NCBI GenBank assembly: GCA_020052375.1
Contig: JAGVPG010000005.1
Coordinates: 1-59,257, forward strand
Source of the DNA: Actinomycetota bacterium
GTDB lineage: Bacteria > Actinomycetota > JAHEXW01 > JAGVPG01
Direction: 5' to 3'
DNA: 59,257 nt
Shown: positions 1-59,257 of the stretch, piece by piece
How positions within the stretch are numbered: position 1 is the stretch's first letter
How the letters are laid out: each line of letters begins with the position of its first letter
The notes under the pieces: model-generated
Databases searched by the model: none
The model's input: the letters and a program-made list of their open reading frames with translations, nothing else
What the model was told of the DNA's origin: nothing
Program-made: the position numbers and the translations under genes

Positions 1-348
1 CTGTTTGTCACGGATCGCGAGGCGAGGCTGCTTACGGGAGAGGACTATGTGGATGGAACGCGGGAACTCTTAAACTACGGTCCGGACATAGTCATCTGCA
101 AGCTCGGCCCCGAAGGGTCGTACCTGCTAAGCGGGGACAATGAGTTCCATACACCGCCGGCGGAAGTCGTGCCCATAGACAGGACCGGAGCCGGTGACGT
201 TTTCGCGGCCGGGTTTATTGCGGGCATGCTCAAAGGATATGACTTGATGCAGTGTGCTAGGATGGCGACAAAAGCAGCTGCTCAAAGTATCACCGGCTGG
301 GGCCGCACCGCGTACCCCGATGCTTCACTCCTGACTGAGGGAGTCTAA
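1..348 (+). CDS. PfkB-family carbohydrate kinase, C-terminal part
   Basis: The frame is open from base 1, so only the last ~115 residues of the protein are in the window. The PfkB signature 2 is visible as RTGAGDVFAAGF; its GAGD holds the catalytic Asp and the anion hole. This is a ribokinase-fold family that transfers phosphate from ATP to a sugar, sugar phosphate or nucleoside in the cytoplasm. The substrate cannot be deduced from the C-terminal half. The TAA stop is two bases before the GTG of the formyltransferase gene, so the two are probably co-transcribed. Family assignment is firm; any finer name would be a guess. Confidence 0.85.
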   Translation: MFVTDREARLLTGEDYVDGTRELLNYGPDIVICKLGPEGSYLLSGDNEFHTPPAEVVPIDRTGAGDVFAAGFIAGMLKGYDLMQCARMATKAAAQSITGWGRTAYPDASLLTEGV

Positions 349-350
349 CC

Positions 351-1100
351 GTGTTTAAGGTCGGATGGTTTTCGACCGGCAGGGACAAAGCTGCTATCAA
401 ACTATTGAAGACCGTATGCAAAGCGATAGACACCGGCGAAGTGAAAGCGAAGATATCTTTCTGTTTCTCAAACCGCGCTCCGGGTGAGACGGAGGCAAGC
501 GATCATTTCTTCGATGAATTAAAACGCAGGGATATCCCTCTTGTTTATCTGTCTTCAGCAGGTTTTAAAGTTGAAGAACGTAAAGAAGATATAGAGCGAT
601 GGCGCGCGGATTATGATATGAAAGTCAAGGAACTCATCTGTGGCCTTGAGGTAGATTTGATCGTGCTAGCCGGTTATATGCTCATCGTCAGCCCGAACCT
701 ATGTGGTACGTACAATATGATAAACCTCCACCCCGCTCTACCTGGCGGCCCTACGGGGACCTGGCAAGAGGTGATCAAAGAGCTTCGTAGGGTGAAGGCG
801 GACGAGACCGGCGCCATGATGCACCTGGTCACGTCGGAACTGGACCGCGGCCAGCCGATCAGTTATTTCAGATTCCCGATTCGCGGAACGTCGTTCGACC
901 TGATCAGGGGTAAAGGTGTGCAGCGGGAGATGCCTTTGATCCTTCTCACCATCAAAGAATTCGCGGAAGGGAATCTAAGAATAGAAGACGGCAAGGTCTT
1001 TGCAGGCGGAGAAGCCTTGAAGCACGGTTATGATCTGACTGAAAAGATCGAATTATGGTTGTCGTATCACGCTTCAGGCATCAAGCATCGCGGAGAATAA
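351..1100 (+). CDS. PurN-like formyltransferase family protein
   Basis: 249 residues from a GTG start. The formyltransferase fold is shown by the motif NLHPALPGG at about residue 125, which holds the Asn and His that activate 10-formyl-tetrahydrofolate in GAR transformylase. A later Asp (ELDRGQPI) matches the third catalytic residue. The protein is ~40 residues longer than typical PurN, and the loop after HPALPGG (PTGTW) differs from the usual HPSLLP form, so the acceptor may not be GAR. It lies between a PfkB kinase and a HAD protein, with purH 1 kb downstream, which fits a purine or one-carbon context. Inference: a paralogue of PurN with an unknown acceptor. Confidence 0.7.
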   Translation: MFKVGWFSTGRDKAAIKLLKTVCKAIDTGEVKAKISFCFSNRAPGETEASDHFFDELKRRDIPLVYLSSAGFKVEERKEDIERWRADYDMKVKELICGLEVDLIVLAGYMLIVSPNLCGTYNMINLHPALPGGPTGTWQEVIKELRRVKADETGAMMHLVTSELDRGQPISYFRFPIRGTSFDLIRGKGVQREMPLILLTIKEFAEGNLRIEDGKVFAGGEALKHGYDLTEKIELWLSYHASGIKHRGE

Positions 1101-1109
1101 GGAGCTTTG

Positions 1110-2114
1110 ATGGCGTCCTTATATGTCACTGATTGTGAGGGGCCGATCACGCTCGATGACAACGCGTTCGAACTATGCGCCCACTTCATCCCTGACGGAG
1201 CCGGTTTCTTCACGAAGATAAGCGAGTATGACGATTACCTCGCAGACGTCGAAAAACGTCCTGGCTATAAAGCCGGAGACACCCTCAGACTGATACTGCC
1301 GTTCTTAATCGCGTTCGGCGCGGATAACAAGACAGTCGAAGAATACTCTGAAAAGCACGTCGTTTTGGTTCCCGGGGCGGACAAGACGCTAAGATTCGTT
1401 TCCGAGAATATGCATGCGCGGATCGTCTCAACGAGCTATGAACCTTATATCAAGGCGTTATGCAGGAAGACCGGCTTCCCTTTTGACAACACCTATTGTA
1501 CAAAGCTTGATTTGGACAAGGAGATCAAGGAGATCGAGGAGATCAAGGAGATCGAGGAGATCAAGGAGATCGAGGAGATCAAGGAGGAGATCGATGCACT
1601 CAAGGGTCCGATCGCGGATATTTTGAAAGATCTCGATAATATATTTTTCAAGCGGTTGCCGGAGATGAAGATGGGTATAGTCTTTCAACATGTGGACCCG
1701 GTCGGAGGCAAGAAAAAGGCGGATGCTCTTATGGACAGTCTGGAAAAAACCGGGATCCCCGGCGAGCAGACGATATATGTCGGCGACAGCATAACGGATG
1801 TCCAGGCGTTCAAAGCGGTCAAGGATGCCGGCGGGTTGGCAGTCTCCTTCAACGGAAACAGGTACGCGATCGAAGCGGCCGATATCGCTCTTATCTCGGA
1901 AAACACGGACGTACTCACATACGTCGCCGATAGTTTCCTGGAAGGCGGGAAAGAGGAAGTTTTTAAGTTGTTACATGCCTGGGATATGAATATAATAGAG
2001 GCGGTTGAAATTCCACGCGCTGCGATCGTTGAACAAAGGAACATGAAGGAACTGATCAAGGAGAGCGAAGCCATGCGCAGAAAGATACGCGGCATGGCAG
2101 GCGCTCTGGGTTAG
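1110..2114 (+). CDS. HAD-like protein, resembles the EhaR family, with an in-frame repeat insert
   Basis: The ATG at 1110 is chosen over the TTG at 1107 because GGAG at 1101-1104 is then 5 bases away. The N-terminus has DCEGPITLDDNAFELC and RPGYKAGDTL, which I recall from HAD-type proteins related to subunit R of energy-converting hydrogenase A. A late GDSITDVQAF matches HAD motif IV (GDxxxD). No hydrogenase genes are visible here, so the name only indicates family. Residues ~137-161 are a run of EIKEIEE-type units encoded by 18-bp DNA repeats at 1518-1593, within what should be the cap domain. The insert keeps frame and should form a charged helix or coiled coil. Confidence 0.6.
   Translation: MASLYVTDCEGPITLDDNAFELCAHFIPDGAGFFTKISEYDDYLADVEKRPGYKAGDTLRLILPFLIAFGADNKTVEEYSEKHVVLVPGADKTLRFVSENMHARIVSTSYEPYIKALCRKTGFPFDNTYCTKLDLDKEIKEIEEIKEIEEIKEIEEIKEEIDALKGPIADILKDLDNIFFKRLPEMKMGIVFQHVDPVGGKKKADALMDSLEKTGIPGEQTIYVGDSITDVQAFKAVKDAGGLAVSFNGNRYAIEAADIALISENTDVLTYVADSFLEGGKEEVFKLLHAWDMNIIEAVEIPRAAIVEQRNMKELIKESEAMRRKIRGMAGALG
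1518..1593 (+). repeat. In-frame 18-bp tandem repeat inside the HAD gene
   Basis: About four copies of the unit GAGATCAAGGAGATCGAG, the last one incomplete, follow an AAG codon. The unit is two related 9-mers, so length changes in 9-bp steps keep the reading frame. The same 9-mer vocabulary (AAGGATATC, AAGGATGTC) fills the intergenic tract at 31258-31408, so this is one case of a genome-wide simple-repeat family that has entered a gene. Confidence 0.9.
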
Positions 2115-2160
2115 TCCATGTTATCTAAAGATCTTAATCATCGCCTGGGAGGGGATATTC

Positions 2161-3717
2161 TTGAATAACGTCAAGATCAACACCGCTCTTATCAGTGTCT
2201 CCAACAAAGAAGGCCTGGTCGACTTCGCCAGAGGATTGAACAAACACAAAGTCAAGATCATTTCTACGGGCGGAACGGCCGACTTACTGAAGAAAGAGGG
2301 AATACCGGTCGTTTCGATATCGGATGTCACCGGATTTCCGGAGATGCTTGACGGCAGGGTGAAAACGCTGCACCCGGCCGTTCACGGCGGGCTGCTTGCC
2401 AGGCGTGACAAGAAAGAACACATGGAACAGCTCAAGAAGCACGATATCAACCTGATCGATCTGGTCGTCGTAAACCTGTATCCTTTCAGCGAGACGATCA
2501 CCAAAAAGGATGTTAAAAAGGAAGAAGCGATCGAGAATATAGATATAGGCGGACCGAGTATGATCAGGAGCGCCGCAAAAAATGCGGATGCAGTGGCGGT
2601 CGTCGTCAATCCCGAGCGCTATCCGGAGATACTGAAGGAGCTGGACCAGACGGATGGCACGCTTAGCCTTGGAACGCGTGAAGAGCTGATGGTCGAGGCG
2701 TTCAAACATACAGCCGCCTACGATTCGACGATATTCAACTACTTTGCCAAGGGCGAATACTACTCGGACTTTCCGGATACTATGAACCTTGCGTTCAAGA
2801 AGATACAGGAACTGCGTTACGGTGAGAATCCGCACCAGAGGGCGGCATATTACCGGGAACTGAATCCGCCGCCACATTCGCTGGTCTTCGCCAAGAAACT
2901 TCACGGGAAAGAACTTTCGTTCAACAACATAATGGATATGGACGCCGCCTGGCGACTGGTAAATGATTTCACCGTACCTGCTTGTGTTGTCGTCAAACAC
3001 AATAACCCATGCGGAGTGGCGCTGGCGAAGGACATCGATACAGCGTATAAGAAGGCATGGGATGCCGATTCTCTAAGCGCATTCGGCGGAGTCGTCGCTG
3101 TTAACAGGCCTGTCGATATCGGCATCGCCGAACTGGCGAGCAAGGTGTTCATCGAGATAGTCATAGCGCCGGCTTTTCACGAGGAAGCAGTTGAGGTGTT
3201 GACACAGAAGAAAGACATCCGCCTGCTCGTCATGGATGAAGAGAGGATGCCGCACGGGAGCGAGAAAGACTACAAGAAAGTGGAGGGCGGATTGCTGGTA
3301 CAGGACGTCGACTTAGACAGGGGCGAACGGGATGAAATGCGTATCGTCTCGAAACGGCATCCGACCGAACCCGAGTGGGAGGACATGTTGTTTGCCTGGC
3401 GCGTTTCCAAACAGGTGAAATCAAATACGATCGTATACGCTAAAGACCTGGTTACAGTAGGTATCGGTGCCGGTCAGATGAGCCGCGTAGTCTCCAGCGA
3501 GATCGCGGCGATGAAAGCCGGCAAACTGGCCAAAGGAGCGGTTATGGCTTCGGACGCATTCTTCCCGTTCAGAGACGGTATCGATGCCGCGGCGAAAGCC
3601 GGCATCAAAGCGGTCATCCAACCGGGTGGATCAGTCAAAGACGACGAGGTCATCAAGGCCGCGAACGAGCACAAGATGGCGATGGTGTTTACCGGGATAC
3701 GCCACTTTAAACACTAA
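2161..3717 (+). CDS. purH: Bifunctional AICAR formyltransferase / IMP cyclohydrolase
   Basis: 518 residues, the normal length for PurH. It performs the last two steps of purine synthesis: formylation of AICAR with 10-formyl-THF, then ring closure to IMP. The N-terminal MGS-like cyclohydrolase domain (about 1-200) has the ISTGGTADLL phosphate-binding motif and GRVKTLHP. The C-terminal AICARFT domain has the RYGENPHQ and KHNNPCG motifs with the catalytic Lys-His pair. The start is TTG at 2161 with GGGAGGGG at 2147-2154. It follows the HAD gene by 46 bases in the same direction. Confidence 0.95.
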   Translation: MNNVKINTALISVSNKEGLVDFARGLNKHKVKIISTGGTADLLKKEGIPVVSISDVTGFPEMLDGRVKTLHPAVHGGLLARRDKKEHMEQLKKHDINLIDLVVVNLYPFSETITKKDVKKEEAIENIDIGGPSMIRSAAKNADAVAVVVNPERYPEILKELDQTDGTLSLGTREELMVEAFKHTAAYDSTIFNYFAKGEYYSDFPDTMNLAFKKIQELRYGENPHQRAAYYRELNPPPHSLVFAKKLHGKELSFNNIMDMDAAWRLVNDFTVPACVVVKHNNPCGVALAKDIDTAYKKAWDADSLSAFGGVVAVNRPVDIGIAELASKVFIEIVIAPAFHEEAVEVLTQKKDIRLLVMDEERMPHGSEKDYKKVEGGLLVQDVDLDRGERDEMRIVSKRHPTEPEWEDMLFAWRVSKQVKSNTIVYAKDLVTVGIGAGQMSRVVSSEIAAMKAGKLAKGAVMASDAFFPFRDGIDAAAKAGIKAVIQPGGSVKDDEVIKAANEHKMAMVFTGIRHFKH

Positions 3718-3718
3718 A

Positions 3719-3750
3719 GGGTGAAGAGTGAGGAGTGAAGAGTGAAGAAA
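3719..3750 (+). repeat. Degenerate GTGAAGAGTGAG tandem repeat
   Basis: A short run of GTGAAGAGTG/AGGAGTGAAG units lies between purH and the lipoprotein gene. It supplies both the AGGAG ribosome site (3731-3735) and the GTG start (3742) of that gene. It belongs with the other low-complexity purine or pyrimidine tracts of the window (22816-22842, 31258-31408, 37201-37245). Confidence 0.7.
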
Positions 3751-4155
3751 AATCGAGGAATTAGCGTAAAGAGATACCTCTTTGTAGGTGTTTTACTGGC
3801 TATGACACTTTTACTTACGGCATGTGGGGGAGAGTCGACGGAAAACGGGATCGATGTCGGCGGGACGAGAAAGACGTCTGGTGTCGAGGTGATCTCCGAT
3901 TCCGGTGGAGCAGTGGCTAACGGCGTTTATGAAGTTACCGGGGAAGTACAGAACAAAGGCAAAGCGGAAGCCTCTTTCATAAAAGTCAAAGCATCGTTCT
4001 TTGACGCAAACAAGCAATTGATCGATGAGAGCGAAACGTCAGTCGATATAGATGTCCTACCGACAGGTGAAAAAGCGAAGTTCACAGTGGACTCAAGCCG
4101 GGGCGGCATCGCCGACAGCGTCGCGAGCTATCAACTATCGGTTTCCTATCGTTAA
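3742..4155 (+). CDS. Lipoprotein with an FxLYD-like domain
   Basis: 137 residues. The N-terminus is a lipoprotein signal: positive residues, then hydrophobic stretch LFVGVLLAMTLLLTAC, with the lipobox Cys at residue 28. The remaining ~100 residues resemble FxLYD or DUF3426-type immunoglobulin-like domains: VTGEVQNKGKAEASFIKVK, then FFDANKQLIDES, then a hydrophobic strand pattern. Such domains occur on surface lipoproteins and their function is usually unknown. AGGAG at 3731-3735 stands 6 bases before the GTG start. It probably sits on the outer face of the membrane beside the two propeller proteins encoded next. Confidence 0.7.
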   Translation: MKKNRGISVKRYLFVGVLLAMTLLLTACGGESTENGIDVGGTRKTSGVEVISDSGGAVANGVYEVTGEVQNKGKAEASFIKVKASFFDANKQLIDESETSVDIDVLPTGEKAKFTVDSSRGGIADSVASYQLSVSYR

Positions 4156-4310
4156 CACAGTCTTAAATATATTGCCATTCTTGCCTTTTCTATTAAGTTA
4201 AAGCAACATACTATGATATATCATAAAAGTATTGCGTTTTATTCCTTCCCGGGAGTATATTTAACCTACATTTGCGCGTAGTCTTTTTTTAACTCCTGAG
4301 AGGGGAAGCC

Positions 4311-5408
4311 ATGAAGCACATCGTGTCCAAGATCACCCATCGTAAAATCCTATTTGTTGGTCTCATACTTGTCTTGTTCCTTCTCATGTCGACGAACATC
4401 CTGGCGCTGACCATCACCGAGACGCGGATCACAACAAACACGTCCGATCAATTCAATCCCGTGATCTCAGGAAACAAGATCGCCTGGGAGGACATGCGTA
4501 ACGGGAACTATGACATATACGTATACGATATCTCTACTTCTACAGAAACCCGCATAACGACCAATGCGGCAGCCCAACAGCAGCCGGCTATCGATGGTGA
4601 TAGAGTTGTTTATAACGATATCCGCAGCGGTCATTGGGACATCTACATGTACGACCTCTCGACCTCGACTGAAACGCGCATCACGAACAACGCATCGACG
4701 CAAACCCGTCCAGCTATTAGCGGTGATAAGATCGTTTGGCAAGATTACCGTAACACAGTTACTGATATCTACATGTACGACCTCTCGACCTCGACCGAGA
4801 CACGTATCACGACGAATGGAAGTTCACAAGACTATCCAGCGATAAACGGTAACAAGATCGTTTGGCAAGACTACCGTAATGGTGCCTCTGACATCTACAT
4901 GTACGACCTCTCGACCTCGACCGAGACACGTATCACGACGAATGGAAGTTCACAAGACTATCCAGCGATAAACAGTAACAAGATCGTCTGGGAAGACTGG
5001 AGGAACGTTGCAAGGGATATCTACATGTACGATCTTGCAACATCTACCGAAACGCGTCTTACAACCAACGGTTCGGAGCAGCAGATACCAGCTATCTACG
5101 GCGATAGGGTCACTTACATAGATAACCGAAACGGTAACTGGGATATATACATGTACGATCTATCCTCTTCTACCGAGACACAGATAACGACTGACGCAGC
5201 GAATCAATCCTCGCCGGCGATCTATAACGACAGGATTGTAAATGTCGACTACCGTAACGGCAACTGGGACGTCTATATGTCGACACTTTCCGCAGTATCG
5301 ACCGGTGTAAACAAAAACATAGCTTCATTATTATCAATACTCGCCATATCTTCCGGTTTATTGCTGGTCGTATATGTCAGAAAGAAGAAGAGCTACGCGC
5401 TGAGTTAG
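4311..5408 (+). CDS. Membrane-anchored seven-bladed beta-propeller protein, copy 1
   Basis: 365 residues. A signal peptide (about 1-33, ending STNILA) is followed by seven 42-residue repeats of the form ETRITTN...PAI.G.KIVW.D.RNG..DIYMYDLSTST, then a C-terminal hydrophobic segment and a basic tail (RKKKSYALS). Seven TolB/WD40-like repeats are enough for one closed seven-bladed propeller facing outward and held by the C-terminal anchor. The ligand is unknown; propellers of this type usually bind proteins or glycans. Repeats 4 and 5 are almost identical in DNA (near 4810 and 4936), a sign of recent internal duplication. The ATG follows GAGAGGGG. The next gene is a full paralogue of the same length. 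Confidence 0.8.
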   Translation: MKHIVSKITHRKILFVGLILVLFLLMSTNILALTITETRITTNTSDQFNPVISGNKIAWEDMRNGNYDIYVYDISTSTETRITTNAAAQQQPAIDGDRVVYNDIRSGHWDIYMYDLSTSTETRITNNASTQTRPAISGDKIVWQDYRNTVTDIYMYDLSTSTETRITTNGSSQDYPAINGNKIVWQDYRNGASDIYMYDLSTSTETRITTNGSSQDYPAINSNKIVWEDWRNVARDIYMYDLATSTETRLTTNGSEQQIPAIYGDRVTYIDNRNGNWDIYMYDLSSSTETQITTDAANQSSPAIYNDRIVNVDYRNGNWDVYMSTLSAVSTGVNKNIASLLSILAISSGLLLVVYVRKKKSYALS

Positions 5409-5448
5409 CATCTGTCTTATTTCAGGGATCTAAGAGGGGGAGTTTGTC

Positions 5449-6546
5449 ATGAAACATCGAGTAACAATGGTTACCAACCGCAAGGTCATCACTATCATTC
5501 TCATGCTCTTTTTGTTTCTTCTTATGTCGACGAACATCCTGGCACTGACTATAACAGAGACACGGATAACAAATAACGTCTATACTCAAACTCGCCCGGC
5601 AATATACAACGATCGCATAGTATATCACGACGTCCGTAACGTGAACGTTGACATCTATATGTACGATCTCTCAACCTCCACCGAGACACAGATAACCACC
5701 AACGCGTCGGATCAAAGCGATCCGGCGATCTACGGCAATAAAATAGTCTATCAAGATAACCGTAACGGGAACCAAGACATCTATATGTACGACCTTTTAA
5801 CCTCTACGGAGACACAAATAACTGCCAATGTATCGAATCAAAACACCCCGATGATCTCTGGTACCAGGATCGTCTACAATGATAACCGTAACGGGAATAA
5901 CGACATCTACATGTACGACTTATCAACGTCCACAGAGACTCGGATAACCACCAACGCATCGACTCAAAGCGTTCCGTCGATTGACGGCAACAGAATAGCA
6001 TATGAAGACAACCGCAACGGTCATTGGGATATCTACATGTATGATCTTTCCACCTCCACCGAGACACGGATAACCACCAATGCATCGACTCAAAGCGTTC
6101 CGTCGATCTACGGCAACAGAATAGTCTTCAACGACTTCCGTAACGGGAACACAGACATCTATATGTACGACCTCTCGACCTCGACCGAAACACAGATCAC
6201 CGCCAACACATCAAATCAACAACGACCGGTTGTCTACGCTAACAGAATAGTATACGAAGACTACCGTAATGGGACCCCAGACATGTATATATACGACCTC
6301 TCGACTTCGACCGAAACACAGATCACCACGAACGCATTGTCTCAATTGCAGCCGGCGATCTATGGCGACAGGATCGTTTACGAAGACACGCGCAACGGGG
6401 GCTTTGAAATCTACATGTCAACGCTTTCTAACTATTCGACTGGTGTAAACAAAAACATAGCGGCGTTGATGTCCTTATTCGCCATATCTTCCGGTTTACT
6501 GATGGTCTTATATGTCAGAAGGAAAAAGGCATACACGCTTAGCTGA
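5449..6546 (+). CDS. Membrane-anchored seven-bladed beta-propeller protein, copy 2
   Basis: 365 residues, the same length as its upstream neighbour, with the same plan: signal peptide, seven 42-residue blades, C-terminal anchor and basic tail (RRKKAYTLS). The stretch LLMSTNILALTITETRIT at the start of blade 1 is identical in both proteins, while other parts have diverged, which suggests gene conversion. Blades 4 and 5 are near-identical here too. RBS AGAGGGGG lies upstream of the ATG, 40 bases after the stop of copy 1, so the two are likely one transcript. Function unknown; secreted and surface-exposed by prediction. Confidence 0.8.
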   Translation: MKHRVTMVTNRKVITIILMLFLFLLMSTNILALTITETRITNNVYTQTRPAIYNDRIVYHDVRNVNVDIYMYDLSTSTETQITTNASDQSDPAIYGNKIVYQDNRNGNQDIYMYDLLTSTETQITANVSNQNTPMISGTRIVYNDNRNGNNDIYMYDLSTSTETRITTNASTQSVPSIDGNRIAYEDNRNGHWDIYMYDLSTSTETRITTNASTQSVPSIYGNRIVFNDFRNGNTDIYMYDLSTSTETQITANTSNQQRPVVYANRIVYEDYRNGTPDMYIYDLSTSTETQITTNALSQLQPAIYGDRIVYEDTRNGGFEIYMSTLSNYSTGVNKNIAALMSLFAISSGLLMVLYVRRKKAYTLS

Positions 6547-6631
6547 CAAATGTATGGTCAACGCCCGTCTGATCATCAAACTAGTGCTTCCAACTTCCGC
6601 CCGGGGTGTTCCACATCATCGTCTACAGCGA

Positions 6632-6637
6632 TATAAT
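6632..6637 (+). promoter_or_regulatory. Probable -10 box upstream of the rpiB-like gene
   Basis: A perfect TATAAT stands 46 bases before the ATG at 6684, in the 137-base gap after the second propeller gene. No convincing -35 hexamer is seen. The gene has a separate ribosome site (AGGAG) close to its ATG. Confidence 0.5.
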
Positions 6638-6683
6638 CTATCTATTGAATGGCTATCTGATTCTTCTAACACAGGAGTAGCGT

Positions 6684-7130
6684 ATGATTTATCTTGGTGC
6701 CGATCACGGGGGTTTCAAGCTTAAAGAAGAGATAAAGGCAAAGCTTGATGCCGAGAGCGTAGACTATAAAGATGTTGGCGCGTTCAACGAGGAGCCGAGT
6801 GATTATCCGGACTTCGCTTTCAAAGTCGCTGAGAAGGTAAGAGACGGCGGGCCAGGCGATTTCGGCATCCTGATCTGTACGACAAGTATCGGCACGTCGA
6901 TAGCCGCCAATAAGATCAAAGGGGTAAGGGCGGTAGTCGGCTACTCTAAAGGGGCCGTTGAGCGGGCCAGAAACGACGTAGACGTCAACGTTCTATGCCT
7001 CGGCGGCGGCGAGATGGACCACAAGCACGCCCTCGAGATCATAGACGTATTCCTTAATACACCGTTCTCCAACGAAGAACGCCACATACGAAGGTTGTCC
7101 AAGATCCAAAAGAGAGAGCAGGAGGAGTAG
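6684..7130 (+). CDS. RpiB/LacAB-family sugar-phosphate isomerase, divergent
   Basis: 148 residues, the usual RpiB length. The N-terminal GADHGGF phosphate-binding motif and LICTTSIGTSIAANK, with the catalytic Cys, are present. RpiB interconverts ribose 5-phosphate and ribulose 5-phosphate. Two active-site features differ from E. coli RpiB: the anion-hole CGTGIG reads CTTSIG, and the ring-opening His of the RQHND motif is replaced (RNDVD). The substrate may therefore not be ribose 5-phosphate. Its TAG abuts the TTG of the Rpe-like gene, so the pair is translationally coupled. Confidence 0.75.
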   Translation: MIYLGADHGGFKLKEEIKAKLDAESVDYKDVGAFNEEPSDYPDFAFKVAEKVRDGGPGDFGILICTTSIGTSIAANKIKGVRAVVGYSKGAVERARNDVDVNVLCLGGGEMDHKHALEIIDVFLNTPFSNEERHIRRLSKIQKREQEE

Positions 7131-7763
7131 TTGAGGATCGTTCCCGCGGTTCTGGCTAACAGCGCCGACGAGCTGTCATCTCTTGTCAGGACGGCGGAGA
7201 CGTTTGCCGACTACGTCCAGTTCGATTTCATGGACGGCCTCTTCGTCCCTTCAAAGAGTGCGACTATAGAAGACCTCGCCGGACTCAAACCCAGTGTGCG
7301 CAGCGAAGCTCATCTAATGGTCCGGGAACCGGAATCCTATCTTCAAGGACTTAAGACGGCAGGTACGGAACGCGTGATCTTTCATGTCGAGGCGGTCAAT
7401 GATCCGGAGAAGACCATACGATCGATAAGGGAGCACGGTTTTGATACCGGTTTAGCTGTCAATCCGGGGACGTTCAACAAAGATGTCGATTATCTTATAA
7501 GCCAGGTCAATACGGTCCTGTTCCTGGCCGTAAACCCGGGTTTCTACGGAGCTCCGTTCATCCCGGAGGTTTTGGATAAGATCGCCGATCTTAGGGGAAA
7601 ATACCCGGAAGCAGAGATCGGTATCGACGGAGGGATGAAGAGGGACAACGTACAAGACGCGGTAAAGGCCGGGGTGGATTATATATGTATTGGAAGCGCC
7701 ATTTTTAATGCTGAAGACCCTAAGAAAGCGTATGAAGACATAATATCAGCTGTTTCAAAGTGA
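7131..7763 (+). CDS. Ribulose-phosphate 3-epimerase family protein, divergent
   Basis: 210 residues, TIM-barrel of the Rpe family, from a TTG directly after the previous stop, with GGAGGAG at 7121-7127. The motifs FDFMDGLFVP, EAHLMV and IGIDGGM match Rpe and keep three of four metal ligands (Asp, His, Asp). The first metal His of HFDVMD is Gln here (QFDFMD), and the N-terminal Ser of PSIL is Ala (PAVL). Classical Rpe epimerises ribulose 5-phosphate and xylulose 5-phosphate. Because the neighbouring RpiB-like protein also lacks a catalytic residue, the two may handle a different sugar phosphate. Fold certain, reaction uncertain. Confidence 0.75.
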   Translation: MRIVPAVLANSADELSSLVRTAETFADYVQFDFMDGLFVPSKSATIEDLAGLKPSVRSEAHLMVREPESYLQGLKTAGTERVIFHVEAVNDPEKTIRSIREHGFDTGLAVNPGTFNKDVDYLISQVNTVLFLAVNPGFYGAPFIPEVLDKIADLRGKYPEAEIGIDGGMKRDNVQDAVKAGVDYICIGSAIFNAEDPKKAYEDIISAVSK

Positions 7764-7809
7764 TAGAATTAAAAGTAAAGACATCGATCCTTAAAGGGAG
7801 GCGGCTAAC

Positions 7810-8265
7810 ATGAAAGTGTCAGAGATCATGAAGACTACGGTGTATTCAGTAAGGTCCAACGACCCTCTTAGCAAAGTGGCGTCGTTGATATGTAGAACAA
7901 AGGTCAGCGGTATTTCTGTTATCGATGAAGGGAAGATTGTCGGCATAGTGACGGAAAGGGACCTGCTGAAAGCCATGTATCCTAGTTTCGAAGAGTTCTG
8001 GGAAGACCCGACGGGACATATGGATTTCGAATACATGGAACAACGCTACGAAGACGTTTCCAAGAAGAAAGTAAAGGATCACATGTCAACGCCCGTGATC
8101 ACAATCCCGCCGGACACGCCCATTATGAAAGCCGCTTCTCTTCTGATCAGAAAACACCTGCGGCGCTTGCCGATCGTCAAAGACGGCGAAGTCGTAGGCA
8201 TAATCAGCCAGGGTGACATACATCAGGCCATATTTGCGAAGGAGTGCGCGCTACATCCCGAGTAG
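7810..8265 (+). CDS. Protein with two CBS domains
   Basis: 151 residues made of a tandem CBS pair (about 1-60 and 88-148). Each half begins with the typical VSEIM / VKDHM stretch and contains GIVTERDLL or GIISQGDI. A linker of ~35 residues rich in acidic and aromatic residues separates them. CBS pairs bind adenine nucleotides and act as energy or redox sensors on partner proteins. RBS AAGGGAGG precedes the ATG. The last 15 bases overlap the end of the convergent amidohydrolase gene. Confidence 0.85.
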   Translation: MKVSEIMKTTVYSVRSNDPLSKVASLICRTKVSGISVIDEGKIVGIVTERDLLKAMYPSFEEFWEDPTGHMDFEYMEQRYEDVSKKKVKDHMSTPVITIPPDTPIMKAASLLIRKHLRRLPIVKDGEVVGIISQGDIHQAIFAKECALHPE

Positions 8266-9030
8266 CCTAGACGGGTTCGTGGAATAGACTACAGACGCGT
8301 CATCCTTGAATATCCCCTCGATCGCCTTACGGTCTTCAGTATGGTCGGCGAACGGATAATCCGAACCATATATGACTTTATCCAGGCCGATCTTTTCCAC
8401 GAGCCGCAAGACTTCATCATCGCTTACCTTGCCCGGCACATGAGCTGTATCGAAATAGACGTTCGGGTAACCGAGAACGAGGTCGAGATGGTCCCACGTC
8501 CTGAATCCGCCGAGATGTGACAGGACGATGGTAAGGTCGGGATGCGCGTCCAGAACCGGCACGAAATCCTTAGGTTGCGAGAACTCTCCTTTAAAACCGC
8601 TTTCTTCGTCTCCCGCATGGAACACTACGACCAGGCCAAGTTCTATCGCTTTGTCGTAGAATTTTTGGAAACGCTCGTCCGATGGAAAAACGCGAAGGGC
8701 GTTTGGCTGTATCTTTAAGCCCTTCAAGCCCAGGGAAGGGAACTTCTCGAGTTCACTTAAGTCGTTGTCAGGATGTATCCCGCCAAACGGTATGATCCTG
8801 TCTGACCGTTTAGCAAGAGACGCGTACCATTCGTTAAGCTTGGCGTGTTCCGGTTTGGTGGCTATCGGAAGGACGACCGCCTTGTCGACATCACCTTTCT
8901 CCAACGAAGCCAAGAGGTCAGATAATACGGCGTTATGCGTCCGTTTAACGCCATAGAAGTCTTCAATTCCCGATATGACTTTGTCCGCCAATGCGTCCGG
9001 ATATATATGCGCGTGAAAATCAATGACCAT
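8251..9030 (-). CDS. Metal-dependent amidohydrolase, TIM-barrel
   Basis: 259 residues of the amidohydrolase_2 family. The first metal motif is DFHAHIYPD near the N-terminus; VVFHAGD, VLSHLGG and the C-terminal YGSDYPF hold the other active-site His and Asp residues. Members hydrolyse or decarboxylate small carboxylic or amide substrates; the substrate here is unknown. The gene lies convergent to the CBS gene, with a 15-base overlap of 3' ends. No clear ribosome site precedes the ATG at 9030. Confidence 0.8.
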   Translation of the reverse strand: MVIDFHAHIYPDALADKVISGIEDFYGVKRTHNAVLSDLLASLEKGDVDKAVVLPIATKPEHAKLNEWYASLAKRSDRIIPFGGIHPDNDLSELEKFPSLGLKGLKIQPNALRVFPSDERFQKFYDKAIELGLVVVFHAGDEESGFKGEFSQPKDFVPVLDAHPDLTIVLSHLGGFRTWDHLDLVLGYPNVYFDTAHVPGKVSDDEVLRLVEKIGLDKVIYGSDYPFADHTEDRKAIEGIFKDDASVVYSTNPSRLLGM

Positions 9031-9064
9031 ATCTACATTCTAGCAGACCGGCATCTGTTCCGTT

Positions 9065-9343
9065 TTATCTGTCGCGCCGGTTTTTCGCTGCGCCGCCTCC
9101 GCCATAAGAGCCGAGGTCCAGGAATAGACCGAGCCCCAATAAAGCCCAGTCGAATCCATTTATCCCACCGGGCGCGACTATGAGGTACATGAGCGTCAAC
9201 CAGGGAAGGAATATGATGCCGACGATAGGAACGAGAATGCTATTGAATGCATGGCTTACTGCCACAGGCCGGTATAGCCAGTAGAACAGGACAGCAAAAC
9301 GCGGAGCACCAGCCAGGACAAGAGCGACGAGACAACAACCCAT
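9065..9343 (-). CDS. Small membrane protein with two or three helices
   Basis: 92 residues. It is hydrophobic, with segments LVALVLAGAPRFAVLFYWLY, ILVPIVGIIFLPWLTLMYLI and WALLGLGLFLDL, and ends in a glycine-rich SYGGGGAAKNRRDR tail. I recall similar small proteins with FLPWTTLMY and a SYGGG end in many bacteria, without a known function. AAAGGAT lies upstream of the ATG. It is transcribed divergently from the response-regulator gene; 95 bases separate the starts. Confidence 0.65.
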   Translation of the reverse strand: MGCCLVALVLAGAPRFAVLFYWLYRPVAVSHAFNSILVPIVGIIFLPWLTLMYLIVAPGGINGFDWALLGLGLFLDLGSYGGGGAAKNRRDR

Positions 9344-9399
9344 TTAAGATCCTTTCTGTTTTTATCCTCATTATACTTCAAAAGAGTCGTTTCAGAGAT

Positions 9400-9432
9400 T
9401 CTCATGAGACTCTCATAATTGTTCGATATAAT
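9400..9432 (+). promoter_or_regulatory. Direct-repeat operator and leaderless promoter of the response-regulator gene
   Basis: TCTCAT at 9400-9405 and again at 9411-9416 (11-bp period), then 10 bases, then a perfect TATAAT at 9427-9432, then 6 bases to the ATG at 9439. The repeats cover the place of a -35 box, as with activators of the OmpR/PhoB family, which bind direct repeats with 11-bp spacing. The start of transcription should fall on or next to the ATG. The same arrangement occurs at 11149-11181 and 14365-14397. Confidence 0.75.
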
Positions 9433-9438
9433 AAAAAC

Positions 9439-10122
9439 ATGCAAGTATTAATCGTAGAAGACGAGCCGAAAATCGCTCAGCTAATACGCCGTGGTCTGAT
9501 TGAAGAGCATTATGCAGTCGATATAGCATACGACGGCCATGAAGCGATAGAGAAGTTTGAGACTAACGAGTACGACTGTATAGTCCTGGATTGGCTTCTG
9601 CCGGGACAAGACGGGTTAGCCGTCTGCCAGACTATCCGTAGGAAAAACGTAACCGTCCCCATCCTGATGCTGACGGCGAAGGGTGATATATCAGATAAGG
9701 TAGCGGCGCTTGATAGTGGAGCGGATGACTATCTTACAAAGCCCTTTTCATTCAATGAATTGACTGCCCGGATCCGCGCGTTACTCAGGCGCGGAAACAA
9801 AGCAGACCCCGCGATTTTGACTGTTGATGATCTTGAATTAAACCCGGCGACCCGGCGGGCGGTCCGTGCCGGTCATGAGATCTCTTTGACCGCCCGGGAA
9901 TATGCCTTGCTCGAATACCTTATGCGCAACAAGAACATCGCTTTGTCCAAAACACAGATCCTCGACCATGTATGGGATTATAGCTATGACGGATTCTCCA
10001 ACATCGTCGAGACTTATATAAGGTATCTTCGCAAGAAACTGCAAATATCTCCCGAAAGCCGTGAGCTTATTCATACAGTACGCGGGCATGGTTATATTAT
10101 AAAAGGAAACGGCCATGTTTAA
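9439..10122 (+). CDS. OmpR/PhoB-family response regulator
   Basis: 227 residues. The receiver domain (1-~118) has acidic pocket residues in VEDE, the phospho-acceptor Asp51 in IVLDWLLPG, and Lys101 in LTKPF. The C-terminal winged helix (about 128-225) ends with TVRGHGYI, typical of OmpR/PhoB. An upstream in-frame extension exists, but the ATG at 9439 fits the start of the receiver fold and lies 6 bases after TATAAT, so the mRNA is probably leaderless. It overlaps the histidine kinase gene by 8 bases. It probably binds the TCTCAT repeats and so activates itself, the ABC exporter operon and the gene at 14471. Confidence 0.95.
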   Translation: MQVLIVEDEPKIAQLIRRGLIEEHYAVDIAYDGHEAIEKFETNEYDCIVLDWLLPGQDGLAVCQTIRRKNVTVPILMLTAKGDISDKVAALDSGADDYLTKPFSFNELTARIRALLRRGNKADPAILTVDDLELNPATRRAVRAGHEISLTAREYALLEYLMRNKNIALSKTQILDHVWDYSYDGFSNIVETYIRYLRKKLQISPESRELIHTVRGHGYIIKGNGHV

Positions 10123-11125
10123 AAGTGCCCGCCTTAGGCTGACCATTATATACTGCGCGGTGTTCTTCGTCGTCTTTTGGACGTTTACTCTGGGGTTATA
10201 CTTCTGGATGGATAATTCCTTTGGTGAAGGCTATATCAGCCAGGTCAAAGGTCGCCAGACAGAGCAATCCGGGGAATTCGATTTCAACGACAAATCGGTA
10301 GAGACAGTCACTATAGCCGGAGATGTTGCTATGGGAAGATTGGAGTGGGTATTGCTGATACTCAATGGCGGGATGTTGCTTGTGATCCCCCCGCTGGCAT
10401 GGATGCTAACGGGACGTACACTGCGACCGATAGAGACTATGTACGACCGGCAAGAGCAGTTCGTCTCCGATGCGTCGCACGAGTTGCGGACTCCACTTAC
10501 GGTCATACAGGGCGAGCTGGACGTAGCACTTAAGAAAGAACGGTCTCCCCGGGAATACCAACGAGTCCTGGACAGCGCTCGCCAGGAGCTCGGCGGATTG
10601 CACGAGCTTGTCGAGGCACTTTTGCTCGAAACCAGGGCTGGTGAAGGAAAAGCTATGTTGGCACAGGACGAAGTAGATATCATCGATCTTCTTACAGAAA
10701 CGATAGAACGTATGTCACCGCTCACAGTTGCCAAGAGTGGTTCGCTTGAATTCGATCCTCCAACGACACGCCTTGTCGTACGGGGCTCATCCATAATGCT
10801 CGGCCGCTTGTTCGGAAATGTCATTGACAACGCGGTCAAAGCAATCGACTCCGGGGGTCATATATTGGTTACCGCAGAAGCACAAGGCGTGCACGTTTTA
10901 GTAACCGTTTCGGATGACGGACACGGGATGACTCAAGAAGCGGTCGCGCACTCTTTTGACCGTTTCTATCAAGCGGATGACGCGCGTGCGCGACAAGGAT
11001 TCGGTCTAGGGCTTGCGATCTCCAAGACAATCGTCGAACAACATCGAGGAACGATAACGCTGACATCAGAGCCTGGCCGGGGGACGTTAGTAAGCATTAA
11101 GCTCCCTCGTAAAGTCTCCACGTAA
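10115..11125 (+). CDS. Membrane sensor histidine kinase
   Basis: 336 residues. Two membrane helices (about 9-31 and 78-98) flank a short outer loop of ~45 residues with acidic and polar residues, too small for a large ligand domain. A short HAMP-like linker follows, then the HisKA domain with H122 in SDASHELRTPL, then the HATPase domain with N, G1 and G2 boxes (NVIDNAVKA, DDGHGM, GFGLGLAI). It should phosphorylate the overlapping response regulator. The small sensor loop next to an ABC exporter resembles kinases that detect membrane-active compounds through their transporter; that link is inference. Confidence 0.92.
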   Translation: MFKSARLRLTIIYCAVFFVVFWTFTLGLYFWMDNSFGEGYISQVKGRQTEQSGEFDFNDKSVETVTIAGDVAMGRLEWVLLILNGGMLLVIPPLAWMLTGRTLRPIETMYDRQEQFVSDASHELRTPLTVIQGELDVALKKERSPREYQRVLDSARQELGGLHELVEALLLETRAGEGKAMLAQDEVDIIDLLTETIERMSPLTVAKSGSLEFDPPTTRLVVRGSSIMLGRLFGNVIDNAVKAIDSGGHILVTAEAQGVHVLVTVSDDGHGMTQEAVAHSFDRFYQADDARARQGFGLGLAISKTIVEQHRGTITLTSEPGRGTLVSIKLPRKVST

Positions 11126-11148
11126 GAGGCCCCTCTTTATCATCCACC

Positions 11149-11181
11149 TCTCATCTTATTCTCATATTAGATAGTTATACT
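11149..11181 (+). promoter_or_regulatory. Direct-repeat operator and leaderless promoter of the ABC operon
   Basis: TCTCAT at 11149-11154 and 11160-11165 (11-bp period), 10 bases, TATACT at 11176-11181, 6 bases, ATG at 11188. Every spacing is identical to the site before the response-regulator gene. Confidence 0.75.
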
Positions 11182-11187
11182 CAGATC

Positions 11188-11919
11188 ATGTCTACTACCA
11201 CTATTTCTGTCAACAAACTGACAAAGACATACAACGGCCAGATGGCGATCGAGGATATCAGTCTTAATATCCAACAAGGCGAGATCTTCGGTTTTCTCGG
11301 CCATAACGGCGTCGGCAAGACGACAACGGTTAACATCTTGACGACCTTGCTCGATCTATCATCGGGGAGCGCCGAGGTCTGCGGGCATGATGTGGTGAAA
11401 GATAGCATGAGCGTTCGACGGATGATCGGGTACTTGCCGGAAAACGTTCAGTTCTACGACGCCCTGACTCTCCATGAAAACCTGGCATTTTTTGCCCGGT
11501 TGTCGGGAATCTCCAAACCTGGCGATCGTATCCGCGAAGTACTTCAATTCCTTGAGTTTACCGGTTTCGAGCACCAAAAGCTCGCGACATTCAGCAAGGG
11601 CATGCGCCAGCGGGTGGGTATTGCCCAGGCCATCCTGCATAAGCCGGAGGTGCTATTTCTCGATGAACCGACATCCGGGCTTGATCCGCAGGGGGTTAAA
11701 ACACTACGGGAAAGTATCATCCGTTTGAATAAAGAGCTCGGCATGACTATTTTCATGAATACGCATCTATTATCAGAGGTGACTAAGACATGCACGAGCA
11801 TCGGCATTCTGAGCGGCGGTAGGCTGATATACCATGACTCGCTCGCAAAAACACTAGAGGCTTTTCCCGGCCGGGACTCACTTGAAGATATCTATCTTTC
11901 TATCGGAAAACAATTCTGA
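11188..11919 (+). CDS. ABC transporter ATP-binding protein
   Basis: 243 residues. Walker A is GHNGVGKTT, the signature motif is FSKGMRQRVG, and Walker B is VLFLDEPTSGLD. The order and length fit the ATPase subunit of ABC-2 type exporters (the NodI/CcmA/NosF-like group). It drives the two permeases encoded immediately downstream. Its TGA overlaps the next ATG (TGATG), so translation is coupled. No ribosome site is seen; the ATG follows the -10 box by 6 bases. Confidence 0.95.
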   Translation: MSTTTISVNKLTKTYNGQMAIEDISLNIQQGEIFGFLGHNGVGKTTTVNILTTLLDLSSGSAEVCGHDVVKDSMSVRRMIGYLPENVQFYDALTLHENLAFFARLSGISKPGDRIREVLQFLEFTGFEHQKLATFSKGMRQRVGIAQAILHKPEVLFLDEPTSGLDPQGVKTLRESIIRLNKELGMTIFMNTHLLSEVTKTCTSIGILSGGRLIYHDSLAKTLEAFPGRDSLEDIYLSIGKQF

Positions 11920-12824
11920 TGAGAACCCTTCTCGTGATAGCCAAGCATGAATTCAAGTCGGCAGGCAAAGAGCGCTTATCTATCGCTTTGCTAGTTGTAT
12001 TTCTCGGTATGGTACTCGTGTCAAGCTTCATCGGCTGGACGACACACCACACGGTGATGAGTATTTATAATGAAACCTTACACGAGACCGGGATGAAGTT
12101 ACTGAATCCCTTTCTGAAAGCGTCACCGCTCGACAGCATCAAGAACACGGTCATCTACATCGTCCTCATCGGAGCCTTGTTGGCCGTCATTACGGGCGCT
12201 CGCTCTTCGGTCCGCGACCGCAAGGCGTTCGTTGTCGATCTGGTGTTCTCCCGTCCCGTCAGCTCCTGGTCGTACGTGTTCGGTAAACTGCTTGGCGTCC
12301 AGGCATGGATAGGACTCGTTCTCCTTGTCGCGGCAATCACCAGCTGGGTAAGTATCTGGGTCGTAACCGCCCAAGTTCTCTCTCCACTCAACACATTATT
12401 GTTGCTCGCTTTCTTCGCTCTGGCATGGTTCTTCTTGTTGCCGTTCTCGGCGGCCGGACTGATTTCCGGCGCGTATGGCCGTTACGAATCGACCGCTCTT
12501 CTGATACCGATTCTATTCTGGGTGGTTGTCACCTTCGTGATTCCTCAGCTTGGAACGGCCGCGCATCCTACGGCGCTACTAAATCCGGTAGCCTCCGGGA
12601 ACACGACGACCGGGATGTTCTTTCAGGTAAGCAGGTTTGTCCTTCAGCCGATATCCCTGACCGAGCACTTCAAGCACACCAGTGGTATCTTGCTGCGTCT
12701 GCAGGACGTCGAGCCACTGCCCGTATGGCAGGATCTGTTGTCCATCGGTGTGATTTCCTTGTTGAGTCTTGGAGCTCTCGCAAGGGTTTCAAGACAGGCG
12801 ATAAGGCAAGGTCTCTATGAATAG
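11919..12824 (+). CDS. ABC-2 type permease (NosY-like), first subunit
   Basis: 301 residues with about six membrane helices. After the first helix comes an extracytoplasmic loop, then the conserved cytoplasmic stretch DRKAFVVDLVFSRPVSSWSY, typical of NosY-like ABC-2 permeases. It would form a heterodimeric channel with the next gene product. The exported or moved substrate is unknown. It overlaps its neighbours on both sides, so this is a tight operon. Confidence 0.85.
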   Translation: MRTLLVIAKHEFKSAGKERLSIALLVVFLGMVLVSSFIGWTTHHTVMSIYNETLHETGMKLLNPFLKASPLDSIKNTVIYIVLIGALLAVITGARSSVRDRKAFVVDLVFSRPVSSWSYVFGKLLGVQAWIGLVLLVAAITSWVSIWVVTAQVLSPLNTLLLLAFFALAWFFLLPFSAAGLISGAYGRYESTALLIPILFWVVVTFVIPQLGTAAHPTALLNPVASGNTTTGMFFQVSRFVLQPISLTEHFKHTSGILLRLQDVEPLPVWQDLLSIGVISLLSLGALARVSRQAIRQGLYE

Positions 12825-13794
12825 TCCCGCTATGACCGTCTTCAAGAAGGAGATCAAAGATGCGCTCCGCAGCCGCGTTACTGTAATCCTGATCATCGGA
12901 TTGAGCGCGATCGTCTTACTTTCGCTGGTTGTTGCGTCCTTTGAGTTCCGCGCCAAAGTCATTGACTACCAGCAATACCTGCAGTCTCTGAAGCAATCAG
13001 GAGGATCTGTCACAGATCTACCGCCTCAGTTCTTTCCTCTCCAGCTGATTCGGAGCGCTGTTGAGTATCTGGAGATCATAGGCGCGATCATCGCGATCGT
13101 CATGGGCTACGGTCTGGTGGCAAAGGAAAAAAACCGGGGCACGCTGCGACTCTTATTCAGCCGTCCGATCAAAAGCGCTGATGTATCGGTCGGCAAACTG
13201 ATGGCCCTAGCTTGCATCTGGCTTATCATCCTGGTGTTGTTAAGCGGCGTCATGATCGGTTCTTTGATGATTATAGGCGGTGTTTCTTTGTCGGGCACGG
13301 AGGTCGTCAAGTTATTCATCTTTGCAGGTCTGGCGTGGCTCTACTTATTCATGTGGAGCGTACTCGCTATGGCATTGGCTGGTTACAGCAAGCGTTTGAG
13401 CACTGCGCTTGTCATATGCCTCGTTCTCTGGCTAAGCATCGTGCTCATCATCCCGCAGATCGGCGATACGATGGACCCCGACAACCAGGTGCCCGGCGGT
13501 TTGTTCAAGAGCCTGCAAGTCGACAAGCTCCATGAGAAAGCCGTCCTGGCGCACTTCACTGGCTACGAGACGGCGAGAAACCTGCTTGAAGAAACGTCGC
13601 TAAGCAAACGCTTCGAGCGGGTGAGTTTCGCGTATCTCGGCATAAAAGATGAGTTCAACCAAAAGCCACTCGGTTTCATCTGGAAAACAAAATGGCCGGA
13701 TATAGCCACGCTGGTCGGCGCAACGGGGTTGTCAATCGTCCTTGCCATCATATTCAGTAAGAAACAGAAACTCTTGCGAAAGGAGTACTCATGA
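12817..13794 (+). CDS. ABC-2 type permease (NosY-like), second subunit
   Basis: 325 residues, a distant paralogue of the preceding permease: it shares the pattern VAKEKNRGTLRLLFSRPIKSA before its second helix and has about six helices. A large outer loop (about 35-80) is rich in Gln and Ser. It overlaps the upstream permease by 8 bases and the downstream lipoprotein gene by 4 (ATGA). Two different permeases with one ATPase suggest a heteromeric transporter. Confidence 0.85.
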   Translation: MNSPAMTVFKKEIKDALRSRVTVILIIGLSAIVLLSLVVASFEFRAKVIDYQQYLQSLKQSGGSVTDLPPQFFPLQLIRSAVEYLEIIGAIIAIVMGYGLVAKEKNRGTLRLLFSRPIKSADVSVGKLMALACIWLIILVLLSGVMIGSLMIIGGVSLSGTEVVKLFIFAGLAWLYLFMWSVLAMALAGYSKRLSTALVICLVLWLSIVLIIPQIGDTMDPDNQVPGGLFKSLQVDKLHEKAVLAHFTGYETARNLLEETSLSKRFERVSFAYLGIKDEFNQKPLGFIWKTKWPDIATLVGATGLSIVLAIIFSKKQKLLRKEYS

Positions 13795-14357
13795 AAAAAC
13801 GTATCATCATCGGGATCGTCATCATTACGATCATTACCGGAGGCCTTATCGCTGCAGGATGCTCGACGCAGAAGCCGGCCACAAAGAATGCTGGTGTGAA
13901 CGGGAGCTCGAAACAAGTCCTTCCGGTCGCGAAAAACCCGATTCAAAGCGTATCAAAGAAAGAAGGTCTTTCGATAACCGAAGTCCTTGTCGAGAACAAC
14001 GTTGACCCGGTTACAAAGAAGGACCTGACGGACCGCCTCCAGATCAGCGTTAAGAACTCAAGTAATGAGACTATGAGCGGTTTTGAGGTCTATTACACCA
14101 TGACCGACGCTGTGACCAAAAAGATCGAGGGCTATTACCAGAAACTGACAGATTTCCAAATCAAACCCGGCGAAACCAAGACTATTTACTTTGACAATGA
14201 AAATAGCGCCAGCCACTATCAGGAGAATAGATACAGCCTCTACAGGACTTCGAAAAACGAAGTGCTGTTCACGATCGAAGTGAGCGCCACAGGATATGCC
14301 CCGGCTACAGCCGAAACCAAGAAAGCGCCAGGGACCGGAGAAAAAGCCGGCGAATAG
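13791..14357 (+). CDS. Lipoprotein of the ABC operon
   Basis: 188 residues. The signal and lipobox (GGLIAAGC, Cys at about 24) are clear. The mature part has a low-complexity linker, then an immunoglobulin-like domain of the FxLYD type: LSITEVLVENN...LQISVKNSSNETMSGFEVYY with an IKPGETKTIYF strand. It ends in a Lys/Glu/Ala-rich tail. GAAAGGAG precedes the ATG, which overlaps the permease stop. Being last in the ABC operon, it may be an extracytoplasmic partner of the transporter; this rests on context only. Confidence 0.75.
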   Translation: MKKRIIIGIVIITIITGGLIAAGCSTQKPATKNAGVNGSSKQVLPVAKNPIQSVSKKEGLSITEVLVENNVDPVTKKDLTDRLQISVKNSSNETMSGFEVYYTMTDAVTKKIEGYYQKLTDFQIKPGETKTIYFDNENSASHYQENRYSLYRTSKNEVLFTIEVSATGYAPATAETKKAPGTGEKAGE

Positions 14358-14364
14358 TCTTCCT

Positions 14365-14397
14365 TCTCATACGATTCCCATATCGACTTACTATGCT
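14365..14397 (+). promoter_or_regulatory. Third copy of the direct-repeat promoter
   Basis: TCTCAT at 14365-14370, TCCCAT at 14376-14381 (one mismatch, same 11-bp period), 10 bases, TATGCT at 14392-14397. Unlike the other two sites, the next gene (14471) lies ~70 bases beyond the expected transcription start and has its own strong ribosome site. Confidence 0.65.
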
Positions 14398-14470
14398 GTA
14401 AGTGGAAGTCGGTGCTAGATTCGGAACTGGAGAATGAAAAACTTGAGGATGTTGGATAAGGAGGTGTGAT

Positions 14471-14755
14471 ATGAAAATAAAAATCATAGCGATAACCGTT
14501 GCCACATTAGCAGTAATAGTAGTCGGCGCATCAGCGGGAACGTTCATAAAAAGTCGGACCGCGCAGGCGCAAAGCGCAACCGTTACAGCCACCCAGACCG
14601 TTGAGAAAGAGGACGCGAAAGGACCGGACACCGACAACGTGCAGAACGAAAGCGAAAACGAGGCTGACGACGCGAACGAGAAGAATGCTAAGGCGGATAC
14701 CGACAACATACAGTACGAAAGCCAGAGCGAGGCCGACACCGACAACAGCAAGTAG
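14471..14755 (+). CDS. Small acidic exported protein
   Basis: 94 residues. The N-terminal helix (IIAITVATLAVIVVGASAG) is a signal peptide or anchor. The rest is disordered and strongly acidic, rich in Asp, Glu, Asn and Thr, with an internal repeat: DTDNVQNESENEAD recurs as DTDNIQYESQSEAD. No family is recognised. The ribosome site AAGGAGGTG is near perfect. Its promoter shares the operator of the two-component system and ABC operon, so the protein may be the main effector of that response, for instance shielding the outer membrane face from a cationic compound. That role is speculation. Confidence 0.7.
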   Translation: MKIKIIAITVATLAVIVVGASAGTFIKSRTAQAQSATVTATQTVEKEDAKGPDTDNVQNESENEADDANEKNAKADTDNIQYESQSEADTDNSK

Positions 14756-14787
14756 CTTGAACAAGAGGTTGATGCGGTAAGCTAAAA

Positions 14788-14811
14788 GGGACGGAGCATT
14801 TGCTCCGTCCC
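14788..14811 (+). terminator. Hairpin terminator
   Basis: An 11-bp perfect stem, GGGACGGAGCA with TGCTCCGTCCC and a 2-base gap, stands 33 bases after the stop of the small acidic protein gene. A T-run is absent, so it may work as an mRNA end stabiliser or a weak terminator. Confidence 0.6.
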
Positions 14812-14905
14812 ATATGGTTTCACATCGCCATTCTCCTCATGACTTGATATGTTTGTAGTAATGTCGAACAAAGGGAAGTGACATGGTATAGAAAGGAGAA
14901 TAGTA

Positions 14906-15661
14906 ATGACAAGGACTAGGCAAAACTTTCTTGTACTACCTATTGTTATTGTTATGTCCATAGTGGTCGTACTGGTCGTTGTGGGATGCTCAACAAAAGA
15001 GTCATCTCCCAAAAAAACCAATACGAGCGGACAAGACATCAGTTGGAGCGATAACATCATAATCAACAAAAGTGAACTGGCATCGACCGGCGTCAATCCA
15101 TATTTCAATCTCAAGCCCGGATATCAGCTGGTATTCGAAGGCACCGAGAAAGGGCAAAAAGCAAGTAATACTATAACCGTGCTCAAAGATACGAAGATAA
15201 TCGATGGCGTGGAAACCAGGGTTGTCGAAGAACGCGCCTTATCGAATGGCACGATCTCAGAGGTATCGCGCAACTATTTCGCTATCTCCAAGACAACTGG
15301 AGTGGTGTATTACTTCGGTGAGGACGTCGATGAATATGACGCGTCAGGTCGCGTAACAGGACATTCGGGAACATGGCATGCTGGAGAGAACGGGGCGAAA
15401 GCCGGTATTATGATGAACAGTGACATCAAGAAGGGGCTCCGTTATTACCAGGAAGTAGCTCCCAAAGTGGCAATGGACCGTGCCGAGATCGTCAACGTTT
15501 CTGAATCAGCTACAGTACCTGCAGGTAAGTATACAGATGTCATTAAAATAGAGGAGACAACCCCGATCGAGCCTGGATATAAGGCATACAAGTTCTACGC
15601 AAAGGGCATTGGGCTTATCAAAGACGGAGATCTGCTACTTGTAAGTATGTCCGGGCAGTGA
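14906..15661 (+). CDS. Lipoprotein of unknown function
   Basis: 251 residues. The hydrophobic signal ends in VVLVVVGC (lipobox Cys at 28). The mature part is beta-rich, starting with PYFNLKPGYQLVFEGTEKG and later VPAGKYTDVIKIEE and KFYAKGIGLIKDGD. I have seen this layout (LKPGY near the N-terminus, IGLI near the end) in unassigned secreted proteins, but know no function. AAAGGAG lies before the ATG. It sits next to the regulon genes but has no TCTCAT site of its own. Confidence 0.65.
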   Translation: MTRTRQNFLVLPIVIVMSIVVVLVVVGCSTKESSPKKTNTSGQDISWSDNIIINKSELASTGVNPYFNLKPGYQLVFEGTEKGQKASNTITVLKDTKIIDGVETRVVEERALSNGTISEVSRNYFAISKTTGVVYYFGEDVDEYDASGRVTGHSGTWHAGENGAKAGIMMNSDIKKGLRYYQEVAPKVAMDRAEIVNVSESATVPAGKYTDVIKIEETTPIEPGYKAYKFYAKGIGLIKDGDLLLVSMSGQ

Positions 15662-15914
15662 ACAGTCGAGTTTGTAGCTAAGGACCGACGCGATTACCGG
15701 GGGGGTCTCTCGGCTATCATGACCGCGGCGACCCCTGGAAAGAAGAACGCTATCGGGACTAAAAAAGCGGAAGTTTTTAAATCAACTCCGCTTAAACCCA
15801 GAGTTATTCAGATTTTCACAGTTCCTTAATGACCGTCACACAATTAGTGTGTAGCATTAGTTACATGTGTCTTAAGTAATCCGCGTCTTACTGTTGTTGA
15901 CGAGAGGTTTGTTT

Positions 15915-16421
15915 ATGAGTTCGTGGAAGGTTTTCGGAATACAGGTTCGGGCGATTAACTCCATCTTTATGGTCTTATTGGCCATCCCGGTGGCAATATC
16001 AAGCTTCTTTCTATATTTTGCACCGATTGCGGTATCTTTTCGAAAGACCTGGAGCAATGGCCATATATTCCTAGGTTTCATTCTCCTGTGCTCGGTAATA
16101 CTACATGTATTTATGAACTGGCGCGCATTGCGAGCTTATTTACAGAAGAAGATACATGAAACCACAAAGCCCCGTGTAGAAGGCGCTATCGCGCTTGCGG
16201 TCTTTACGGTCTTACTGATCGGTGTCATAGCTTATCCGGGGATGATCAATATGCTGGCAGACGATGGTCTCATATCGGCTGACTCCCGACTTGTAACATC
16301 TCAATCGACCGGCGCGAGTTGCAGCGCTTGTCCGTATCTTTATTATTACGGCGGTTGCCACAGCGGAGATTCTTTCGAATACGACGGTACGACATACTAT
16401 GGTTACGATACAACACCGTAG
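15915..16421 (+). CDS. DUF4405-like membrane protein with a Cys/Tyr-rich tail
   Basis: 168 residues; the ATG at 15915 is preferred to an upstream TTG because GAGAGG stands 7 bases before it. Three membrane helices are visible (about 9-38, 48-72 and 96-118). The second contains GHIFLGFILL...ILHVFMNW, with two His placed as in cytochrome b561/DUF4405-type domains, which suggests haem binding. The last ~45 residues face away from the membrane and contain CSACPY, a further Cys and many Tyr and Gly. No c-type haem motif (CxxCH) is present. A redox role is possible but not shown. Confidence 0.6.
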   Translation: MSSWKVFGIQVRAINSIFMVLLAIPVAISSFFLYFAPIAVSFRKTWSNGHIFLGFILLCSVILHVFMNWRALRAYLQKKIHETTKPRVEGAIALAVFTVLLIGVIAYPGMINMLADDGLISADSRLVTSQSTGASCSACPYLYYYGGCHSGDSFEYDGTTYYGYDTTP

Positions 16422-16484
16422 CAGCCGCTGATGTACCACGCTAAGGTGTCAACTGAAACGGGGTAACTCCAACTCCGCAGGCCA

Positions 16485-18026
16485 TTAAGAAGATGAACTA
16501 GCCTCTTTCATTAACGACAATATGAACTTGCCGAACGGCAGTATATCATTACTTAGATGGCCTTCGTTAAGCGCTTTGAAGTATCGCTCACGTTGCTCAG
16601 CTCTAATGGTTATCCATTCGTATCCGGATGTCAGCAATACGTAATTCATCAGGAGTCGTGCTGTTCTTCCGTTGCCGTCTGCGTAAGGATGGATTGCCAC
16701 AAAGAAGTAATGCGCGAGGATAGCTTTAATAACCTCGTTTTCAATTGAATCGACATACTTCTCATAGCTTTCCATAAGATCAAGCAGTTTAGTTTGAGCC
16801 GGTGGAACGTAACTTGTTCCACGGATGAACGCCGGAGCGTTTCTATAAGCCACTAAATCAACCGGTTTGACAATGCCGTTGTCGGCAGAAGGTTTGAAAA
16901 GCTGATAGTGTGTGTCCTGTACCAATTCTTGAGAAACTCTTGCTCTACCGAAATCATTCTTGACCTTACCGATGATAAAATCAAAAGCTTCAGCATAACC
17001 CAAGATCGCCATGCGGTTTTCAATCTCCTTGACGTGCTTGTCCCCATCCTTCACTTTAAAAGGAACCTTGCGGAAGATAACAGCATCCACATCTTCGGGT
17101 GTGATCTGGTAGCCTTCGAGTGTCGTCGAATGGTAAATGTCGTATCGTTTGTGCTCCACGGCTGTTTCAACCAATTCATTAAGATTCCTCGTTGGCAGCC
17201 CCTGGATTTCGCCATGAAGGGTTGCTTCAAGATGCTTTTCAAAGGCATGTATATGCTCTGCTTGCTGAGAAATCCACGGAGCGATAAGCTCGGGTTCCTT
17301 AACTGATGCCGTAGGCTCTTTGGTCTTTTTCTTCCTGCTCGTGCGATATAAGGTATTGGTTCTGATAATTACCTCTAGTGCCGACGCTAAGTCACCTCGT
17401 CCAGACTCTTCGGCGATATTGACAACACGGTTCAAAACGATCGGCTGAGGTCTTTTTAAATAGAGTGCTTCGATGATACGAACATTAAACTTCGTTCCTC
17501 GGATAAAACTCTTATAAGCAGACGGGACTTCCAACTTCCGAGAAATAGCATCTACAAGTACCCTTTCAGGCATATCAACAGATAGCTTGCGACCGACCAC
17601 GCTGACCACTTTGGTCAATCGAGAATCAAAGTCCTTGTCTTCAACGACCAAAACCTTAAAGCCGAACGGTAGTACAAATGTCCTGTTGATTGGTTTAGCG
17701 GACCGAATAAGTAGGTGTTTCTGGTCCTGTTCGTTTCCGACCAAAATCTCAAGCGCGGAATCGGCCCTTATCGACCAGGGTTTGTACCGATCAAGAAATC
17801 TTTCAATGATTTGCCAGTAGAGCAAGAGAAATAGCTGCTCCGGCTCGTCTTCCGGTTTCTTAAGAATGAAGTATCCGCTTATAACCGGAGACAGAAGCTT
17901 TTCGCGTTTGAGCAGCTCCCGAACCGCGCGATCAGGAATATTATCCTTAGTTGCGACAATATTTCCTCTTTTTAAATTGTCAGCCCATACCTTAAGGGCT
18001 CGTTCTCTTAGTTTGTATGTTCTCAT
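16485..18026 (-). CDS. Fic-domain protein with an N-terminal AbiEi-like regulator domain
   Basis: 513 residues. The C-terminal Fic domain carries the complete active site HPYADGNGR at 446-454, so it should transfer AMP or a related moiety to a protein hydroxyl. An inhibitory motif S-TTL-EG is at 300-305, ahead of the Fic core, as in class II Fic proteins. Residues ~1-150 look like a winged helix followed by a C-lobe of the AbiEi/Rv2827c type (IVATKDNIPDRAVRELLKRE, WSIRADSALEIL). It thus appears to fuse a DNA-binding antitoxin-like regulator to its toxin. Three 24-bp iterons lie directly upstream (18049-18120), a likely self-binding operator. It forms a defence-like block with the next two genes. 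Confidence 0.85.
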   Translation of the reverse strand: MRTYKLRERALKVWADNLKRGNIVATKDNIPDRAVRELLKREKLLSPVISGYFILKKPEDEPEQLFLLLYWQIIERFLDRYKPWSIRADSALEILVGNEQDQKHLLIRSAKPINRTFVLPFGFKVLVVEDKDFDSRLTKVVSVVGRKLSVDMPERVLVDAISRKLEVPSAYKSFIRGTKFNVRIIEALYLKRPQPIVLNRVVNIAEESGRGDLASALEVIIRTNTLYRTSRKKKTKEPTASVKEPELIAPWISQQAEHIHAFEKHLEATLHGEIQGLPTRNLNELVETAVEHKRYDIYHSTTLEGYQITPEDVDAVIFRKVPFKVKDGDKHVKEIENRMAILGYAEAFDFIIGKVKNDFGRARVSQELVQDTHYQLFKPSADNGIVKPVDLVAYRNAPAFIRGTSYVPPAQTKLLDLMESYEKYVDSIENEVIKAILAHYFFVAIHPYADGNGRTARLLMNYVLLTSGYEWITIRAEQRERYFKALNEGHLSNDILPFGKFILSLMKEASSSS

Positions 18027-18048
18027 GCGCGACCTTTAGTATTATGAG

Positions 18049-18120
18049 TTAATATTCACTATCAAATGTGTGTAAATATAGGCTATCAAATCTGCGTTAA
18101 TATCCACTATCAATTATACA
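18049..18120 (-). promoter_or_regulatory. Three 24-bp iterons upstream of the fic gene
   Basis: Three adjoining 24-base units (18049-18072, 18073-18096, 18097-18120) share TTAATATNCACTATCAA on the plus strand. They begin 22 bases before the ATG of the fic gene, which reads on the other strand, and so overlap its promoter. The spacing is fixed and there are no spacers, unlike a CRISPR array. Most likely an operator for the N-terminal domain of the Fic protein. Confidence 0.7.
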
Positions 18121-18481
18121 GATTATTTAAATGAAAGCAAGCTCTAGGCTGCTTATGACCAGCGTTATTACAGTAGATTAGATTTTAATCCAACTGATCA
18201 GAATTAGGTTGAAGACTAATAAGTTAGAGCTCTTGCCGATTTATAGTTTATGACATAATAGTCACCTCATAGAGTGACTTTCATCGCATAGATTATAAAT
18301 GCATGAAGGTGGTTTGGTTTAGTCTATCGAGTTTGATACCTGATTAGTATTTGAATTACTGCATTCTTCTAAGAAGACACCGTAGGGTGACCATATCTCG
18401 TACCCCAGGGGTAGGTCAGATAGATTTGACTAGCTGTAAAATGGAATTGCGTCGGTGAGGTAGTACGCGAATTATCACAGG
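18121..18481. other. AT-rich gap without a recognisable gene
   Basis: Between the iterons and the end of the AlbA_2 gene. No open frame with a ribosome site is seen on either strand. A small palindrome TACCCCAGGGGTA lies at about 18402. The composition is more AT-rich than in the flanking core genes, in line with an accessory region. Confidence 0.5.
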
Positions 18482-20188
18482 TCATCCCTTGGCATTTGGT
18501 AAGATTGGTTTGTGTTGATTGAGAAAACTCTTAATATTCTTATCGTGCCACATACCGGTATCCCAACCCGCATAAGTAAAGAACTCCTTTCCAGCGAGTT
18601 CGTCAAGCTCCATAATTACTTGCGCCAATGTATCGTCATCGGTCTTGGGTATAAGAACTGCTCTAACGTCTCTGTCTTCTATGATTTTGGCCACAATTGG
18701 TTCGGTTCTATAATTGTAAAATCTTCCGAAGCTAGGGTATCCATCACCCCTACATTTGTTTTCTAGAACCGCGTGAACGCATTGGACGAAATCAAACTGG
18801 CAAAGAGCATTGAGATAATTATCTTCATTAGATAAGAAAAGGTCGTTAAGTATTAGGCTGTTCTTCACATACGCCGCAGCCATTTGAATAAAACCTTCCT
18901 CTTTAGTCCTGCCTTCACGTACTAGCATAGTAAGTGTGTGGCGAGCCCAGAATCTGCTTTTCCAATAATCATCCCAATCTACCTTTTGTCTGACTAGGAT
19001 GGGAATCCAATCGTACATCTTGCGTCTGACCAGTAATGCTCCAAGAGCATATACTCTCCTTATAATCTCCTGCCAGATCCATTGCTGACTGAAATGTTGT
19101 TCAGTTTCTAAACTCCGTGGGAACTCCTCATCATATGCTCTCCTGTAGATTTGGTATAGTGCTTCGCACAACTCCGTAAAGAGCTCTTTCTCTTTGTATT
19201 GAGCGAGAGCTACACCCAAAACGGTAAGATTATCTAAGATCGGAATCAAGCGGTTATCTTTGGTTTTGGTTATCTCATCTGAACTTGCACCAAAGACTGA
19301 CTTAACGTCAGTCCAGAAAGTTTTAGGTGCATTATTGAAGACCCACATCAATACGAATTGATCGTTGTCGTGAAGTGCAGACAGGACTTGGTCATAGAAG
19401 GTCTTTTCGCCAAGGAAGAATGTGCTTTCTCGCTGCTCAAGAGGTGCTAATCCACGGACAACTTGCTTCTGTTTTTCGGTTCTCTTAGTTGTTTTCTTCC
19501 CGTCTGTCATCGATCCTGCAAGAAGATCAATGAGGGCGTCCAGCCTCTCTGTCAATGCTTTAACGCCAAGAATCTCTTCTGTCCATTCCTCCTTATCACG
19601 TCGCCTTATGTTGGAAGCGAAGCGGTTCCAATCCTCCTGTGATGCTTTGATACTCGAACCTCCCTTTCTGACAAACCAGTCGCCGTCCTTGAAAACACAT
19701 TCATTATTCACTCTCTTGCCTTTATACTGACCATCCTTTGTGAAGATCGCTGGTTCTCGATCCGAGGGAGGAATGTATAGAAAAGCAAAAGGTTTATTGT
19801 CATACTTAGGCACATTGTGGATTTGTAGTTTGATTTCGATTCTTTTACTAAGAAATGTCTCAATCTGGGATTTGATCTTGTCAATGTCTAAACCGTGAAG
19901 ATGTTCTGGCTTAATGCCTACCGGATTGTACTTTCGGTCGCCATCATCGGCCTCCTCAACTCCAAGAACAACATAGCCACCATACGTGTTGTACATTGCA
20001 GCTACATCGCGAGCCACCTCAATCTTATCTTTACCCGACTTCCTGCCTTCAAGATCATAGCTACTTTTATAATCGAGTCGTTCTTCCTCGCGGCCAAGTG
20101 CGATATAGTATTGCAGACGCCTCAGAGACAGGTCACCATCGACAATAACTTCGGCTACCGGTATTTCTTCTTCCTTCTTATTTGACAT
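18482..20188 (-). CDS. AlbA_2 (Schlafen-like) putative DNA-binding protein
   Basis: 568 residues from the ATG at 20188, chosen over an earlier in-frame start because GGAGG then stands 5 bases away. The N-terminal ~130 residues form an AlbA_2 domain: EEERLDYKSSYD, then EVARDVAAMYNTYGGYVVLGV. The rest (about 210-568) is mostly helical, with no family I recognise. AlbA_2 proteins occur as regulators and in phage-defence loci. It stands between the fic and HNH genes, both also typical of accessory defence regions, and may belong to the same acquired block. Confidence 0.75.
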   Translation of the reverse strand: MSNKKEEEIPVAEVIVDGDLSLRRLQYYIALGREEERLDYKSSYDLEGRKSGKDKIEVARDVAAMYNTYGGYVVLGVEEADDGDRKYNPVGIKPEHLHGLDIDKIKSQIETFLSKRIEIKLQIHNVPKYDNKPFAFLYIPPSDREPAIFTKDGQYKGKRVNNECVFKDGDWFVRKGGSSIKASQEDWNRFASNIRRRDKEEWTEEILGVKALTERLDALIDLLAGSMTDGKKTTKRTEKQKQVVRGLAPLEQRESTFFLGEKTFYDQVLSALHDNDQFVLMWVFNNAPKTFWTDVKSVFGASSDEITKTKDNRLIPILDNLTVLGVALAQYKEKELFTELCEALYQIYRRAYDEEFPRSLETEQHFSQQWIWQEIIRRVYALGALLVRRKMYDWIPILVRQKVDWDDYWKSRFWARHTLTMLVREGRTKEEGFIQMAAAYVKNSLILNDLFLSNEDNYLNALCQFDFVQCVHAVLENKCRGDGYPSFGRFYNYRTEPIVAKIIEDRDVRAVLIPKTDDDTLAQVIMELDELAGKEFFTYAGWDTGMWHDKNIKSFLNQHKPILPNAKG

Positions 20189-20296
20189 AGGCTCCTCCGA
20201 CATCATAATTATGCTCTGCCTGTGGAAAAACCTCAAGTGCTGGGCTGATTACTGACCTTGTGATACAATGGTGCACATTCACCAAGTGAGGTACGC

Positions 20297-20425
20297 ATGT
20301 GCGCGGCGATTAGTGGATTGTTTACACTATTGTTTTGGGCGGTAGTTATCGGTGGAATTGTTCTTATAGTTATGTGGATTGCTGTATTATCCAGCAGTTC
20401 AAGTCAAGCAGGAAAACGTTGTTGA
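20297..20425 (+). CDS. Small single-helix membrane protein
   Basis: 42 residues: MCAAISG, then a helix of about 24 hydrophobic residues (LFTLLFWAVVIGGIVLIVMW), then SSSSSQAGKRC. GTGAGG stands a few bases before the ATG. An extended -10 sequence TGATACAAT is at 20261-20269. It is transcribed divergently from the AlbA_2 gene. No homologue is recalled; the case rests on the hydrophobic pattern, the positive C-terminus and the signals. Confidence 0.5.
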   Translation: MCAAISGLFTLLFWAVVIGGIVLIVMWIAVLSSSSSQAGKRC

Positions 20426-20595
20426 GGTATGGGGTGAGCTTGGACCCGGATAGGCCAGAAGCGAGACAAGTACTTTGATCTGGTCAAAGAAGAATCTTTC
20501 TTACCAAATGTTGAAATCAAGTTTTGCAGGTACCGGCTTAATCGGACAGGCTTGTTTAAGGAGCCTGGTTATGAAGTACTCATAACAAGGAAAGT

Positions 20596-21474
20596 ATGCC
20601 AATGACGATACCACATTGTCCTAAGTGTCAAATTGAGATGGAAGAGGAAGAGCCAGACTATAAGAAAATGACAGAGGGGCAACTGGCAGATTACGAAGCG
20701 GGTCTCTGGGGATATTTCACCTGTCCGCAATGTGGTTTCACTGACCTTTTTCAAGGTCACTTTGCTACCGATCATGAAGAAGAGAAACGGTTTATGACTG
20801 TGAATGGCCAAGGTCGCTGTGCTCTCTGGAAAAAGATTGAGGCTATGACACCAGATGAGCGGCTAGAGTTTCTAGGTTGTGAATTTATGCGGTTGACTAA
20901 ATACAGTAAAACTGGTCCTCCAGTGACTGAATATAGTAAAATTGGTCCTCCAGGCAATGGCTGGTTATCAGTAATTCCTCACACTCAGCTGTGGCGCAAA
21001 GTACGACGGTCTTTTAATCATAGTCCTGAGTGGAAGTCATTTCGGGCTGCTTACTTAAAACACCATGCAATTTGTAAACGTTGTGGCAAACCCGCAACAG
21101 TTGTGCATCACCGTCCACCGCAAAATTTGGACGCTACTGTATTAAACGAGGGATTTCTGGCGCCGCTTCAAGATGAGAGTCGCTTTGAAGCACTATGTCA
21201 GGATTGCCACTATCAGGAGCATGAAGTTCTTGTAGCCTCTGAGCGACCTGAAGAATATGCACAATACCAGAAACGATTAGGACGCTCCAACGAGAAACAA
21301 ACAACGAAGATCGAAAAACGGCAGTATGCAAAGCGGACGGTCAAACGTATAAGCACACGCTGTCCAGGCTGCAACTCATTCAGTCTTAATCAGATACTCA
21401 ATAAATCTAAGATCAAAGGCAAAGTACAATACATGTTGAAGTGTCCAAAATGCGGTAAAGTATTTTCTTATTAA
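20596..21474 (+). CDS. HNH-type zinc protein with three zinc-ribbon motifs
   Basis: 292 residues. An N-terminal zinc ribbon (CPKC...CPQC), a central HNH-like module (CKRCGKPATVVHHRPP, then LCQDCHYQEH), and a C-terminal ribbon (CPGC...CPKCGK) are clear. HNH modules cut DNA or RNA and are common in restriction, homing and phage-defence proteins. The middle holds a small internal repeat (YSKTGPP, YSKIGPP). The low-GC codon use resembles the neighbouring AlbA_2 gene. The target is unknown. Confidence 0.65.
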   Translation: MPMTIPHCPKCQIEMEEEEPDYKKMTEGQLADYEAGLWGYFTCPQCGFTDLFQGHFATDHEEEKRFMTVNGQGRCALWKKIEAMTPDERLEFLGCEFMRLTKYSKTGPPVTEYSKIGPPGNGWLSVIPHTQLWRKVRRSFNHSPEWKSFRAAYLKHHAICKRCGKPATVVHHRPPQNLDATVLNEGFLAPLQDESRFEALCQDCHYQEHEVLVASERPEEYAQYQKRLGRSNEKQTTKIEKRQYAKRTVKRISTRCPGCNSFSLNQILNKSKIKGKVQYMLKCPKCGKVFSY

Positions 21475-21577
21475 AGTAGTAGAACATTAGACCCGGATGA
21501 TAGAGAATCGATAATCGAAAATGGTCCGAAATCGATATCGGTTTTTTATTTCTCGATTTTCGAATTTCGATTTCTCT

Positions 21578-21614
21578 GCAACCTGTGAAAATGCTTCGCA
21601 TTTTCTCAGGTTGC
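21578..21614. terminator. Hairpin abutting the broken tRNA-Ala copy
   Basis: 17-base arms (GCAACCTGTGAAAATGC / GCATTTTCTCAGGTTGC) with one mismatch and a TTC loop. It touches the CCA end of the tRNA-Ala remnant at 21615, in the same relation as the hairpin 21819-21868 to the intact tRNA-Ala. Confidence 0.6.
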
Positions 21615-21738
21615 TGGTGGAGGTGAGGGGATATGAACCGCGGCGCCCGTATATTACGCGCCGCTTTCTTAGGGGAAACCAACGGTTTCCCCTAAGAGCC
21701 GCCCATCTTCGCTAAAGCTTAGATGGGCTACACCCCTT
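21615..21738 (-). pseudogene. Degenerate tRNA-Ala copy with inserted hairpins
   Basis: The 3' end and T-arm strand (21615-21639) match the intact tRNA-Ala at 21870-21894 in 24 of 25 bases, and GCTACACCCC at 21727-21736 matches its 5' end. Between them the normal arms are replaced by three strong hairpins, including a 13-bp stem with a 3-base loop near 21671-21699 (TTAGGGGAAACC with GGTTTCCCCTAA). The length is 124 bases instead of 75, and no anticodon arm remains. It is either a ruined tRNA gene or a tRNA-derived RNA. Confidence 0.55.
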
Positions 21739-21748
21739 CCTTACAATA

Positions 21749-21806
21749 GACAGCGGGGGAGAATCTCCCCCGCTGATTGAATACCCCCTCGTTCAAATCC
21801 CCTCAC
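21749..21806 (+). repeat. Scrambled tRNA-Ala pieces
   Basis: A 25-base near-palindrome (CAGCGGGGGAGA / TCTCCCCCGCTG) resembles the tRNA-Ala D-arm sequence CAGCGGGAGAG made into an inverted repeat. It is followed by GTTCAAATCCCCTCAC at 21791-21806, an exact copy of the tRNA T-arm 3' strand in the opposite orientation to the intact gene. Nothing else is recognisable between 21475 and 21869. Confidence 0.5.
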
Positions 21807-21818
21807 AATAAAAGCAAA

Positions 21819-21868
21819 AAGCTTCTGCTAATACCACGCATATTAGCCAATGGTATTAGCAGAAGCTT
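21819..21868 (-). terminator. Terminator of tRNA-Ala
   Basis: A perfect 18-bp stem (AAGCTTCTGCTAATACCA paired with 21851-21868) and 14-base loop start 1 base after the encoded CCA. On the minus strand the second arm runs into TTTTTGCTTTT, the T-run of a factor-independent terminator. Confidence 0.8.
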
Positions 21869-21869
21869 C

Positions 21870-21944
21870 TGGTGGAGGTGAGGGGATTTGAACCCCTGAC
21901 CCCTGCGATGCAAACGCAGTGCTCTCCCGCTGAGCTACACCCCC
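21870..21944 (-). tRNA. tRNA-Ala(TGC)
   Basis: 75 bases including the encoded CCA. The acceptor GGGGGTG pairs with CACCTCC, the D-arm begins TAGCTCAG, the anticodon loop TTTGCAT carries TGC, and the T-arm GGTTCAAATCC is normal. It is the intact member of the tRNA-Ala cluster at 21.6-21.9 kb. Confidence 0.97.
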
Positions 21945-21968
21945 ACAGAGGATAATTTTAACATATGA

Positions 21969-22691
21969 TCAAGGATTCAGGGTGGCGAGAAGATCAAAGA
22001 AAGGCGCGTCCATCGCGGAATAGCCGGCTTCGTTGGGGTGAGAGTCCTCGGCGCTCTGAGCGTATTCCGGTTTCAGATTTCCGTTTGCGTCGGTAAGGAC
22101 GCCATATTCATCAAAGACATATACCTGGCCGGGATGTTGAGCGGCGAAATCAGATAAGAACTGGTTATACTCCAGATGGCTCCATACAAGGTCTTCGGTT
22201 GTATCCTGTTTGACCTGCGGCAAGGCATTCCCGACTATTAGTTTCTGGCCTTTTTCCTTGACGACGATGTCATAAATGTCCTGGACATATCCTTTATTCC
22301 GGTTCATGTTGTCTCTGGCTTCTTCTCGGGAACCTCCCGCAAAATCCACGAAACACATTTTGAAGAAGACTATCTTGACGTTAGGGTTCATTCCGTCGAT
22401 CCTGTCTCGCGCGGAATCGATTATATCCGGCGGGGACTCTATTTCCCCGTAATAGAGGGTGAAACCGTCGTGTTTGTAGGTGTTGTTTTCGGCGTTCCAG
22501 TGACTGAACCAGCCGCCCATAACGGATCGTCCAAGCATGAGCACACTAGTCGTGTTTGTGGGTGTTGACTGTTGTTTTTTTGTTGCGGGTTTCTTCTGAA
22601 CGGTAGCCTCTTCTTTTTTCGAGCAGGCGGAGAGTGAAATGAATAGGACAGTAATCATAAGGACTATGAGAAGAGTCTTTCTTCTTTGCAC
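21969..22691 (-). CDS. SGNH/GDSL-like lipoprotein
   Basis: 240 residues from a GTG at 22691, with GGAGG upstream; a longer upstream frame is mostly a GC-rich repeat and is discounted. The signal ends in LFISLSAC (lipobox Cys about 23), followed by a Lys/Gln/Thr linker. The mature part starts with VLMLGRSVMGGWF, where the Ser would be the nucleophile of an SGNH hydrolase, and ends with DSHPNEAGYSAM, matching the block V Asp-x-x-His. It is probably an outer-face esterase or acetylhydrolase acting on wall or glycan. Lying just after the PASTA kinase gene, it may belong to the cell-wall block. Confidence 0.7.
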   Translation of the reverse strand: MQRRKTLLIVLMITVLFISLSACSKKEEATVQKKPATKKQQSTPTNTTSVLMLGRSVMGGWFSHWNAENNTYKHDGFTLYYGEIESPPDIIDSARDRIDGMNPNVKIVFFKMCFVDFAGGSREEARDNMNRNKGYVQDIYDIVVKEKGQKLIVGNALPQVKQDTTEDLVWSHLEYNQFLSDFAAQHPGQVYVFDEYGVLTDANGNLKPEYAQSAEDSHPNEAGYSAMDAPFFDLLATLNP

Positions 22692-22710
22692 AGAGCCACC
22701 CTCCCCCTGA

Positions 22711-22735
22711 CCCCCTCCCCTCAAGGGAGGGGGGA
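22711..22735. repeat. GC-rich inverted repeat
   Basis: CCCCCTCCC and GGGAGGGGG with a 5-base loop, between the PASTA kinase gene and the lipoprotein gene. The second arm and flank overlap the region used for ribosome binding of the lipoprotein gene. It resembles a widespread intergenic repeat type (CCCTCCC...GGGAGGG). Confidence 0.6.
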
Positions 22736-22815
22736 GTATCAATTGAAAGACATCACTTTTTCGTAGATTCCTCGCTTCGCTCGGAACGACATTCTGCTTC
22801 TTCCGCTGGATTTTG

Positions 22816-22842
22816 CTTCAGCTCTTCATCCTTCAGCTCTTC
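22816..22842. repeat. CTTCAGCTCTTC tandem repeat
   Basis: Two near-identical units (CTTCAGCTCTTCAT, CTTCAGCTCTTCAG). Very similar text occurs at 48868-48900 and 53481-53515, upstream of the two nucleotidyltransferase copies, showing a shared low-complexity family. Confidence 0.6.
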
Positions 22843-22850
22843 AGATCTTT

Positions 22851-24671
22851 TTACGGTGGTGTCACTTTCAGGTTTATCGTCGAACCCTTGTCGACCTTTA
22901 TGCCTTCGGCGACATCCTGTTCCCATACCGAATTGGCGGCCCAGCCCGCTTTCACCTGGGTTGTAAAGTTGCCGTTTAGGCTATTATTGGTCAACCAGGT
23001 CTCTGCCGCCTCTTTTGTCATCCCGACAAGGTTGATGACGGATACCTGTTTGGATCCTTTGCTTATTGTGATAGTCACGGTCGAACCTTTTTTGGCTTTC
23101 TGACCGGATTCCGGTGATTGCCTTACTACATGATCAGCCGCGATAGAATCCGAATAGTCCTCGAACGTATCTACCTTGAAGCCGGCGTTCTCCAGGATGC
23201 TTTGTGCTTCGCCTTTCGTGTTATTTACAACGTCGGGCACCTGGACGGTTTCCGAGCCACGGCTCACTACGATGTCTACGGTCGAACCTTTCTCCACTTT
23301 TCCACCGGATTTCGGCGACTGGCTGATGATCGTATTATTGGCTACGCTATCGCTGAACTGCTCATCAGTCTTTCCGAGGATAAGTCCTGCTTTGCGAAGC
23401 AAGTCCGCTGCTTCATCCGCTGTCTTACCGACCAGATTCGGAACGGAAATCATATCCACACCGCGGCTTATGATGACTTTTATCGTCGACCCCTTTTTCA
23501 GTTTTTCACCGGCTGCCGGGTCCTGGGATATGACATGTCCCGGTTTTACGGATTCGTTATTGACCTCTTTGCTCACAACCAGCTTTAATCCCGCGTCATC
23601 GGCGGCTTTTTGTGCTTCAGACATGCTCTTACCCTTCAAGTCGGGTACAACGACCGTACTCGGTGACATGAAATAATAAGTCGCTCCGAAAGCGACCAGG
23701 CCCAACAAGAGCAGGCCAACTATAACAGCGGGTATGATCCATTTTGGCCGTTTTTTCTTACGTTCGGGCGTGCGCGGCGGTGTAGCGATCATTGTCCGGG
23801 AATCATCACCCATCGGGGTAGCTACGGGCGCGCCGCTCATCACCTTGACTGGAGTTCCCTCAAGGCATCTCTGGAGGTCTTCCTGCAACTGCCTTGCCGA
23901 CTGGTAACGGTCGGCCGGGTTCTTCGCCATAGCCTTCACGATGACGGCTTCAAGATTTTCAGGAATGGCGGCAAAGACGGACCGCGGCGTAAGGGGTGTT
24001 TCGTTTATATGCTTCAAAGCGACGGCTACAGGATTCTCTCCCCTGAACGGTAGTTCGCCGGTGGCCATCTCATACATGACGACACCGAGGGAGTATATGT
24101 CACTAGCCGGCCCCACCACACCGCCTTGTGCCTGTTCGGGTGATATATAATGTGCGGTTCCGAGGATCGTCCCTGTTCTTGTCATCGTGCTGGAAGAACC
24201 GAGTCGCGCGATCCCGAAATCTGTCACCTTTATCTCGCCCGTCTGGGTTATCATGACGTTTTGCGGTTTGATATCTCTGTGGATGATCTCATGTTCGTGC
24301 GCGAACTCCAGAGCTTTCGCGATCCTTCCTGTTATCTGTATGGTCTTTTCCGGCGATAGCGGAGCATCTTGCTGTATGACCTTCTTCAAGGTCGTACCGG
24401 CTACGTATTCCATTACGATGTAGTACGAACCGGCTTCCTCTCCGACGTCGAATATGCTGACGATATTTGGATGCGTCAGTTTTGCCGCGCTTTGAGCTTC
24501 ACGGCGGAAACGTTCGATAAAGCTCTCGTCTTGCGCGAACTGAGAATGAAGGACCTTAAGGGCTACAGTCCTACCGAGGACCGTATCTTCGGCTTCGAAG
24601 ACATCGGCCATGCCTCCGCTCCCGAGCTTCTTGATCAGCTTATATCTATCCGCGAATACCTTGTCTTCCAA
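22851..24671 (-). CDS. pknB: PASTA-domain Ser/Thr protein kinase
   Basis: 606 residues. The kinase domain (1-~275) has the Gly loop LGSGGMADVF, Lys39, HRDIKPQN with Asp133, and DFG at 151-153. A basic juxtamembrane stretch leads to one membrane helix (311-335), followed by four outer PASTA domains (about 338-404, 405-473, 474-539, 540-606) that bind muropeptides or lipid II. It couples wall state to phosphorylation of division and wall enzymes. The TTG start follows AAAGGGG. It ends the block that also encodes the phosphatase, FHA proteins, RodA and PBP. Confidence 0.95.
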   Translation of the reverse strand: MEDKVFADRYKLIKKLGSGGMADVFEAEDTVLGRTVALKVLHSQFAQDESFIERFRREAQSAAKLTHPNIVSIFDVGEEAGSYYIVMEYVAGTTLKKVIQQDAPLSPEKTIQITGRIAKALEFAHEHEIIHRDIKPQNVMITQTGEIKVTDFGIARLGSSSTMTRTGTILGTAHYISPEQAQGGVVGPASDIYSLGVVMYEMATGELPFRGENPVAVALKHINETPLTPRSVFAAIPENLEAVIVKAMAKNPADRYQSARQLQEDLQRCLEGTPVKVMSGAPVATPMGDDSRTMIATPPRTPERKKKRPKWIIPAVIVGLLLLGLVAFGATYYFMSPSTVVVPDLKGKSMSEAQKAADDAGLKLVVSKEVNNESVKPGHVISQDPAAGEKLKKGSTIKVIISRGVDMISVPNLVGKTADEAADLLRKAGLILGKTDEQFSDSVANNTIISQSPKSGGKVEKGSTVDIVVSRGSETVQVPDVVNNTKGEAQSILENAGFKVDTFEDYSDSIAADHVVRQSPESGQKAKKGSTVTITISKGSKQVSVINLVGMTKEAAETWLTNNSLNGNFTTQVKAGWAANSVWEQDVAEGIKVDKGSTINLKVTPP

Positions 24672-24708
24672 TGTTCCCCTTTCTAATTCTTCAAGAAAAA
24701 AGTATACA

Positions 24709-26106
24709 TCATTTCACAATTGCCTGCTCTAGGATATCATGTACGATCGGACCGGCAGACTCGCCGCCAGTTCCGCCCTGTTCGATAATGACGGCGATGG
24801 CGATCTGCGGATTGTCGGCGGGAGCGAATGCGACGAACCAACCGTGTGTCACTCCTTCGGCTCCGATCTCGGCCGTCCCCGTTTTCCCTGCCACTTTATA
24901 GCCGGGGATCTGCACGACAGTGCCCGTGCCGTTTTCAACCACACCCACCATCATATCGTTAACAGTCTGTGCCGTGCTTGATGAGATGACCTCTCTGATC
25001 TGCCGGGTGTCGATCTGTTTTATGATCTGGCCTGACGGGTCACGGATCTCCTTAACCAGATACGGTTTCATCAGGACACCGTTGTTGGCGATAGTCGATA
25101 CGGCGAGCGCCATCTCCATCGGGGTAGCAATAGTCTTCGCCTGTCCGATAGCCGTCCAGGCGACGTCGACATCATCCATGGTGGCTGCGTTCTTGGTCGA
25201 GCTTTCCGCGAGCGGGATATCGAACTCGATGGTCTCATTGAATCCGAATTTGTCAGTATAGTCTACAAGCCGCTGGGCGCCCAGCTTTAGTCCGATCTGA
25301 GCAAAAACCGTATTGACCGACAGCTCGAGGGCTTCCCGGAATGTGACCTCGCCGAAGGTCTTGCCATAGTAGTTACGGATCTTGGTCGTCTGGACCTCGA
25401 GTGTTCCCTCGTCTGTGAACTGACTCGACGGGTCGAACAGTTTTTCCTGGATGGCGGCGGCGGAAGTGATTACCTTAAAAGAAGAACCGGGCGGATACTT
25501 GCCCTGCGTCGCCCTATTGACCAGGGGCGCGTTCGGATCCGCGCTTATGGCTTTCCAGCTGTCGTCGATCGTACCCGGATCGTATGTCGGTGACGAAGCC
25601 ATCGCGATGACCGCCCCTGTCTTAGGGTCGAGCGCGACAACTGCGCCCTTCTTGCCCTTGAGGTCGCGTTCCGCGATCTCCTGGATCTTAGAGTCAAGCG
25701 TCAGGACAAGATTGTTCCCTTTGCCTTCGGATTTCTTGAATTTGTTTATGAGCTGGTCTATAAACGAGATATCTTCTTTGCCCAGAAGGATCGAATTGTA
25801 AGATTGTTCCAGACCGGCCTTCTGGTACTTGTCGCTTGAGTAACCGATCACGTGAGCCGCTAGTTCCCCTTTCGGATAAGCGCGCTTGAACCTGGTGGCC
25901 GTCGGTCTGCTTTCAGCTAGTAAAACCCCGTCACTGCTGGTAATAGTCCCTCGTTGTATGGACAGTTCTTCTTCTACGGCGCGGGTATTCGCCGGATTGG
26001 CTCTTAAGTCCGGCCCCTGGACCATCACTATATATGAGAGGTTTAGCACCAGCAGCAGGAACAGGGCGGCAAAGACTATGCTGACGGTCCTTATCTGTTT
26101 GTTCAT
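24709..26106 (-). CDS. pbpA: Penicillin-binding protein, transpeptidase (PbpA-like)
   Basis: 465 residues. An N-terminal membrane helix (about 7-29), a short dimerisation region, and a transpeptidase domain with all three motifs: SSFK at 208-211 (nucleophile Ser208), SVN at 263-265, and KTGTAE from 408. It is shorter than HMW class B PBPs of rods, as in mycobacterial PbpA. It cross-links peptidoglycan made by the RodA/FtsW glycosyltransferase encoded upstream, with which it overlaps by 4 bases (ATGA). Confidence 0.93.
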   Translation of the reverse strand: MNKQIRTVSIVFAALFLLLVLNLSYIVMVQGPDLRANPANTRAVEEELSIQRGTITSSDGVLLAESRPTATRFKRAYPKGELAAHVIGYSSDKYQKAGLEQSYNSILLGKEDISFIDQLINKFKKSEGKGNNLVLTLDSKIQEIAERDLKGKKGAVVALDPKTGAVIAMASSPTYDPGTIDDSWKAISADPNAPLVNRATQGKYPPGSSFKVITSAAAIQEKLFDPSSQFTDEGTLEVQTTKIRNYYGKTFGEVTFREALELSVNTVFAQIGLKLGAQRLVDYTDKFGFNETIEFDIPLAESSTKNAATMDDVDVAWTAIGQAKTIATPMEMALAVSTIANNGVLMKPYLVKEIRDPSGQIIKQIDTRQIREVISSSTAQTVNDMMVGVVENGTGTVVQIPGYKVAGKTGTAEIGAEGVTHGWFVAFAPADNPQIAIAVIIEQGGTGGESAGPIVHDILEQAIVK

Positions 26107-27386
26107 GAGACCTGACTCGCCTCCTCTATCTGCTGGTTTGATACGAGTATCAATAGCCCGAACAGGATAAAGTTAGCCAGGATCGAACTTCCGCCATAAC
26201 TTAAGAATGGCAGGGTAATACCTGTCAGCGGGACTACTCGCGAGACGCCGCCTATGATAACGAATGTTTGTATGGCAAAAACCACTGTGAGACCGGCCGC
26301 CAGTAGCTTTCCGAATTCGTCGTCGGTCTTCAAGGCGATCTTGAAGCCGCGGGCGACAAGGACTATATAAATAGCTATCAATGCTACCACACCGATAAGC
26401 CCGATCTCCTCACCGAACGCCGAGAAGATGAAATCGGTCGATACGGCAGGGATCAAGTTGGGGAACCCGCGTCCCAGACCGCTGCCCCAGAAGCCGCCGC
26501 TACCGAAAGCAAAAAGCGACTGTACGAGCTGATATCCTTTTCCGCTGACATCCTGCCACGGATTGATCCAGATCTGGATCCGGCTGTTCACATAGCTAAG
26601 CGCCAATGCCGCTCCCGTGGCGCCGATCAGAAAGAGGAAGCTTCCGATCGCCACGTATAAGATCCTATCAGTCGCAATATAAAGCAATGTCAGGAAGAGG
26701 CCGAAGAACAGGAGCGACGCGCCGAGGTCTTTCTGGATGACCAAAAGGCCGACGGATATTGCCCAGAACACAAGGAGGGGCCCCAGGTGTTTTACGTCCG
26801 GGACGAACAACCTACCCACCTGCCGCGTAAAGATGGAAAGCAGTTCGTGTTTCTCGCTTAGATAGGCGGCAAAGAAGATGACAACGAGAAGCTTGGCGAT
26901 CTCTGACGGCTGAAAACTCAAAGGCCCGATCTTCAGCCACAGGTTTGGTTCAAAGAAGCCCGATCCGAACCGGATCGTCGAGACCAGAAGGATCAAGCCG
27001 ATCAAGCCCAGACTGTATTTATAACCGGCCAATGTCCTATAGTCGTCGACGACCAGGATGAGGAGCATGAAGACGATGTTTCCGATGACCACCCACAGGA
27101 ACTGGTATATGACCAGTGTCTGTGAAAGCCGGTATATCATAGCGAGACCTAGGCCCGTCAGAAGGCATATAAGCGGCAGCAGTATCGGTTCGCTATACGG
27201 CCGGAAGAATCTTAAGATGAGATGGTCGCTTATGTATAGCACAGCGAAGACGAGTCCGGCGGATATTATTATAGTCATGTCGATATACGGCTTCGCCAGA
27301 TAGACTGCGGCCAGCGCCAGCCACGATAGAAATATGGATGCCGTAAGGAGCTTAAGTTCGCGGTTTCTGCGGGATGACGGCGACAA
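26103..27386 (-). CDS. rodA: RodA/FtsW-family peptidoglycan glycosyltransferase
   Basis: 427 residues with about ten to twelve membrane helices. Family motifs are present: WLKIGPLSFQPSEIAKL, GKGYQLVQSLFAFGSGGFWGSG and a C-terminal GGSS. SEDS proteins polymerise lipid II on the outer face of the membrane. The TTG start follows TAGGAGG. The gene order PP2C - rodA - pbpA - kinase matches the actinobacterial block. Confidence 0.93.
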   Translation of the reverse strand: MSPSSRRNRELKLLTASIFLSWLALAAVYLAKPYIDMTIIISAGLVFAVLYISDHLILRFFRPYSEPILLPLICLLTGLGLAMIYRLSQTLVIYQFLWVVIGNIVFMLLILVVDDYRTLAGYKYSLGLIGLILLVSTIRFGSGFFEPNLWLKIGPLSFQPSEIAKLLVVIFFAAYLSEKHELLSIFTRQVGRLFVPDVKHLGPLLVFWAISVGLLVIQKDLGASLLFFGLFLTLLYIATDRILYVAIGSFLFLIGATGAALALSYVNSRIQIWINPWQDVSGKGYQLVQSLFAFGSGGFWGSGLGRGFPNLIPAVSTDFIFSAFGEEIGLIGVVALIAIYIVLVARGFKIALKTDDEFGKLLAAGLTVVFAIQTFVIIGGVSRVVPLTGITLPFLSYGGSSILANFILFGLLILVSNQQIEEASQVS

Positions 27387-27394
27387 CTTACCTC

Positions 27395-28114
27395 CTAGAC
27401 CCCTATCAGCACGATAGTGATATTATCTTCGCCTCCGCGGCTGTTTGCGGCATCGATCAAGGACCCGCAAGCGTTCTCGATGTCGTCGGCTTGTTGTATC
27501 GCATTCAGAATATCCGTATCGGCCAGCATGGACGTAAGGCCGTCGGTGCAGAGGATGACCCGGTCGCCGGGTACAAGTTCTTGCGTTGTCAGATCGGCGT
27601 CTATCGCCGGGTATGTGCCCAAAGCTTTCGTTATCACATGCCGGAGAGGGTGCATCTGGATGGCGTCAGGACTGACCTCACCGCGTCTGACCATCTCATT
27701 CACAAGTGTATGGTCCTCCGTCAGCTGTGTCATCTCTCCGTTGCGGACAAGGTAAGCCCTACTGTCCCCGACATGGGTCAGATAAAGAGTCATCCTGTCT
27801 AAGAAAGCGGCGGTCAGCGTTGTACCCATGCCCGAATACTCGGACCGGCCGGTGGCTTTTTCTACGATTGCCTCGTTCGCGTTAAGCACGGCTTCTTTCA
27901 ACATCTGTGCGATCTTCCCTTTATCGCCGCGGTCTATATGATCGTCGAACGACGCTCTGAATGTTTTGCACGCCAGAGCGCTGGCCACTTCACCGGCTTT
28001 GTGACCGCCCATGCCATCAGCAACGATATATATTCCTGACTCACGGTCGACCAGATAAGAGTCCTCGTTGATACTGCGGTGCCTTCCGGCGTTGGTGCAT
28101 GCCGTAAACTCCAA
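27395..28114 (-). CDS. pstP: PP2C-family Ser/Thr phosphatase
   Basis: 239 residues. The metal-binding motifs of PPM phosphatases are all present: NEDSYLVD, IVADGMGGHKAGE, LTHVGDSRAYLV, DGLTSMLAD and GGEDNITIVLI. There is no membrane helix after the catalytic domain, unlike mycobacterial PstP, so it is probably soluble. It should reverse phosphorylation by the two kinases of this block. TTG start with AGGTGG upstream. Confidence 0.92.
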   Translation of the reverse strand: MEFTACTNAGRHRSINEDSYLVDRESGIYIVADGMGGHKAGEVASALACKTFRASFDDHIDRGDKGKIAQMLKEAVLNANEAIVEKATGRSEYSGMGTTLTAAFLDRMTLYLTHVGDSRAYLVRNGEMTQLTEDHTLVNEMVRRGEVSPDAIQMHPLRHVITKALGTYPAIDADLTTQELVPGDRVILCTDGLTSMLADTDILNAIQQADDIENACGSLIDAANSRGGEDNITIVLIGV

Positions 28115-28136
28115 GTCCCTACGCCACCTTTATATC

Positions 28137-28598
28137 TTATTCTTTGAATCTGAATATCGTACTGCCGATTTTGATCTTCGTCCCGTTTTTTAGGGGTACA
28201 GCTCCACTAATGACCGATTTCCCGACGATCGTTCCATTGGTACTGTCTAAGTCCATGATCATGTATTCGTCCCGCTTCTTGATGATCCTCGAGTGCTGGT
28301 GAGATACGAGCGGATCCCTCAAAACTATCTCGTTTTCAGTGGAACGGCCGATCGTTACGAGATCGGACAGGGGATACATGCGTCCTTCGGCGACCGCGTC
28401 GCTCTCGATCACCTCGAGCGTCATATGACCGTTGGCGCTCCTTTGCTGTTTTTCGATCACGCCTTTTGCCTCACCATAAGGCACGGGTCGCTCGTAGATA
28501 TCGATGTATATCGCCTTGATGACTCGCCATAAAAAAACATAGATGAGAAGAAGAAACACAATATTAATGACGACCAGGTAGCCGGGTGTCAGCATCAT
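28137..28598 (-). CDS. fhaB: Membrane-anchored FHA-domain protein (FhaB/FipA-like)
   Basis: 153 residues. One N-terminal helix (about 7-28), a short linker, then an FHA domain with VTIGRSTENEIVLRDPLVS, HQHSRI and DSTNGT, the phosphothreonine-binding residues. It should dock onto phosphorylated kinases or division proteins at the membrane. AGGAG stands before the ATG, which overlaps the fhaA stop by 4 bases. Confidence 0.9.
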   Translation of the reverse strand: MMLTPGYLVVINIVFLLLIYVFLWRVIKAIYIDIYERPVPYGEAKGVIEKQQRSANGHMTLEVIESDAVAEGRMYPLSDLVTIGRSTENEIVLRDPLVSHQHSRIIKKRDEYMIMDLDSTNGTIVGKSVISGAVPLKNGTKIKIGSTIFRFKE

Positions 28599-29281
28599 CC
28601 GAGTCTCCTAAATTTAAGGTCGACCTTTCCAACGCTGATCGAGTCCCCGTTCTTAAGCGAGGCCTCCGATACGCGTCTGCCATTCAAGAATGTCCCGTTC
28701 GTGCTGCCCAGGTCGTATAGGTGGAATTTCCCTTCGGATTGTTTTATCTCAACGTGATGCCTCGAAAGGCTTGGATCGGGTATGATTATATCGTTGTTCT
28801 CCAAGCGCCCTATCCGGACCGTCCGCTTAGTTAAAAAGAACGTCTCCTGCTCGTCGCCGACGGAAAGGTCCAGCGCCGCCATGATCTCTCCTTCCGGTTT
28901 ATCTCCTCCCGAAGGCGTGACCAGTTTGGCTTCTATCCGGTTCTCTCCAAGGGCGAGGTCTTTATCTTCTTCAAGCATTATCTTGATATCGCCGATAGTC
29001 GCGTAGCGACGTGATTTCATATGCTTCATCAGGAAGTCCTTCAGTTCGCTGATGAGTTGGGGCTCGAAGGATGTGAACTCTTCTATATCTTCTTTACTCA
29101 AACGGATCGTGTATTGGTTGGGCACGTAGACCTTATTTACGCTGACAGTACGGCCTTCTTCCATCGACCGCACAAGCCGTTTGGCCAGTTCTATCGGCTG
29201 TATGGTCGACTTGAATCCTTTTTGAAAAACACCTTCTACGATTTTTTCCAGACGGGTCTCAAAGTCTTTAAGCAGGCTCAT
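28595..29281 (-). CDS. fhaA: FhaA-like protein: DUF3662 plus FHA domain
   Basis: 228 residues. The N-terminal DUF3662 domain (about 1-125: FETRLEKIVEGVFQKGFKS...PIELAKRLVRSMEEG) is followed by an FHA domain (about 150-226) with VRIGRLENNDIIIPDPSLSR, HHVEI and GSTNGTFLNG. The usual long linker of mycobacterial FhaA is almost absent. It is a cytoplasmic phosphothreonine adaptor for wall synthesis. It is 11 bases downstream of the kinase gene. Confidence 0.92.
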   Translation of the reverse strand: MSLLKDFETRLEKIVEGVFQKGFKSTIQPIELAKRLVRSMEEGRTVSVNKVYVPNQYTIRLSKEDIEEFTSFEPQLISELKDFLMKHMKSRRYATIGDIKIMLEEDKDLALGENRIEAKLVTPSGGDKPEGEIMAALDLSVGDEQETFFLTKRTVRIGRLENNDIIIPDPSLSRHHVEIKQSEGKFHLYDLGSTNGTFLNGRRVSEASLKNGDSISVGKVDLKFRRLG

Positions 29282-29292
29282 AATCTTTTTCT

Positions 29293-31089
29293 CTATCCGA
29301 CGATCATCTCGTTGTTCGCCTCTTCCACTGGTTCAAAATGGGCTTCATCAGCTTCTTCCGGTGTCCGGGGCAGTATAAGAAGGATGCCAACGAGTATTAT
29401 AAAGGAAGCCCCGAATGTTTGCATCAGTCGATCAAAAGCTGCGACGCTGCTCTTGTAATTGGAAAGCAAGGCAGCCTGGCCTACAAGAAGAAGGCTGGCC
29501 GATACAATGAAGCCTATAATGTCCTTTTGTAGAGATTTCCGTCTCACCAGTATGGCTACCAAGGCGGCGATCGCCCCCCAGAACAATGGTTGTAGTAGAA
29601 GCAGCGGGTTGTGGATGAAAGGCTGGATCATTGCTTGTACTGACTGGAAAGGATTTATATCGCCCCCAAGTATCTGTGCCAGCGTTTGTTTGTTAGGAAC
29701 ACTCATATACCGGATCGAATTACGGGTACATAGGTCGCTTATCTCCATAGCCAGGCCTCCGAGCGCGCCGATTACAAACGCCTGGACAGGATTCCAAAAA
29801 TAGCCTGTCATGATCGGGAAGACGAAACCAAAGCCGAAACTCGCCATATAGGGTGCCAGCAGACTGTACACGGTTGGAAAAGGCGAAACAAGAAAGAACG
29901 ACAGTCCGTAGACCGCCGCGGCGATAAAAAGAAACAACGGTAGGACCAACGCGATATCGGCCAGAGGCAATGCGAGGAGTGCCAGACTAGCCAGCAAGCC
30001 GATCCGCGGAAAGAGCCAGACGGCCACGAACACGATGAACGGTATCGCTTTTGTCATACCCGGAGTGTAAAAGACAGACTTACTTAGTACGTATGAAAAA
30101 GAAATACTTGTAAGTAGAGCGATGAAAGTCCTGTCGAAGAGACCTTTCCTGGATTTAATAAGATCGTGTACGCGTGTCTTCACGGAACCGGACAAAGAGA
30201 AAGCCCGACCGGGTATCTCCTGGACGACATCGGGTGTCCGGGAGATCATAGCGTAAAGCGGCTTTAGTATCTCATCCGCCGGTTCGAGAGTGAGCCGGCA
30301 TCTTAGAAGACCGTCTTCAAGATCTGATATCGTCTGGACGCGTTTAGTCCTCCCCTTGGCGAGCGCGGTATTGACGAGTTCGTCAAGAGTCGGAGATACG
30401 GCGCTGTTCAAATAGCTTAACGGTTCGGGCTCCGTATTTAGTATCTTAAAGATCATGGCGCCGGGGCTGGAAGCTGCGAAGGGGGACTCACCCGAAAGCA
30501 TCCTGTAGAGCACGACTCCCAGGGAGAAGATATCGGTACGCGCGTCGATGCGTCCGCCTCTTGCCTGTTCGGGAGACATATATGCGAAGGTGCCGAGGAC
30601 ATCGCCCTCATGAGTCATAGTCGACGAGGCGACGTGGGCGATCCCGAAATCGGCCACCTTAAGGTTTCCGTCCTTTGTGATCATGATGTTTTCCGGTTTA
30701 ATATCCCGGTGGACTATATTTTGAGAGTGGGCGACCCCCAGGGCTTCAGCCACTTTGATCCCTATGACCAGGCTTTCCTCAACGGACAATCTCGGTTTTG
30801 CCTCAAGGATACTGCTTAGTGTCACGCCGTCGATATACTCCATGACGAGATAGTGGTATCGACGGTCCTTAGCGAGATCGAAAATGCTGACGACGTTCGG
30901 ATGGTCGAGACTGGCGACGGCTTGCGCTTCTCTTACGGCTCGCGCCGCCGATTTGCTGAAAGCGTCGAGACGCTTGATGGCGACGATCCGGCGCATCTTG
31001 CGGTCGAAGGCTTTGAAGACCTCTGCGGAACCTCCGCGGCCCAGCGTCTCGATGATCTCGTATCGATCTAGAAAAACCTTTTTGACCAT
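29293..31089 (-). CDS. Ser/Thr protein kinase with a polytopic membrane domain
   Basis: 598 residues. The N-terminal kinase domain (1-~270) is intact: LGRGGSAEVF, Lys39, HRDIKPEN with Asp129, DFGIA. Instead of PASTA domains the C-terminal half (about 320-580) holds roughly eight to ten membrane helices with short loops, then an acidic tail. The membrane part could sense a lipid-linked signal, or carry one; I know no function for it. It is the first gene of the wall block, where other actinobacteria have no such kinase. AAAGG lies before the ATG; tRNA-Leu is just upstream. Confidence 0.85.
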   Translation of the reverse strand: MVKKVFLDRYEIIETLGRGGSAEVFKAFDRKMRRIVAIKRLDAFSKSAARAVREAQAVASLDHPNVVSIFDLAKDRRYHYLVMEYIDGVTLSSILEAKPRLSVEESLVIGIKVAEALGVAHSQNIVHRDIKPENIMITKDGNLKVADFGIAHVASSTMTHEGDVLGTFAYMSPEQARGGRIDARTDIFSLGVVLYRMLSGESPFAASSPGAMIFKILNTEPEPLSYLNSAVSPTLDELVNTALAKGRTKRVQTISDLEDGLLRCRLTLEPADEILKPLYAMISRTPDVVQEIPGRAFSLSGSVKTRVHDLIKSRKGLFDRTFIALLTSISFSYVLSKSVFYTPGMTKAIPFIVFVAVWLFPRIGLLASLALLALPLADIALVLPLFLFIAAAVYGLSFFLVSPFPTVYSLLAPYMASFGFGFVFPIMTGYFWNPVQAFVIGALGGLAMEISDLCTRNSIRYMSVPNKQTLAQILGGDINPFQSVQAMIQPFIHNPLLLLQPLFWGAIAALVAILVRRKSLQKDIIGFIVSASLLLVGQAALLSNYKSSVAAFDRLMQTFGASFIILVGILLILPRTPEEADEAHFEPVEEANNEMIVG

Positions 31090-31129
31090 AGCACCTTTTT
31101 GTAGAGAACGTGAGAGCTTGAGAGTTTGC

Positions 31130-31216
31130 TGGTGCCCCCGACTGGATTTGAACCAGCACTGTCCGAAGACAACTGCGCCCTGAACGCAGCGCGTCTACCA
31201 ATTCCGCCACGGGGGC
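31130..31216 (-). tRNA. tRNA-Leu(CAG)
   Basis: 87 bases with encoded CCA. Acceptor GCCCCCG / CGGGGGC, anticodon loop TTCAGGG (CAG), a long variable arm (GTTGTCTTCGGACAG region) and the T-arm GGTTCAAATCC. It lies 41 bases before the kinase gene. Confidence 0.96.
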
Positions 31217-31257
31217 GTAATACTGACGTAAATTATAACATAGAGCTGAAGGGCAGG

Positions 31258-31408
31258 AAGATGTCAAGGATGTCAAGGATATCAAGGATATCAAAGAGAT
31301 CTAAGAAGTCGAAGACGTCAAGGATTTCAAAGGGACCAAGAGATTAGATCTACGTTCGAGTATATATTCTTCGATATCCTTGATCTCTTCGACTTCCTCG
31401 ACATCCTT
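31258..31408. repeat. Long inverted tract of 9-mer repeats
   Basis: The left arm repeats AAGGATGTC/AAGGATATC-like 9-mers (31258-31335); the right arm (31369-31408) carries the complement (GATATCCTTGATCTCTTCG and on). They can fold into one long imperfect hairpin with a loop around 31340-31368. It fills most of the gap between tRNA-Leu and the gene at 31457, and shares its words with the repeat inside the HAD gene (1518-1593). Confidence 0.8.
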
Positions 31409-31456
31409 TTAGGCGTTTGTTATTATTACAGGGAACCCGAATCTGGACATTCCGAG

Positions 31457-32518
31457 GTGGCAAAAGTGGCAAACGGAAGTAACCTGTCATATTCACGCAG
31501 ACGCCGGTCTTTTTTAAATCTCAATCCACGGATCGTGATAGTAATACTAGTCGTCATATTCCTGTTTCTATGTCTGATCGGGCGAGGCACGTTTTCAAGG
31601 ATCGGATGCCAGCCTGACAGATCGACGGACTTGAGGAATTACGCGAACGATGCCAAAAAGGTGGTCGAGTCTTCAAACAAGACAGGCAAGTCCTTCAATC
31701 AGATCCGCTCATCTATCAAAGACATGTCAAGAAAAGACCTCGAGAAACAGCTCACCTCGCTGATGGCTGAGAGTAAGAAGACCCTCGATGAGGCGCAAGA
31801 AATAACTGTACCTGATGAGATGAAAAACGCCCAGACATATTTGATCGTGGCTCTCGACTTGCGGGCTTCAGCTTTGCAGAGTTTCAAACCGGCGATGTTC
31901 AACGCGTTATCCGATCAAGATCTTGAAGTGTCCGGCAAGCAAGTCAGCGCGTCACTGAAGGATGTCAGCCTTAGCGATAGGGCCTACGTGTTATTTCAGA
32001 CGAAGGTCGCGAAGATCCTTCAGGACACCAAGATAACGGATATACAATTGCCGGCCTCCGTGTACCTGCCTCAGGGAAACGAATACGAGCTGGCAGCGGT
32101 ACTCGAGTTCTTAAGAAGTATCAAAGAAGCTGGTAACCTCTCACAGCTTCACGGTGTTGCCATCTCCGAGATGACGATCGAACCGGGGGCAAAATCTGAG
32201 AACGACGGGGTATCCGTCCTTCCGGCGTCGGATACGATCTCCGTGAATCTGACTATCGAAAACCAGGGCAATCAGACGGAGATAAACATCCCGGTCGAGG
32301 TCACTTTAAAATCTGAGACACAGCCGAACGCTCAAAAGAAGAGCAAGTCGATAGCGTCGATTGCTCCGGGACAGAAGAAATCCATCAAAATAACCGATCT
32401 TAAACCTACTTCGGGTGATATCATTAATATGTTGACGGTTCGTGTCGGCCCCGTACCGGGAGAAAAACTCATAGATAATAATGTGGTCGAATACAAGTTC
32501 ACGGTTGAAAGAAAGTAG
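31457..32518 (+). CDS. Membrane-anchored protein with a CARDB-like C-terminal domain
   Basis: 353 residues. A basic N-terminus (SRRRRSF) and one helix (IVIVILVVIFLFLCLI) anchor it. A helical outer region (about 55-235) may be a coiled coil. The C-terminal ~100 residues (VNLTIENQGNQTEINIPVEVTL...IAPGQKKSIKITDL) look like a CARDB or immunoglobulin-like domain. No specific family is recognised. The start is GTG at 31457, with another in-frame GTG 9 bases later as the alternative. It is followed by the nitroreductase gene after 8 bases. Confidence 0.65.
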   Translation: MAKVANGSNLSYSRRRRSFLNLNPRIVIVILVVIFLFLCLIGRGTFSRIGCQPDRSTDLRNYANDAKKVVESSNKTGKSFNQIRSSIKDMSRKDLEKQLTSLMAESKKTLDEAQEITVPDEMKNAQTYLIVALDLRASALQSFKPAMFNALSDQDLEVSGKQVSASLKDVSLSDRAYVLFQTKVAKILQDTKITDIQLPASVYLPQGNEYELAAVLEFLRSIKEAGNLSQLHGVAISEMTIEPGAKSENDGVSVLPASDTISVNLTIENQGNQTEINIPVEVTLKSETQPNAQKKSKSIASIAPGQKKSIKITDLKPTSGDIINMLTVRVGPVPGEKLIDNNVVEYKFTVERK

Positions 32519-32526
32519 GCGGATCG

Positions 32527-33120
32527 ATGGAGATCAAGCACGCGATCAAGGAACGAAGGTCGATAAGATCATATAAAGATGACCCGGTACCGCGTGAGAT
32601 CGTCGAGAAGGTCATAGATGCGGCGACCATGGCGCCCAGCACCCTGAACGCTCAACCGTGGCTTTTTACCGTCTTGACCGGAAAAAAGCGTTTGGAAGCC
32701 ATAGCGGTGATCAAGAAATCATCGCTATACATGGAAGAGGCGCTGTCTTTAGTACCCGAAGGCGAAAAAGACAAGATCAAGAATCATCTGAAAAAAGAAA
32801 AGTCACGCATCGAACGCTTCTTTTCCGACCTTGGCGGAGCGCCAGTATTGATCGTTGTGACTATGCCGATGATAGATGATTGGACATCCAGGAAAATGGG
32901 TATCATAAGTTGCGGAGCCGCTATTCAGAACCTGATGCTGGCGGCGTACAACGAAGGTCTCGGAACGTGTTGTGTCGGCAGTTCGCTATGGGTCGAGGAT
33001 GCTTTGATGGAAATGCTGGGTATCAAGGACCACCGCCTGATAACCACCATTGCCTTAGGCTACCCTGCAGAAGAACCCAAGCCGACTCCCCGAAAGAAAG
33101 ATGTGATCAAGTGGGTTTAG
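32527..33120 (+). CDS. Nitroreductase-family flavoprotein
   Basis: 197 residues. ERRSIRSYKDDPVP at the N-terminus contacts FMN phosphate; APSTLNAQPW and the late GLGTCCVGS are family marks. Members reduce nitroaromatics, quinones or other small molecules with NAD(P)H in the cytoplasm. The physiological substrate cannot be told. Its 3' end overlaps larC, which reads toward it, by 4 bases. Confidence 0.88.
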   Translation: MEIKHAIKERRSIRSYKDDPVPREIVEKVIDAATMAPSTLNAQPWLFTVLTGKKRLEAIAVIKKSSLYMEEALSLVPEGEKDKIKNHLKKEKSRIERFFSDLGGAPVLIVVTMPMIDDWTSRKMGIISCGAAIQNLMLAAYNEGLGTCCVGSSLWVEDALMEMLGIKDHRLITTIALGYPAEEPKPTPRKKDVIKWV

Positions 33121-34274
33121 GGCGTTTTTAGCCCGGCCTTTTCAAACGCGGACAAAGCCGCCCGCACTATTTTTTCAAGAGGCACCCCGGACTCGCGCGC
33201 CATGTGTGCGCATACCTCATACTCCGGATGCGTGGATACGACTCGATCATCAAGCACACCGGTTTTGACCGGTATCTTACCGAATTCCGTATCGACTTCT
33301 ACTATAGTTCTGTCCAGGATGATCCGATCCCGATATGACACTCGTAAACCGAGAGTACCCGTTTCCTTGAATAGGATCTCGATGAGCTTGTTCGTTCTAT
33401 CTTCTTCGCATAAGAAGCTTAACGTGACCGCCGGGCGGTTCTTCTTCATATAGATGGGAGAACACCAGACATCAAGCGCGCCGCCAGCGAGCAGTGCCTC
33501 ACACGTATAACCGATCGTCTCTGGTGTCATGTCGTCGATGTTCGTTTCTATAAGACGCACTGTGTCAGATCCGTCTTTAGCTTGCCAGACATCTTGCGAT
33601 GATTCGCCGACAAACAGCCGGACGATATTCGGCCTTTCGGTGTCCGCGCTCCCGGCACCGCAGCCGGTCCGATCGACCTTCATAGACGGGAGAACGGGTG
33701 TCTGCGTTGCTAGCGCTTTCATGATCGACGCTCCCGTGGGAGTCACTGTCTCGATCGGCGAGTCGATGCCCCGGACAGCCATATCCTTGATGATCACCGT
33801 TGTAGCCGGCGCCGGGTTTGCCAGTGGCAGAGGCGAGCAATAGACTTCGTCTATGTCAAGCATCGACAAACCGATGATAGCGCCGGTTATATCGACTATC
33901 GCGTCCGTCGCGCCGACCTCATGGAAATGGACGTTTTCGATGTCGACTCCGTGTGCTTGTGATTCTGCCCGGGCAAGTTCCTCGAACACCTTGATCGATT
34001 CCATTCTTACGGTCTCTGATATGGAGCTTGATCCTATTATCTTCTTTATATCGTCGAGGGTTCTCGTTCCCGGATCGGTTGTTTCGCGGACCGTTACTTT
34101 GCTAGCCCGGATATCTTGTTTATAGACTTCTCTTACGTCTAATGTGAAGCCGTTCAGGTCTAGACCTGCTAGTTCTTTATTAAGCAAGTCGAAGTCGACA
34201 CCGGCGTCGACCAGCGCGCCGAGGATCATATCCCCGCTTATCCCGCCTATGCAATCAAAATATCCGACCCTCAC
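33117..34274 (-). CDS. larC: Nickel-pincer cofactor: nickel insertion protein LarC
   Basis: 385 residues in one unbroken frame; in Lactobacillus larC needs a programmed frameshift, here it does not. DCIGGISGDMILGALVDAG at the start, HFHEVGATDAIVDI and the C-terminal nickel-binding region are recognisable. LarC inserts Ni into the pyridinium bis-thiocarboxylate cofactor made by LarB and LarE. GTG start with GAGGAG in the end of larB. No larA gene for the racemase that uses the cofactor is in the window. Confidence 0.92.
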   Translation of the reverse strand: MRVGYFDCIGGISGDMILGALVDAGVDFDLLNKELAGLDLNGFTLDVREVYKQDIRASKVTVRETTDPGTRTLDDIKKIIGSSSISETVRMESIKVFEELARAESQAHGVDIENVHFHEVGATDAIVDITGAIIGLSMLDIDEVYCSPLPLANPAPATTVIIKDMAVRGIDSPIETVTPTGASIMKALATQTPVLPSMKVDRTGCGAGSADTERPNIVRLFVGESSQDVWQAKDGSDTVRLIETNIDDMTPETIGYTCEALLAGGALDVWCSPIYMKKNRPAVTLSFLCEEDRTNKLIEILFKETGTLGLRVSYRDRIILDRTIVEVDTEFGKIPVKTGVLDDRVVSTHPEYEVCAHMARESGVPLEKIVRAALSAFEKAGLKTP

Positions 34275-34277
34275 TGC

Positions 34278-35036
34278 TTACTCCTCATCCTTCATTCTAT
34301 TGATCATTCCAGCCAGATATCCGGCTCCAAACCCGTTGTCTATATTGACGACAGCCACTCCCGGCGCGCAACTGTTCAACATCGTCAGAAGGGCCGATAA
34401 GCCGCCGAACGACGCGCCATAACCGACGCTTGTCGGCACTGCTATGACGGGGCACGAGACAAGCCCGCCGAGCAAGCTGGGGAGCGCGCCATCCATACCG
34501 GCGATAGCGACAATGACCTTAGCCTTTCCCAGTATGTCTGTAAACGCTAATACGCGGTGGACACCGGCGACTCCGACATCAAAGATGCGCTCACACTCGG
34601 CGCCCATCAGTTCGGCGACGATCGCCGCTTCTTCCGCTACAGGGATATCGGTCGTCCCCGCTGAGACTATGGCGACAAGTCCCTGCTTTTTAACTTCGCC
34701 CTTATTGACGACGATCAGGCGGGCGTCTTCGAAGTATTCGGCGTCTGTTTTGAGTCGTTTGACAGCAGCCGCGGTCCCGGGGTCTGCTTTTGTAAGGACG
34801 ATCGGACATGAGTCGGATAACCGTTTCTTGATGATGGTTATTATCTGCTTCTCCGTCTTCCCCGGGCAGTAGATGACTTCGGGGAAACCGCACCTGATAC
34901 TCCGGTGAGTATCCAGTTTGGCGAAACCGATATCGTCGAAGGGAAGGTCTTTTAAAACCTTGAAGCCTTCTTCGACGGTCTTCTTGCCATTCCGTATGTC
35001 ACGAAGAAGGTTTTTAAGGTCTTCATTCTTCATCAC
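34278..35036 (-). CDS. larB: Nickel-pincer cofactor: carboxylase/hydrolase LarB
   Basis: 252 residues. The C-terminal ~150 residues are PurE-like (VSAGTTDIPVAEEAA...AGMDGALPSLLGGL). LarB carboxylates nicotinic acid adenine dinucleotide and releases AMP as the first step of the pincer cofactor. The start is GTG at 35036 or ATG at 35033, both overlapping the larE stop; GGAG of larE stands 7 bases before the GTG. Confidence 0.93.
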   Translation of the reverse strand: MMKNEDLKNLLRDIRNGKKTVEEGFKVLKDLPFDDIGFAKLDTHRSIRCGFPEVIYCPGKTEKQIITIIKKRLSDSCPIVLTKADPGTAAAVKRLKTDAEYFEDARLIVVNKGEVKKQGLVAIVSAGTTDIPVAEEAAIVAELMGAECERIFDVGVAGVHRVLAFTDILGKAKVIVAIAGMDGALPSLLGGLVSCPVIAVPTSVGYGASFGGLSALLTMLNSCAPGVAVVNIDNGFGAGYLAGMINRMKDEE

Positions 35037-35845
35037 ATATCAGCTCCGATATACGAGTTCATACTACCCTGTCTGTACCCTTTTCTATCGATCGATATGG
35101 AATCAAGACCGATGTCCGACAGGCCTTTAAATATTTGATCCGCTATCTCTAAAAGGTATGGCACCTGGTCCGGAGAGACTTCTATCTTTGCTTCATCGTC
35201 ACCGATCAGGCGCAGTCGTACGTATTTAAACCCGAATCCCTTTATAAAGGATTCTGCTTTCTCGATCATCTTAAGGTCCGGCCCGGTTATTTCGATGCCG
35301 TATGCAAACCGCGTTGCAAGGCACGGTGTCGCTTCCTTGTCCCATGTAGCAAGTCCCATGTCTCTGGAAGCGGTCCGTATGTCCTTTTTTGTAAAACCGC
35401 TATCGGCTAGTGGATGCCGGACATCGAACTCTTCGGCTGCTTTGAGACCGGGTCGGTAGTCCTTGAGGTCATCTATATTCGTGCCGTCTACGATCACTGC
35501 CATCTTCTCAACTGCCAAAGGCAACATCTTTTTATACAGGGATCTCTTACAGTGGTAACATCTATCGGCCGGGTTGCTTCTGAACGCCGGATCGGTTAAT
35601 GCTGAACTATTTACGACAATATGCGGCACAAGTAGTTCAGAAGCGAAGTCGATGGCTGCTCGGAAGTCGTCCCCAGGGATCACTTCAGAATCCTCGGTCA
35701 CCGCTACAACGCTGTTATCGAGAGCATCCCTGGTGACTTTAAGCAGGAAAGTGCTATCAACGCCGCCTGAGAAGGCGACGAGCACGTGTCCGAACGTCTT
35801 TAACTGGCTCTTTAGCTTTAGCATCTTCTTATCGAGAGCGGTCAT
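35033..35845 (-). CDS. larE: Nickel-pincer cofactor: sulfur-transfer protein LarE
   Basis: 270 residues. The PP-loop ATP-binding motif FSGGVDSTFLLKV and a later ATPCLATR, whose Cys donates sulfur in sacrificial LarE enzymes, are present. It also has two CxxC-type Cys (DRCYHCKRS). LarE adenylates and thiolates the LarB product. A possible -10 (TATATT on the minus strand, 35860-35855) lies 9 bases before the ATG, with no ribosome site, so the mRNA may be almost leaderless. Confidence 0.92.
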   Translation of the reverse strand: MTALDKKMLKLKSQLKTFGHVLVAFSGGVDSTFLLKVTRDALDNSVVAVTEDSEVIPGDDFRAAIDFASELLVPHIVVNSSALTDPAFRSNPADRCYHCKRSLYKKMLPLAVEKMAVIVDGTNIDDLKDYRPGLKAAEEFDVRHPLADSGFTKKDIRTASRDMGLATWDKEATPCLATRFAYGIEITGPDLKMIEKAESFIKGFGFKYVRLRLIGDDEAKIEVSPDQVPYLLEIADQIFKGLSDIGLDSISIDRKGYRQGSMNSYIGADM

Positions 35846-35913
35846 AGTGCATAAAATATACCACGAACGAGGCTTAAAAAACCCGATTTGATTGTGTTAG
35901 AATGTTAGGACTG

Positions 35914-36378
35914 ATGAACGTGTATTTCTTGATCGTCTTGGTTTTAGGTCTTGCCGCTTGGGTAGGGTTTCTCACGTACCAGATGGGGAACCTGCGGAGG
36001 CAGCACCGGATCCTGGGGCGGGGCCTTAACGAAGTGAATCTCTACGAAGCATTGACTGCTCATGTCGAGCGCGTCGATGAGTTCGAGCAGCTTATATCCG
36101 ATGTGATATCTGAACAGGAGAAACTGAATCGTAAGCTGCTTCAGACAGTCCAGCACGTAGGACTCGTAAGATATGACGCGTTCAATGACATGGGAGGCAG
36201 GCTGAGTTTTGTTCTCGCTCTTCTCGATGCCGGAGGGAACGGCATCCTGGTAACCACGATTTGCGGCCGGCAAGAAACGCGAACTTACGCGAAAGACATC
36301 AAAGCGGGAAAGGCCGCCGTCGTGCTGACTGAAGAGGAACAACAGGCAATATCACAGGCACTTAGCAGGAGGAAATAA
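35914..36378 (+). CDS. DUF4446-family membrane protein
   Basis: 154 residues from the ATG at 35914; an in-frame ATG at 35902 would add four residues but overlaps TAGAAT, a likely -10 box (35898-35903). One N-terminal helix (VYFLIVLVLGLAAWVGFLTY), a basic, helical middle, and a C-terminal domain with VGLVRYDAFNDMGGRLSFVLALLD, the DUF4446 signature. Function unknown. It reads divergently from larE and directly into pheA. Confidence 0.8.
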   Translation: MNVYFLIVLVLGLAAWVGFLTYQMGNLRRQHRILGRGLNEVNLYEALTAHVERVDEFEQLISDVISEQEKLNRKLLQTVQHVGLVRYDAFNDMGGRLSFVLALLDAGGNGILVTTICGRQETRTYAKDIKAGKAAVVLTEEEQQAISQALSRRK

Positions 36379-37200
36379 GTGAGGATCGGTTATCTCGGCC
36401 CGCCAGGTACTTTTGCGGAAGAGGCGCTGATAAGCAGATTGGAATACCCGCAAAATGATCTGGTGCCGTTTGCGACGGTGCCTGATGTGATCCAGGCGGT
36501 TGAAAAAGGCGACATGGAAAAGGGTATCGTGCCGATCGAGAACTCGATCGAGGGCTCGATCAATGTGACTCTGGACGTTCTTGCGTTCGAAGCGGATGTG
36601 CTGATCGAAAAGGAGATCACGGTCCCGGTACGCCATAATCTTATCGCTCAAAAAGGCGTCAGGCCGGAGAATATCAAAGGGATCATCTCTCATCCACATG
36701 CCATAGCCCAGTGTCGTCGGTATCTGACAAAGAACTTTCCCAACACGCCGGTATTTGCGGCAAACAGCACCGCTGAAGCTGTAAAGAACGTTGCCGACGA
36801 ACATAAAGATTATGCGGCTGTTGGTACCGCCCTGGCGGCAGAGCTTTACGGATTGGAAGTCATCGAGAGCGATATAGAGGATTACAAGGACAACCAGACC
36901 AGGTTCGTTATCGTCGGTAAGGAACAGGCAAAGAGGACGGGCAACGATAAGACGTCGATCGTCTGCATGATCCACGAGGACAGACCGGGAAGCTTGCTTC
37001 AGATCCTGCAGGAGTTTGCGTACAGATATATAAATCTGACAAAGATCGAGTCGCGTCCGGCAAAAAGAGCGCTCGGCGAGTATATATTCATGATCGATAT
37101 GGAAGGTCATATAGACGACCCGATAGTCGGGGAAGCCATCAAATGTCTGAGATGCAAGATCAAGGACGTCAAGATCTTGGGATCGTATCCTAGAGGATAA
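36379..37200 (+). CDS. pheA: Prephenate dehydratase
   Basis: 273 residues. The catalytic part (1-~180) has the [15 protein letters not shown] and NQTRFVIVG motifs with the Thr-Arg-Phe essential for decarboxylation and dehydration of prephenate to phenylpyruvate. The C-terminal ACT domain (about 195-270, [14 protein letters not shown]) binds phenylalanine for feedback. It lacks a chorismate mutase domain. GTG start directly after the previous TAA, with AGGAGG upstream. Confidence 0.95.
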
Positions 37201-37245
37201 AAAGGAAAGTGGAAAGCGGAAAAAGGAAAGCAGAAGGAAGAGCAT
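37201..37245 (+). repeat. Polypurine tract before serS
   Basis: A 45-base stretch almost wholly of A and G built from GGAAAG-like words fills the gap between pheA and serS. It ends in GGAAGAG, the probable ribosome site of serS. No T-box or other leader structure fits in the gap. Confidence 0.6.
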
Positions 37246-37246
37246 A

Positions 37247-38533
37247 GTGCTTGATATTAAGTTTGTACGGGAAAATCTGGAAATGGTGAAGTCTAAACTC
37301 AAGACACGCGGAGTGGACGCGGCGACGATCAAAGAGCTGGATACGGTCGTGGAGCTCGATAAGAAACGCCGCTCGATCCTGGTCGAAGTCGAAAACCTGA
37401 AAGCCGATAGGAATAAAGCGTCGGACGAGATCAGCCGTCTGAAAAAAGAAGGCAAGAAGGCTGATGATATGATCTCGGGCTTGAAACAATCCTCGGACAA
37501 GATCAAAATGCTTGACGAACAGCTCAAAGATGTCGTGGTATCCATGAAAGACATCTTGCTCGATGTCCCGAATGTACCGGATGATTCAGTTCCCGTGGGA
37601 GCGGAACCGGAAGACAATCTTGAAGCCAGGCGCTTCGGAAAAGAGCCCGACTATGGTTTTGAACCGAAAAGCCACTGGGAGATCGGAGAAGCTCTGGACA
37701 TCCTCGACTTCGAACGGGGAGTCAAACTTGCCGGCGCCAGGTTCGTCCTTATGAAGGGTCTCGGAGCTAAACTGGAGCGCGCCTTGATCAACTTTATGCT
37801 CGATCTTCATACGACCGAGCATGGATACATGGAAGTCTTCCCTCCCGTTATGGTAAACACGGAGACGATGACCGGAACGGGCCAATTGCCGAAGTTCGCG
37901 GAAGACCTTTATAAATGCAAAGACGATGACCTGTGGTTGATACCCACGGCGGAGGTCCCGGTGACCAACATACACCGTGATGACATACTGGATGGGGACC
38001 TCCTTCCATTGAAATACGTGGCATATACACCTTGCTTCAGAAGAGAGGCCGGTTCCTATGGAAAGGATATCCGCGGCATCATCCGACAGCATCAGTTCAA
38101 TAAGGTCGAGCTTGTGAAGTTCACAAAACCGGAAGAATCATATAACGAGTTGGAGGCATTGACGACCAACGCGGAAAAAGTCCTACAGTTGCTCGGTCTT
38201 TACCACCGCGTAGTCGTTCTGTGCACCGGAGACCTTGGATTTTCGGGTGCCAAGACGTATGATATAGAGGGATGGATCCCTAGTTCCGGGGGTTTCAAGG
38301 AGATAAGTTCCTGCTCCAACTTCGAGTCATATCAGGCAAGGCGGATAAACGTCCGTTTCCGCCGGGACAAGAAAGCCAAACCGGAACTGGTTCACACGTT
38401 GAATGGCTCCGGAGTTGCGATAGGAAGAACACTGGCTGCGATAATCGAGCAATACCAGCAGGAAGACGGCAGTGTTTTGATACCGGAAGCTTTACAACCA
38501 TATATGGGTGGAATAGACAGGATCTCCAGATAG
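37247..38533 (+). CDS. serS: Serine-tRNA ligase
   Basis: 428 residues, normal for SerRS. The N-terminal coiled-coil arm (about 30-105, rich in Lys and Asp) reads the long variable arm of tRNA-Ser. Class II motif 2 ([15 protein letters not shown]) and motif 3 ([15 protein letters not shown]) are complete. GTG start. It is followed by two tiny paralogous peptide genes and by tRNA-Ser(TGA) and tRNA-Ser(GCT), so enzyme and substrates are linked on the chromosome. Confidence 0.97.
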
Positions 38534-38551
38534 AAGCGAGGAGGGGTGACC

Positions 38552-38626
38552 ATGAAAAGGTTCACGATCCCGCGTATCGCACATTGTGGCGAAGGCCATA
38601 AGCGTTTGTCCCGGATAAGACGTTAA
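38552..38626 (+). CDS. Micropeptide, copy 1 (24 residues)
   Basis: MKRFTIPRIAHC followed by GEGHKRLSRIRR. GAGGAGGGG stands 5 bases before the ATG. The next gene is a paralogue; the two differ at synonymous sites for Lys, Ile, Arg (CGT/AGA), Ala and Cys while keeping MKR-IPR-AHC, which indicates selection on the peptide. It is strongly basic (8 Lys/Arg), with one Cys and two His. No known family or leader peptide is recognised. Possible roles: a metal- or RNA-binding peptide, or a precursor peptide; none is shown. Confidence 0.65.
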   Translation: MKRFTIPRIAHCGEGHKRLSRIRR

Positions 38627-38665
38627 ACTGTCTAAATCTGACTTTACATCTAGGAGGCGTGAACG

Positions 38666-38716
38666 ATGAAGAGGTATAAGATTCCGAGAGTCGCTCATTG
38701 CGATTCAGGCTGTTGA
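38666..38716 (+). CDS. Micropeptide, copy 2 (16 residues, in-frame TGA)
   Basis: MKRYKIPRVAHCDSGC then TGA. TAGGAGG precedes the ATG with the same GTGA(A)C spacing pattern as copy 1. After the TGA the homology to copy 1 continues in frame without gaps (VSRARR against LSRIRR) to a TAG at 38756-38758, so the TGA replaces the Lys17 codon. Copy 2 is thus either a shortened peptide with a CxxxC-like end (HCDSGC), a nonsense mutant, or read through. Coding potential for the first 16 codons is supported by synonymous change; the rest is open. Confidence 0.55.
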   Translation: MKRYKIPRVAHCDSGC

Positions 38717-38751
38717 CTTGTGTCCCGGGCAAGACGTAAAAAGGTCCGACA

Positions 38752-38847
38752 AAGCTAGTAGCTTGTGGCTAGTAGCTGGTAGCAAAAAATATGCCAGTAG
38801 TTAATGAAAATATTGACTCCTGGCTACAAGCTACTAGCTACTAGCTT
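38752..38847. repeat. Imperfect inverted repeat of GCTAGTAGCT words
   Basis: The left arm (38752-38783) is built from AGCTAGTAGCT/GGCTAGTAGCTGG words and the right arm (38820-38847) from their complement. Together they could fold into a long hairpin just before tRNA-Ser(TGA), possibly closing transcription from serS and the micropeptides. Confidence 0.6.
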
Positions 38848-38853
38848 ATTATT

Positions 38854-38943
38854 GGAGGGATGTCCGAGTGGTTGAAGGAGGCGGTCTTGAAAACCGTTGT
38901 GCCCTTGCGGGTACCGGGGGTTCGAATCCCTCTCCCTCCGCCA
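38854..38943 (+). tRNA. tRNA-Ser(TGA)
   Basis: 90 bases with encoded CCA: acceptor GGAGGGA / TCCCTCC, anticodon loop CTTGAAA (TGA), long variable arm around TGCCCTTGCGGGTA, T-arm GGTTCGAATCC. A 13-bp hairpin starts inside its 3' end (38938-38967). Confidence 0.96.
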
Positions 38944-38967
38944 ATCCATCTATAGATGGATTGGCGG
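38938..38967 (+). other. Hairpin that includes the tRNA-Ser(TGA) CCA end
   Basis: CCGCCAATCCATC (38938-38950) pairs perfectly with 38955-38967 across a TATA loop. The 5' arm contains the last six bases of the tRNA (CCGCCA), so it competes with the acceptor stem in the precursor. tRNA-Ser(GGA) has the same design with different arm length. Confidence 0.8.
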
Positions 38968-39074
38968 ATAACAAACAGCAGACAACTGACAACAAACAAC
39001 GAGAAATCTAAAAGACGTTCTTAGAGTTGTTGTAAGTCGTGTGTTGTAAGTTGTATGTTCGAGCGTAGCGAGAC

Positions 39075-39166
39075 GGAGGGGTCGCATAGTGGCTGAGTGC
39101 ACCCGCCTGCTAAGCGGGTAAGGGGGGTGACCTCCTTCGAGGGTTCGAATCCCTCCCCCTCCGCCA
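39075..39166 (+). tRNA. tRNA-Ser(GCT)
   Basis: 92 bases with encoded CCA: acceptor GGAGGGG / CCCCTCC, anticodon loop CTGCTAA (GCT), long variable arm, T-arm GGTTCGAATCC. Preceded by a GTTGTAAGTTGT-type low-complexity spacer. An AT-rich island of partial genes starts directly behind its CCA. Confidence 0.96.
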
Positions 39167-39174
39167 GTTGGGCG

Positions 39175-39438
39175 ATGATTAAAAAAGATGATGTTGAAAT
39201 CATGTTACAAAGAAAAGATAGTTTAGTTGAAGAACTACCAGAATTTAAGGAATTAAAAATTGGAGGCACATTTACTCTGTATGTCAGCATGCAAGATGCA
39301 AAAAGCTTTTATGACAAAGTAAAAGGCAAAGTTGAAATCGTAAAAGATATACACAAGACTTTTTACGGTATGGACGAGTTTGTGATTAAAGATTTGAACG
39401 GGTATGTTATTTATTTTGCAGAGGCCCAAAATGGATAA
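39175..39438 (+). pseudogene. VOC/glyoxalase-family fragment cut off at the tRNA-Ser(GCT) end
   Basis: 87 codons from the first ATG after the tRNA. The protein starts at KKDDVEIMLQR, which in VOC proteins is an internal strand, and continues through the second half-domain (FTLYVSMQDAKSFYDKVKG...FVIKDLNGYVIYFAE). The first ~50 residues of a normal VOC protein are missing, and the homology begins 8 bases beyond the tRNA CCA. No ribosome site is seen. This is best read as a foreign gene truncated by insertion at the tRNA end. Confidence 0.65.
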
Positions 39439-39709
39439 TGTTCATAAAAAACTACAAATAATCCCAGGAGTTGGTCCAAAGTTATCTAGAGAATTTTCAA
39501 ACATTGGAATCAAAGATGTGTCAGATCTAAAAGACAAAGATCCAGAAGAATTATATTTCAAAATATGCGCCAAACAAGGACATCAAGTTGACCGTTGCGT
39601 TCTTTATGTTTGTCGTTCATCTGTTTATTTTGCTGAAAGTAAAAATCCTGATCCTGAAAAATTAAAGTGGTGGAATTGGAAAGATAAAAAAGACTTTGTC
39701 GCCAAATAA
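39431..39709 (+). CDS. Cdd1-type helix-hairpin-helix protein
   Basis: 92 residues from the ATG at 39431, which overlaps the VOC stop by 8 bases. LQIIPGVGPKLSREFSNIGIKDVSDL is a helix-hairpin-helix motif; LYFKICAKQGHQVDRCVLYVCR matches the small Cdd1 ('pathogenicity locus') family. These proteins probably bind nucleic acid; function unknown. The low GC and Lys-rich make-up differ from serS and pheA, which suggests gene transfer. Confidence 0.75.
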   Translation: MDNVHKKLQIIPGVGPKLSREFSNIGIKDVSDLKDKDPEELYFKICAKQGHQVDRCVLYVCRSSVYFAESKNPDPEKLKWWNWKDKKDFVAK

Positions 39710-39732
39710 TAAACTTATAGGAGATTATATGG

Positions 39733-40113
39733 TTGGTGAAAATAATATTAAGCATCTTATTAGTCCTAGCAATTATTTATATCGTTCCTTTTATTGTGTA
39801 TGGGCTTTCTTTGGTGCTCTTCGGGTTAAAACCACCAGATGGAGCATCGCCATTAATGTTTTTACTCAGCGTGTTTGTTTCAAAAATCGGCACGGCGATT
39901 GCTTTTGTTTTGATATTTTATTTTGCTCGTAATTCGTTAAGCGGTCATTGGTTTTTATACGCCTTCATTTGGTGGCTGATGTTTGCTATAGGTGAAACCG
40001 GTCAGGCAATAGGTCCGAATTATTCTTGGAAAGAAGCAATAGTAGGAGTGATTTCGGAAACAATATATTTGCCTGTTTCGGCATATATTGTTAATTGGTT
40101 GATAAAGGTTTAA
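39733..40113 (+). CDS. Four-helix membrane protein
   Basis: 126 residues. Helices at about 4-30, 42-64, 72-90 and 100-122. The start is probably TTG at 39733 (AGGAGA 9 bases upstream) or the adjacent GTG at 39736. No family is recognised. It lies in the AT-rich island behind tRNA-Ser(GCT) and shares its codon use. Confidence 0.6.
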   Translation: MVKIILSILLVLAIIYIVPFIVYGLSLVLFGLKPPDGASPLMFLLSVFVSKIGTAIAFVLIFYFARNSLSGHWFLYAFIWWLMFAIGETGQAIGPNYSWKEAIVGVISETIYLPVSAYIVNWLIKV

Positions 40114-40201
40114 ACGAACATAAAAAGAATTTGCCGCCAAACCGAGCGTGACCTAAATCGGGTTGTTTAATAGATACGTTGATGATTTAATGAAATAAAT
40201 T

Positions 40202-40912
40202 ATGCCAATATCAATAACATGGTTTCCACCGTCATGGCTGCTCATAAAAACCAAAGACAAAATTATTTACATTGATCCCGCCTGGATTCAAAAGAATTTT
40301 GCCGCATACCCGAAGAAAATAATTTTCAGCCATTATCCCGAACCGATGGACGGATTGCCGGAACCGGATTTGCCTAAGGCGGATATAGTTCTTATCACTC
40401 ATCACCACCAAGACCATATTAAGACAGCTACGCTCAATCGCCTCGCCAAGAAAAGCACGATTATTTTTGCGCCATACAAGTGCGCGGAATTAATCGGCAG
40501 GCCTTTTGAAGAGGTTAAACCGAACGATGAACGCAAGAGAGGAAAAATCAACATCAAAGCGGTATATGCGTACAACACGCCGAGTGGAAACTCCACTCGC
40601 AAAGTTCATCATAAAGGCGAGTGTGTTGGCTATTTGCTTACGATAGACGGAAAAACAATCTATCATGCAGGGGACACGGATGTAATACAAGAAATGAAAG
40701 AATTGGGGAAAGTGGATATAGCTTTTTTGCCAATTGGCGGGACATTCACCATGAATATACAAGAAGCGGTACAAGCAACATCACTTATTAAACCGCGAAT
40801 CGCAGTGTCCATGCATTTTTTGAAAGCAAAACCGCAAGATTTTCAAAAAAGGATTTCGGGAGGAGAAACCCACGCGATTATTTTGCGCACAAGCGAGTCA
40901 TATACGCTATGA
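40202..40912 (+). CDS. Metallo-beta-lactamase fold hydrolase
   Basis: 236 residues. The zinc motif THHHQDHIK (HxHxDH) is at about residue 62; a distal His is in YHAGDTDV, and a late SMHFLKAKP gives another ligand. It resembles UlaG-like or YtkL-like metal-dependent hydrolases. AT-rich, in the same island. Its stop overlaps the start of the broken AlkD-like gene. Confidence 0.8.
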   Translation: MPISITWFPPSWLLIKTKDKIIYIDPAWIQKNFAAYPKKIIFSHYPEPMDGLPEPDLPKADIVLITHHHQDHIKTATLNRLAKKSTIIFAPYKCAELIGRPFEEVKPNDERKRGKINIKAVYAYNTPSGNSTRKVHHKGECVGYLLTIDGKTIYHAGDTDVIQEMKELGKVDIAFLPIGGTFTMNIQEAVQATSLIKPRIAVSMHFLKAKPQDFQKRISGGETHAIILRTSESYTL

Positions 40913-41435
40913 ATGTCATTGAAGCACAATTAATTAAACTGCGAGACAGAAAACACGCGGAAATCTGCGCTTGGTTTTCAAGACAGAAAAGGGCGGATAC
41001 AGCGAGGGCGATAATTTTTTAGGCGTTCGTGTGCCGCAAATCCGCAAGATTATCAATGCGCATTTGAATGAAGTGGGATTAAAAGAAGCAGTTCAGTTAC
41101 TTAAATCACCGTGGCATAAAGTACGGCTTTCCGGCTATACTCTCTTGGTTGATATTTCGGCAAGAGAAATCATCGGGAATCATCTCATCGGCAAAGATAA
41201 AAACATTTTACGCGTCCTTTCAAAATCAAAATCGCTCTGGGAAAGGCGCATTGCCATAATTTCCACGTGGGCTTTCATCAAAAACGGCGATCCGAAAGAA
41301 ACTTTCTCCATCTGCGAAACGCCCCGCGTCATGCTGAGATATGCTCTTGAAAAACACGGCGAATCTCAAAGGAAAAAATACATGAATTTGCCGCCAAAGA
41401 AAAAATTGAAATTCTCGGACTATTTCTCCAAATAA
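40909..41435 (+). pseudogene. DNA alkylation repair (AlkD-like) pseudogene
   Basis: The frame from ATG 40909 (MNVIEAQLIKLRDRKHAE...AWF) shifts at a T-run near 40975: TGGTTTTCAAG would need one more T to run on into FKTEKGGYSEGDNFLGVRVPQIRKI. A second defect is a missing block of ~40 residues: KETFSICE goes straight to TPRVMLRYALEKH, where AlkD proteins have the DLIHKAVGWMLRE helices. HEAT-like AlkD repeats before and after are clear. With a frameshift and a deletion it is almost surely inactive. Confidence 0.8.
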
Positions 41436-41477
41436 TAGACACTTGCTAAAACTCCTATAGCCCCCCAGAATGAAGAC

Positions 41478-42188
41478 ATGGAAAAACCAGATTTTGACGT
41501 GTTACAACATTTCGATAGCGAAAAATCCAGTTCTTACGATCAGGAGATCCGGAAGAAGATACCGGGTTATGAAGCCTTGCATGACCTGGTCCATTCTCTG
41601 CTAAAGCAGCACTTGGGTAGAGAAGCGAAAGTGCTGGTAGTTGGGGCCGGGACCGGCCAAGAGGTCATCTCGTATGCTCTTGAGAACCCTGGCTGGTATA
41701 TAGTCGGGGTCGATCCCGCAGATAACATGCTTGATGTCGCCTCCCAGAAGGTGGCGAGTAATCATCTGGAGGAACGCGTTAGTCTGCATTCGGGGTACTT
41801 GAACAGTCTGAAAGCCCCATCTCCTTTTGATGCCGCAACGGTCCTCCTGGTCATGCATTTTCTCCCCGATGATGGCGAAAAACAAAGCCTCTTGATGGAA
41901 GTGGCGCAACGTCTTAAAGCAGGAGCCAAATTGATACTGGTCGATCTCGAAGGAAGCAAAGGTTCGCCGGAATTCGAGATACTTTTTAAACTCTGGAAGG
42001 ACTATCAACTTGAAAAAAGATCAGATAAAGACGATGTTGAAAAGGACTTCGAACATATATTGAAAGACATCGGGTTCGTACCTCAAAGCCGGATAGAGGA
42101 ACTATTAAGGCAGACAGGTTTCAGTAAGATCCAGAAGTTCTTTCAGTCATTACTATTCGGTGGTTACATGGCTGAAAAACTCCCGTAA
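41478..42188 (+). CDS. Class I SAM-dependent methyltransferase
   Basis: 236 residues. Motif I is VLVVGAGTGQEV, followed by the acidic end of strand 2 (VGVDPAD) and FDAATVLLVMHFLPDD. It resembles small-molecule methyltransferases of the UbiE/Tam kind. The substrate is unknown. GC returns to the core level here, so the AT-rich island ends before this gene. Confidence 0.8.
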   Translation: MEKPDFDVLQHFDSEKSSSYDQEIRKKIPGYEALHDLVHSLLKQHLGREAKVLVVGAGTGQEVISYALENPGWYIVGVDPADNMLDVASQKVASNHLEERVSLHSGYLNSLKAPSPFDAATVLLVMHFLPDDGEKQSLLMEVAQRLKAGAKLILVDLEGSKGSPEFEILFKLWKDYQLEKRSDKDDVEKDFEHILKDIGFVPQSRIEELLRQTGFSKIQKFFQSLLFGGYMAEKLP

Positions 42189-42200
42189 AGAATCGGTTCC

Positions 42201-42503
42201 TTAAGGGTTTTTCTTCTTGTCTTCCTCGTCTTCTTTTTGTTCTTTACGGATGCGGCGGTAGGATTTTTTGGCTGCCTCACGGATGTTGAGATCATCGTCA
42301 TGCAACAATTTTTCCAGGGTCTCAAGTGACTCTTTGGTCTTGATGCTCCCCAGCGCTTCAATAGCTGCCAGTTTTAGGTCGGGTAATCCGGAGTTTATCA
42401 TCTGGACAAGCGGTCCCACGGCACGCTTGTCGCGGTCCTCTTTGTAGAACTCCGAAACGTTCCACTCAACAGGATTATCTTCGTTATTCTCAAATGGGCA
42501 CAT
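42201..42503 (-). CDS. Small HEAT-repeat protein
   Basis: 100 residues. Two HEAT/PBS-lyase-like repeats: AVGPLVQMINSGLPDLKLAAIEALGSI and SLETLEKLLHDDDLNIREAAKKSYRRI. The tail is Lys/Glu rich. It is probably a protein-binding adaptor. AAGGAGATGG lies before the ATG. Convergent with the methyltransferase gene. Confidence 0.75.
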   Translation of the reverse strand: MCPFENNEDNPVEWNVSEFYKEDRDKRAVGPLVQMINSGLPDLKLAAIEALGSIKTKESLETLEKLLHDDDLNIREAAKKSYRRIRKEQKEDEEDKKKNP

Positions 42504-42638
42504 AATCCATCTCCTTGAAAAAATAATCTTTAATAACGATTATACACGGTAAGCGGCAAAGTTGCATTGTAAGTCCGCTGTATACCGGTTAGATGCTATA
42601 ATCTTAGTAATTTCTGTTTGTCACACCTGGGAGGATCT

Positions 42639-43586
42639 TTGAGCAGGATCGTTGTCACGGGCGGAGCCGGGTTTATAGGCTCAAATCTTGTGAGCCGGCT
42701 TATCGAACACAATCACATCATCGCTATCGATAACCTTCTGACCGGTAGTATTGAAAACATCATGACTCTTCTGGATAACCCGCGCTTTACGTTCATAGAA
42801 CATGACATAACCGTACCTATCGATATCGCAGGGGAGGTAGACAAGATCTACGACCTTGCGTGCCCGGCTTCACCTGTTGACTACCGTAGATATCCGTTAG
42901 AGACGATGCAGGTCTCTTCCAAGGGTGTGCATAACATGCTTGAGCTGGCAAAAGAAAAGCAAGCAAAATATTTGTTCACATCGACCTCAGAGGTATACGG
43001 TGACCCGCTGGAACATCCGCAGACCGAAAGTTACTGGGGTAATGTCAATCCGATCGGAGAACGTAGTTGCTACGACGAAGGGAAAAGGTTTGCCGAGAGT
43101 CTTGTGGTCAATTATAGGAAGTTCACTGGGATCGACGCTAAGATCGTCCGTATCTTCAATACTTATGGACCGATGATGCGTGGGGATGACGGACGCGTCG
43201 TGTCGAACTTCATAGTCCAGGCATTACGTGGATCCGACCTCGCAATCTATGGAGACGGCAATCATACACGGTCTTTTTGTTATGCCACAGATATGGTCGG
43301 GGGGATCATCCGGATGATGGCTTCTGAAGAAACAGGCCCGATAAATCTCGGAAACCCGGTCGAAATAACAATATCATCTCTTGCCGATACGATCTTGGAG
43401 ATGACCGGGTCAAGTTCGAAAATAACTTATAAAGACCTACCGCAGGACGACCCCACCCGGAGAAGTCCGGATATATCTCTTGCCCGCGTAAAGCTGGGTT
43501 GGGAACCGACCGTCGACCTTGAAGAGGGACTTTTAAAGACAATTCACTGGTTTGAAACGACACTGGGACAAAAAGGAGACGGATGA
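42639..43586 (+). CDS. uxs: UDP-glucuronate decarboxylase (UDP-xylose synthase)
   Basis: 315 residues from TTG 42639, with GGGAGG at 42629-42634. Rossmann motif GGAGFIGS, the YxxxK pair in SCYDEGKR, and the UXS signatures YDLACPASPVDYRRYP and STSEVYGDPLEHPQ. It converts UDP-glucuronate to UDP-xylose with bound NAD+. The next gene (overlap ATGA) makes UDP-glucuronate from UDP-glucose, so the pair forms a complete route. TATAAT at 42597-42602 is the likely promoter. Confidence 0.88.
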   Translation: MSRIVVTGGAGFIGSNLVSRLIEHNHIIAIDNLLTGSIENIMTLLDNPRFTFIEHDITVPIDIAGEVDKIYDLACPASPVDYRRYPLETMQVSSKGVHNMLELAKEKQAKYLFTSTSEVYGDPLEHPQTESYWGNVNPIGERSCYDEGKRFAESLVVNYRKFTGIDAKIVRIFNTYGPMMRGDDGRVVSNFIVQALRGSDLAIYGDGNHTRSFCYATDMVGGIIRMMASEETGPINLGNPVEITISSLADTILEMTGSSSKITYKDLPQDDPTRRSPDISLARVKLGWEPTVDLEEGLLKTIHWFETTLGQKGDG

Positions 43587-44869
43587 AAGTAGCCGTATTC
43601 GGGACAGGGTATGTAGGACTGACTACAGGCGCGTGTCTTGCGGATATAGGAAACTCTGTGACCTGCATAGATATCGATAATGTCAAGATCGAGCGTCTCA
43701 AAAGTGGAAAAACACCGTTCTATGAACCGGGACTGGGAGAACTAGTCCGGAAGAACATAGAGGCAGGACGTATCTTTTTCACGACGGATAATATCACTCC
43801 GGTCAAAGAAAGCGAGATCCTTATTATAGCTGTTGGAACCCCGTCTAGAGATTCGGGACAGGTCGATCTCACGCAGATAAGAGACGTATCGGCGGTGATC
43901 GGATGCGCTTTAGATGGATACAGGTTGATCGTCAACAAAAGCACAGTACCGCCGGGTACCGGCGATCTGATCCGGGACATGATCAGCGCCCATTACAAAG
44001 GGGAGTTCGACCTGGTCTATGACCTCGAATTCTTACGCGAAGGGACAGCCGTGTCGGACTTTATGCATCCAGACCGGATAGTGATCGGATATACGGATGC
44101 GAGGGCTTTAAGTAAGGTCAAGGAACTGTATGAAGCCAGAAAAAGCCATTTTGTTTTTACCGATATCTATACGGCCGAGGTCATCAAGTATGCCTGTAAT
44201 GCTTATCTGGCCACATCCATCTCGTTTATAAACACGATCGCTGATGTATGTGATCGGTTCGGCGCTGACGTGATACAAGTATCCGACGCGATGCGCATGG
44301 ACAAAAGAATCGGGCCGCTCGCTTTCCTCGATGCAGGCATAGGATATGGCGGAAGTTGCCTGCCGAAAGATATCCAATGTCTCATCAAGACCTGTGAACA
44401 AAACGGTATCGGCCACGAACTTTTAAGTGCGGTCGAAAAGGTCAACCGGAACAGGCAGGACCTTATGCTAAGGAAGTTAGTCGATACGGTCGGTGATCTT
44501 AAAGGCATGAAGATCGCTGTTTGGGGTCTGTCGTTCAAACCGGAATCCGATGACATGCGGGACGCTCCCTCGATCGCCATAGTAAAAGGACTTCAGGATG
44601 CCGGTGCCGTTGTGAGAGCGTACGATCCGGTAGCCAACGACAACGCCAAGAAAATATTCACAGATGTGAAGTTCCATGAAACACCTTTTGATGCGGCTGA
44701 AGGCAGCGACGCTGTAGTCATCATCACCGGATGGGATGAGTTCAAAGAGCTAGACAAAGACCTTTTAAAGAAAAAGATGACTGGCAAAACTATCATCGAC
44801 GGACGCAATATACTGGACGCGGAAGAGATGAGATTCTGCGGTTTTCAGTATATAGGCATAGGTAGATAG
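43583..44869 (+). CDS. ugd: UDP-glucose 6-dehydrogenase
   Basis: 428 residues. N-terminal NAD motif GTGYVGLTTG, NKSTVPPGTGD, and the catalytic Cys in GGSCLPKD. The C-terminal domain (about 310-428) is complete (WGLSFKPESDDMRDAPS). It oxidises UDP-glucose twice to UDP-glucuronate, the substrate of the overlapping upstream enzyme. Product use in surface polysaccharide fits the glycosyltransferases further downstream. Confidence 0.95.
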   Translation: MKVAVFGTGYVGLTTGACLADIGNSVTCIDIDNVKIERLKSGKTPFYEPGLGELVRKNIEAGRIFFTTDNITPVKESEILIIAVGTPSRDSGQVDLTQIRDVSAVIGCALDGYRLIVNKSTVPPGTGDLIRDMISAHYKGEFDLVYDLEFLREGTAVSDFMHPDRIVIGYTDARALSKVKELYEARKSHFVFTDIYTAEVIKYACNAYLATSISFINTIADVCDRFGADVIQVSDAMRMDKRIGPLAFLDAGIGYGGSCLPKDIQCLIKTCEQNGIGHELLSAVEKVNRNRQDLMLRKLVDTVGDLKGMKIAVWGLSFKPESDDMRDAPSIAIVKGLQDAGAVVRAYDPVANDNAKKIFTDVKFHETPFDAAEGSDAVVIITGWDEFKELDKDLLKKKMTGKTIIDGRNILDAEEMRFCGFQYIGIGR

Positions 44870-44921
44870 TCCTTTACTGATCCCCTTCGACCATTTACTA
44901 TTAACTATACACTGAACTTGT

Positions 44922-44996
44922 GCGCCCGTAGCTCAATGGATAGAGCAACGGACTACGAATCCGTGTGTGGGGGTTCGACTCCCTCCGGGCGCGCCA
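44922..44996 (+). tRNA. tRNA-Arg(ACG)
   Basis: 75 bases with encoded CCA: acceptor GCGCCCG / CGGGCGC, anticodon loop CTACGAA (ACG), T-arm GGTTCGACTCC. The A34 of this tRNA is the substrate of TadA, encoded at 54454. Its last 18 bases (44979-44996) recur exactly at 49607 and 54221 and partly at 45312 and 45533. Confidence 0.97.
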
Positions 44997-45144
44997 TTCT
45001 TCGCCGACATTAGACTCACATCTATCGATGTTCGTCTTAACCGGCTATGAATGGCAGGCCACCTTAATTAATAGACAAGCGAAGAATGGTCCTTCGTAGC
45101 CGAATAGCCGAGCGTAGCGAGGCTCTCGCTGGCGAAGAAGGACC
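44994..45144 (+). repeat. Type I tRNA-linked structured element, copy 1
   Basis: Starts inside the tRNA CCA. CCATTCTTCGC (44994-45004) pairs perfectly with 45079-45089. Inside are a small hairpin, ACATC (45018-45022) with GATGT (45027-45031), and a core with GAATGGCAGGCC that offers an alternative partner for CCATTC. A second stem-loop follows: GGTCCTTC (45088-45095) with GAAGGACC (45137-45144). Related copies follow tRNA-Ser(CGA) and tRNA-Arg(CCG) with compensatory base changes. Confidence 0.75.
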
Positions 45145-45289
45145 AAGACATATAGCGATATGGCTTGACTCGGCCCTCACTCACGGCGTTTGGTGTCGTT
45201 GCGAAAAAGTGAGTGCTGCAACGCGCATCAAATTAAGCAGACAGCAATAAGCGATAGGCAATAAGCAATACGAGAAGATTTTTGTAGCA
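45145..45289. other. Non-coding stretch of the first array module
   Basis: No gene. It holds a tail-like sequence (ATATGGCTTGACTCGG...CTCACTCAC, 45160-45183) related to type II elements, a GTTGC/GCAAC hairpin around 45199-45222, and a run of AGCAATAAGC words. Confidence 0.5.
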
Positions 45290-45311
45290 GCCGACCCTTA
45301 GGTCGGCCTTT
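45290..45311 (+). terminator. Factor-independent terminator
   Basis: GCCGACC (45290-45296), CTTA loop, GGTCGGC (45301-45307), then CTTT. It ends just before the tRNA-end fragment at 45312 and would close transcription from tRNA-Arg(ACG). Confidence 0.7.
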
Positions 45312-45326
45312 CCTCCGGGCGCGCCA
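45312..45326 (+). repeat. tRNA-Arg(ACG) 3'-end fragment, site 2
   Basis: CCTCCGGGCGCGCCA, identical to the last 15 bases of the tRNA gene except that the longer 18-base match is lost at its left edge. No other tRNA sequence is present. A type II element starts in its CCA. Confidence 0.9.
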
Positions 45327-45475
45327 CTCACTATTAACTGTGAGTGCCCTCACAACTGAATGGTAATCTTCTCGCTTAGACCTCGTTTGTACGTGCTCTA
45401 GTCACGCTCGAAGAATACATTCAGTCGTGAGAGCACAGATGTATAAGTATCGTGGCTTGCCTAGGCCCTCGCTCA
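45325..45475 (+). repeat. Type II structured element, copy a
   Basis: P1: CACTCAC (45325-45331) with GTGAGTG (45340-45346). P2: 45344-45362 with 45418-45436, 17 of 19 positions paired (GTGCCCTCAC... / ...GTGAGAGCAC). P2 shares GTG with P1, so the two stems compete. It ends in the conserved tail AGATGTATA...GGCTTGCC...CTCGCTCA. Confidence 0.75.
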
Positions 45476-45510
45476 ACGGTGTAAAAAAGTGAAATGAATA
45501 ATTTGCGACT

Positions 45511-45542
45511 TCCTCCGCCTGCCGGCAGGTAGGGGCGCGCCA
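45511..45542 (+). repeat. tRNA-Arg 3'-end fragment split by a palindrome, site 3
   Basis: TCCTCCG (45511-45517), then a short insert with the palindrome CCTGCCGGCAGG, then GGGCGCGCCA (45533-45542). Together the outer parts rebuild the tRNA-Arg end, so a small palindromic element seems to have entered an earlier copy of the site. Confidence 0.65.
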
Positions 45543-45622
45543 CCACTGAACCGCAGTAATATCAACAACAAGCGGCTGCACCATGTTTGTCTCCTCAAGG
45601 TATCTAATCTCTATTGTTAGTT

Positions 45623-46145
45623 CCGCGGACGTAAGTCCGGGGGTGAATCGGGCTCCTAAGTCTTCAAAAGGTCAGATATAATGAAAAGACCATGGAGACG
45701 AGAAGACAAGCCCACTGTGTATACAGATGTGAGTATCATATAGTCTGGATTCCGAGATACAGATACAAGGTACTGACGAACGGGGTTGATAAATATCTGG
45801 AAATCAAACTTGATGAGGTCAGAAAGACGTACCTGGAGATAGAGTTCATCGAGAAGAAGATCCAACCGGATCATGTCCATCTCCTGGTGAGTTTTCCTCC
45901 CAAGCATAGCATCGCAAGGGTCGTTCAGATCCTGAAACAGAACACAGGCAAGGCGTTGAAAGACAAGTTTGATTTCCTGAAAGATAGATACTACGGTGCC
46001 GGAGGTATCTGGTCGGTCGGATACTTTGTATCGACAGTGGGCTTGAATGAGAACGCGATCAGAAACTATGTCCAGCACCAGGAGAAAGAAGACTTAGGAC
46101 AAGCGAAGCTTGAACTATAAGGAAACCACGGACGTAAGTCCGTGG
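45623..46145 (+). mobile_element. IS200/IS605-type insertion sequence (tnpA only)
   Basis: The body lies between two hairpins of like sequence: left CCGCGGAC-GTAA-GTCCGGGG (45623-45642, one mismatch) and right CCACGGAC-GTAA-GTCCGTGG (46126-46145). Such subterminal hairpins are bound by Y1 transposases. Exact ends are not certain; they lie shortly outside these hairpins. No tnpB is present. Confidence 0.8.
45692..46120 (+). CDS. tnpA: IS200/IS605-family Y1 transposase
   Basis: 142 residues, the usual TnpA size. The HUH motif is in PDHVHLLVSFPP and the catalytic Tyr in ENAIRNYVQHQ, both intact. These enzymes cut and join single-stranded DNA at hairpins. TATAAT at 45677-45682 stands 9 bases before the ATG and no ribosome site is seen, so the mRNA is probably leaderless. 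Related REP-associated enzymes move palindromic repeats, which matters given the many structured repeats nearby, but no direct link is shown. Confidence 0.93.
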   Translation: METRRQAHCVYRCEYHIVWIPRYRYKVLTNGVDKYLEIKLDEVRKTYLEIEFIEKKIQPDHVHLLVSFPPKHSIARVVQILKQNTGKALKDKFDFLKDRYYGAGGIWSVGYFVSTVGLNENAIRNYVQHQEKEDLGQAKLEL

Positions 46146-46240
46146 AGGTTCATTGCCGTATGCTATAGTTAGGTTAAGCCTGGAAATAGTCAATAGAACG
46201 TTGGGAAAGGCACGGAGTACGAATATATGTTTAAATTTCA

Positions 46241-47758
46241 ATGGGTTTAAGCTTCACGGGAAAAATCAGAATCATTCTTCTTGGCATTCTGTTGCTTATT
46301 TTATTTGCCTATCTTCCTTGGTTTTTCCTTGTAATCCTGATATTGAACTTTCTGCTTAGTATCGCCTCGCAGTCACTGCATTTTGTAGCCGCTGTTTTGC
46401 CTAAAGCTAAGATTGTAAAGGTGCCCTCTGTTGAGACACCTTTTGTTTCTATTCATGTTCCGTGCTACAACGAGCCCCCAGAGATCCTTAAGAACACCTT
46501 AATATCTCTTTCAAATTTGGACTATCAGAAATATGAGGTCATTGTAATTGACACTAATACAAAAGATAAGATGGTTTGGAAGCCGGTTGAAAAATACTGT
46601 GAGCTTCTTGGCGAGAAGTTCAGATTTTACCATGTAGACAAACTAGATGGGTTCAAAGCCGGGGCCTTGAACTATATTCAAGCAATGGTCAACCCCATGG
46701 CAGAATATGAAGCTGTAGTTGATGCTGATTATGAGGTAAAACCGGAGTTCGTTCATGAAGCATTAGGGTATTTCAGTGACGAAAAGATTGCCTTTGTCCA
46801 ATTTCCTCAAGCCTATTTCAACGTTTTTAAAAAGAACCTACCCATTGCTCTTGAATACCAATTCTTCTTTTTGTCCTATATGAATATGGCTAATATTATC
46901 AACTGTGTTAGTTCTACAGGCACGGTAACCTTCTACAAAATTGAACCGATGAAAGAAGTCGGGGTTTACAACGAAGAATGTATTACCGAAGACGCTGAGC
47001 TCGGGCTTAGAATTAATAGGTTTGGCTATAAAGGAATATTCGTTAACAAGGTTTTAGCGCGAGGATTGATTCCTTATGATCTCGAGGCCTTTAAGAAACA
47101 AAAGTCACGTTGGTGTTCTGGTAATGCTCAGATTCTAAGAAGCAATCTAAAAGATATGATCATCAATGCAAAAGAGATGACTATTCTTCAGAAGATAGGT
47201 TTTCTCACACAGCTTACAGCTTGGATCGATTTTCTCCTACTACCGATACTGACTCTTGTGGCAATCTTCTTTTATGAAAAATACGCGGTTGCCGCCTCAA
47301 ATCATTTGGTTTATGCCCTTATATATCTGACAGCAGCAATGACTCTCATAACATATTCATTCCTGAAGTTACTATCATTTTTGTTTGTTTTTAAAAGACA
47401 AGGCAAGCTTATCAGTAGTATTGGTGCCTATTTCGTGCATATCGGAATGAGCTGGCACTATGCAGTAGCATGGTTGGAAGGGATTTTCAGTAAGTCTATG
47501 TCTTTCCAGAGGACAAACAAATTCATCTTACCCACTATGCCAAATCTGATCAAGAATACTATATGTGAATTCACCCTTGGACTTTTAGCGCTCTTCATAT
47601 CTTTCCAGTATCTTATTGAAAGTAATTTCGTATCCTCGTTGATATATTTCTGGCTATTTGTCGTTCTATTTTCTGTATATTATGTTCATCTAAAAATCAG
47701 ACCAACTAAACTCTACTCAAAATCACTAATTGCTCGTTTTGCCAAAGAAGGTTTGTGA
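46241..47758 (+). CDS. Processive family 2 glycosyltransferase (cellulose-synthase-like)
   Basis: 505 residues. Two N-terminal helices, a GT2 catalytic domain (about 70-310) with the Asp motifs DADYEV and TEDAELG and the acceptor motif QKSRW, then about five C-terminal helices. It should polymerise a sugar from a UDP donor and pass the chain through the membrane. The gene is AT-rich compared with ugd and typA and lies in the tRNA-end array, so it was probably acquired. It is followed after 1 base by a GT4 gene. Confidence 0.88.
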   Translation: MGLSFTGKIRIILLGILLLILFAYLPWFFLVILILNFLLSIASQSLHFVAAVLPKAKIVKVPSVETPFVSIHVPCYNEPPEILKNTLISLSNLDYQKYEVIVIDTNTKDKMVWKPVEKYCELLGEKFRFYHVDKLDGFKAGALNYIQAMVNPMAEYEAVVDADYEVKPEFVHEALGYFSDEKIAFVQFPQAYFNVFKKNLPIALEYQFFFLSYMNMANIINCVSSTGTVTFYKIEPMKEVGVYNEECITEDAELGLRINRFGYKGIFVNKVLARGLIPYDLEAFKKQKSRWCSGNAQILRSNLKDMIINAKEMTILQKIGFLTQLTAWIDFLLLPILTLVAIFFYEKYAVAASNHLVYALIYLTAAMTLITYSFLKLLSFLFVFKRQGKLISSIGAYFVHIGMSWHYAVAWLEGIFSKSMSFQRTNKFILPTMPNLIKNTICEFTLGLLALFISFQYLIESNFVSSLIYFWLFVVLFSVYYVHLKIRPTKLYSKSLIARFAKEGL

Positions 47759-47759
47759 T

Positions 47760-48809
47760 ATGAGGATTGCTCAAATTGCGCCGTTGTGGAAAACAGTGCC
47801 GCCACAAAGATACGGAGGTGTGGAGCTCGCGGTCAGTAATATAACCGAGGGCCTGATCAAAAAAGGTCACGATGTCACGCTCTTTGCTTGCGGGGGATCA
47901 AAAACAAAGGGCAAATTGATAGAGGTTATTCAAGAACCGTTGTATGAATTAACTGGTAGTTTTTCCTGGAATGCTATATCTCCATACGAATTCCTGATGT
48001 ACTATGTCTTAGCCGAAAAGATAAGAAATGGAGAATTTGATCTGATACATAATCATCTTGGTTATCAGTTGCTTTCTTTTTCTCCGCTAATAGACATACC
48101 CATAGTAACAACCATGCATAGTAGTCTAGAACCTGATTTTCCTTATCTGGCAGAGAGATTTAAAAATCACAATTATGTTTCAATCAGTAATGCACAAAGG
48201 GAGCTGGCACCATATCTGAACTATGTTGAAACTATATACCATGGCTTGCAGAATTCAGAATATGAACCCAGATTATCAGGAGACAGCGACTATTATCTTT
48301 TCCTGGGCTCATTAACTAGAAACAAAGGAGTAGATATAGCTGTTAGGGCTGCAAAAGAACTCGGAATAAGACTGTTCTTAGCGGGAGAATTCAGGGAAAC
48401 AGAGAAAGATTTCTATGAGAAAGAGGTAGATCCCTATATCGATGGTAAGCAAATAAGAGTATTGGGTGAAGTCACAACAAAGGAGAAAAACAGATTATTG
48501 AGGGGCGCCAAGGCACTGCTGTTCCCCAGCCAGTGGAAAGAAGCTTTTGGTCTGGTTATCATAGAAGCTTTGACCTACGGAACCCCTGTAGTAGCCTATG
48601 GTAATGGCGCTGTTCCCGAAATAATAATCGAAGGAAAAACTGGATACATAGTAGACAACTATCATGATTTCAAATCCAAGATATTGGAGGTCGGAGGATT
48701 ATCTAGAAAGTCTTGTAGGAAAGAGGCAGAAGTAAGGTTTGATGTTTCTGTTGTGGTAGATAACTACATTGATTTGTTTGAAAAGTTAGTGAAAGGAAAT
48801 ACTCGCTAA
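47760..48809 (+). CDS. Family 4 glycosyltransferase
   Basis: 349 residues from ATG 47760 (MRIAQIAP), preferred to an upstream in-frame start because the GT-B fold begins there. N-terminal PPQRYGGVELAVSNI and C-terminal FPSQWKEAFGLVIIEAL contain the family residues, including the E-x7-E motif. It is a retaining nucleotide-sugar transferase, acceptor unknown. It works probably with the GT2 enzyme and, by inference, may use sugars from the ugd/uxs pair. Confidence 0.88.
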   Translation: MRIAQIAPLWKTVPPQRYGGVELAVSNITEGLIKKGHDVTLFACGGSKTKGKLIEVIQEPLYELTGSFSWNAISPYEFLMYYVLAEKIRNGEFDLIHNHLGYQLLSFSPLIDIPIVTTMHSSLEPDFPYLAERFKNHNYVSISNAQRELAPYLNYVETIYHGLQNSEYEPRLSGDSDYYLFLGSLTRNKGVDIAVRAAKELGIRLFLAGEFRETEKDFYEKEVDPYIDGKQIRVLGEVTTKEKNRLLRGAKALLFPSQWKEAFGLVIIEALTYGTPVVAYGNGAVPEIIIEGKTGYIVDNYHDFKSKILEVGGLSRKSCRKEAEVRFDVSVVVDNYIDLFEKLVKGNTR

Positions 48810-48822
48810 CCATTCTCTCACT

Positions 48823-48872
48823 TCGCGAGCACAGATGTATAGATGGCTTGCCGCAGCTCTCGCTCACTTCAG
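48823..48872 (+). repeat. Type II element tail without its head
   Basis: GAGCACAGATG, then TATAGATGGCTTGCCGC, then CTCTCGCTCAC: the conserved tail of the type II elements. The matching 5' half (tRNA end, P1, P2 5' arm) is missing; the GT4 stop codon is 14 bases upstream. Confidence 0.7.
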
Positions 48873-48928
48873 TCTTCAGTTCTTCATCCTTCAGCTCTCT
48901 TTCTGAGTGATATAATAAGCTCATATAC

Positions 48929-49434
48929 TATGAAGAGGTCTTTCGTTATTAAATGCTCAAAAAGTCCGTTATCTGGTTGTTGGGGGTTTAGCGGTAAATC
49001 TACACGGTGTTCCGCGGGCGACAATGGACCTCGATTTGATGATTGATACAGCGCGGAAAAACATCGAGACGTTCCTATCGGTCTTGAAGGAACTTGGTTA
49101 CAAGCCGAGGACTCAGGAGAATCCGCTCAATCTCGCTGATACCGAGAAGCGAGCAGAATGGCGGGCGAAGAAACACATGATCACATTCTCGTTCTATAAT
49201 CCCGAAGTGCCCTATCAACAGATAGACGTGTTTCTAAAGAACCCGGTCGACTTCGACGAAGCGGATAAAAACAAAGACATCGTAAGCGTTGAAGAAATGA
49301 AAATATTGATCATGTCATTGGACGATCTGGTGCGCATAAAACAGCAATCAAATCGTTTACAGGATGTTTCGGACGTGGAAGCGTTAAAACAAGTAAGACG
49401 TATTCAACAGGAGAACAAAGATGGAAGTCGCTAG
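48929..49434 (+). pseudogene. Nucleotidyltransferase, broken copy
   Basis: Same gene as the intact one at 53536. The start ATG is ATA (48927-48932 region) and one base is missing after CGTTATT, so the frame meets TAA within ten codons. The downstream frame from 49024 (MDLDLMIDTARKN...) is otherwise intact and ~88% alike in protein to the intact copy. The upstream TATAAT and CTTCAG-rich leader are conserved too. Confidence 0.85.
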
Positions 49435-49606
49435 GAAGCCTCCGGGATTTTGACAATACTATGAGCGCGATACGCTGGAGAAGTATATGGCGATGCCTGC
49501 CCGGATGAAGTTGCAATGGCTTGAAGAGATAAACCGGTTTCTCTATCAGGCGACGCCGGAGAAGAACAAGAACATTCAGCAGATGTTTCGCTCCGGCAAA
49601 ATCTAA
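49421..49606 (+). pseudogene. Partner of the nucleotidyltransferase, broken copy
   Basis: Begins ATGGAAGTCGC like the intact 61-codon partner at 54035, but codon 11 is TGA (49451-49453) where the intact copy has CGA. The rest is well conserved to the TAA at 49604-49606. The tRNA-Arg end fragment starts at the very next base. Confidence 0.85.
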
Positions 49607-49624
49607 CTCCCTCCGGGCGCGCCA
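49607..49624 (+). repeat. tRNA-Arg(ACG) 3'-end fragment, site 4
   Basis: CTCCCTCCGGGCGCGCCA, an exact 18-base copy of 44979-44996, directly after the TAA of the broken partner gene. Confidence 0.95.
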
Positions 49625-49746
49625 CTCAATAAGTGAGTGCTTAAAGACTGCGAGATGTTTTTCTCGCTAAAGAAATCACGCTCGAAAAATTCTCTCCGTC
49701 TTTAAACACGGATGTTTAGATGGCTTGCCACGAGCTCGCTCACGAC
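49623..49746 (+). repeat. Type II structured element, copy b
   Basis: P1: CACTCA (49623-49628) with TGAGTG (49634-49639). P2: GTGCTTAAAGAC (49637-49648) with GTCTTTAAACAC (49698-49709), 11 of 12 paired. Inner hairpin GCGAGA/TCTCGC from 49650. Tail GGATG...TAGATGGCTTGCC...CTCGCTCAC. The P2 sequence is unrelated to copies a and c, yet pairs. Confidence 0.8.
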
Positions 49747-50050
49747 GTTTGGTGTCGTTGCGAGGAGCAACGCTTGGCAGTGCGACGAAGCAATCTACGG
49801 AAAAGAAGAGAGTGTTTACTAGCTGCACAGGACCAGAAGGTCTTCCTCACAGACCTGGAGAATGCTCATAAAATCTAAGGTCAACTTCACTTATGTCGCC
49901 ACAAAACATTATCTACTCCTTCGCACTAAATGTATTTAATCCTGTTCTGTTCACAAAAACTAAACAAGCAATGAATGGCTTGCCACAAACTCGCTCACTG
50001 GAGTTTCTTTTCCTTGTCGTTATCGGGAGGAGGAAGCCCGAAAGGGCGGC
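49747..50050. other. Non-coding stretch with repeat family members
   Basis: No supported gene. It contains a GTCGTTGCGAGGAGCAACGC hairpin-type repeat (from 49756), a ~91-base direct repeat (49833-49923) shared with 53313-53403, and a further type II tail (49972-50000). Confidence 0.6.
49833..49923 (+). repeat. Direct repeat, left copy
   Basis: From CCAGAAGGTCTTCC to CTACTCCTTC; almost identical to 53313-53403 (few substitutions). It begins with a CCAG-GGTCT / AGACC-TGG hairpin. The two copies flank the ATPase and typA genes. Confidence 0.85.
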
Positions 50051-50113
50051 CGGTGTGACGATCAATGTAAACATACTTGACAAATAGTACGACTATATGA
50101 TAAGTATAGTAGC

Positions 50114-51277
50114 ATGATACAGAGACCTTTCTGGGTGTCGCGAATTGAAAAAGCATGGAGTCAAGCTCCAATTGTCTGGTTGACCGGGGTACGGCGCGTT
50201 GGCAAAACAACTATTGCGCAGAGTCTTGGTGACGACAAAGCTCAGTATCTAAACTGTGACCTGCCGGTTATCGCAGATATGACATCGGATCCAGAGTTGT
50301 TCTATCGAAACGTTGATCGCCCTATCCTGATATTTGACGAAGTTCACCAACTCTCCGATCCGAGCCGTTTGCTCAAGATAGGCGCGGATCTATTTCCACA
50401 TCTTAAGATTCTCGCTACAGGGTCATCAACTCTTGCGGCTAGCCGCGAGTTTAAAGATACCCTTACAGGCCGCAAAAGGGTTGTGTACCTAACACCGGTT
50501 ATGTGGGATGAACTCTTAGCCTTTAATGACTCACCACTGCTCAAGCGGCTATATCATGGGGGATTACCGCAGGCGCTGCTTTCGGAAAAGAAGGACCCAG
50601 GGTTCTACCGTGAATGGATGGATTCCTTCTTTGCCCGTGATATACAAAAACTTTTTGCCTTTCGCGACCCCCAGAAGTTCAACGCGTTATTTGAGTATAC
50701 GATGAAACAAAGCGGCGGTTTATTGGAAGTGACCAGTACAGCTGCCGCGCTCGGCATCAGCCGTCCCACAGTGGAGAGCCATTTGCAGGCTTTGGAAGCA
50801 ACTAATGCGCTGACATTGGTTCGGCCATATAACAGTAGACGCCAAAGCGAGATCATTAAAATGCCGAAGGCTTATACTTTTGATACCGGATTCGTGAGTT
50901 TCATGCGTGGCATGGATCCATTGCGGCCGGATGACTATGGCTTGCTTTGGGAGCATCTGGTCTTAGAGTATCTGCAAGCTCACGCACATGAATCGGATAT
51001 ATATTATTGGAGAGACAAGCACGATCACGAAGTCGACTTCGTTATCCCAGGAAGTCGTCAAGTCGTTGATGTCATCGAGTGCAAATGGAATCCGACACGC
51101 ATTGATGTGACCGCGATAAAGATGTTCCGTGATAGTTATCCTCAAGGTAATAATTATGTAGTGAGCCCGCTTCCTGGGAACGGATATCCGAAAAAAGTCT
51201 CCGGAATCGAGATATTCGTTTGCAATCCTGAAGGTTGGCGAAAACATAAATTCAACATTAAAGGGGGCAAGACCTAA
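50114..51277 (+). CDS. AAA ATPase with DUF4143 domain
   Basis: 387 residues. Walker A GVRRVGKTT, Walker B ILIFDEVHQL, sensor region ILATGSSTL, then a C-terminal DUF4143 part with a nuclease-like YWRDKHDHEVDFVI...VIECKW strand pattern. This is a common family of accessory ATPases of unknown role. TTGACA at 50077-50082 is a good -35 box, but the -10 is unclear. The gene lies inside the direct-repeat pair together with typA. Confidence 0.85.
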   Translation: MIQRPFWVSRIEKAWSQAPIVWLTGVRRVGKTTIAQSLGDDKAQYLNCDLPVIADMTSDPELFYRNVDRPILIFDEVHQLSDPSRLLKIGADLFPHLKILATGSSTLAASREFKDTLTGRKRVVYLTPVMWDELLAFNDSPLLKRLYHGGLPQALLSEKKDPGFYREWMDSFFARDIQKLFAFRDPQKFNALFEYTMKQSGGLLEVTSTAAALGISRPTVESHLQALEATNALTLVRPYNSRRQSEIIKMPKAYTFDTGFVSFMRGMDPLRPDDYGLLWEHLVLEYLQAHAHESDIYYWRDKHDHEVDFVIPGSRQVVDVIECKWNPTRIDVTAIKMFRDSYPQGNNYVVSPLPGNGYPKKVSGIEIFVCNPEGWRKHKFNIKGGKT

Positions 51278-51287
51278 CCTCAACAAT

Positions 51288-53111
51288 ATGAATATACGTA
51301 ATGTCGCAATAATCGCGCACGTCGACCACGGCAAGACCACGCTGGTAGACGGTCTCCTGAAGCAATCCAAAACGTTTCGCGAGAACGAAGCCGCTTTCTC
51401 CCAATCGCTGATCATGGACTCGAATGATCAGGAAAAGGAGCGCGGCATAACGATTTTGGCGAAGAACACGGCCGTCGATTACAAAGGCATGAAGATAAAC
51501 ATCATCGATACTCCCGGCCACGCTGATTTTGGCGGCGAAGTTGAAAGAATCCTGAACATGGCGGACGGCGCGATACTTATTATCGACGCGCAGGAAGGGC
51601 CGATGCCGCAAACCAAGTTTGTGCTTAAGAAGGCCCTGGAGATCGGCTTGTCGCTGATCGTCGTCATAAACAAGATAGATAAACGGGACGCAAGGGTAGA
51701 CGAGGTTATTGAAAAGACGCATGACTTGTTTCTGGATATGGCGACTGACGAGGCTCACCTGGATTTCCCGGTTTATTACGCAATCGGGCGTACCGGTAAA
51801 GCATGGGCCAAAATGCCGTCCGACTTCAATGAAGCTGCCGATCTAACCCCGATATTCGAGGCGATCGCCAGTCATGTGCCGCCGCCGCAGGCGGAAACCG
51901 ACAAGCATTTCCAGATGCTGATTGCCGCGCTCGACAGCGATACCTATCAGGGTAAATATGTGATCGGCCGGATCAGCCGGGGCAGCATAAGCTCCGGGAC
52001 GATCATTACTCTGCTCAAGAAAGACGGCACGGCGGAGCAAGCTAGCGTGGATAAGGTATATGTCAGTAAGGGTCTGAAAAGAATAGAAGTGCCCACAGCC
52101 GGGGCCGGTGATATCGTCGCTCTGACGGGTATCGGCAACGGCGGAATCGGAGAAACACTGGCTTGTATCAACCAGCCTGAAGCGCTGCCGGTGATCGAGA
52201 TAGAGGAACCCACCTTGAAGATCAGTGTGGCAGCCAACACCTCGCCGTTCGCCGGACAAGACGGCAAGTTTGTTACTAGCCGCCAGATCAAGCAGCGGAT
52301 AGTGAAAGAGCTGGAAACCAATGTCTCGTTAAAATCAGAGTCCGGCGATTCTGGCGAATTCATTTTGTCCGGTCGCGGTGAACTGCATCTCTCCGTATTC
52401 CTGGAGACATTGCGGCGTGAGGGTTATGAGTTCCAGGTCGGCAAGCCACAGGTCATAACAAAAATGTTAAGCGGAAAAGAGCACGAACCCGTCGAAGAAC
52501 TGATAGTCGATGTACCAGCCGAGTACGGAGGCACCGTGATCAGAGAAATCGGTGAGAGGAGAGGGGTCTTGCTGTCACAGGAAGACAACTCCGACTCGAC
52601 GATCCGGTTGATCTTTGAAATAACTACGCGGGGTTTACTGGGCTTGCGAAACCAGCTCCTGACGCAGTCCAAAGGCACCGTTGTCATGAATTCTATGTTC
52701 TTACGGTATCAAGCGATGGGATCCGCTATCCAGAAACTAAGAAACGGTGCTCTGATCAGCTCCGATAACGGGAAAGCGGTAGCGTACGGTTTGAGCAACG
52801 CGCAGGAGCGCGGCGTTCTATTCATCGAACCGCAGACTCCGGTTTATGCCGGTATGATAGTCGGTCTCCACACCCGCGATAACGACCTGCAGGTTAACGT
52901 TGCCAAGGTCAAGAAACTAACCAACATGCGCGCCGCCGGCGCGGACGACGCCATAATGCTGACACCGCCGACGATCCTTACGCTGGAACAAAGCCTCGAT
53001 TTCCTGGAAGATGACGAGCTGATGGAGGTTACGCCGAACAATCTCCGTCTGCGAAAAAAATCTCTTAACGCCAAACAGCGGGCGAAGGCCAAAAAGGAAT
53101 CCGGCAGTTAA
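51288..53111 (+). CDS. typA: Ribosome-associated GTPase TypA/BipA
   Basis: 607 residues. GTPase motifs: G1 AHVDHGKTTL, G3 DTPGHADF, G4 NKIDKRD; then EF-G-like domains II, III and V and the BipA-specific C-terminal domain (ISSDNGKAVAYGL). TypA binds the ribosome and helps 50S assembly under stress. As a core gene of normal length and codon use, its place between tRNA-end sites 4 and 5 shows that the array encloses host genes, not only foreign ones. Confidence 0.96.
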   Translation: MNIRNVAIIAHVDHGKTTLVDGLLKQSKTFRENEAAFSQSLIMDSNDQEKERGITILAKNTAVDYKGMKINIIDTPGHADFGGEVERILNMADGAILIIDAQEGPMPQTKFVLKKALEIGLSLIVVINKIDKRDARVDEVIEKTHDLFLDMATDEAHLDFPVYYAIGRTGKAWAKMPSDFNEAADLTPIFEAIASHVPPPQAETDKHFQMLIAALDSDTYQGKYVIGRISRGSISSGTIITLLKKDGTAEQASVDKVYVSKGLKRIEVPTAGAGDIVALTGIGNGGIGETLACINQPEALPVIEIEEPTLKISVAANTSPFAGQDGKFVTSRQIKQRIVKELETNVSLKSESGDSGEFILSGRGELHLSVFLETLRREGYEFQVGKPQVITKMLSGKEHEPVEELIVDVPAEYGGTVIREIGERRGVLLSQEDNSDSTIRLIFEITTRGLLGLRNQLLTQSKGTVVMNSMFLRYQAMGSAIQKLRNGALISSDNGKAVAYGLSNAQERGVLFIEPQTPVYAGMIVGLHTRDNDLQVNVAKVKKLTNMRAAGADDAIMLTPPTILTLEQSLDFLEDDELMEVTPNNLRLRKKSLNAKQRAKAKKESGS

Positions 53112-53523
53112 GCCCGCTCCCCTGTGCTAGAAAGAGTGTACATGGTTGGTATGTCGTTGCGAGGAGCAACGCGTGGCAGTGCGACGAAGCAATCTGCGGA
53201 AATAGAAAAGTGTGTGCTCAAGAAGTAGATAAAGTTTTTTAGCGACTGTTCGTTGTCCTTGATTTTGTTCTCATTTTCCAAGGTCGTTCGTAAGACTCTT
53301 TATTACGCATTACCAGAAGGTCTTCCTCACAGACCTGGAGAATGCTCATAAAATCTAAGGTCAACTTCACTTATGTCGCTATAAAACATTATCTACTCCT
53401 TCACACAAAATGAATTAGATGCTGTCTTATGCATAAAGACTGATTAAAGCAATAGATGGCTTACCGCAGCTCTCGCTCACTTCAGTCTTCAGTTCTTCAT
53501 CCTTCAGCTCTCTTTCTGAGTGA
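53112..53523. other. Non-coding stretch upstream of the nucleotidyltransferase pair
   Basis: It contains the GTCGTTGCGAGGAGCAACGC repeat (from 53152), the right copy of the direct repeat (53313-53403), a type II tail (about 53450-53480), and a CTTCAG-rich leader (53481-53515). No gene is supported. Confidence 0.6.
53313..53403 (+). repeat. Direct repeat, right copy
   Basis: Near-identical partner of 49833-49923; together they bracket about 3.4 kb with the ATPase and typA genes. Confidence 0.85.
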
Positions 53524-53529
53524 TATAAT
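53524..53529 (+). promoter_or_regulatory. -10 box of a leaderless nucleotidyltransferase mRNA
   Basis: TATAAT, then 6 bases, then ATG at 53536: the same spacing as at the response-regulator and ABC genes. No Shine-Dalgarno sequence is present between them. The broken copy keeps this box. Confidence 0.65.
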
Positions 53530-53535
53530 AATCTC

Positions 53536-54048
53536 ATGTACTATGAAGAGGCCTTTCGTTATTTAGATGCTCAAAAAGTCCGTTATCTGGTTGTTGGGGG
53601 TTTAGCGGTAAATCTACACGGTGTTCCGCGGGCGACAATGGACCTCGATTTGATGATCGATACGGCGCGGAAAAACATCGAGACGTTTATCTCGGTCTTG
53701 AAAGAAATTGGCTTCAAGCCGAGGATCCAGGAGAATCCGCTGAGTCTTACCGATACCGGCAAGCGAGCCGAATGGCGCGCGAAGAAACATATGATCACAT
53801 TCTCGTTCTATAATCCCGAAGTGCCTTATCAACAGGTAGATGTGTTTATCGAGAATCCGATCGACTTCAACGAAGCGTATAATAGAAAAGAGATCGTAAG
53901 TGTTGGAGATGTAAGAATACCGATTCTATCATTGAACGACCTGGTTCGTATCAAACAGTTGTCGAATCGTCTGCAGGATGTTTCGGATGTAGAGGCGCTG
54001 AAGCAGGTGAGGCGCATTCAAAAGGAGAACGAAAATGACCGTCGCTAG
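53536..54048 (+). CDS. Minimal nucleotidyltransferase, intact copy
   Basis: 170 residues. The pol-beta fold is shown by VVGGLAVNLHG and TMDLDLMID, the GG-x and D-x-D motifs that bind NTP and metal. The C-terminal part (VPYQQVDVFIENPIDF...LNDLVRIKQLSNRLQDVSDVEAL) matches DUF6036/AbiEii-type proteins. Such enzymes include toxins that modify tRNA or other targets. It overlaps a 61-residue partner by 14 bases. A broken copy of the pair is at 48929-49606. A toxin-antitoxin role is inference; the tRNA-rich setting is suggestive only. Confidence 0.8.
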   Translation: MYYEEAFRYLDAQKVRYLVVGGLAVNLHGVPRATMDLDLMIDTARKNIETFISVLKEIGFKPRIQENPLSLTDTGKRAEWRAKKHMITFSFYNPEVPYQQVDVFIENPIDFNEAYNRKEIVSVGDVRIPILSLNDLVRIKQLSNRLQDVSDVEALKQVRRIQKENENDRR

Positions 54049-54220
54049 GAAGCCTCCGGGATTTCGACAATACTACACTCGCGAAACGCTACAGATGTAT
54101 ATGACGATGTCCGCACGGTTGAAGCTGCAGTGGCTTGAAGAGATCAACTACTTTCTCTATCAGGCGACACCGGAGAAGAACAAGGTCATTCAGCAGATGT
54201 TCCGCTCCGGCAAAATCTAA
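54035..54220 (+). CDS. Small partner protein of the nucleotidyltransferase
   Basis: 61 residues (MTVARKPPGFRQYYTRETLQ...). Basic and helical, no recognised family. AGGAG stands before the ATG. It is kept next to the nucleotidyltransferase in both copies with the same overlap, so the two are a functional pair. The tRNA-Arg end fragment starts at the base after its TAA, as in the broken copy. Confidence 0.7.
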   Translation: MTVARKPPGFRQYYTRETLQMYMTMSARLKLQWLEEINYFLYQATPEKNKVIQQMFRSGKI

Positions 54221-54238
54221 CTCCCTCCGGGCGCGCCA
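54221..54238 (+). repeat. tRNA-Arg(ACG) 3'-end fragment, site 5
   Basis: CTCCCTCCGGGCGCGCCA, exact 18-base copy of 44979-44996. Confidence 0.95.
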
Positions 54239-54383
54239 CTCTATTATCTGTGAGTGCCCGCGGGCTGCATAAAATTTTGCTTCATGTGACGTCACTTGGC
54301 TTGCTGAAAGTCACATTCAGCAATAGTTTATTCCTCCCGCGGGCACAGATGTATAGATGGCTTGCTACGGGCTCGCTCACTAG
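54237..54383 (+). repeat. Type II structured element, copy c
   Basis: P1: CACTC (54237-54241) with GAGTG (54252-54256). P2: GTGCCCGCGGG (54254-54264) with CCCGCGGGCAC (54336-54346), 11 of 11 paired. Between them are further hairpins (GTGAC/GTCAC; TTGCTGAA-type). The tail AGATGTATAGATGGCTTGC and CTCGCTCAC closes it. tadA starts 70 bases later. Confidence 0.8.
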
Positions 54384-54453
54384 AGTTGGTATTCAAACGG
54401 GTTTAACGCTATATTAATGTCAAGTTTTTGTGCTCTTAACAAGGAGCGACTAA

Positions 54454-54924
54454 GTGATCCAAGAGATTCTACCGCAAGACGAACAGTATATGAACTATGC
54501 CCTGGTGCTGGCCGAGCAGGCATTCGAAGAAGGCGAGGTGCCTATCGGTGCCGTTGTGATGAAGGATGGCGTGGTCATAGGGCGCGGGTACAATCAGGTC
54601 GAGATGAAGGAGAACCCGACGGCGCATGCTGAGATGATAGCTATCCGCGAGGCCTCGATCAAGCTGCTGAACTGGAGACTTACTGATTGTACGCTTTACG
54701 TTACTAAAGAACCATGCCCGATGTGCGCGGGAGCGATATATCTTTCCAGGATAAGGCGTCTTGTCTACGGTGCTTCCGACGACAAATCGGGGTATGCCGG
54801 AAGCCTTCACAATACGGTACAGGACGCACGGCTGAATCACCACGTAGATGTAGTGGCCGGAGTCCTTGCCGACAAATCCCGCGACCTTCTCCAAAGATTC
54901 TTCTCCGACCTCCGCGACAAATAA
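54454..54924 (+). CDS. tadA: tRNA adenosine(34) deaminase
   Basis: 156 residues. The zinc-deaminase motifs HAEMIAI (ligand His and catalytic Glu) and PCPMCAGAI (two Cys) are intact. TadA converts A34 to inosine in tRNA-Arg(ACG), whose gene lies 9.5 kb upstream. GTG start with AAGGAG 7 bases before it. Two tRNA-Ser genes follow. Confidence 0.95.
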   Translation: MIQEILPQDEQYMNYALVLAEQAFEEGEVPIGAVVMKDGVVIGRGYNQVEMKENPTAHAEMIAIREASIKLLNWRLTDCTLYVTKEPCPMCAGAIYLSRIRRLVYGASDDKSGYAGSLHNTVQDARLNHHVDVVAGVLADKSRDLLQRFFSDLRDK

Positions 54925-55032
54925 GACATTCCGCCTAATCTGAAAGACAGCTATACGCTATAATATGATTTTGCGTACTCGCTTTACTGTATGTTGTTAG
55001 TTGTAAGTTGTTTGTTGTTAGTACGCGAAGCG

Positions 55033-55124
55033 GGAGGGGTCGCATAGAGGCCGAGTGCACGCGACTGGAAATCGCGTGAGCGGTGTGAGCTGCTCCGTGG
55101 GTTCGAATCCCACCCCCTCCGCCA
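55033..55124 (+). tRNA. tRNA-Ser(GGA)
   Basis: 92 bases with encoded CCA: acceptor GGAGGGG / CCCCTCC, anticodon loop CTGGAAA (GGA), long variable arm, T-arm GGTTCGAATCC. Preceded by a GTTGTTAGTTGT-type spacer. Confidence 0.96.
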
Positions 55125-55146
55125 TCCATCGTTAGATGGATGGCGG
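55119..55146 (+). other. Hairpin that includes the tRNA-Ser(GGA) CCA end
   Basis: CCGCCATCCATC (55119-55130) pairs perfectly with 55135-55146 across GTTA. It is one base pair shorter than the hairpin at tRNA-Ser(TGA), with loop changes, yet both arms stay complementary. The spacer that follows (GGATAACAAACA...) is also shared with that locus. Confidence 0.8.
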
Positions 55147-55207
55147 ATAACAAACAACAGACAACTAACAACTGAAGTTTGTTGTTAGTTGTTAGTTCGC
55201 GAAGCGC

Positions 55208-55452
<245 letters not shown>

Positions 55453-55503
55453 GGAACGGTTGATAATAGATAAAAGAGTTGGGCTTAGTTTTGGGGGAAC
55501 GAA

Positions 55504-56160
55504 ATGAAACGTAAGATATTACTAGTACTTTTGATAGTTTTATCTTTATTAATACTTATGTCATGCACGAAAGCAAAAGAGACAACAGATAAGAAAACGT
55601 CCAAGATAAAAACGGAAGAAACGGCGACACCGAAAACCGGAGAGGAGAAGACTTTGGAAAAACCTGAAATGCAGATCGACAAGAACAAGAATTACACAGC
55701 AATTATGAAGACGACGGCCGGCGAGATAGTGATAAATCTTCATGCGAAGGAGACGCCGATCACGGTAAATAATTTCGTATACCTCGCCAGACACAATTAT
55801 TACGATGGGACGATATTTCACCGTGCGATCAGCGGGTTTATGATCCAGGGAGGGGACCCAAGCGGTGACGGCACCGGCGGTCCGGGATATGAGTTTGATG
55901 ACGAACCGTTTGACGGATCTTATACACGCGGAATCGTAGCCATGGCTAACGCGGGACCGAATACGAACGGCAGCCAGTTCTTCATAATGCATCAGACGTA
56001 CGACCTACCACACAACTATGTGATATTCGGTGAGGTATCCAGCGGAATGGAAGCGGTCGATGCGATCGCTACAGCGCAGGTCGAGTTAAGTCCGCACGGT
56101 GAGATGTCGAAACCGGTCGAGCCGGTGAAGATAGAATCGGTGGCGATCAACGAGATGTAG
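55504..56160 (+). CDS. Cyclophilin-type peptidyl-prolyl isomerase, lipoprotein
   Basis: 218 residues. Lipobox LLILMSC (Cys 21), a Lys/Glu/Thr linker (about 22-65), then a cyclophilin domain with IFHRAISGFMIQGGDP and GSQFFIMH, the active-site Arg and Gln region. It probably helps folding of secreted proteins outside the membrane. GGGGGAAC stands before the ATG. Confidence 0.92.
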   Translation: MKRKILLVLLIVLSLLILMSCTKAKETTDKKTSKIKTEETATPKTGEEKTLEKPEMQIDKNKNYTAIMKTTAGEIVINLHAKETPITVNNFVYLARHNYYDGTIFHRAISGFMIQGGDPSGDGTGGPGYEFDDEPFDGSYTRGIVAMANAGPNTNGSQFFIMHQTYDLPHNYVIFGEVSSGMEAVDAIATAQVELSPHGEMSKPVEPVKIESVAINEM

Positions 56161-56186
56161 CTTACTTTTTTAAGGAGATGGTTTGA

Positions 56187-56411
56187 GTGCCGACGAGATC
56201 TGAGGATCTGGAATTCGCAAGGCAATCCCTGGTGGAGGAGCTTCAGGCGACTGACTGGTACCAGCAGAGGATCGATAAGACTGATGACGAGACTTTAAAG
56301 AAGGTCTTATCCCACAATCGTGACGAGGAAAAAGAACACATCGCCATGCTCATCGAATGGATACGCGCCAACGACGAAGTCCAGAACAAGATGTTCGACG
56401 AACACGACTAA
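56187..56411 (+). CDS. EncFtn-like (encapsulated ferritin) protein
   Basis: 74 residues from GTG 56187, with TAAGGAG upstream. The two-helix pattern EELQATDWYQQRIDK...HNRDEEKEHIAMLIEWIR matches the core of encapsulated ferritin, including the Glu, Trp, Glu and His of its iron site. EncFtn forms decamers by pairing two-helix units and oxidises iron inside an encapsulin shell. The C-terminal targeting tail of such proteins is absent (ends MFDEHD), and no encapsulin gene is in the window. It may act freely or with a remote shell gene. Confidence 0.75.
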   Translation: MPTRSEDLEFARQSLVEELQATDWYQQRIDKTDDETLKKVLSHNRDEEKEHIAMLIEWIRANDEVQNKMFDEHD

Positions 56412-56417
56412 CAAAGT

Positions 56418-56492
56418 GCGCCTGTAGCTCAGTGGATAGAGCACCGGCCTCCGGAGCCGGGTGCGCAGGTTCGAATCCTGTCAGGCGCGCCA
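56418..56492 (+). tRNA. tRNA-Arg(CCG)
   Basis: 75 bases with encoded CCA: acceptor GCGCCTG / CAGGCGC, anticodon loop CTCCGGA (CCG), T-arm GGTTCGAATCC. Begins 6 bases after the ferritin stop. Confidence 0.97.
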
Positions 56493-56579
56493 TCCTTCGC
56501 GGTTAGACTCCAGTTTAGAAACTGTCGTCTTTTTGCGTGCTTCGGATGGCAGGCCAGTTATATTCAATAAAGCGAAGGG
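56490..56579 (+). repeat. Type I tRNA-linked structured element, copy 3
   Basis: Most diverged copy. CCTTCGC (56494-56500) pairs with GCGAAGG (56572-56578). CCATCC (56490-56495, from the tRNA CCA) pairs with the core GGATGG (56544-56549), where copies 1 and 2 have CCATTC and GAATGG: a compensated change. Inner hairpin CAGTTT (56511-56516) with AAACTG (56519-56524). The core TGGCAGGCCA is kept. Confidence 0.72.
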
Positions 56580-56593
56580 CAGACTTATATTGG

Positions 56594-56737
56594 CTATTTT
56601 GTGGTTGATTCTGTCGTAGGTGTTTTTGTTTCAGAAGTTGTAAAGCGGGTTTGGGGTGTCCTTAACGCGGCTATTATCAGGAATATCGCTATTACGATCA
56701 AAACGGCTACTAGAGCAATCGTGCCTTTATTCTCCAA
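56594..56737 (-). CDS. Small single-helix membrane protein
   Basis: 47 residues from a TTG at 56737: MENKGTIALVAVLIVIAIF, then LIIAALRTPQTRFT, then a Thr/Ser/Lys tail. One clear helix with the typical small-protein plan of short N-terminus, helix, and polar exposed tail. The ribosome site is weak. No homologue is known to me; supported by composition only. Confidence 0.45.
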   Translation of the reverse strand: MENKGTIALVAVLIVIAIFLIIAALRTPQTRFTTSETKTPTTESTTK

Positions 56738-56810
56738 ATCGTATCACCACTGCTAAGTCTAACATGATTGCTCACTGCCGTCTTGTTTCCTAAATATGAT
56801 TTGTTATTGA

Positions 56811-56816
56811 TATAAT
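56811..56816 (+). promoter_or_regulatory. -10 box of the SRPBCC gene
   Basis: TATAAT stands 7 bases before the ATG at 56824, with no ribosome site between, another probable leaderless start. Confidence 0.6.
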
Positions 56817-56823
56817 AGGTCGC

Positions 56824-57210
56824 ATGAACAAGATACACAAAGACTATAAGATCAAGTCATCACCGGAGTCCGTATGGAGGGCGCTGACCGACCCGGAAGA
56901 GATAGATGCCTGGGGCGGCGGCCCGGTAGAGATGGACGCTGTCATAGGTTTCTCCTTTTCTCTATGGGGTGGAGACATCCATGGCCGGAATCTCGAAGTC
57001 GTATCCGGGAAGAAACTGGTCCAGGAATGGTATAACGGAGACTGGCGAGAACCGTCGACTGTAACCTTCCTATTGTCATCGGAAGAATCCGGTACACGTC
57101 TTGAACTTACTCACGAGGATATCCCCGAAGAAGAGGTCGACGACATCGACTCCGGCTGGGACGACTTCTACATCGGTCCCCTCAAAGACTACCTCGAAAT
57201 CCCCTCTTAA
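56824..57210 (+). CDS. SRPBCC (AHSA1-like) domain protein
   Basis: 128 residues. SPESVWRALTDPEEIDAWGG at the N-terminus and a beta-rich body with VTFLLSSEESGTRLELTHEDI near the end match AHSA1/START-like ligand-binding proteins. Ligand and role are unknown. Its complete helix-grip length fits a stand-alone domain. Confidence 0.85.
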   Translation: MNKIHKDYKIKSSPESVWRALTDPEEIDAWGGGPVEMDAVIGFSFSLWGGDIHGRNLEVVSGKKLVQEWYNGDWREPSTVTFLLSSEESGTRLELTHEDIPEEEVDDIDSGWDDFYIGPLKDYLEIPS

Positions 57211-57332
57211 AAACACTGTATGTCTTTACGATATAAGAATATACAATACATATTTCTAGATACTTGTACATTTAAGTATATAGTGATATAATCCAGCCCA
57301 CAATCGATCTCCAATTGGCGCGGGAGAGTTCT

Positions 57333-58250
57333 ATGGCTGATGAGAAAAAGTTTAGCAAGTGGCAGATAGCTGGTATTATTTTTCTTGTTATCGCATTTCT
57401 TTCAGCAATTCTCGTAATCTATGAAATACAATACGCTAAATATGTCTATCGTGATGCTCATTCCAACCCCAAGGTCACAACTCCCATAATAAAAGGCAAA
57501 GTCTTAGATGCCGATACCGGTAAGTCGATCAATTACGCGTACATTAGAGCCGAGTGGGATTTCTACTTGCCAATGGGTTGGGATTTTCCGGATACAGCTA
57601 ATGACTTTCCAAGCGTGTACACTATCTGGGCTACCAATTCAAAGAAAGATGGATCTTTTGCGCTCCCCAGCAAATCAAAGATCCTTAAGGCAAGGACCAG
57701 ATATTCGAGGGAGCGAGCTGGTGGGCTTAGAATAGTAGTCGCTTCACCTGGTTACGAGCTTAAGAAGTACGCCGCCTACTATCGTGAGAGCACGTCAGCC
57801 GCCGGTGGCTTCAAGGTGACTTCCATTCTTATACCCAGTTTTAATACTGAAGAACTAAATCTTGGTGACGTCAGACTTAAGAAGCTGGTTAGCGAAAAAA
57901 AATATTTTGAGAACACCTCAGATGCTCAAGTCGGCCTCGATAGTCGAATATTAAATGTGACTGCTACATATAATGCAAAGGGCGAACCATTTCTTGAGAA
58001 TCCCATTCAACCTCTCTCATCGGACTATGCACTTGTTATAGTCGAATACTGCAATTTCTTAGCTAAGTTTCCAAAGTACGAGCACATTCGGCTTGTTGAG
58101 ATTCACCTAAATGGTTTCTTGAAGAATGTTAAGAATCAAAAAAGAGAATCACAAGTTGTAAATGATATGGAGAATATTATCAAGAATAATCCCAATATGC
58201 CCGGTGAAAAACGTATAAGCGACCTTATTAATACGTTGATACAAAGGTAG
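57333..58250 (+). CDS. Membrane-anchored protein with a carboxypeptidase-regulatory-like domain
   Basis: 305 residues from ATG 57333 (GGGAG upstream); an in-frame TTG at 57315 is less likely. One N-terminal helix (WQIAGIIFLVIAFLSAILVI). The outer part has IIKGKVLDADTGKSINYAYIRA, the start of a CarboxypepD_reg beta-sandwich, interrupted by a Trp/Pro-rich loop. The C-terminal ~100 residues are helical and Lys/Asn rich. Function unknown. It is followed after 7 bases by a secreted hydrolase-like gene, so both may act outside the cell. Confidence 0.65.
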   Translation: MADEKKFSKWQIAGIIFLVIAFLSAILVIYEIQYAKYVYRDAHSNPKVTTPIIKGKVLDADTGKSINYAYIRAEWDFYLPMGWDFPDTANDFPSVYTIWATNSKKDGSFALPSKSKILKARTRYSRERAGGLRIVVASPGYELKKYAAYYRESTSAAGGFKVTSILIPSFNTEELNLGDVRLKKLVSEKKYFENTSDAQVGLDSRILNVTATYNAKGEPFLENPIQPLSSDYALVIVEYCNFLAKFPKYEHIRLVEIHLNGFLKNVKNQKRESQVVNDMENIIKNNPNMPGEKRISDLINTLIQR

Positions 58251-58257
58251 CTCGACA

Positions 58258-59257
58258 ATGAACGATCTAAAAGGAATAAAGAGAACAATAGCTATAGCAT
58301 TGACAGTCTGTCTTTTAATTCAGCTGTGGACAATGCATATAGCATTTGCTCATGACACCACCATACATAGCGATATGATGACTAGAGGTATTAGAGCTTT
58401 CGAATTAGCGCATGAAAACGATGAGTCATTTGATGAAATATACAATCAAGAATGGTTAGATGTAGCAAGAACTAGCAGTGGCGCAGGCTCGGAACCCCCA
58501 CCTAAAGAAGCACATACATGGAATCTTGCCAACACACTGAAGATTTATAGAAAAACGGATCCTCAACAAGAGTTTACTAAGCACTATGCTCAAGCAAAAA
58601 AGTACTGGAATGAAAAGAAGAAATCTGCAGCATACGAAGAGTTGGGACGAGCTATACATTTCTCTCAAGATTCATCAACCCCATCACATGTCTATCTGTG
58701 GCATGACAGGAAAGACTGGCCAAACTGGTCCTACTACGAAGATTTTGAGAGAAATAAACCGCTTCCTTCAGCTGACGAAGTAAGACTACGGGCGAAAGAA
58801 CCGATTGATGCTGTCGTTGAAACCAGGCAGATCTCTCCTAATCCTGGGTGGGCTTATCCTCAACTTTATTCAATGTGGCTTCAGTCATTTACAAACCAGC
58901 TATCGTACAATGCATATGTAGCGTACAGAGATTTCTTGTATGAGACATGGGCGTCGCAATCACTGCAAAACGGAACTGACTACTCGGCTGGTCTACTCAA
59001 TAGGTTTTGGAATGAAGTCAATCATAATCGACCATATGATGAAAACGGTCCAGGTAACGATCACGTAGATGATTCCGAGTTCTACTCAACCCCCATTACA
59101 ACAAATACCGATGTGTCAACGGCTGCCTATGCCCGCCTGGCTGTCAAGAAAGGAAAGGGTAATGTCATTAAGTACCAGGATGAAGCTGCCGCCTGCCAGG
59201 CAGCTGAGGAATTGTCAGAAACCGCGACAACTGAAGAAATACAATCAGTTTTAAGCA
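58258..59257 (+). CDS. Secreted S1/P1-nuclease or phospholipase C-like protein, partial
   Basis: Open to the right edge (333 codons, no stop). Signal peptide IAIALTVCLLIQLWTMHIAFA. The mature part begins HDTTIHSDMMTRGI and contains YEELGRAIHFSQDSSTPSHV, the His-x3-Asp zinc pattern of the zinc-dependent phospholipase C / S1-P1 nuclease fold (LGxxxHxxxDxxxPxH). A loop with FWNEVNHNRPYD follows. The enzyme class is inferred from this one motif; the C-terminus is not visible. Confidence 0.65.
   Translation, partial: MNDLKGIKRTIAIALTVCLLIQLWTMHIAFAHDTTIHSDMMTRGIRAFELAHENDESFDEIYNQEWLDVARTSSGAGSEPPPKEAHTWNLANTLKIYRKTDPQQEFTKHYAQAKKYWNEKKKSAAYEELGRAIHFSQDSSTPSHVYLWHDRKDWPNWSYYEDFERNKPLPSADEVRLRAKEPIDAVVETRQISPNPGWAYPQLYSMWLQSFTNQLSYNAYVAYRDFLYETWASQSLQNGTDYSAGLLNRFWNEVNHNRPYDENGPGNDHVDDSEFYSTPITTNTDVSTAAYARLAVKKGKGNVIKYQDEAAACQAAEELSETATTEEIQSVLS

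Follow-up and report, generated by a model that had tools for sequence, protein, structure and literature searches.

Three promoters with a common direct repeat form a predicted regulon of an adjacent two-component system in an Actinomycetota genome

The window analysed here, meaning the whole stretch of DNA under study, is 59,257 nucleotides long (contig JAGVPG010000005.1 of assembly GCA_020052375.1, from an Actinomycetota bacterium). It carries a two-component gene pair, an ABC-2 exporter operon and a gene for a small exported acidic protein, and each of these units is preceded by a direct repeat and a -10 box. The features are as follows.

9400..9416, + strand: operator 1, TCTCAT-N5-TCTCAT, 5' of the response regulator (RR) gene; read from the sequence and kept in relatives
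9427..9432, + strand: -10 box TATAAT, 6 nt 5' of the RR ATG, predicted leaderless; read from the sequence, alike in G093 and G305, rule of PMC3160421
9439..10122, + strand: OmpR/PhoB-type RR, 227 aa, with Asp51 in its receiver domain and a recognition helix from Ser187; Pfam Response_reg and Trans_reg_C, translation
10115..11125, + strand: sensor histidine kinase, 336 aa, with a ~50-aa loop joining its two membrane helices; Pfam HisKA and HATPase_c, hydropathy
11138..11143, + strand: additional weaker half-site TATCAT, 11 bp 5' of operator 2; read from the sequence
11149..11165, + strand: operator 2, TCTCAT-N5-TCTCAT, 5' of the ABC operon; read from the sequence, variant repeat at the same position in L255 and L258
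11176..11181, + strand: -10 box TATACT, 6 nt 5' of the ABC ATPase ATG, predicted leaderless; read from the sequence, same repeat-to-ATG distance in L255 and L258
11188..11919, + strand: ABC transporter ATPase, 243 aa; Pfam ABC_tran
11919..12824, + strand: ABC-2 permease 1, 301 aa; Pfam ABC2_membrane_2
12817..13794, + strand: ABC-2 permease 2, 325 aa; Pfam ABC2_membrane_2
13791..14357, + strand: lipoprotein, 188 aa, its start overlapping the end of permease 2; orthologs adjoin the permeases in L253-L258
14365..14381, + strand: operator 3, TCTCAT-N5-TCCCAT, 5' of the acidic-protein gene; read from the sequence, TTCAT-type repeats in L254, L255 and L258
14392..14397, + strand: -10 box TATGCT of the acidic-protein promoter, leadered; read from the sequence
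14458..14466, + strand: Shine-Dalgarno sequence AAGGAGGTG of the acidic-protein gene; read from the sequence
14471..14755, + strand: small acidic protein of 94 aa, exported, containing DTDN(V/I)Q motifs; translation, hydropathy, comparison with relatives
14788..14811, strand not assigned: strong 24-nt hairpin GGGACGGAGC-N4-GCTCCGTCCC, which may end the transcript of the acidic-protein gene; no U-run listed on the + strand
14906..15661, + strand: lipoprotein, 251 aa, tentatively an additional member; its homologs elsewhere follow the motif or adjoin the RR

Genes overlap inside each unit. The RR has the domain make-up of the OmpR/PhoB type (Response_reg at 115.9 bits and Trans_reg_C at 94.8 bits, Pfam), and the tandem direct repeat with an 11-bp period that goes with such regulators is present as well. 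In Pfam searches the kinase gave no HAMP match, the 188-aa lipoprotein matched no family, and the acidic protein had no match above cut-off, PepSY included. A fold search on the two lipoproteins returned nothing below E 0.001, the single-sequence models being poor (pLDDT 58.8 and 44.8). The 251-aa lipoprotein gene has no operator of its own here, and the hairpin upstream of it may be the terminator of the acidic-protein transcript. As a side observation, seven of the 12 relatives tested have a match to WhiB, which in the control set was seen in Corynebacterium alone; on this ground the phylum was taken to be Actinomycetota. The genome itself has no WhiB match.

Site 1 reads TCTCAT GAGAC TCTCAT from position 9400, followed by N10, TATAAT (9427-9432), N6 and the ATG at 9439. 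Site 2 reads TCTCAT CTTAT TCTCAT from 11149, then N10, TATACT (11176-11181), N6 and the ATG at 11188, and site 3 reads TCTCAT ACGAT TCCCAT from 14365, then N10 and TATGCT (14392-14397). Direct reading of the sequence thus bears out the first-pass annotation, which had claimed a common, base-exact spacing for the three. The repeat unit is in each case a 6-bp half-site with an 11-bp period, and with mRNA starting at the A of the ATG it would span positions -39 to -23 and so cover the -35 region.

The downstream parts of the promoters are of two types. Leaderless genes, which are common in Actinobacteria, are marked by a TANNNT beginning ~12 bp 5' of the start codon and by the lack of a Shine-Dalgarno sequence (PMC3160421). 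Both marks are found at the RR and ABC genes, where the -10 box begins 12 bp before the ATG, and the RR and exporter mRNAs are predicted to be leaderless because this box ends only 6 nt before the start codon. The acidic-protein gene lacks these marks: its ORF starts 73 nt past the -10 box, giving a leader of ~65 nt with a strong Shine-Dalgarno sequence. The leaderless layout and the conserved family of the small acidic protein had both been overlooked earlier.

The repeats are far more frequent than in shuffled sequence. The 59-kb window has three copies of TCTCAT-N5-TCYCAT, against a mean of 0.04 and a maximum of 1 in 300 dinucleotide shuffles, which agrees with the earlier claim that the window holds no further such pair; the repeat pair followed by N10-TANNNT occurs three times, against none in the 300 shuffles. 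A motif scan of the genome (1.64 Mb, 35 contigs), which the first-pass annotation had proposed, found just these three sites for TCTCAT-N5-TCTCAT-N10-TANNNT at up to one mismatch. At up to two mismatches it adds two matches, one inside a coding frame and one overlapping site 2 in a shifted register; at this threshold the genome has three matches to the reversed control pattern. Short motifs do arise at random, and about one bare repeat pair is expected per genome of this size at the shuffle rate, but the shuffle tests, together with the conservation described below at RR relatives and orthologous promoters, reduce the probability of a chance resemblance to almost nothing.

The repeat recurs upstream of related regulators across the phylum. 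Among 29 RR relatives from Actinomycetota with usable upstream DNA, 20 have TCTCA(T/G)-N5-TCTCA(T/G) within 120 bp of the RR start at up to two mismatches, against 0.3 expected from shuffled upstreams; about one third are without it. In the closest relatives, G093 and G305 (67-68% identity), the arrangement repeat-N10/11-TATAAT-N6-ATG is kept. Over the 27 RR promoters with a clear repeat, a -10-like hexamer mostly lies 10-11 bp past the repeat and in many cases 6-8 nt ahead of the start codon; the position of the -35 hexamer is not conserved. This is the geometry of class II promoters of the PhoB/PmrA type, with the repeat over -35, 10-11 bp to the -10 box and, as expected of that activation type, no conserved -35 element. 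A scan of genome contigs with the RR brought up mainly distant regulators, and the clear TCTCA(T/G) repeat was confined there to Streptosporangiaceae loci and L055. Extra sites from looser scans of the relatives lay mostly within coding frames and are attributed to chance; in G305 such a scan gave no further site assignable to module genes.

This geometry also bears on the direction of control. The RR might bind the repeats but repress, covering the -35 region and keeping the three units off until a signal arrives. The repeat does lie where a bound protein can block polymerase, and ATGAGA in the window RR promoter is a fair match to a -35 element (10/12 together with the -10 box), so that this promoter need not depend on an activator. 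Repression is nonetheless improbable given that the 27 repeat-bearing RR promoters conserve no -35 hexamer and that the strict distance of 10-11 bp from repeat to -10 box fits recruitment of polymerase, a constraint that simple blocking does not need. Activation by the RR is therefore the direction of control that we favour.

The letters of the operator follow the recognition helix of the regulator. A Ser at the start of the helix (Ser187 here) goes with a first half-site ending in T, and Pro, Gln or Thr with half-sites ending in G. Half-site letter and helix residue are concordant in all 27 RR promoters, one of which (L286) repeats the gene of L157, although this covers only about two switches in the tree, and a test on independent pairs had too few pairs to reach significance. 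The regulators of the modules with TTCAT-type repeats carry yet another helix, VKNLRKK or IKQLRKK. These patterns are suggestive of operator and recognition helix having changed together. The genome contains five Trans_reg_C genes, and as this operator geometry is common to the OmpR family, one of the four other OmpR-family regulators could in principle bind the repeats, the adjacent pair being merely a target. We consider this very unlikely: the recognition helices of the four differ from that of the adjacent RR and none of their genes is preceded by such a repeat, whereas the repeat travels with relatives of the adjacent RR through the phylum and its letters follow the helix of that RR.

Orthologs of the exporter are rare. 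Three genomes (G034, G067 and G311) have them grouped with RR and kinase genes and with a small acidic protein that belongs to one family throughout, and the gene content of the module is orthologous in L254, L255 and L258. A repeat of the form (C/T)TCAT-N6-(C/T)(C/T)CAT is present in 13 of 17 module promoters from several families, a set that takes in the three window sites and some RR promoters, against 0.02 expected. TTCAT-N6-TTCAT lies 38 bp before the ABC ATG in L255 and L258, the same distance as in the window, and TTCAT-type repeats lie 75-98 bp before the acidic-protein start in L254, L255 and L258; no repeat was seen at the RR promoter of these three. The presence of variant repeats at matching promoters of orthologous modules indicates that the exporter and acidic-protein units are wired alike across families, with a changed half-site. 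In G002, from the same order, the exporter has neither regulator nor repeat nearby.

Together, these observations support the first-pass claims that the three promoters form a regulon of the adjacent two-component system and that the repeats over the -35 region are of the OmpR/PhoB type: the genome has the motif at this locus only, the motif recurs upstream of RR genes across the phylum, and orthologous modules carry variants of it. While the sites, their layout, their confinement and their conservation with the module are direct observations, membership of all three promoters in this regulon, through predicted binding of the RR, is strongly supported.

The acidic protein appears to belong to a conserved family. 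By its place, its make-up and its DTDN motif it is apparently homologous to the DHQF proteins, whose marks are DTDN(V/I)Q in the nearest relatives and, outside this genome, the C-terminal tail GGHxDxxxNV(D/N)HQ; the window protein is without this tail (GGHxDxxxNVDHQF in its apparent relatives), and a profile search with one relative did not recover it. The gene of a DHQF-type protein in L180 is preceded, at 89 bp, by a TCTCAT-type site of its own. Elsewhere in the phylum, similar sites precede lipoproteins of the same family as ORF 14906-15661, small proteins of the PepSY type, a membrane protein with DUF347, an ABC-2 permease and, by our reading of the translations, a divergent operon that encodes a lipoprotein together with two ABC ATPases and a large FtsX-like permease. 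Since envelope proteins and ABC exporters are the common theme, envelope protection is the most likely purpose of the regulon; the membrane-stress or antibiotic-peptide response proposed earlier is plausible from gene content alone.

With the same wiring, the system might instead respond to metals or secretion stress, the acidic protein binding metal ions. The best-scoring named RR families include heavy-metal regulators and RppA (both below cut-offs), relatives of the acidic protein have a His/Asp-rich tail, and at loci elsewhere the motif precedes genes for PepSY and DUF347 proteins. The window regulon, however, has no metal-transport gene, and its ABC-2 exporter with a lipoprotein resembles antibiotic and lantibiotic protection systems, leaving this a tentative alternative that we take seriously.

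We thus favour a self-contained, autoregulated regulon for envelope protection, in which the RR activates its own operon, the exporter and the acidic protein, and we give this explanation as a whole a probability of roughly 0.7. In this model, the kinase would sense some change in the cell envelope and phosphorylate the RR at Asp51. An RR dimer would bind TCTCAT-N5-TCTCAT head-to-tail, the half-sites lying one helical turn apart, and, from a repeat that ends 10 bp 5' of the -10 box, would recruit RNA polymerase, standing in for a -35 element. The targets would be the RR-kinase operon itself, the ABC-2 exporter with its two different permeases and lipoprotein, and the small secreted acidic protein; transcripts of the first two would be leaderless and that of the third leadered. 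A damaging compound that acts on the envelope would be the cargo of the exporter, and the acidic protein would act outside the cell as a binder of cations or cationic molecules. Binding by the RR, activation and the leaderless starts are what the promoter layout predicts, and the signal and exported substrate are the least certain elements of the model.

A broader proposal, for which we see even odds, is that this is an old, so far undescribed actinobacterial envelope regulon, made up of regulator, kinase, exporter and small acidic exported protein, with leaderless class II promoters, whose operator changed with the helix (TCTCAT paired with Ser187, TCTCAG with Pro and TTTCAT with a different helix). 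If true, it would provide a natural test set for the DNA-recognition code of the OmpR family. Such matched changes could make it easier to infer DNA specificity from the sequences of OmpR-family regulators. The system itself is real, conserved and ordinary in kind, and apparently undescribed in the papers searched. For a little-studied actinobacterial lineage it is a concrete regulon that can be tested; it also proposes an operator for a regulator family that is widespread yet unnamed, and ties an orphan family of small acidic secreted proteins and several lipoproteins to a two-component system.

Among known systems, lantibiotic immunity modules combine LanRK with LanFEG and LanI. The module described here shares with them the two-component pair and, next to it, an ABC-2 ATPase with two different permeases and a lipoprotein, but has an additional small acidic protein. 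No lantibiotic genes were seen near it, and the ATPase scores 183.9 bits against TIGR03740, below the cut-off of 309.75, so that we do not assign it to LanFEG lantibiotic protection. RppA/RppB and CztR/SilR/CopR are the best-scoring named families for the RR and kinase, all below curated cut-offs: RppA/RppB at 233.3 against 250 bits for the RR and 177.2 against 400 for the kinase, and the heavy-metal regulators CztR/SilR/CopR (TIGR01387) at 222.7 against 279.2 bits for the RR; neither identity was retained. CutRS of Streptomyces and MprAB of Corynebacterium and Mycobacterium are comparable as actinobacterial two-component systems of envelope or secretion stress with OmpR-family regulators, and MprAB is apparently autoregulated (PMC12113857). 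Their published operators, TAWATAAA for CutR (PMC12802291) and TKTTAAGAAM for MprA of C. glutamicum (PMC12113857), are not the TCTCAT repeat, and on these motifs identity with CutR or with C. glutamicum MprA was rejected. Our literature search, with most subscription journals outside its reach, found no published TCTCAT-type operator.

Promoters of the PhoB/PmrA type, including those with a Pho box, have two half-sites with an 11-bp period over -35, ~10 bp before the -10 box. The Salmonella PmrA site is given as a YTTAAK direct repeat in PMC10927774. The promoters reported here resemble this type in their OmpR/PhoB-type regulator and in the 11-bp repeat over -35, and differ from it in the TCTCAT half-site, in two of the three promoters being apparently leaderless, and in belonging to the phylum Actinomycetota.

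The exporter genes (an ABC ATPase, two ABC-2 permeases and a lipoprotein) can occur without the two-component system. Locus L253 (G002:C2:1-14000), from a genome of the same order as the window, holds the ABC gene, both permeases and the lipoprotein at 55-71% identity to the window exporter. Neither a regulator nor the repeat lies near these genes, and the exporter is thus separable from the two-component system. A second lipoprotein copy is also present in L253.

14906-15661, + strand: lipoprotein of 251 aa, family member with a weak DUF3108-like match

The family of this lipoprotein is present in 48 of 397 genomes from the phylum, and its homologs often adjoin a response regulator of the window regulator's family or follow a TCTCA(T/G) repeat.

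In L055, a locus from a record labelled as a proteobacterium, a perfect TCTCAT-N5-TCTCAT lies 82 bp upstream of a response regulator whose recognition helix starts with Ser-Asn, as in the window regulator. This occurrence may reflect gene transfer or a misplaced contig.

Other proteins encoded in the window are as follows.

4311-5408 and 5449-6546: two exported proteins in tandem, 365 aa each
16485-18026, - strand: 513-aa protein containing a HPYADGNGRTAR stretch
18482-20236, - strand: 584-aa protein, adjoining the former

Both tandem products are built from repeated 'RITTN...DIYMYDLSTSTE' units, which appear propeller-like, and carry a C-terminal membrane tail. The HPYADGNGRTAR stretch resembles a Fic domain.

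TCTCAT-type sites also precede other genes. In L178, at 11372 on the - strand, a TTTCAT/TCTCAT-type site is followed by a DUF347 membrane protein (strong match, 198 bits). At four loci (L177, L180, L183 and L184), an operon divergent from the response regulator is preceded by a TCTCAT-type site of its own. Besides a lipoprotein, this operon encodes two ABC ATPases and a large permease resembling FtsX; judging from its sequence, it is a predicted exporter of a different kind from the window's, with the same wiring.

Follow-up and report, generated by a model that had tools for sequence, protein, structure and literature searches.

Behind the tRNA-Arg(ACG) gene of an Actinomycetota bacterium, the 3' end of this tRNA is repeated, with hairpins and genes placed between the copies (Table 1). 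This array is probably what remains, after decay, of insertions stacked at a single tRNA 3' end, and it is not an integron. Stacking is favoured by the confinement of the tail copies to the array locus, the recurrence of the same plan at other tRNAs of the genome, the filled and empty orthologous tRNA-Arg sites of relatives, the cross-phylum anchoring of one hairpin family (type I) at the CCA, and tRNA-Leu sites of Mesorhizobium that are empty, occupied by hairpin units or interrupted by an inserted gene. The window referred to throughout is the whole stretch of DNA that was analysed, 59,257 nt in length.

Repeated tails of tRNA-Arg(ACG)

The repeated tail corresponds to the last 18 nt of tRNA-Arg(ACG) (44979-44996; CTCCCTCCGGGCGCGCCA). 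A first-pass annotation had reported exact copies of this 18-mer and a shorter one of 15 nt, and a scan of the window recovered them at the same places. The sequence is exact at 44979, 49607 and 54221 and has two mismatches at 45309-45326, which leaves a 15-mer from 45312. The split copy described in the same annotation was also confirmed, with its borders refined to 45512-45542 and a palindromic insert as the interruption. In the shuffled window, 0.03 matches to the 18-mer are expected and four were never reached. A genome-wide check, as proposed earlier, was carried out on the whole genome (1.64 Mb, 35 contigs) and gave a single other match, which has one mismatch and is the end of a genuine tRNA-Arg(TCT) on contig C31. 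The repetition of the tail is real and far beyond chance. The copies at 49607 and 54221 are in fact 19 nt long (ACTCCC...), and their leading A doubles as the last base of the TAA stop in a small ORF on their 5' side. This ORF sits behind a nucleotidyltransferase gene in both modules, A and B.

Table 1. Features of the window, with positions counted from its first nucleotide
Feature	Start	End	Strand	Description	Basis
X element	21615	21869	-	between tRNA-Ala(TGC) (21870-21944) and its 3' tail copy	
tRNA-Arg(ACG)	44922	44996	+	intact	ARAGORN; Rfam tRNA, 68 bits
Type I element	44994	45147	+	behind tRNA-Arg(ACG); CCATTCTTCG..GAATGGCAGGCCA..GCGAAGAATGG and second hairpin TCCTTCGTAGCC..GGCGAAGAAGGACC; no ORF	
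Remnant	45160	45184	+	resembles a type II site at its 3' end (ATGGCTTGACTCGGCCCTCACTCAC)	sequence similarity
15-nt tail copy	45312	45326	+	palindromic sequence in place of the left part	
Type II element 1	45324	45475	+	CCACTCAC..GTGAGTGCCC..GCACAGATGTATA..GTGGCTTGCC..CTCGCTCA	fold
Split tail copy	45512	45542	+	interrupted by a palindromic insert; not followed by a type II element	
IS200-like insertion sequence	45623	46145	+	own hairpin ends; Y1 transposase 45692-46120	PF01797, 108 bits
Two glycosyltransferase genes	46241	48809	+	GT2-like 46241-47758; GT1-like 47769-48809	Pfam
Module A	48827	49606	+	type II 3' remnant (48827-48867) and decayed nucleotidyltransferase pair	alignment to module B
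Exact tail copy	49607	49624	+	preceding base part of the module A TAA stop	
Type II element 2	49622	49743	+	core TCTCGCTAAAGAAATCACGCTCGAAAAA	fold
Direct-repeat block, first copies	49753	49998	+	ends in a type II 3' end	repeats D12, D3
AAA_14/DUF4143 ATPase	50114	51277	+		Pfam
typA/bipA	51288	53111	+	single copy at the threshold searched	
Direct repeats, second copies	53152	53480	+	type II 3' end at the close	
Module B	53536	54220	+	intact DUF6036 nucleotidyltransferase 53536-54048 and 61-aa partner 54035-54220	Pfam
Exact tail copy	54221	54238	+	directly 3' of the module B stop codon	
Type II element 3	54236	54385	+	followed by tadA (54454-54924)	fold, -67.7 kcal/mol
Type I element	55297	55454	+	starts in the CCA of tRNA-Ser(CGA)	
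Type I element	56490	56582	+	starts in the CCA of tRNA-Arg(CCG)	

Hairpin elements behind the tails

Two families of hairpins accompany the tails. Type I elements were located by an 18-nt pattern devoid of any tRNA sequence; they read CCAxxCTTCG...GxxTGGCAGGCCA and start in the CCA itself. Most matches in this genome lie behind tRNA genes of differing specificity and begin in the CCA. Thirteen genomic copies were aligned; in the second half of the element, the complement of the 5' arm is repeated (GCGAAGxxTG) and followed by a second hairpin. Two type I loci of the genome, at tRNA-Lys(TTT) and tRNA-Met, are linked to a GIY-YIG ORF. Hairpins beginning at the CCA or close to it also follow many other tRNAs of this genome.

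Type II elements share a repeated body (GTGAGTGC...GCACAGATGTATA) with variable stems. An element of this type, starting in the CCA, had earlier been described behind three of the sites. Its presence behind the three unsplit copies stands, but the body sets in only about 6-13 nt past the CCA, and the tRNA itself is followed by type I. In the predicted fold of the copy at 54236, the outer stem pairs back to the CCA. Type II bodies also occur behind tRNA-Gln(CTG), tRNA-Gln(TTG), tRNA-Arg(CCT) and certain protein genes. In a genome-wide search with the 3'-end pattern, full sites that close with GGCTTGCC...CTCGCTCAC were confined to the array locus. The type II core had no match in viral contigs, and no Rfam family was matched by type I, type II or the X elements described below. 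Mobilisation of the hairpins by an IS200-like system was considered and appears unlikely: the IS200 copy in the window has other hairpin ends (GGACGTAAGTCC), no shared ends were seen, and no other transposase-bearing parent came to light in the parts of the genome inspected.

Segments between the tails

The nucleotidyltransferase modules A and B are homologous and can be aligned over their whole length, including the 18-mer. The upstream noncoding flank common to both is nearly identical, and the coding parts are clearly more diverged. The alignment identifies module A as a pseudogene, with a frameshift near its start and an in-frame TGA in the small ORF. Used as a protein query against genome contigs, the module B nucleotidyltransferase found no relatives.

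These modules raise a rival explanation that remains serious, even though we consider it rather unlikely. A single insertion, made up of the nucleotidyltransferase pair, the tRNA-Arg tail and a type II hairpin, would have been followed by tandem duplication, gene conversion and recombination between the repeats, and typA would thus have been brought in. The full-length alignment with its nearly identical upstream flank, the direct repeats on both sides of the ATPase-typA segment and the decay of module A into a pseudogene are in line with such a course. It is opposed by the coding parts, which are clearly more diverged than the flank. The tail-plus-hairpin plan also recurs at other tRNAs and in further phyla, and duplication alone leaves unexplained the copy at 45312, the split copy and the three quite different type II elements behind three tails. 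The homology of the modules and the direct repeats around ATPase-typA in turn count against stacking, as some of the series may have arisen by segmental duplication. A block similar to D3 is also present behind tRNA-Gln(TTG).

The presence of typA, a host gene, inside the array had been taken in the first-pass annotation as an argument against simple phage islands. The gene does lie inside, but stacking is not excluded by it. In both relatives compared (G001 and G002, two genomes of the order that belong to one genus) typA is found in a different gene block, and the ATPase-typA segment lies between direct repeats, so that local rearrangement can explain its placement. That typA stands between two tails most plausibly reflects a rearrangement in this lineage and does not disprove mobility.

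Recombinases and attachment sites

As noted earlier, the window encodes no integrase. A PF00589 search of the genome, which is about 95% complete, retrieved three proteins, two of them XerC/D-like recombinases and the third a phage-type integrase encoded next to tRNA-Gly. A resemblance to an integron cassette array had also been proposed, with the tRNA tails as attachment sites. The locus does recall such an array in that a site follows a stop codon immediately, the ends of the sites are conserved but their stems vary, and genes lie in between. This reading had to be abandoned and retains very little probability, since IntI is missing among the tyrosine recombinases found in the genome and no GTTRRRY box (the attC R'/R'' boxes being GTTRRRY / RYYYAAC) was found within 30 nt of any junction, be it a tail or a type II end. 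The segments, moreover, carry several genes and a core gene.

Conventional genomic islands are a further, improbable explanation: one or several tyrosine-recombinase elements would have integrated in tandem at tRNA-Arg(ACG), with the tails as their attachment sites and the hairpins as unrelated passengers, and the integrase would later have been lost. tRNA-integrated islands are bounded by the complete tRNA on one side and by a partial 3' copy on the other, and partial copies are what integration of this kind usually leaves (PMC9897764). An example is found in this genome at tRNA-Gly(CCC), whose tail copy lies 8.1 kb off and which is adjoined by the gene of a 384-aa tyrosine integrase. In the array, however, neither an integrase nor a remnant of one was recognised, and a hairpin behind each unsplit tail is not predicted by tandem integration alone.

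Tail copies at other tRNAs and in relatives

Noncoding X elements of 247-259 nt, each ending in a copy of its own tRNA's tail, are located behind tRNA-Ala(TGC), tRNA-Thr(TGT), tRNA-Tyr and tRNA-Met, and a partial tail copy follows tRNA-Gln(TTG) about 430 nt downstream. The occurrence of tail copies behind other tRNAs of the genome makes the Arg array one case of several. Together with the orthologous tRNA in one of the two relatives, they lend support to the stacked tRNA-targeted integrations that the first-pass annotation had considered. In G002, the orthologous tRNA-Arg(ACG) site is empty, with 11 nt to tRNA-Ser(GCT); in G001 it is occupied by an X element that ends in a second tail copy. 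The two relatives also differ at other sites, tRNA-Gly(TCC) being followed by X in G001 only, and tRNA-Lys(CTT) and tRNA-Ser(GCT) by type I in G002 only. When the X core was searched with up to three mismatches in 397 genomes of the phylum, it was found in its own genome only; the diverged X elements of G001 and G002 were reached via the tRNA-Arg orthologues. No match to the X core was obtained in viral contigs.

Six of the eight X elements contain a segment of 13-15 nt that is complementary to the T-arm of their own tRNA. Complementarity to unrelated tRNAs mostly extends over 4-8 nt and reaches 10-12 nt where the T-arms are alike. The tmRNA of this genome carries a group I intron in its T-loop, which scores 45.6 bits with the Rfam group I intron family (RF00028); the X elements had no match to this family.

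Type I elements across phyla

The type I core pattern, which includes neither the CCA nor any tRNA sequence, was scanned over 85,462 species genomes and detected at no fewer than 107 loci (at least 107). Among the 107 matches listed, 53 lie directly 3' of a CCA, compared to about 1.7 expected under even base use. The predicted stem is formed by 47 of these 53 matches and by 7 of the 54 others, counted with one match per locus and with many matches stemming from incomplete metagenome assemblies. A separate scan that required the stem yielded 51 verified elements, 41 of which abut a tRNA identified by ARAGORN. The remaining ten, judged by reading, follow tmRNA ends, a truncated tRNA or tail-like copies, except for two (L133 and L144). 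The hosts among the matches listed include Deltaproteobacteria, Verrucomicrobia, Planctomycetota, Dependentiae, Omnitrophica, Acidobacteria, groups of Patescibacteria and rhizobia. Covariation is seen between the variable stem positions (0.339 compared to 0.076 in shuffled alignments; reached in 0 of 500 shuffles). Neither the core strings nor a description of the element was found in the open-access papers searched. Type I hairpins are thus a cross-phylum family at tRNA ends, apparently undescribed as judged from Rfam and these papers.

In 14 of the 51 elements, the next gene on the same strand encodes a stand-alone GIY-YIG protein. The linked proteins are 80-95 aa long, and PF01541 was recognised in the four that were checked. 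A tail copy behind the GIY-YIG ORF was present at 2 of 16 loci examined, so that duplication of the tail by every GIY-YIG unit, as one common mechanism, is unsupported and was discarded.

The surroundings of one tRNA-Leu were compared in 81 genomes of the genus of Mesorhizobium sp. WSM4313. In many of them homology ends at or just past the CCA of this tRNA. The orthologous sites are empty in two genomes (L268 and L283) and contain one to four hairpin units in others. At a further site (L263), 1.35 kb with a long ORF is inserted and followed by an 18-nt tail copy, a hairpin and the common flank. This site is the closest parallel to the array of the window, the inserted DNA having displaced the old tail and its hairpin. 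Gain or loss in relatives, which had been suggested as a check, speaks for mobility in three settings, namely X at tRNA-Arg(ACG), type I at further tRNAs of the order and type I hairpins at tRNA-Leu of Mesorhizobium; it concerns these elements rather than the gene-bearing segments.

The same comparisons bear on the possibility that the CCA-anchored hairpins are functional 3' trailers of tRNAs, i.e. processing or termination signals kept by selection and not mobile. Their exact placement at the CCA, the covariation of the stem and the many other tRNAs of this genome with a hairpin at or near the CCA would suit such a role. It is nevertheless doubtful to a high degree, given that the same conserved motifs are shared by distant phyla, are present or absent at orthologous tRNAs within a genus, are linked to a GIY-YIG ORF and occur on dead tail copies.

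As a tentative interpretation, which is well conceivable, type I and X could be parts of an undescribed class of mobile elements found across phyla. Such elements would recognise the 3' half of a tRNA or tmRNA gene, enter precisely at the CCA and be spread together with a small nuclease of the GIY-YIG type. X would bring along a guide that fits its own tRNA's T-arm, and targeting or splicing may then be directed by base pairing. The array in the window would then be one decayed stack of such events.

A probable stack of insertions at one tRNA end

The stacking explanation can be formulated as a series of events, whose order at the array locus is deduced from the present arrangement. Small structured elements (type I and type II) would insert at the CCA and leave the tRNA intact. 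Larger insertions would enter at the tail, which the tRNA would keep or regain, and would push the previous tail and its hairpin downstream. Repeated rounds would generate a series of tRNA, element, old tail with hairpin, genes, and again old tail with hairpin, which subsequently decays. Each tail copy would represent a former, or mimicked, tRNA end, and most would keep their CCA-anchored hairpin. The 4-kb gene-bearing segments may have been brought in by a recombinase that is now lost or acts in trans. The association with type I suggests that the linked GIY-YIG nuclease could cut near the tRNA 3' end and drive the spread of type I; the fraction of type I elements with this link (14 of 51) and the tail copies at two of the 16 loci count against such a role. 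Stacking itself is opposed by several observations. The array contains no recombinase gene. What lies between its tails is glycosyltransferase genes, a core gene that has been relocated and a module in decay, instead of recognisable mobile elements. The tails are 19 nt long and devoid of the X right end found at other tRNAs.

tRNA genes are known landing sites of mobile DNA, each known integrase usually being specific for a single tRNA sequence or a small number of them. To start in the CCA of many different tRNAs, and of tmRNA, across distant phyla, a family needs a principle of recognition that is independent of the acceptor-stem sequence, an idea that can be tested with a nuclease of fewer than 100 residues. 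Many of the hairpins and partial copies that follow tRNA genes could be explained in this way. The T-arm guide of X raises the question of whether base pairing, at the DNA or RNA level, directs insertion or removal.

Comparison with known systems

Among known systems, genomic islands and ICEs integrated in tRNA genes share with the array the direct repeats that correspond to a tRNA 3' end. The array differs from them by the missing integrase gene and by several tails in series with a CCA-anchored hairpin behind each unsplit one, and X differs by its size of about 250 nt and its lack of an ORF. Chromosomal integrons likewise consist of a series of structured sites with genes in between; IntI and attC boxes are absent from the array. 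Group I introns occur in the T-loop of tmRNA (PMC11915505). X carries a segment complementary to its own tRNA's T-arm, as would be expected of an internal guide sequence, but it has no Rfam group I match and follows a complete tRNA.

Free-standing GIY-YIG genes (PF01541) also encode stand-alone proteins of 80-95 aa. Those linked to type I are distinguished by a conserved leader beginning in the CCA of a tRNA, of which no example was found in the papers searched. As in GIY-YIG homing elements, the protein is encoded by the element, in 14 of 51 cases elsewhere and at two loci here, and it would be predicted to cleave the target site. REP elements and MITEs are short, palindromic, dispersed and geneless, features that are shared by type I and type II, both without an ORF of their own. 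Type I differs from these repeats in that it starts almost exclusively in the CCA of a tRNA or tmRNA and that some of its copies precede a GIY-YIG ORF as a leader.

Other sites in the source genome

Another series, in which genes alternate with near-identical sites, occupies part of contig C29. Such a site (AGTYCCAATTGTGACTRCTYAAGTCCACCA), containing tail-like sequence, lies behind each of its three members, and type I, the CCA-anchored hairpin element, runs on from two of the three, the remaining one having a type I-like start. On contig C23, a phage-type integrase of 384 aa adjoins the tRNA gene that bounds an 8.1-kb span. The X element (noncoding, about 250 nt) behind tRNA-Ala(TGC) includes a segment complementary to the T-arm.

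Coordinates of the features (L-numbers denote sequence stretches with their own coordinates)
Feature	Location	Strand
Series, named by reading: AbiEi/AbiEii-like pair; MNT/HEPN-like pair; small membrane protein	C29, L063 5900-12300	
Span between tRNA-Gly(CCC) and its own tail copy	C23, L059 1430-9635	
tRNA-Ala(TGC), then X element and tail copy	window 21615-21944	-
Inverted repeats	window 54993-55172; L004 1000-1830	
Dispersed repeat	window 49754-49803, 53152-53202; L100 3549, 3702	
Repetitive stretch in gene 1107-2114	window 1458-1691	
tmRNA gene	C26, L010 829-1452	

Repeats and the tmRNA gene

Long inverted repeats of the GTTGTTAGTTG / CAACTAACAAC type flank some tRNA genes, and a further repeat, TGTCGTTGCGAGGAGCAACG...GACGAAGCAATCT, is dispersed. 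One gene of the window holds a repetitive coding stretch (KEIEEIKEIEE).

The CCA of the tmRNA 3' exon is the start of a type I element. A group I intron interrupts this gene in the T-loop; compared with RF00028, it scored 45.6 bits, slightly below the gathering score.
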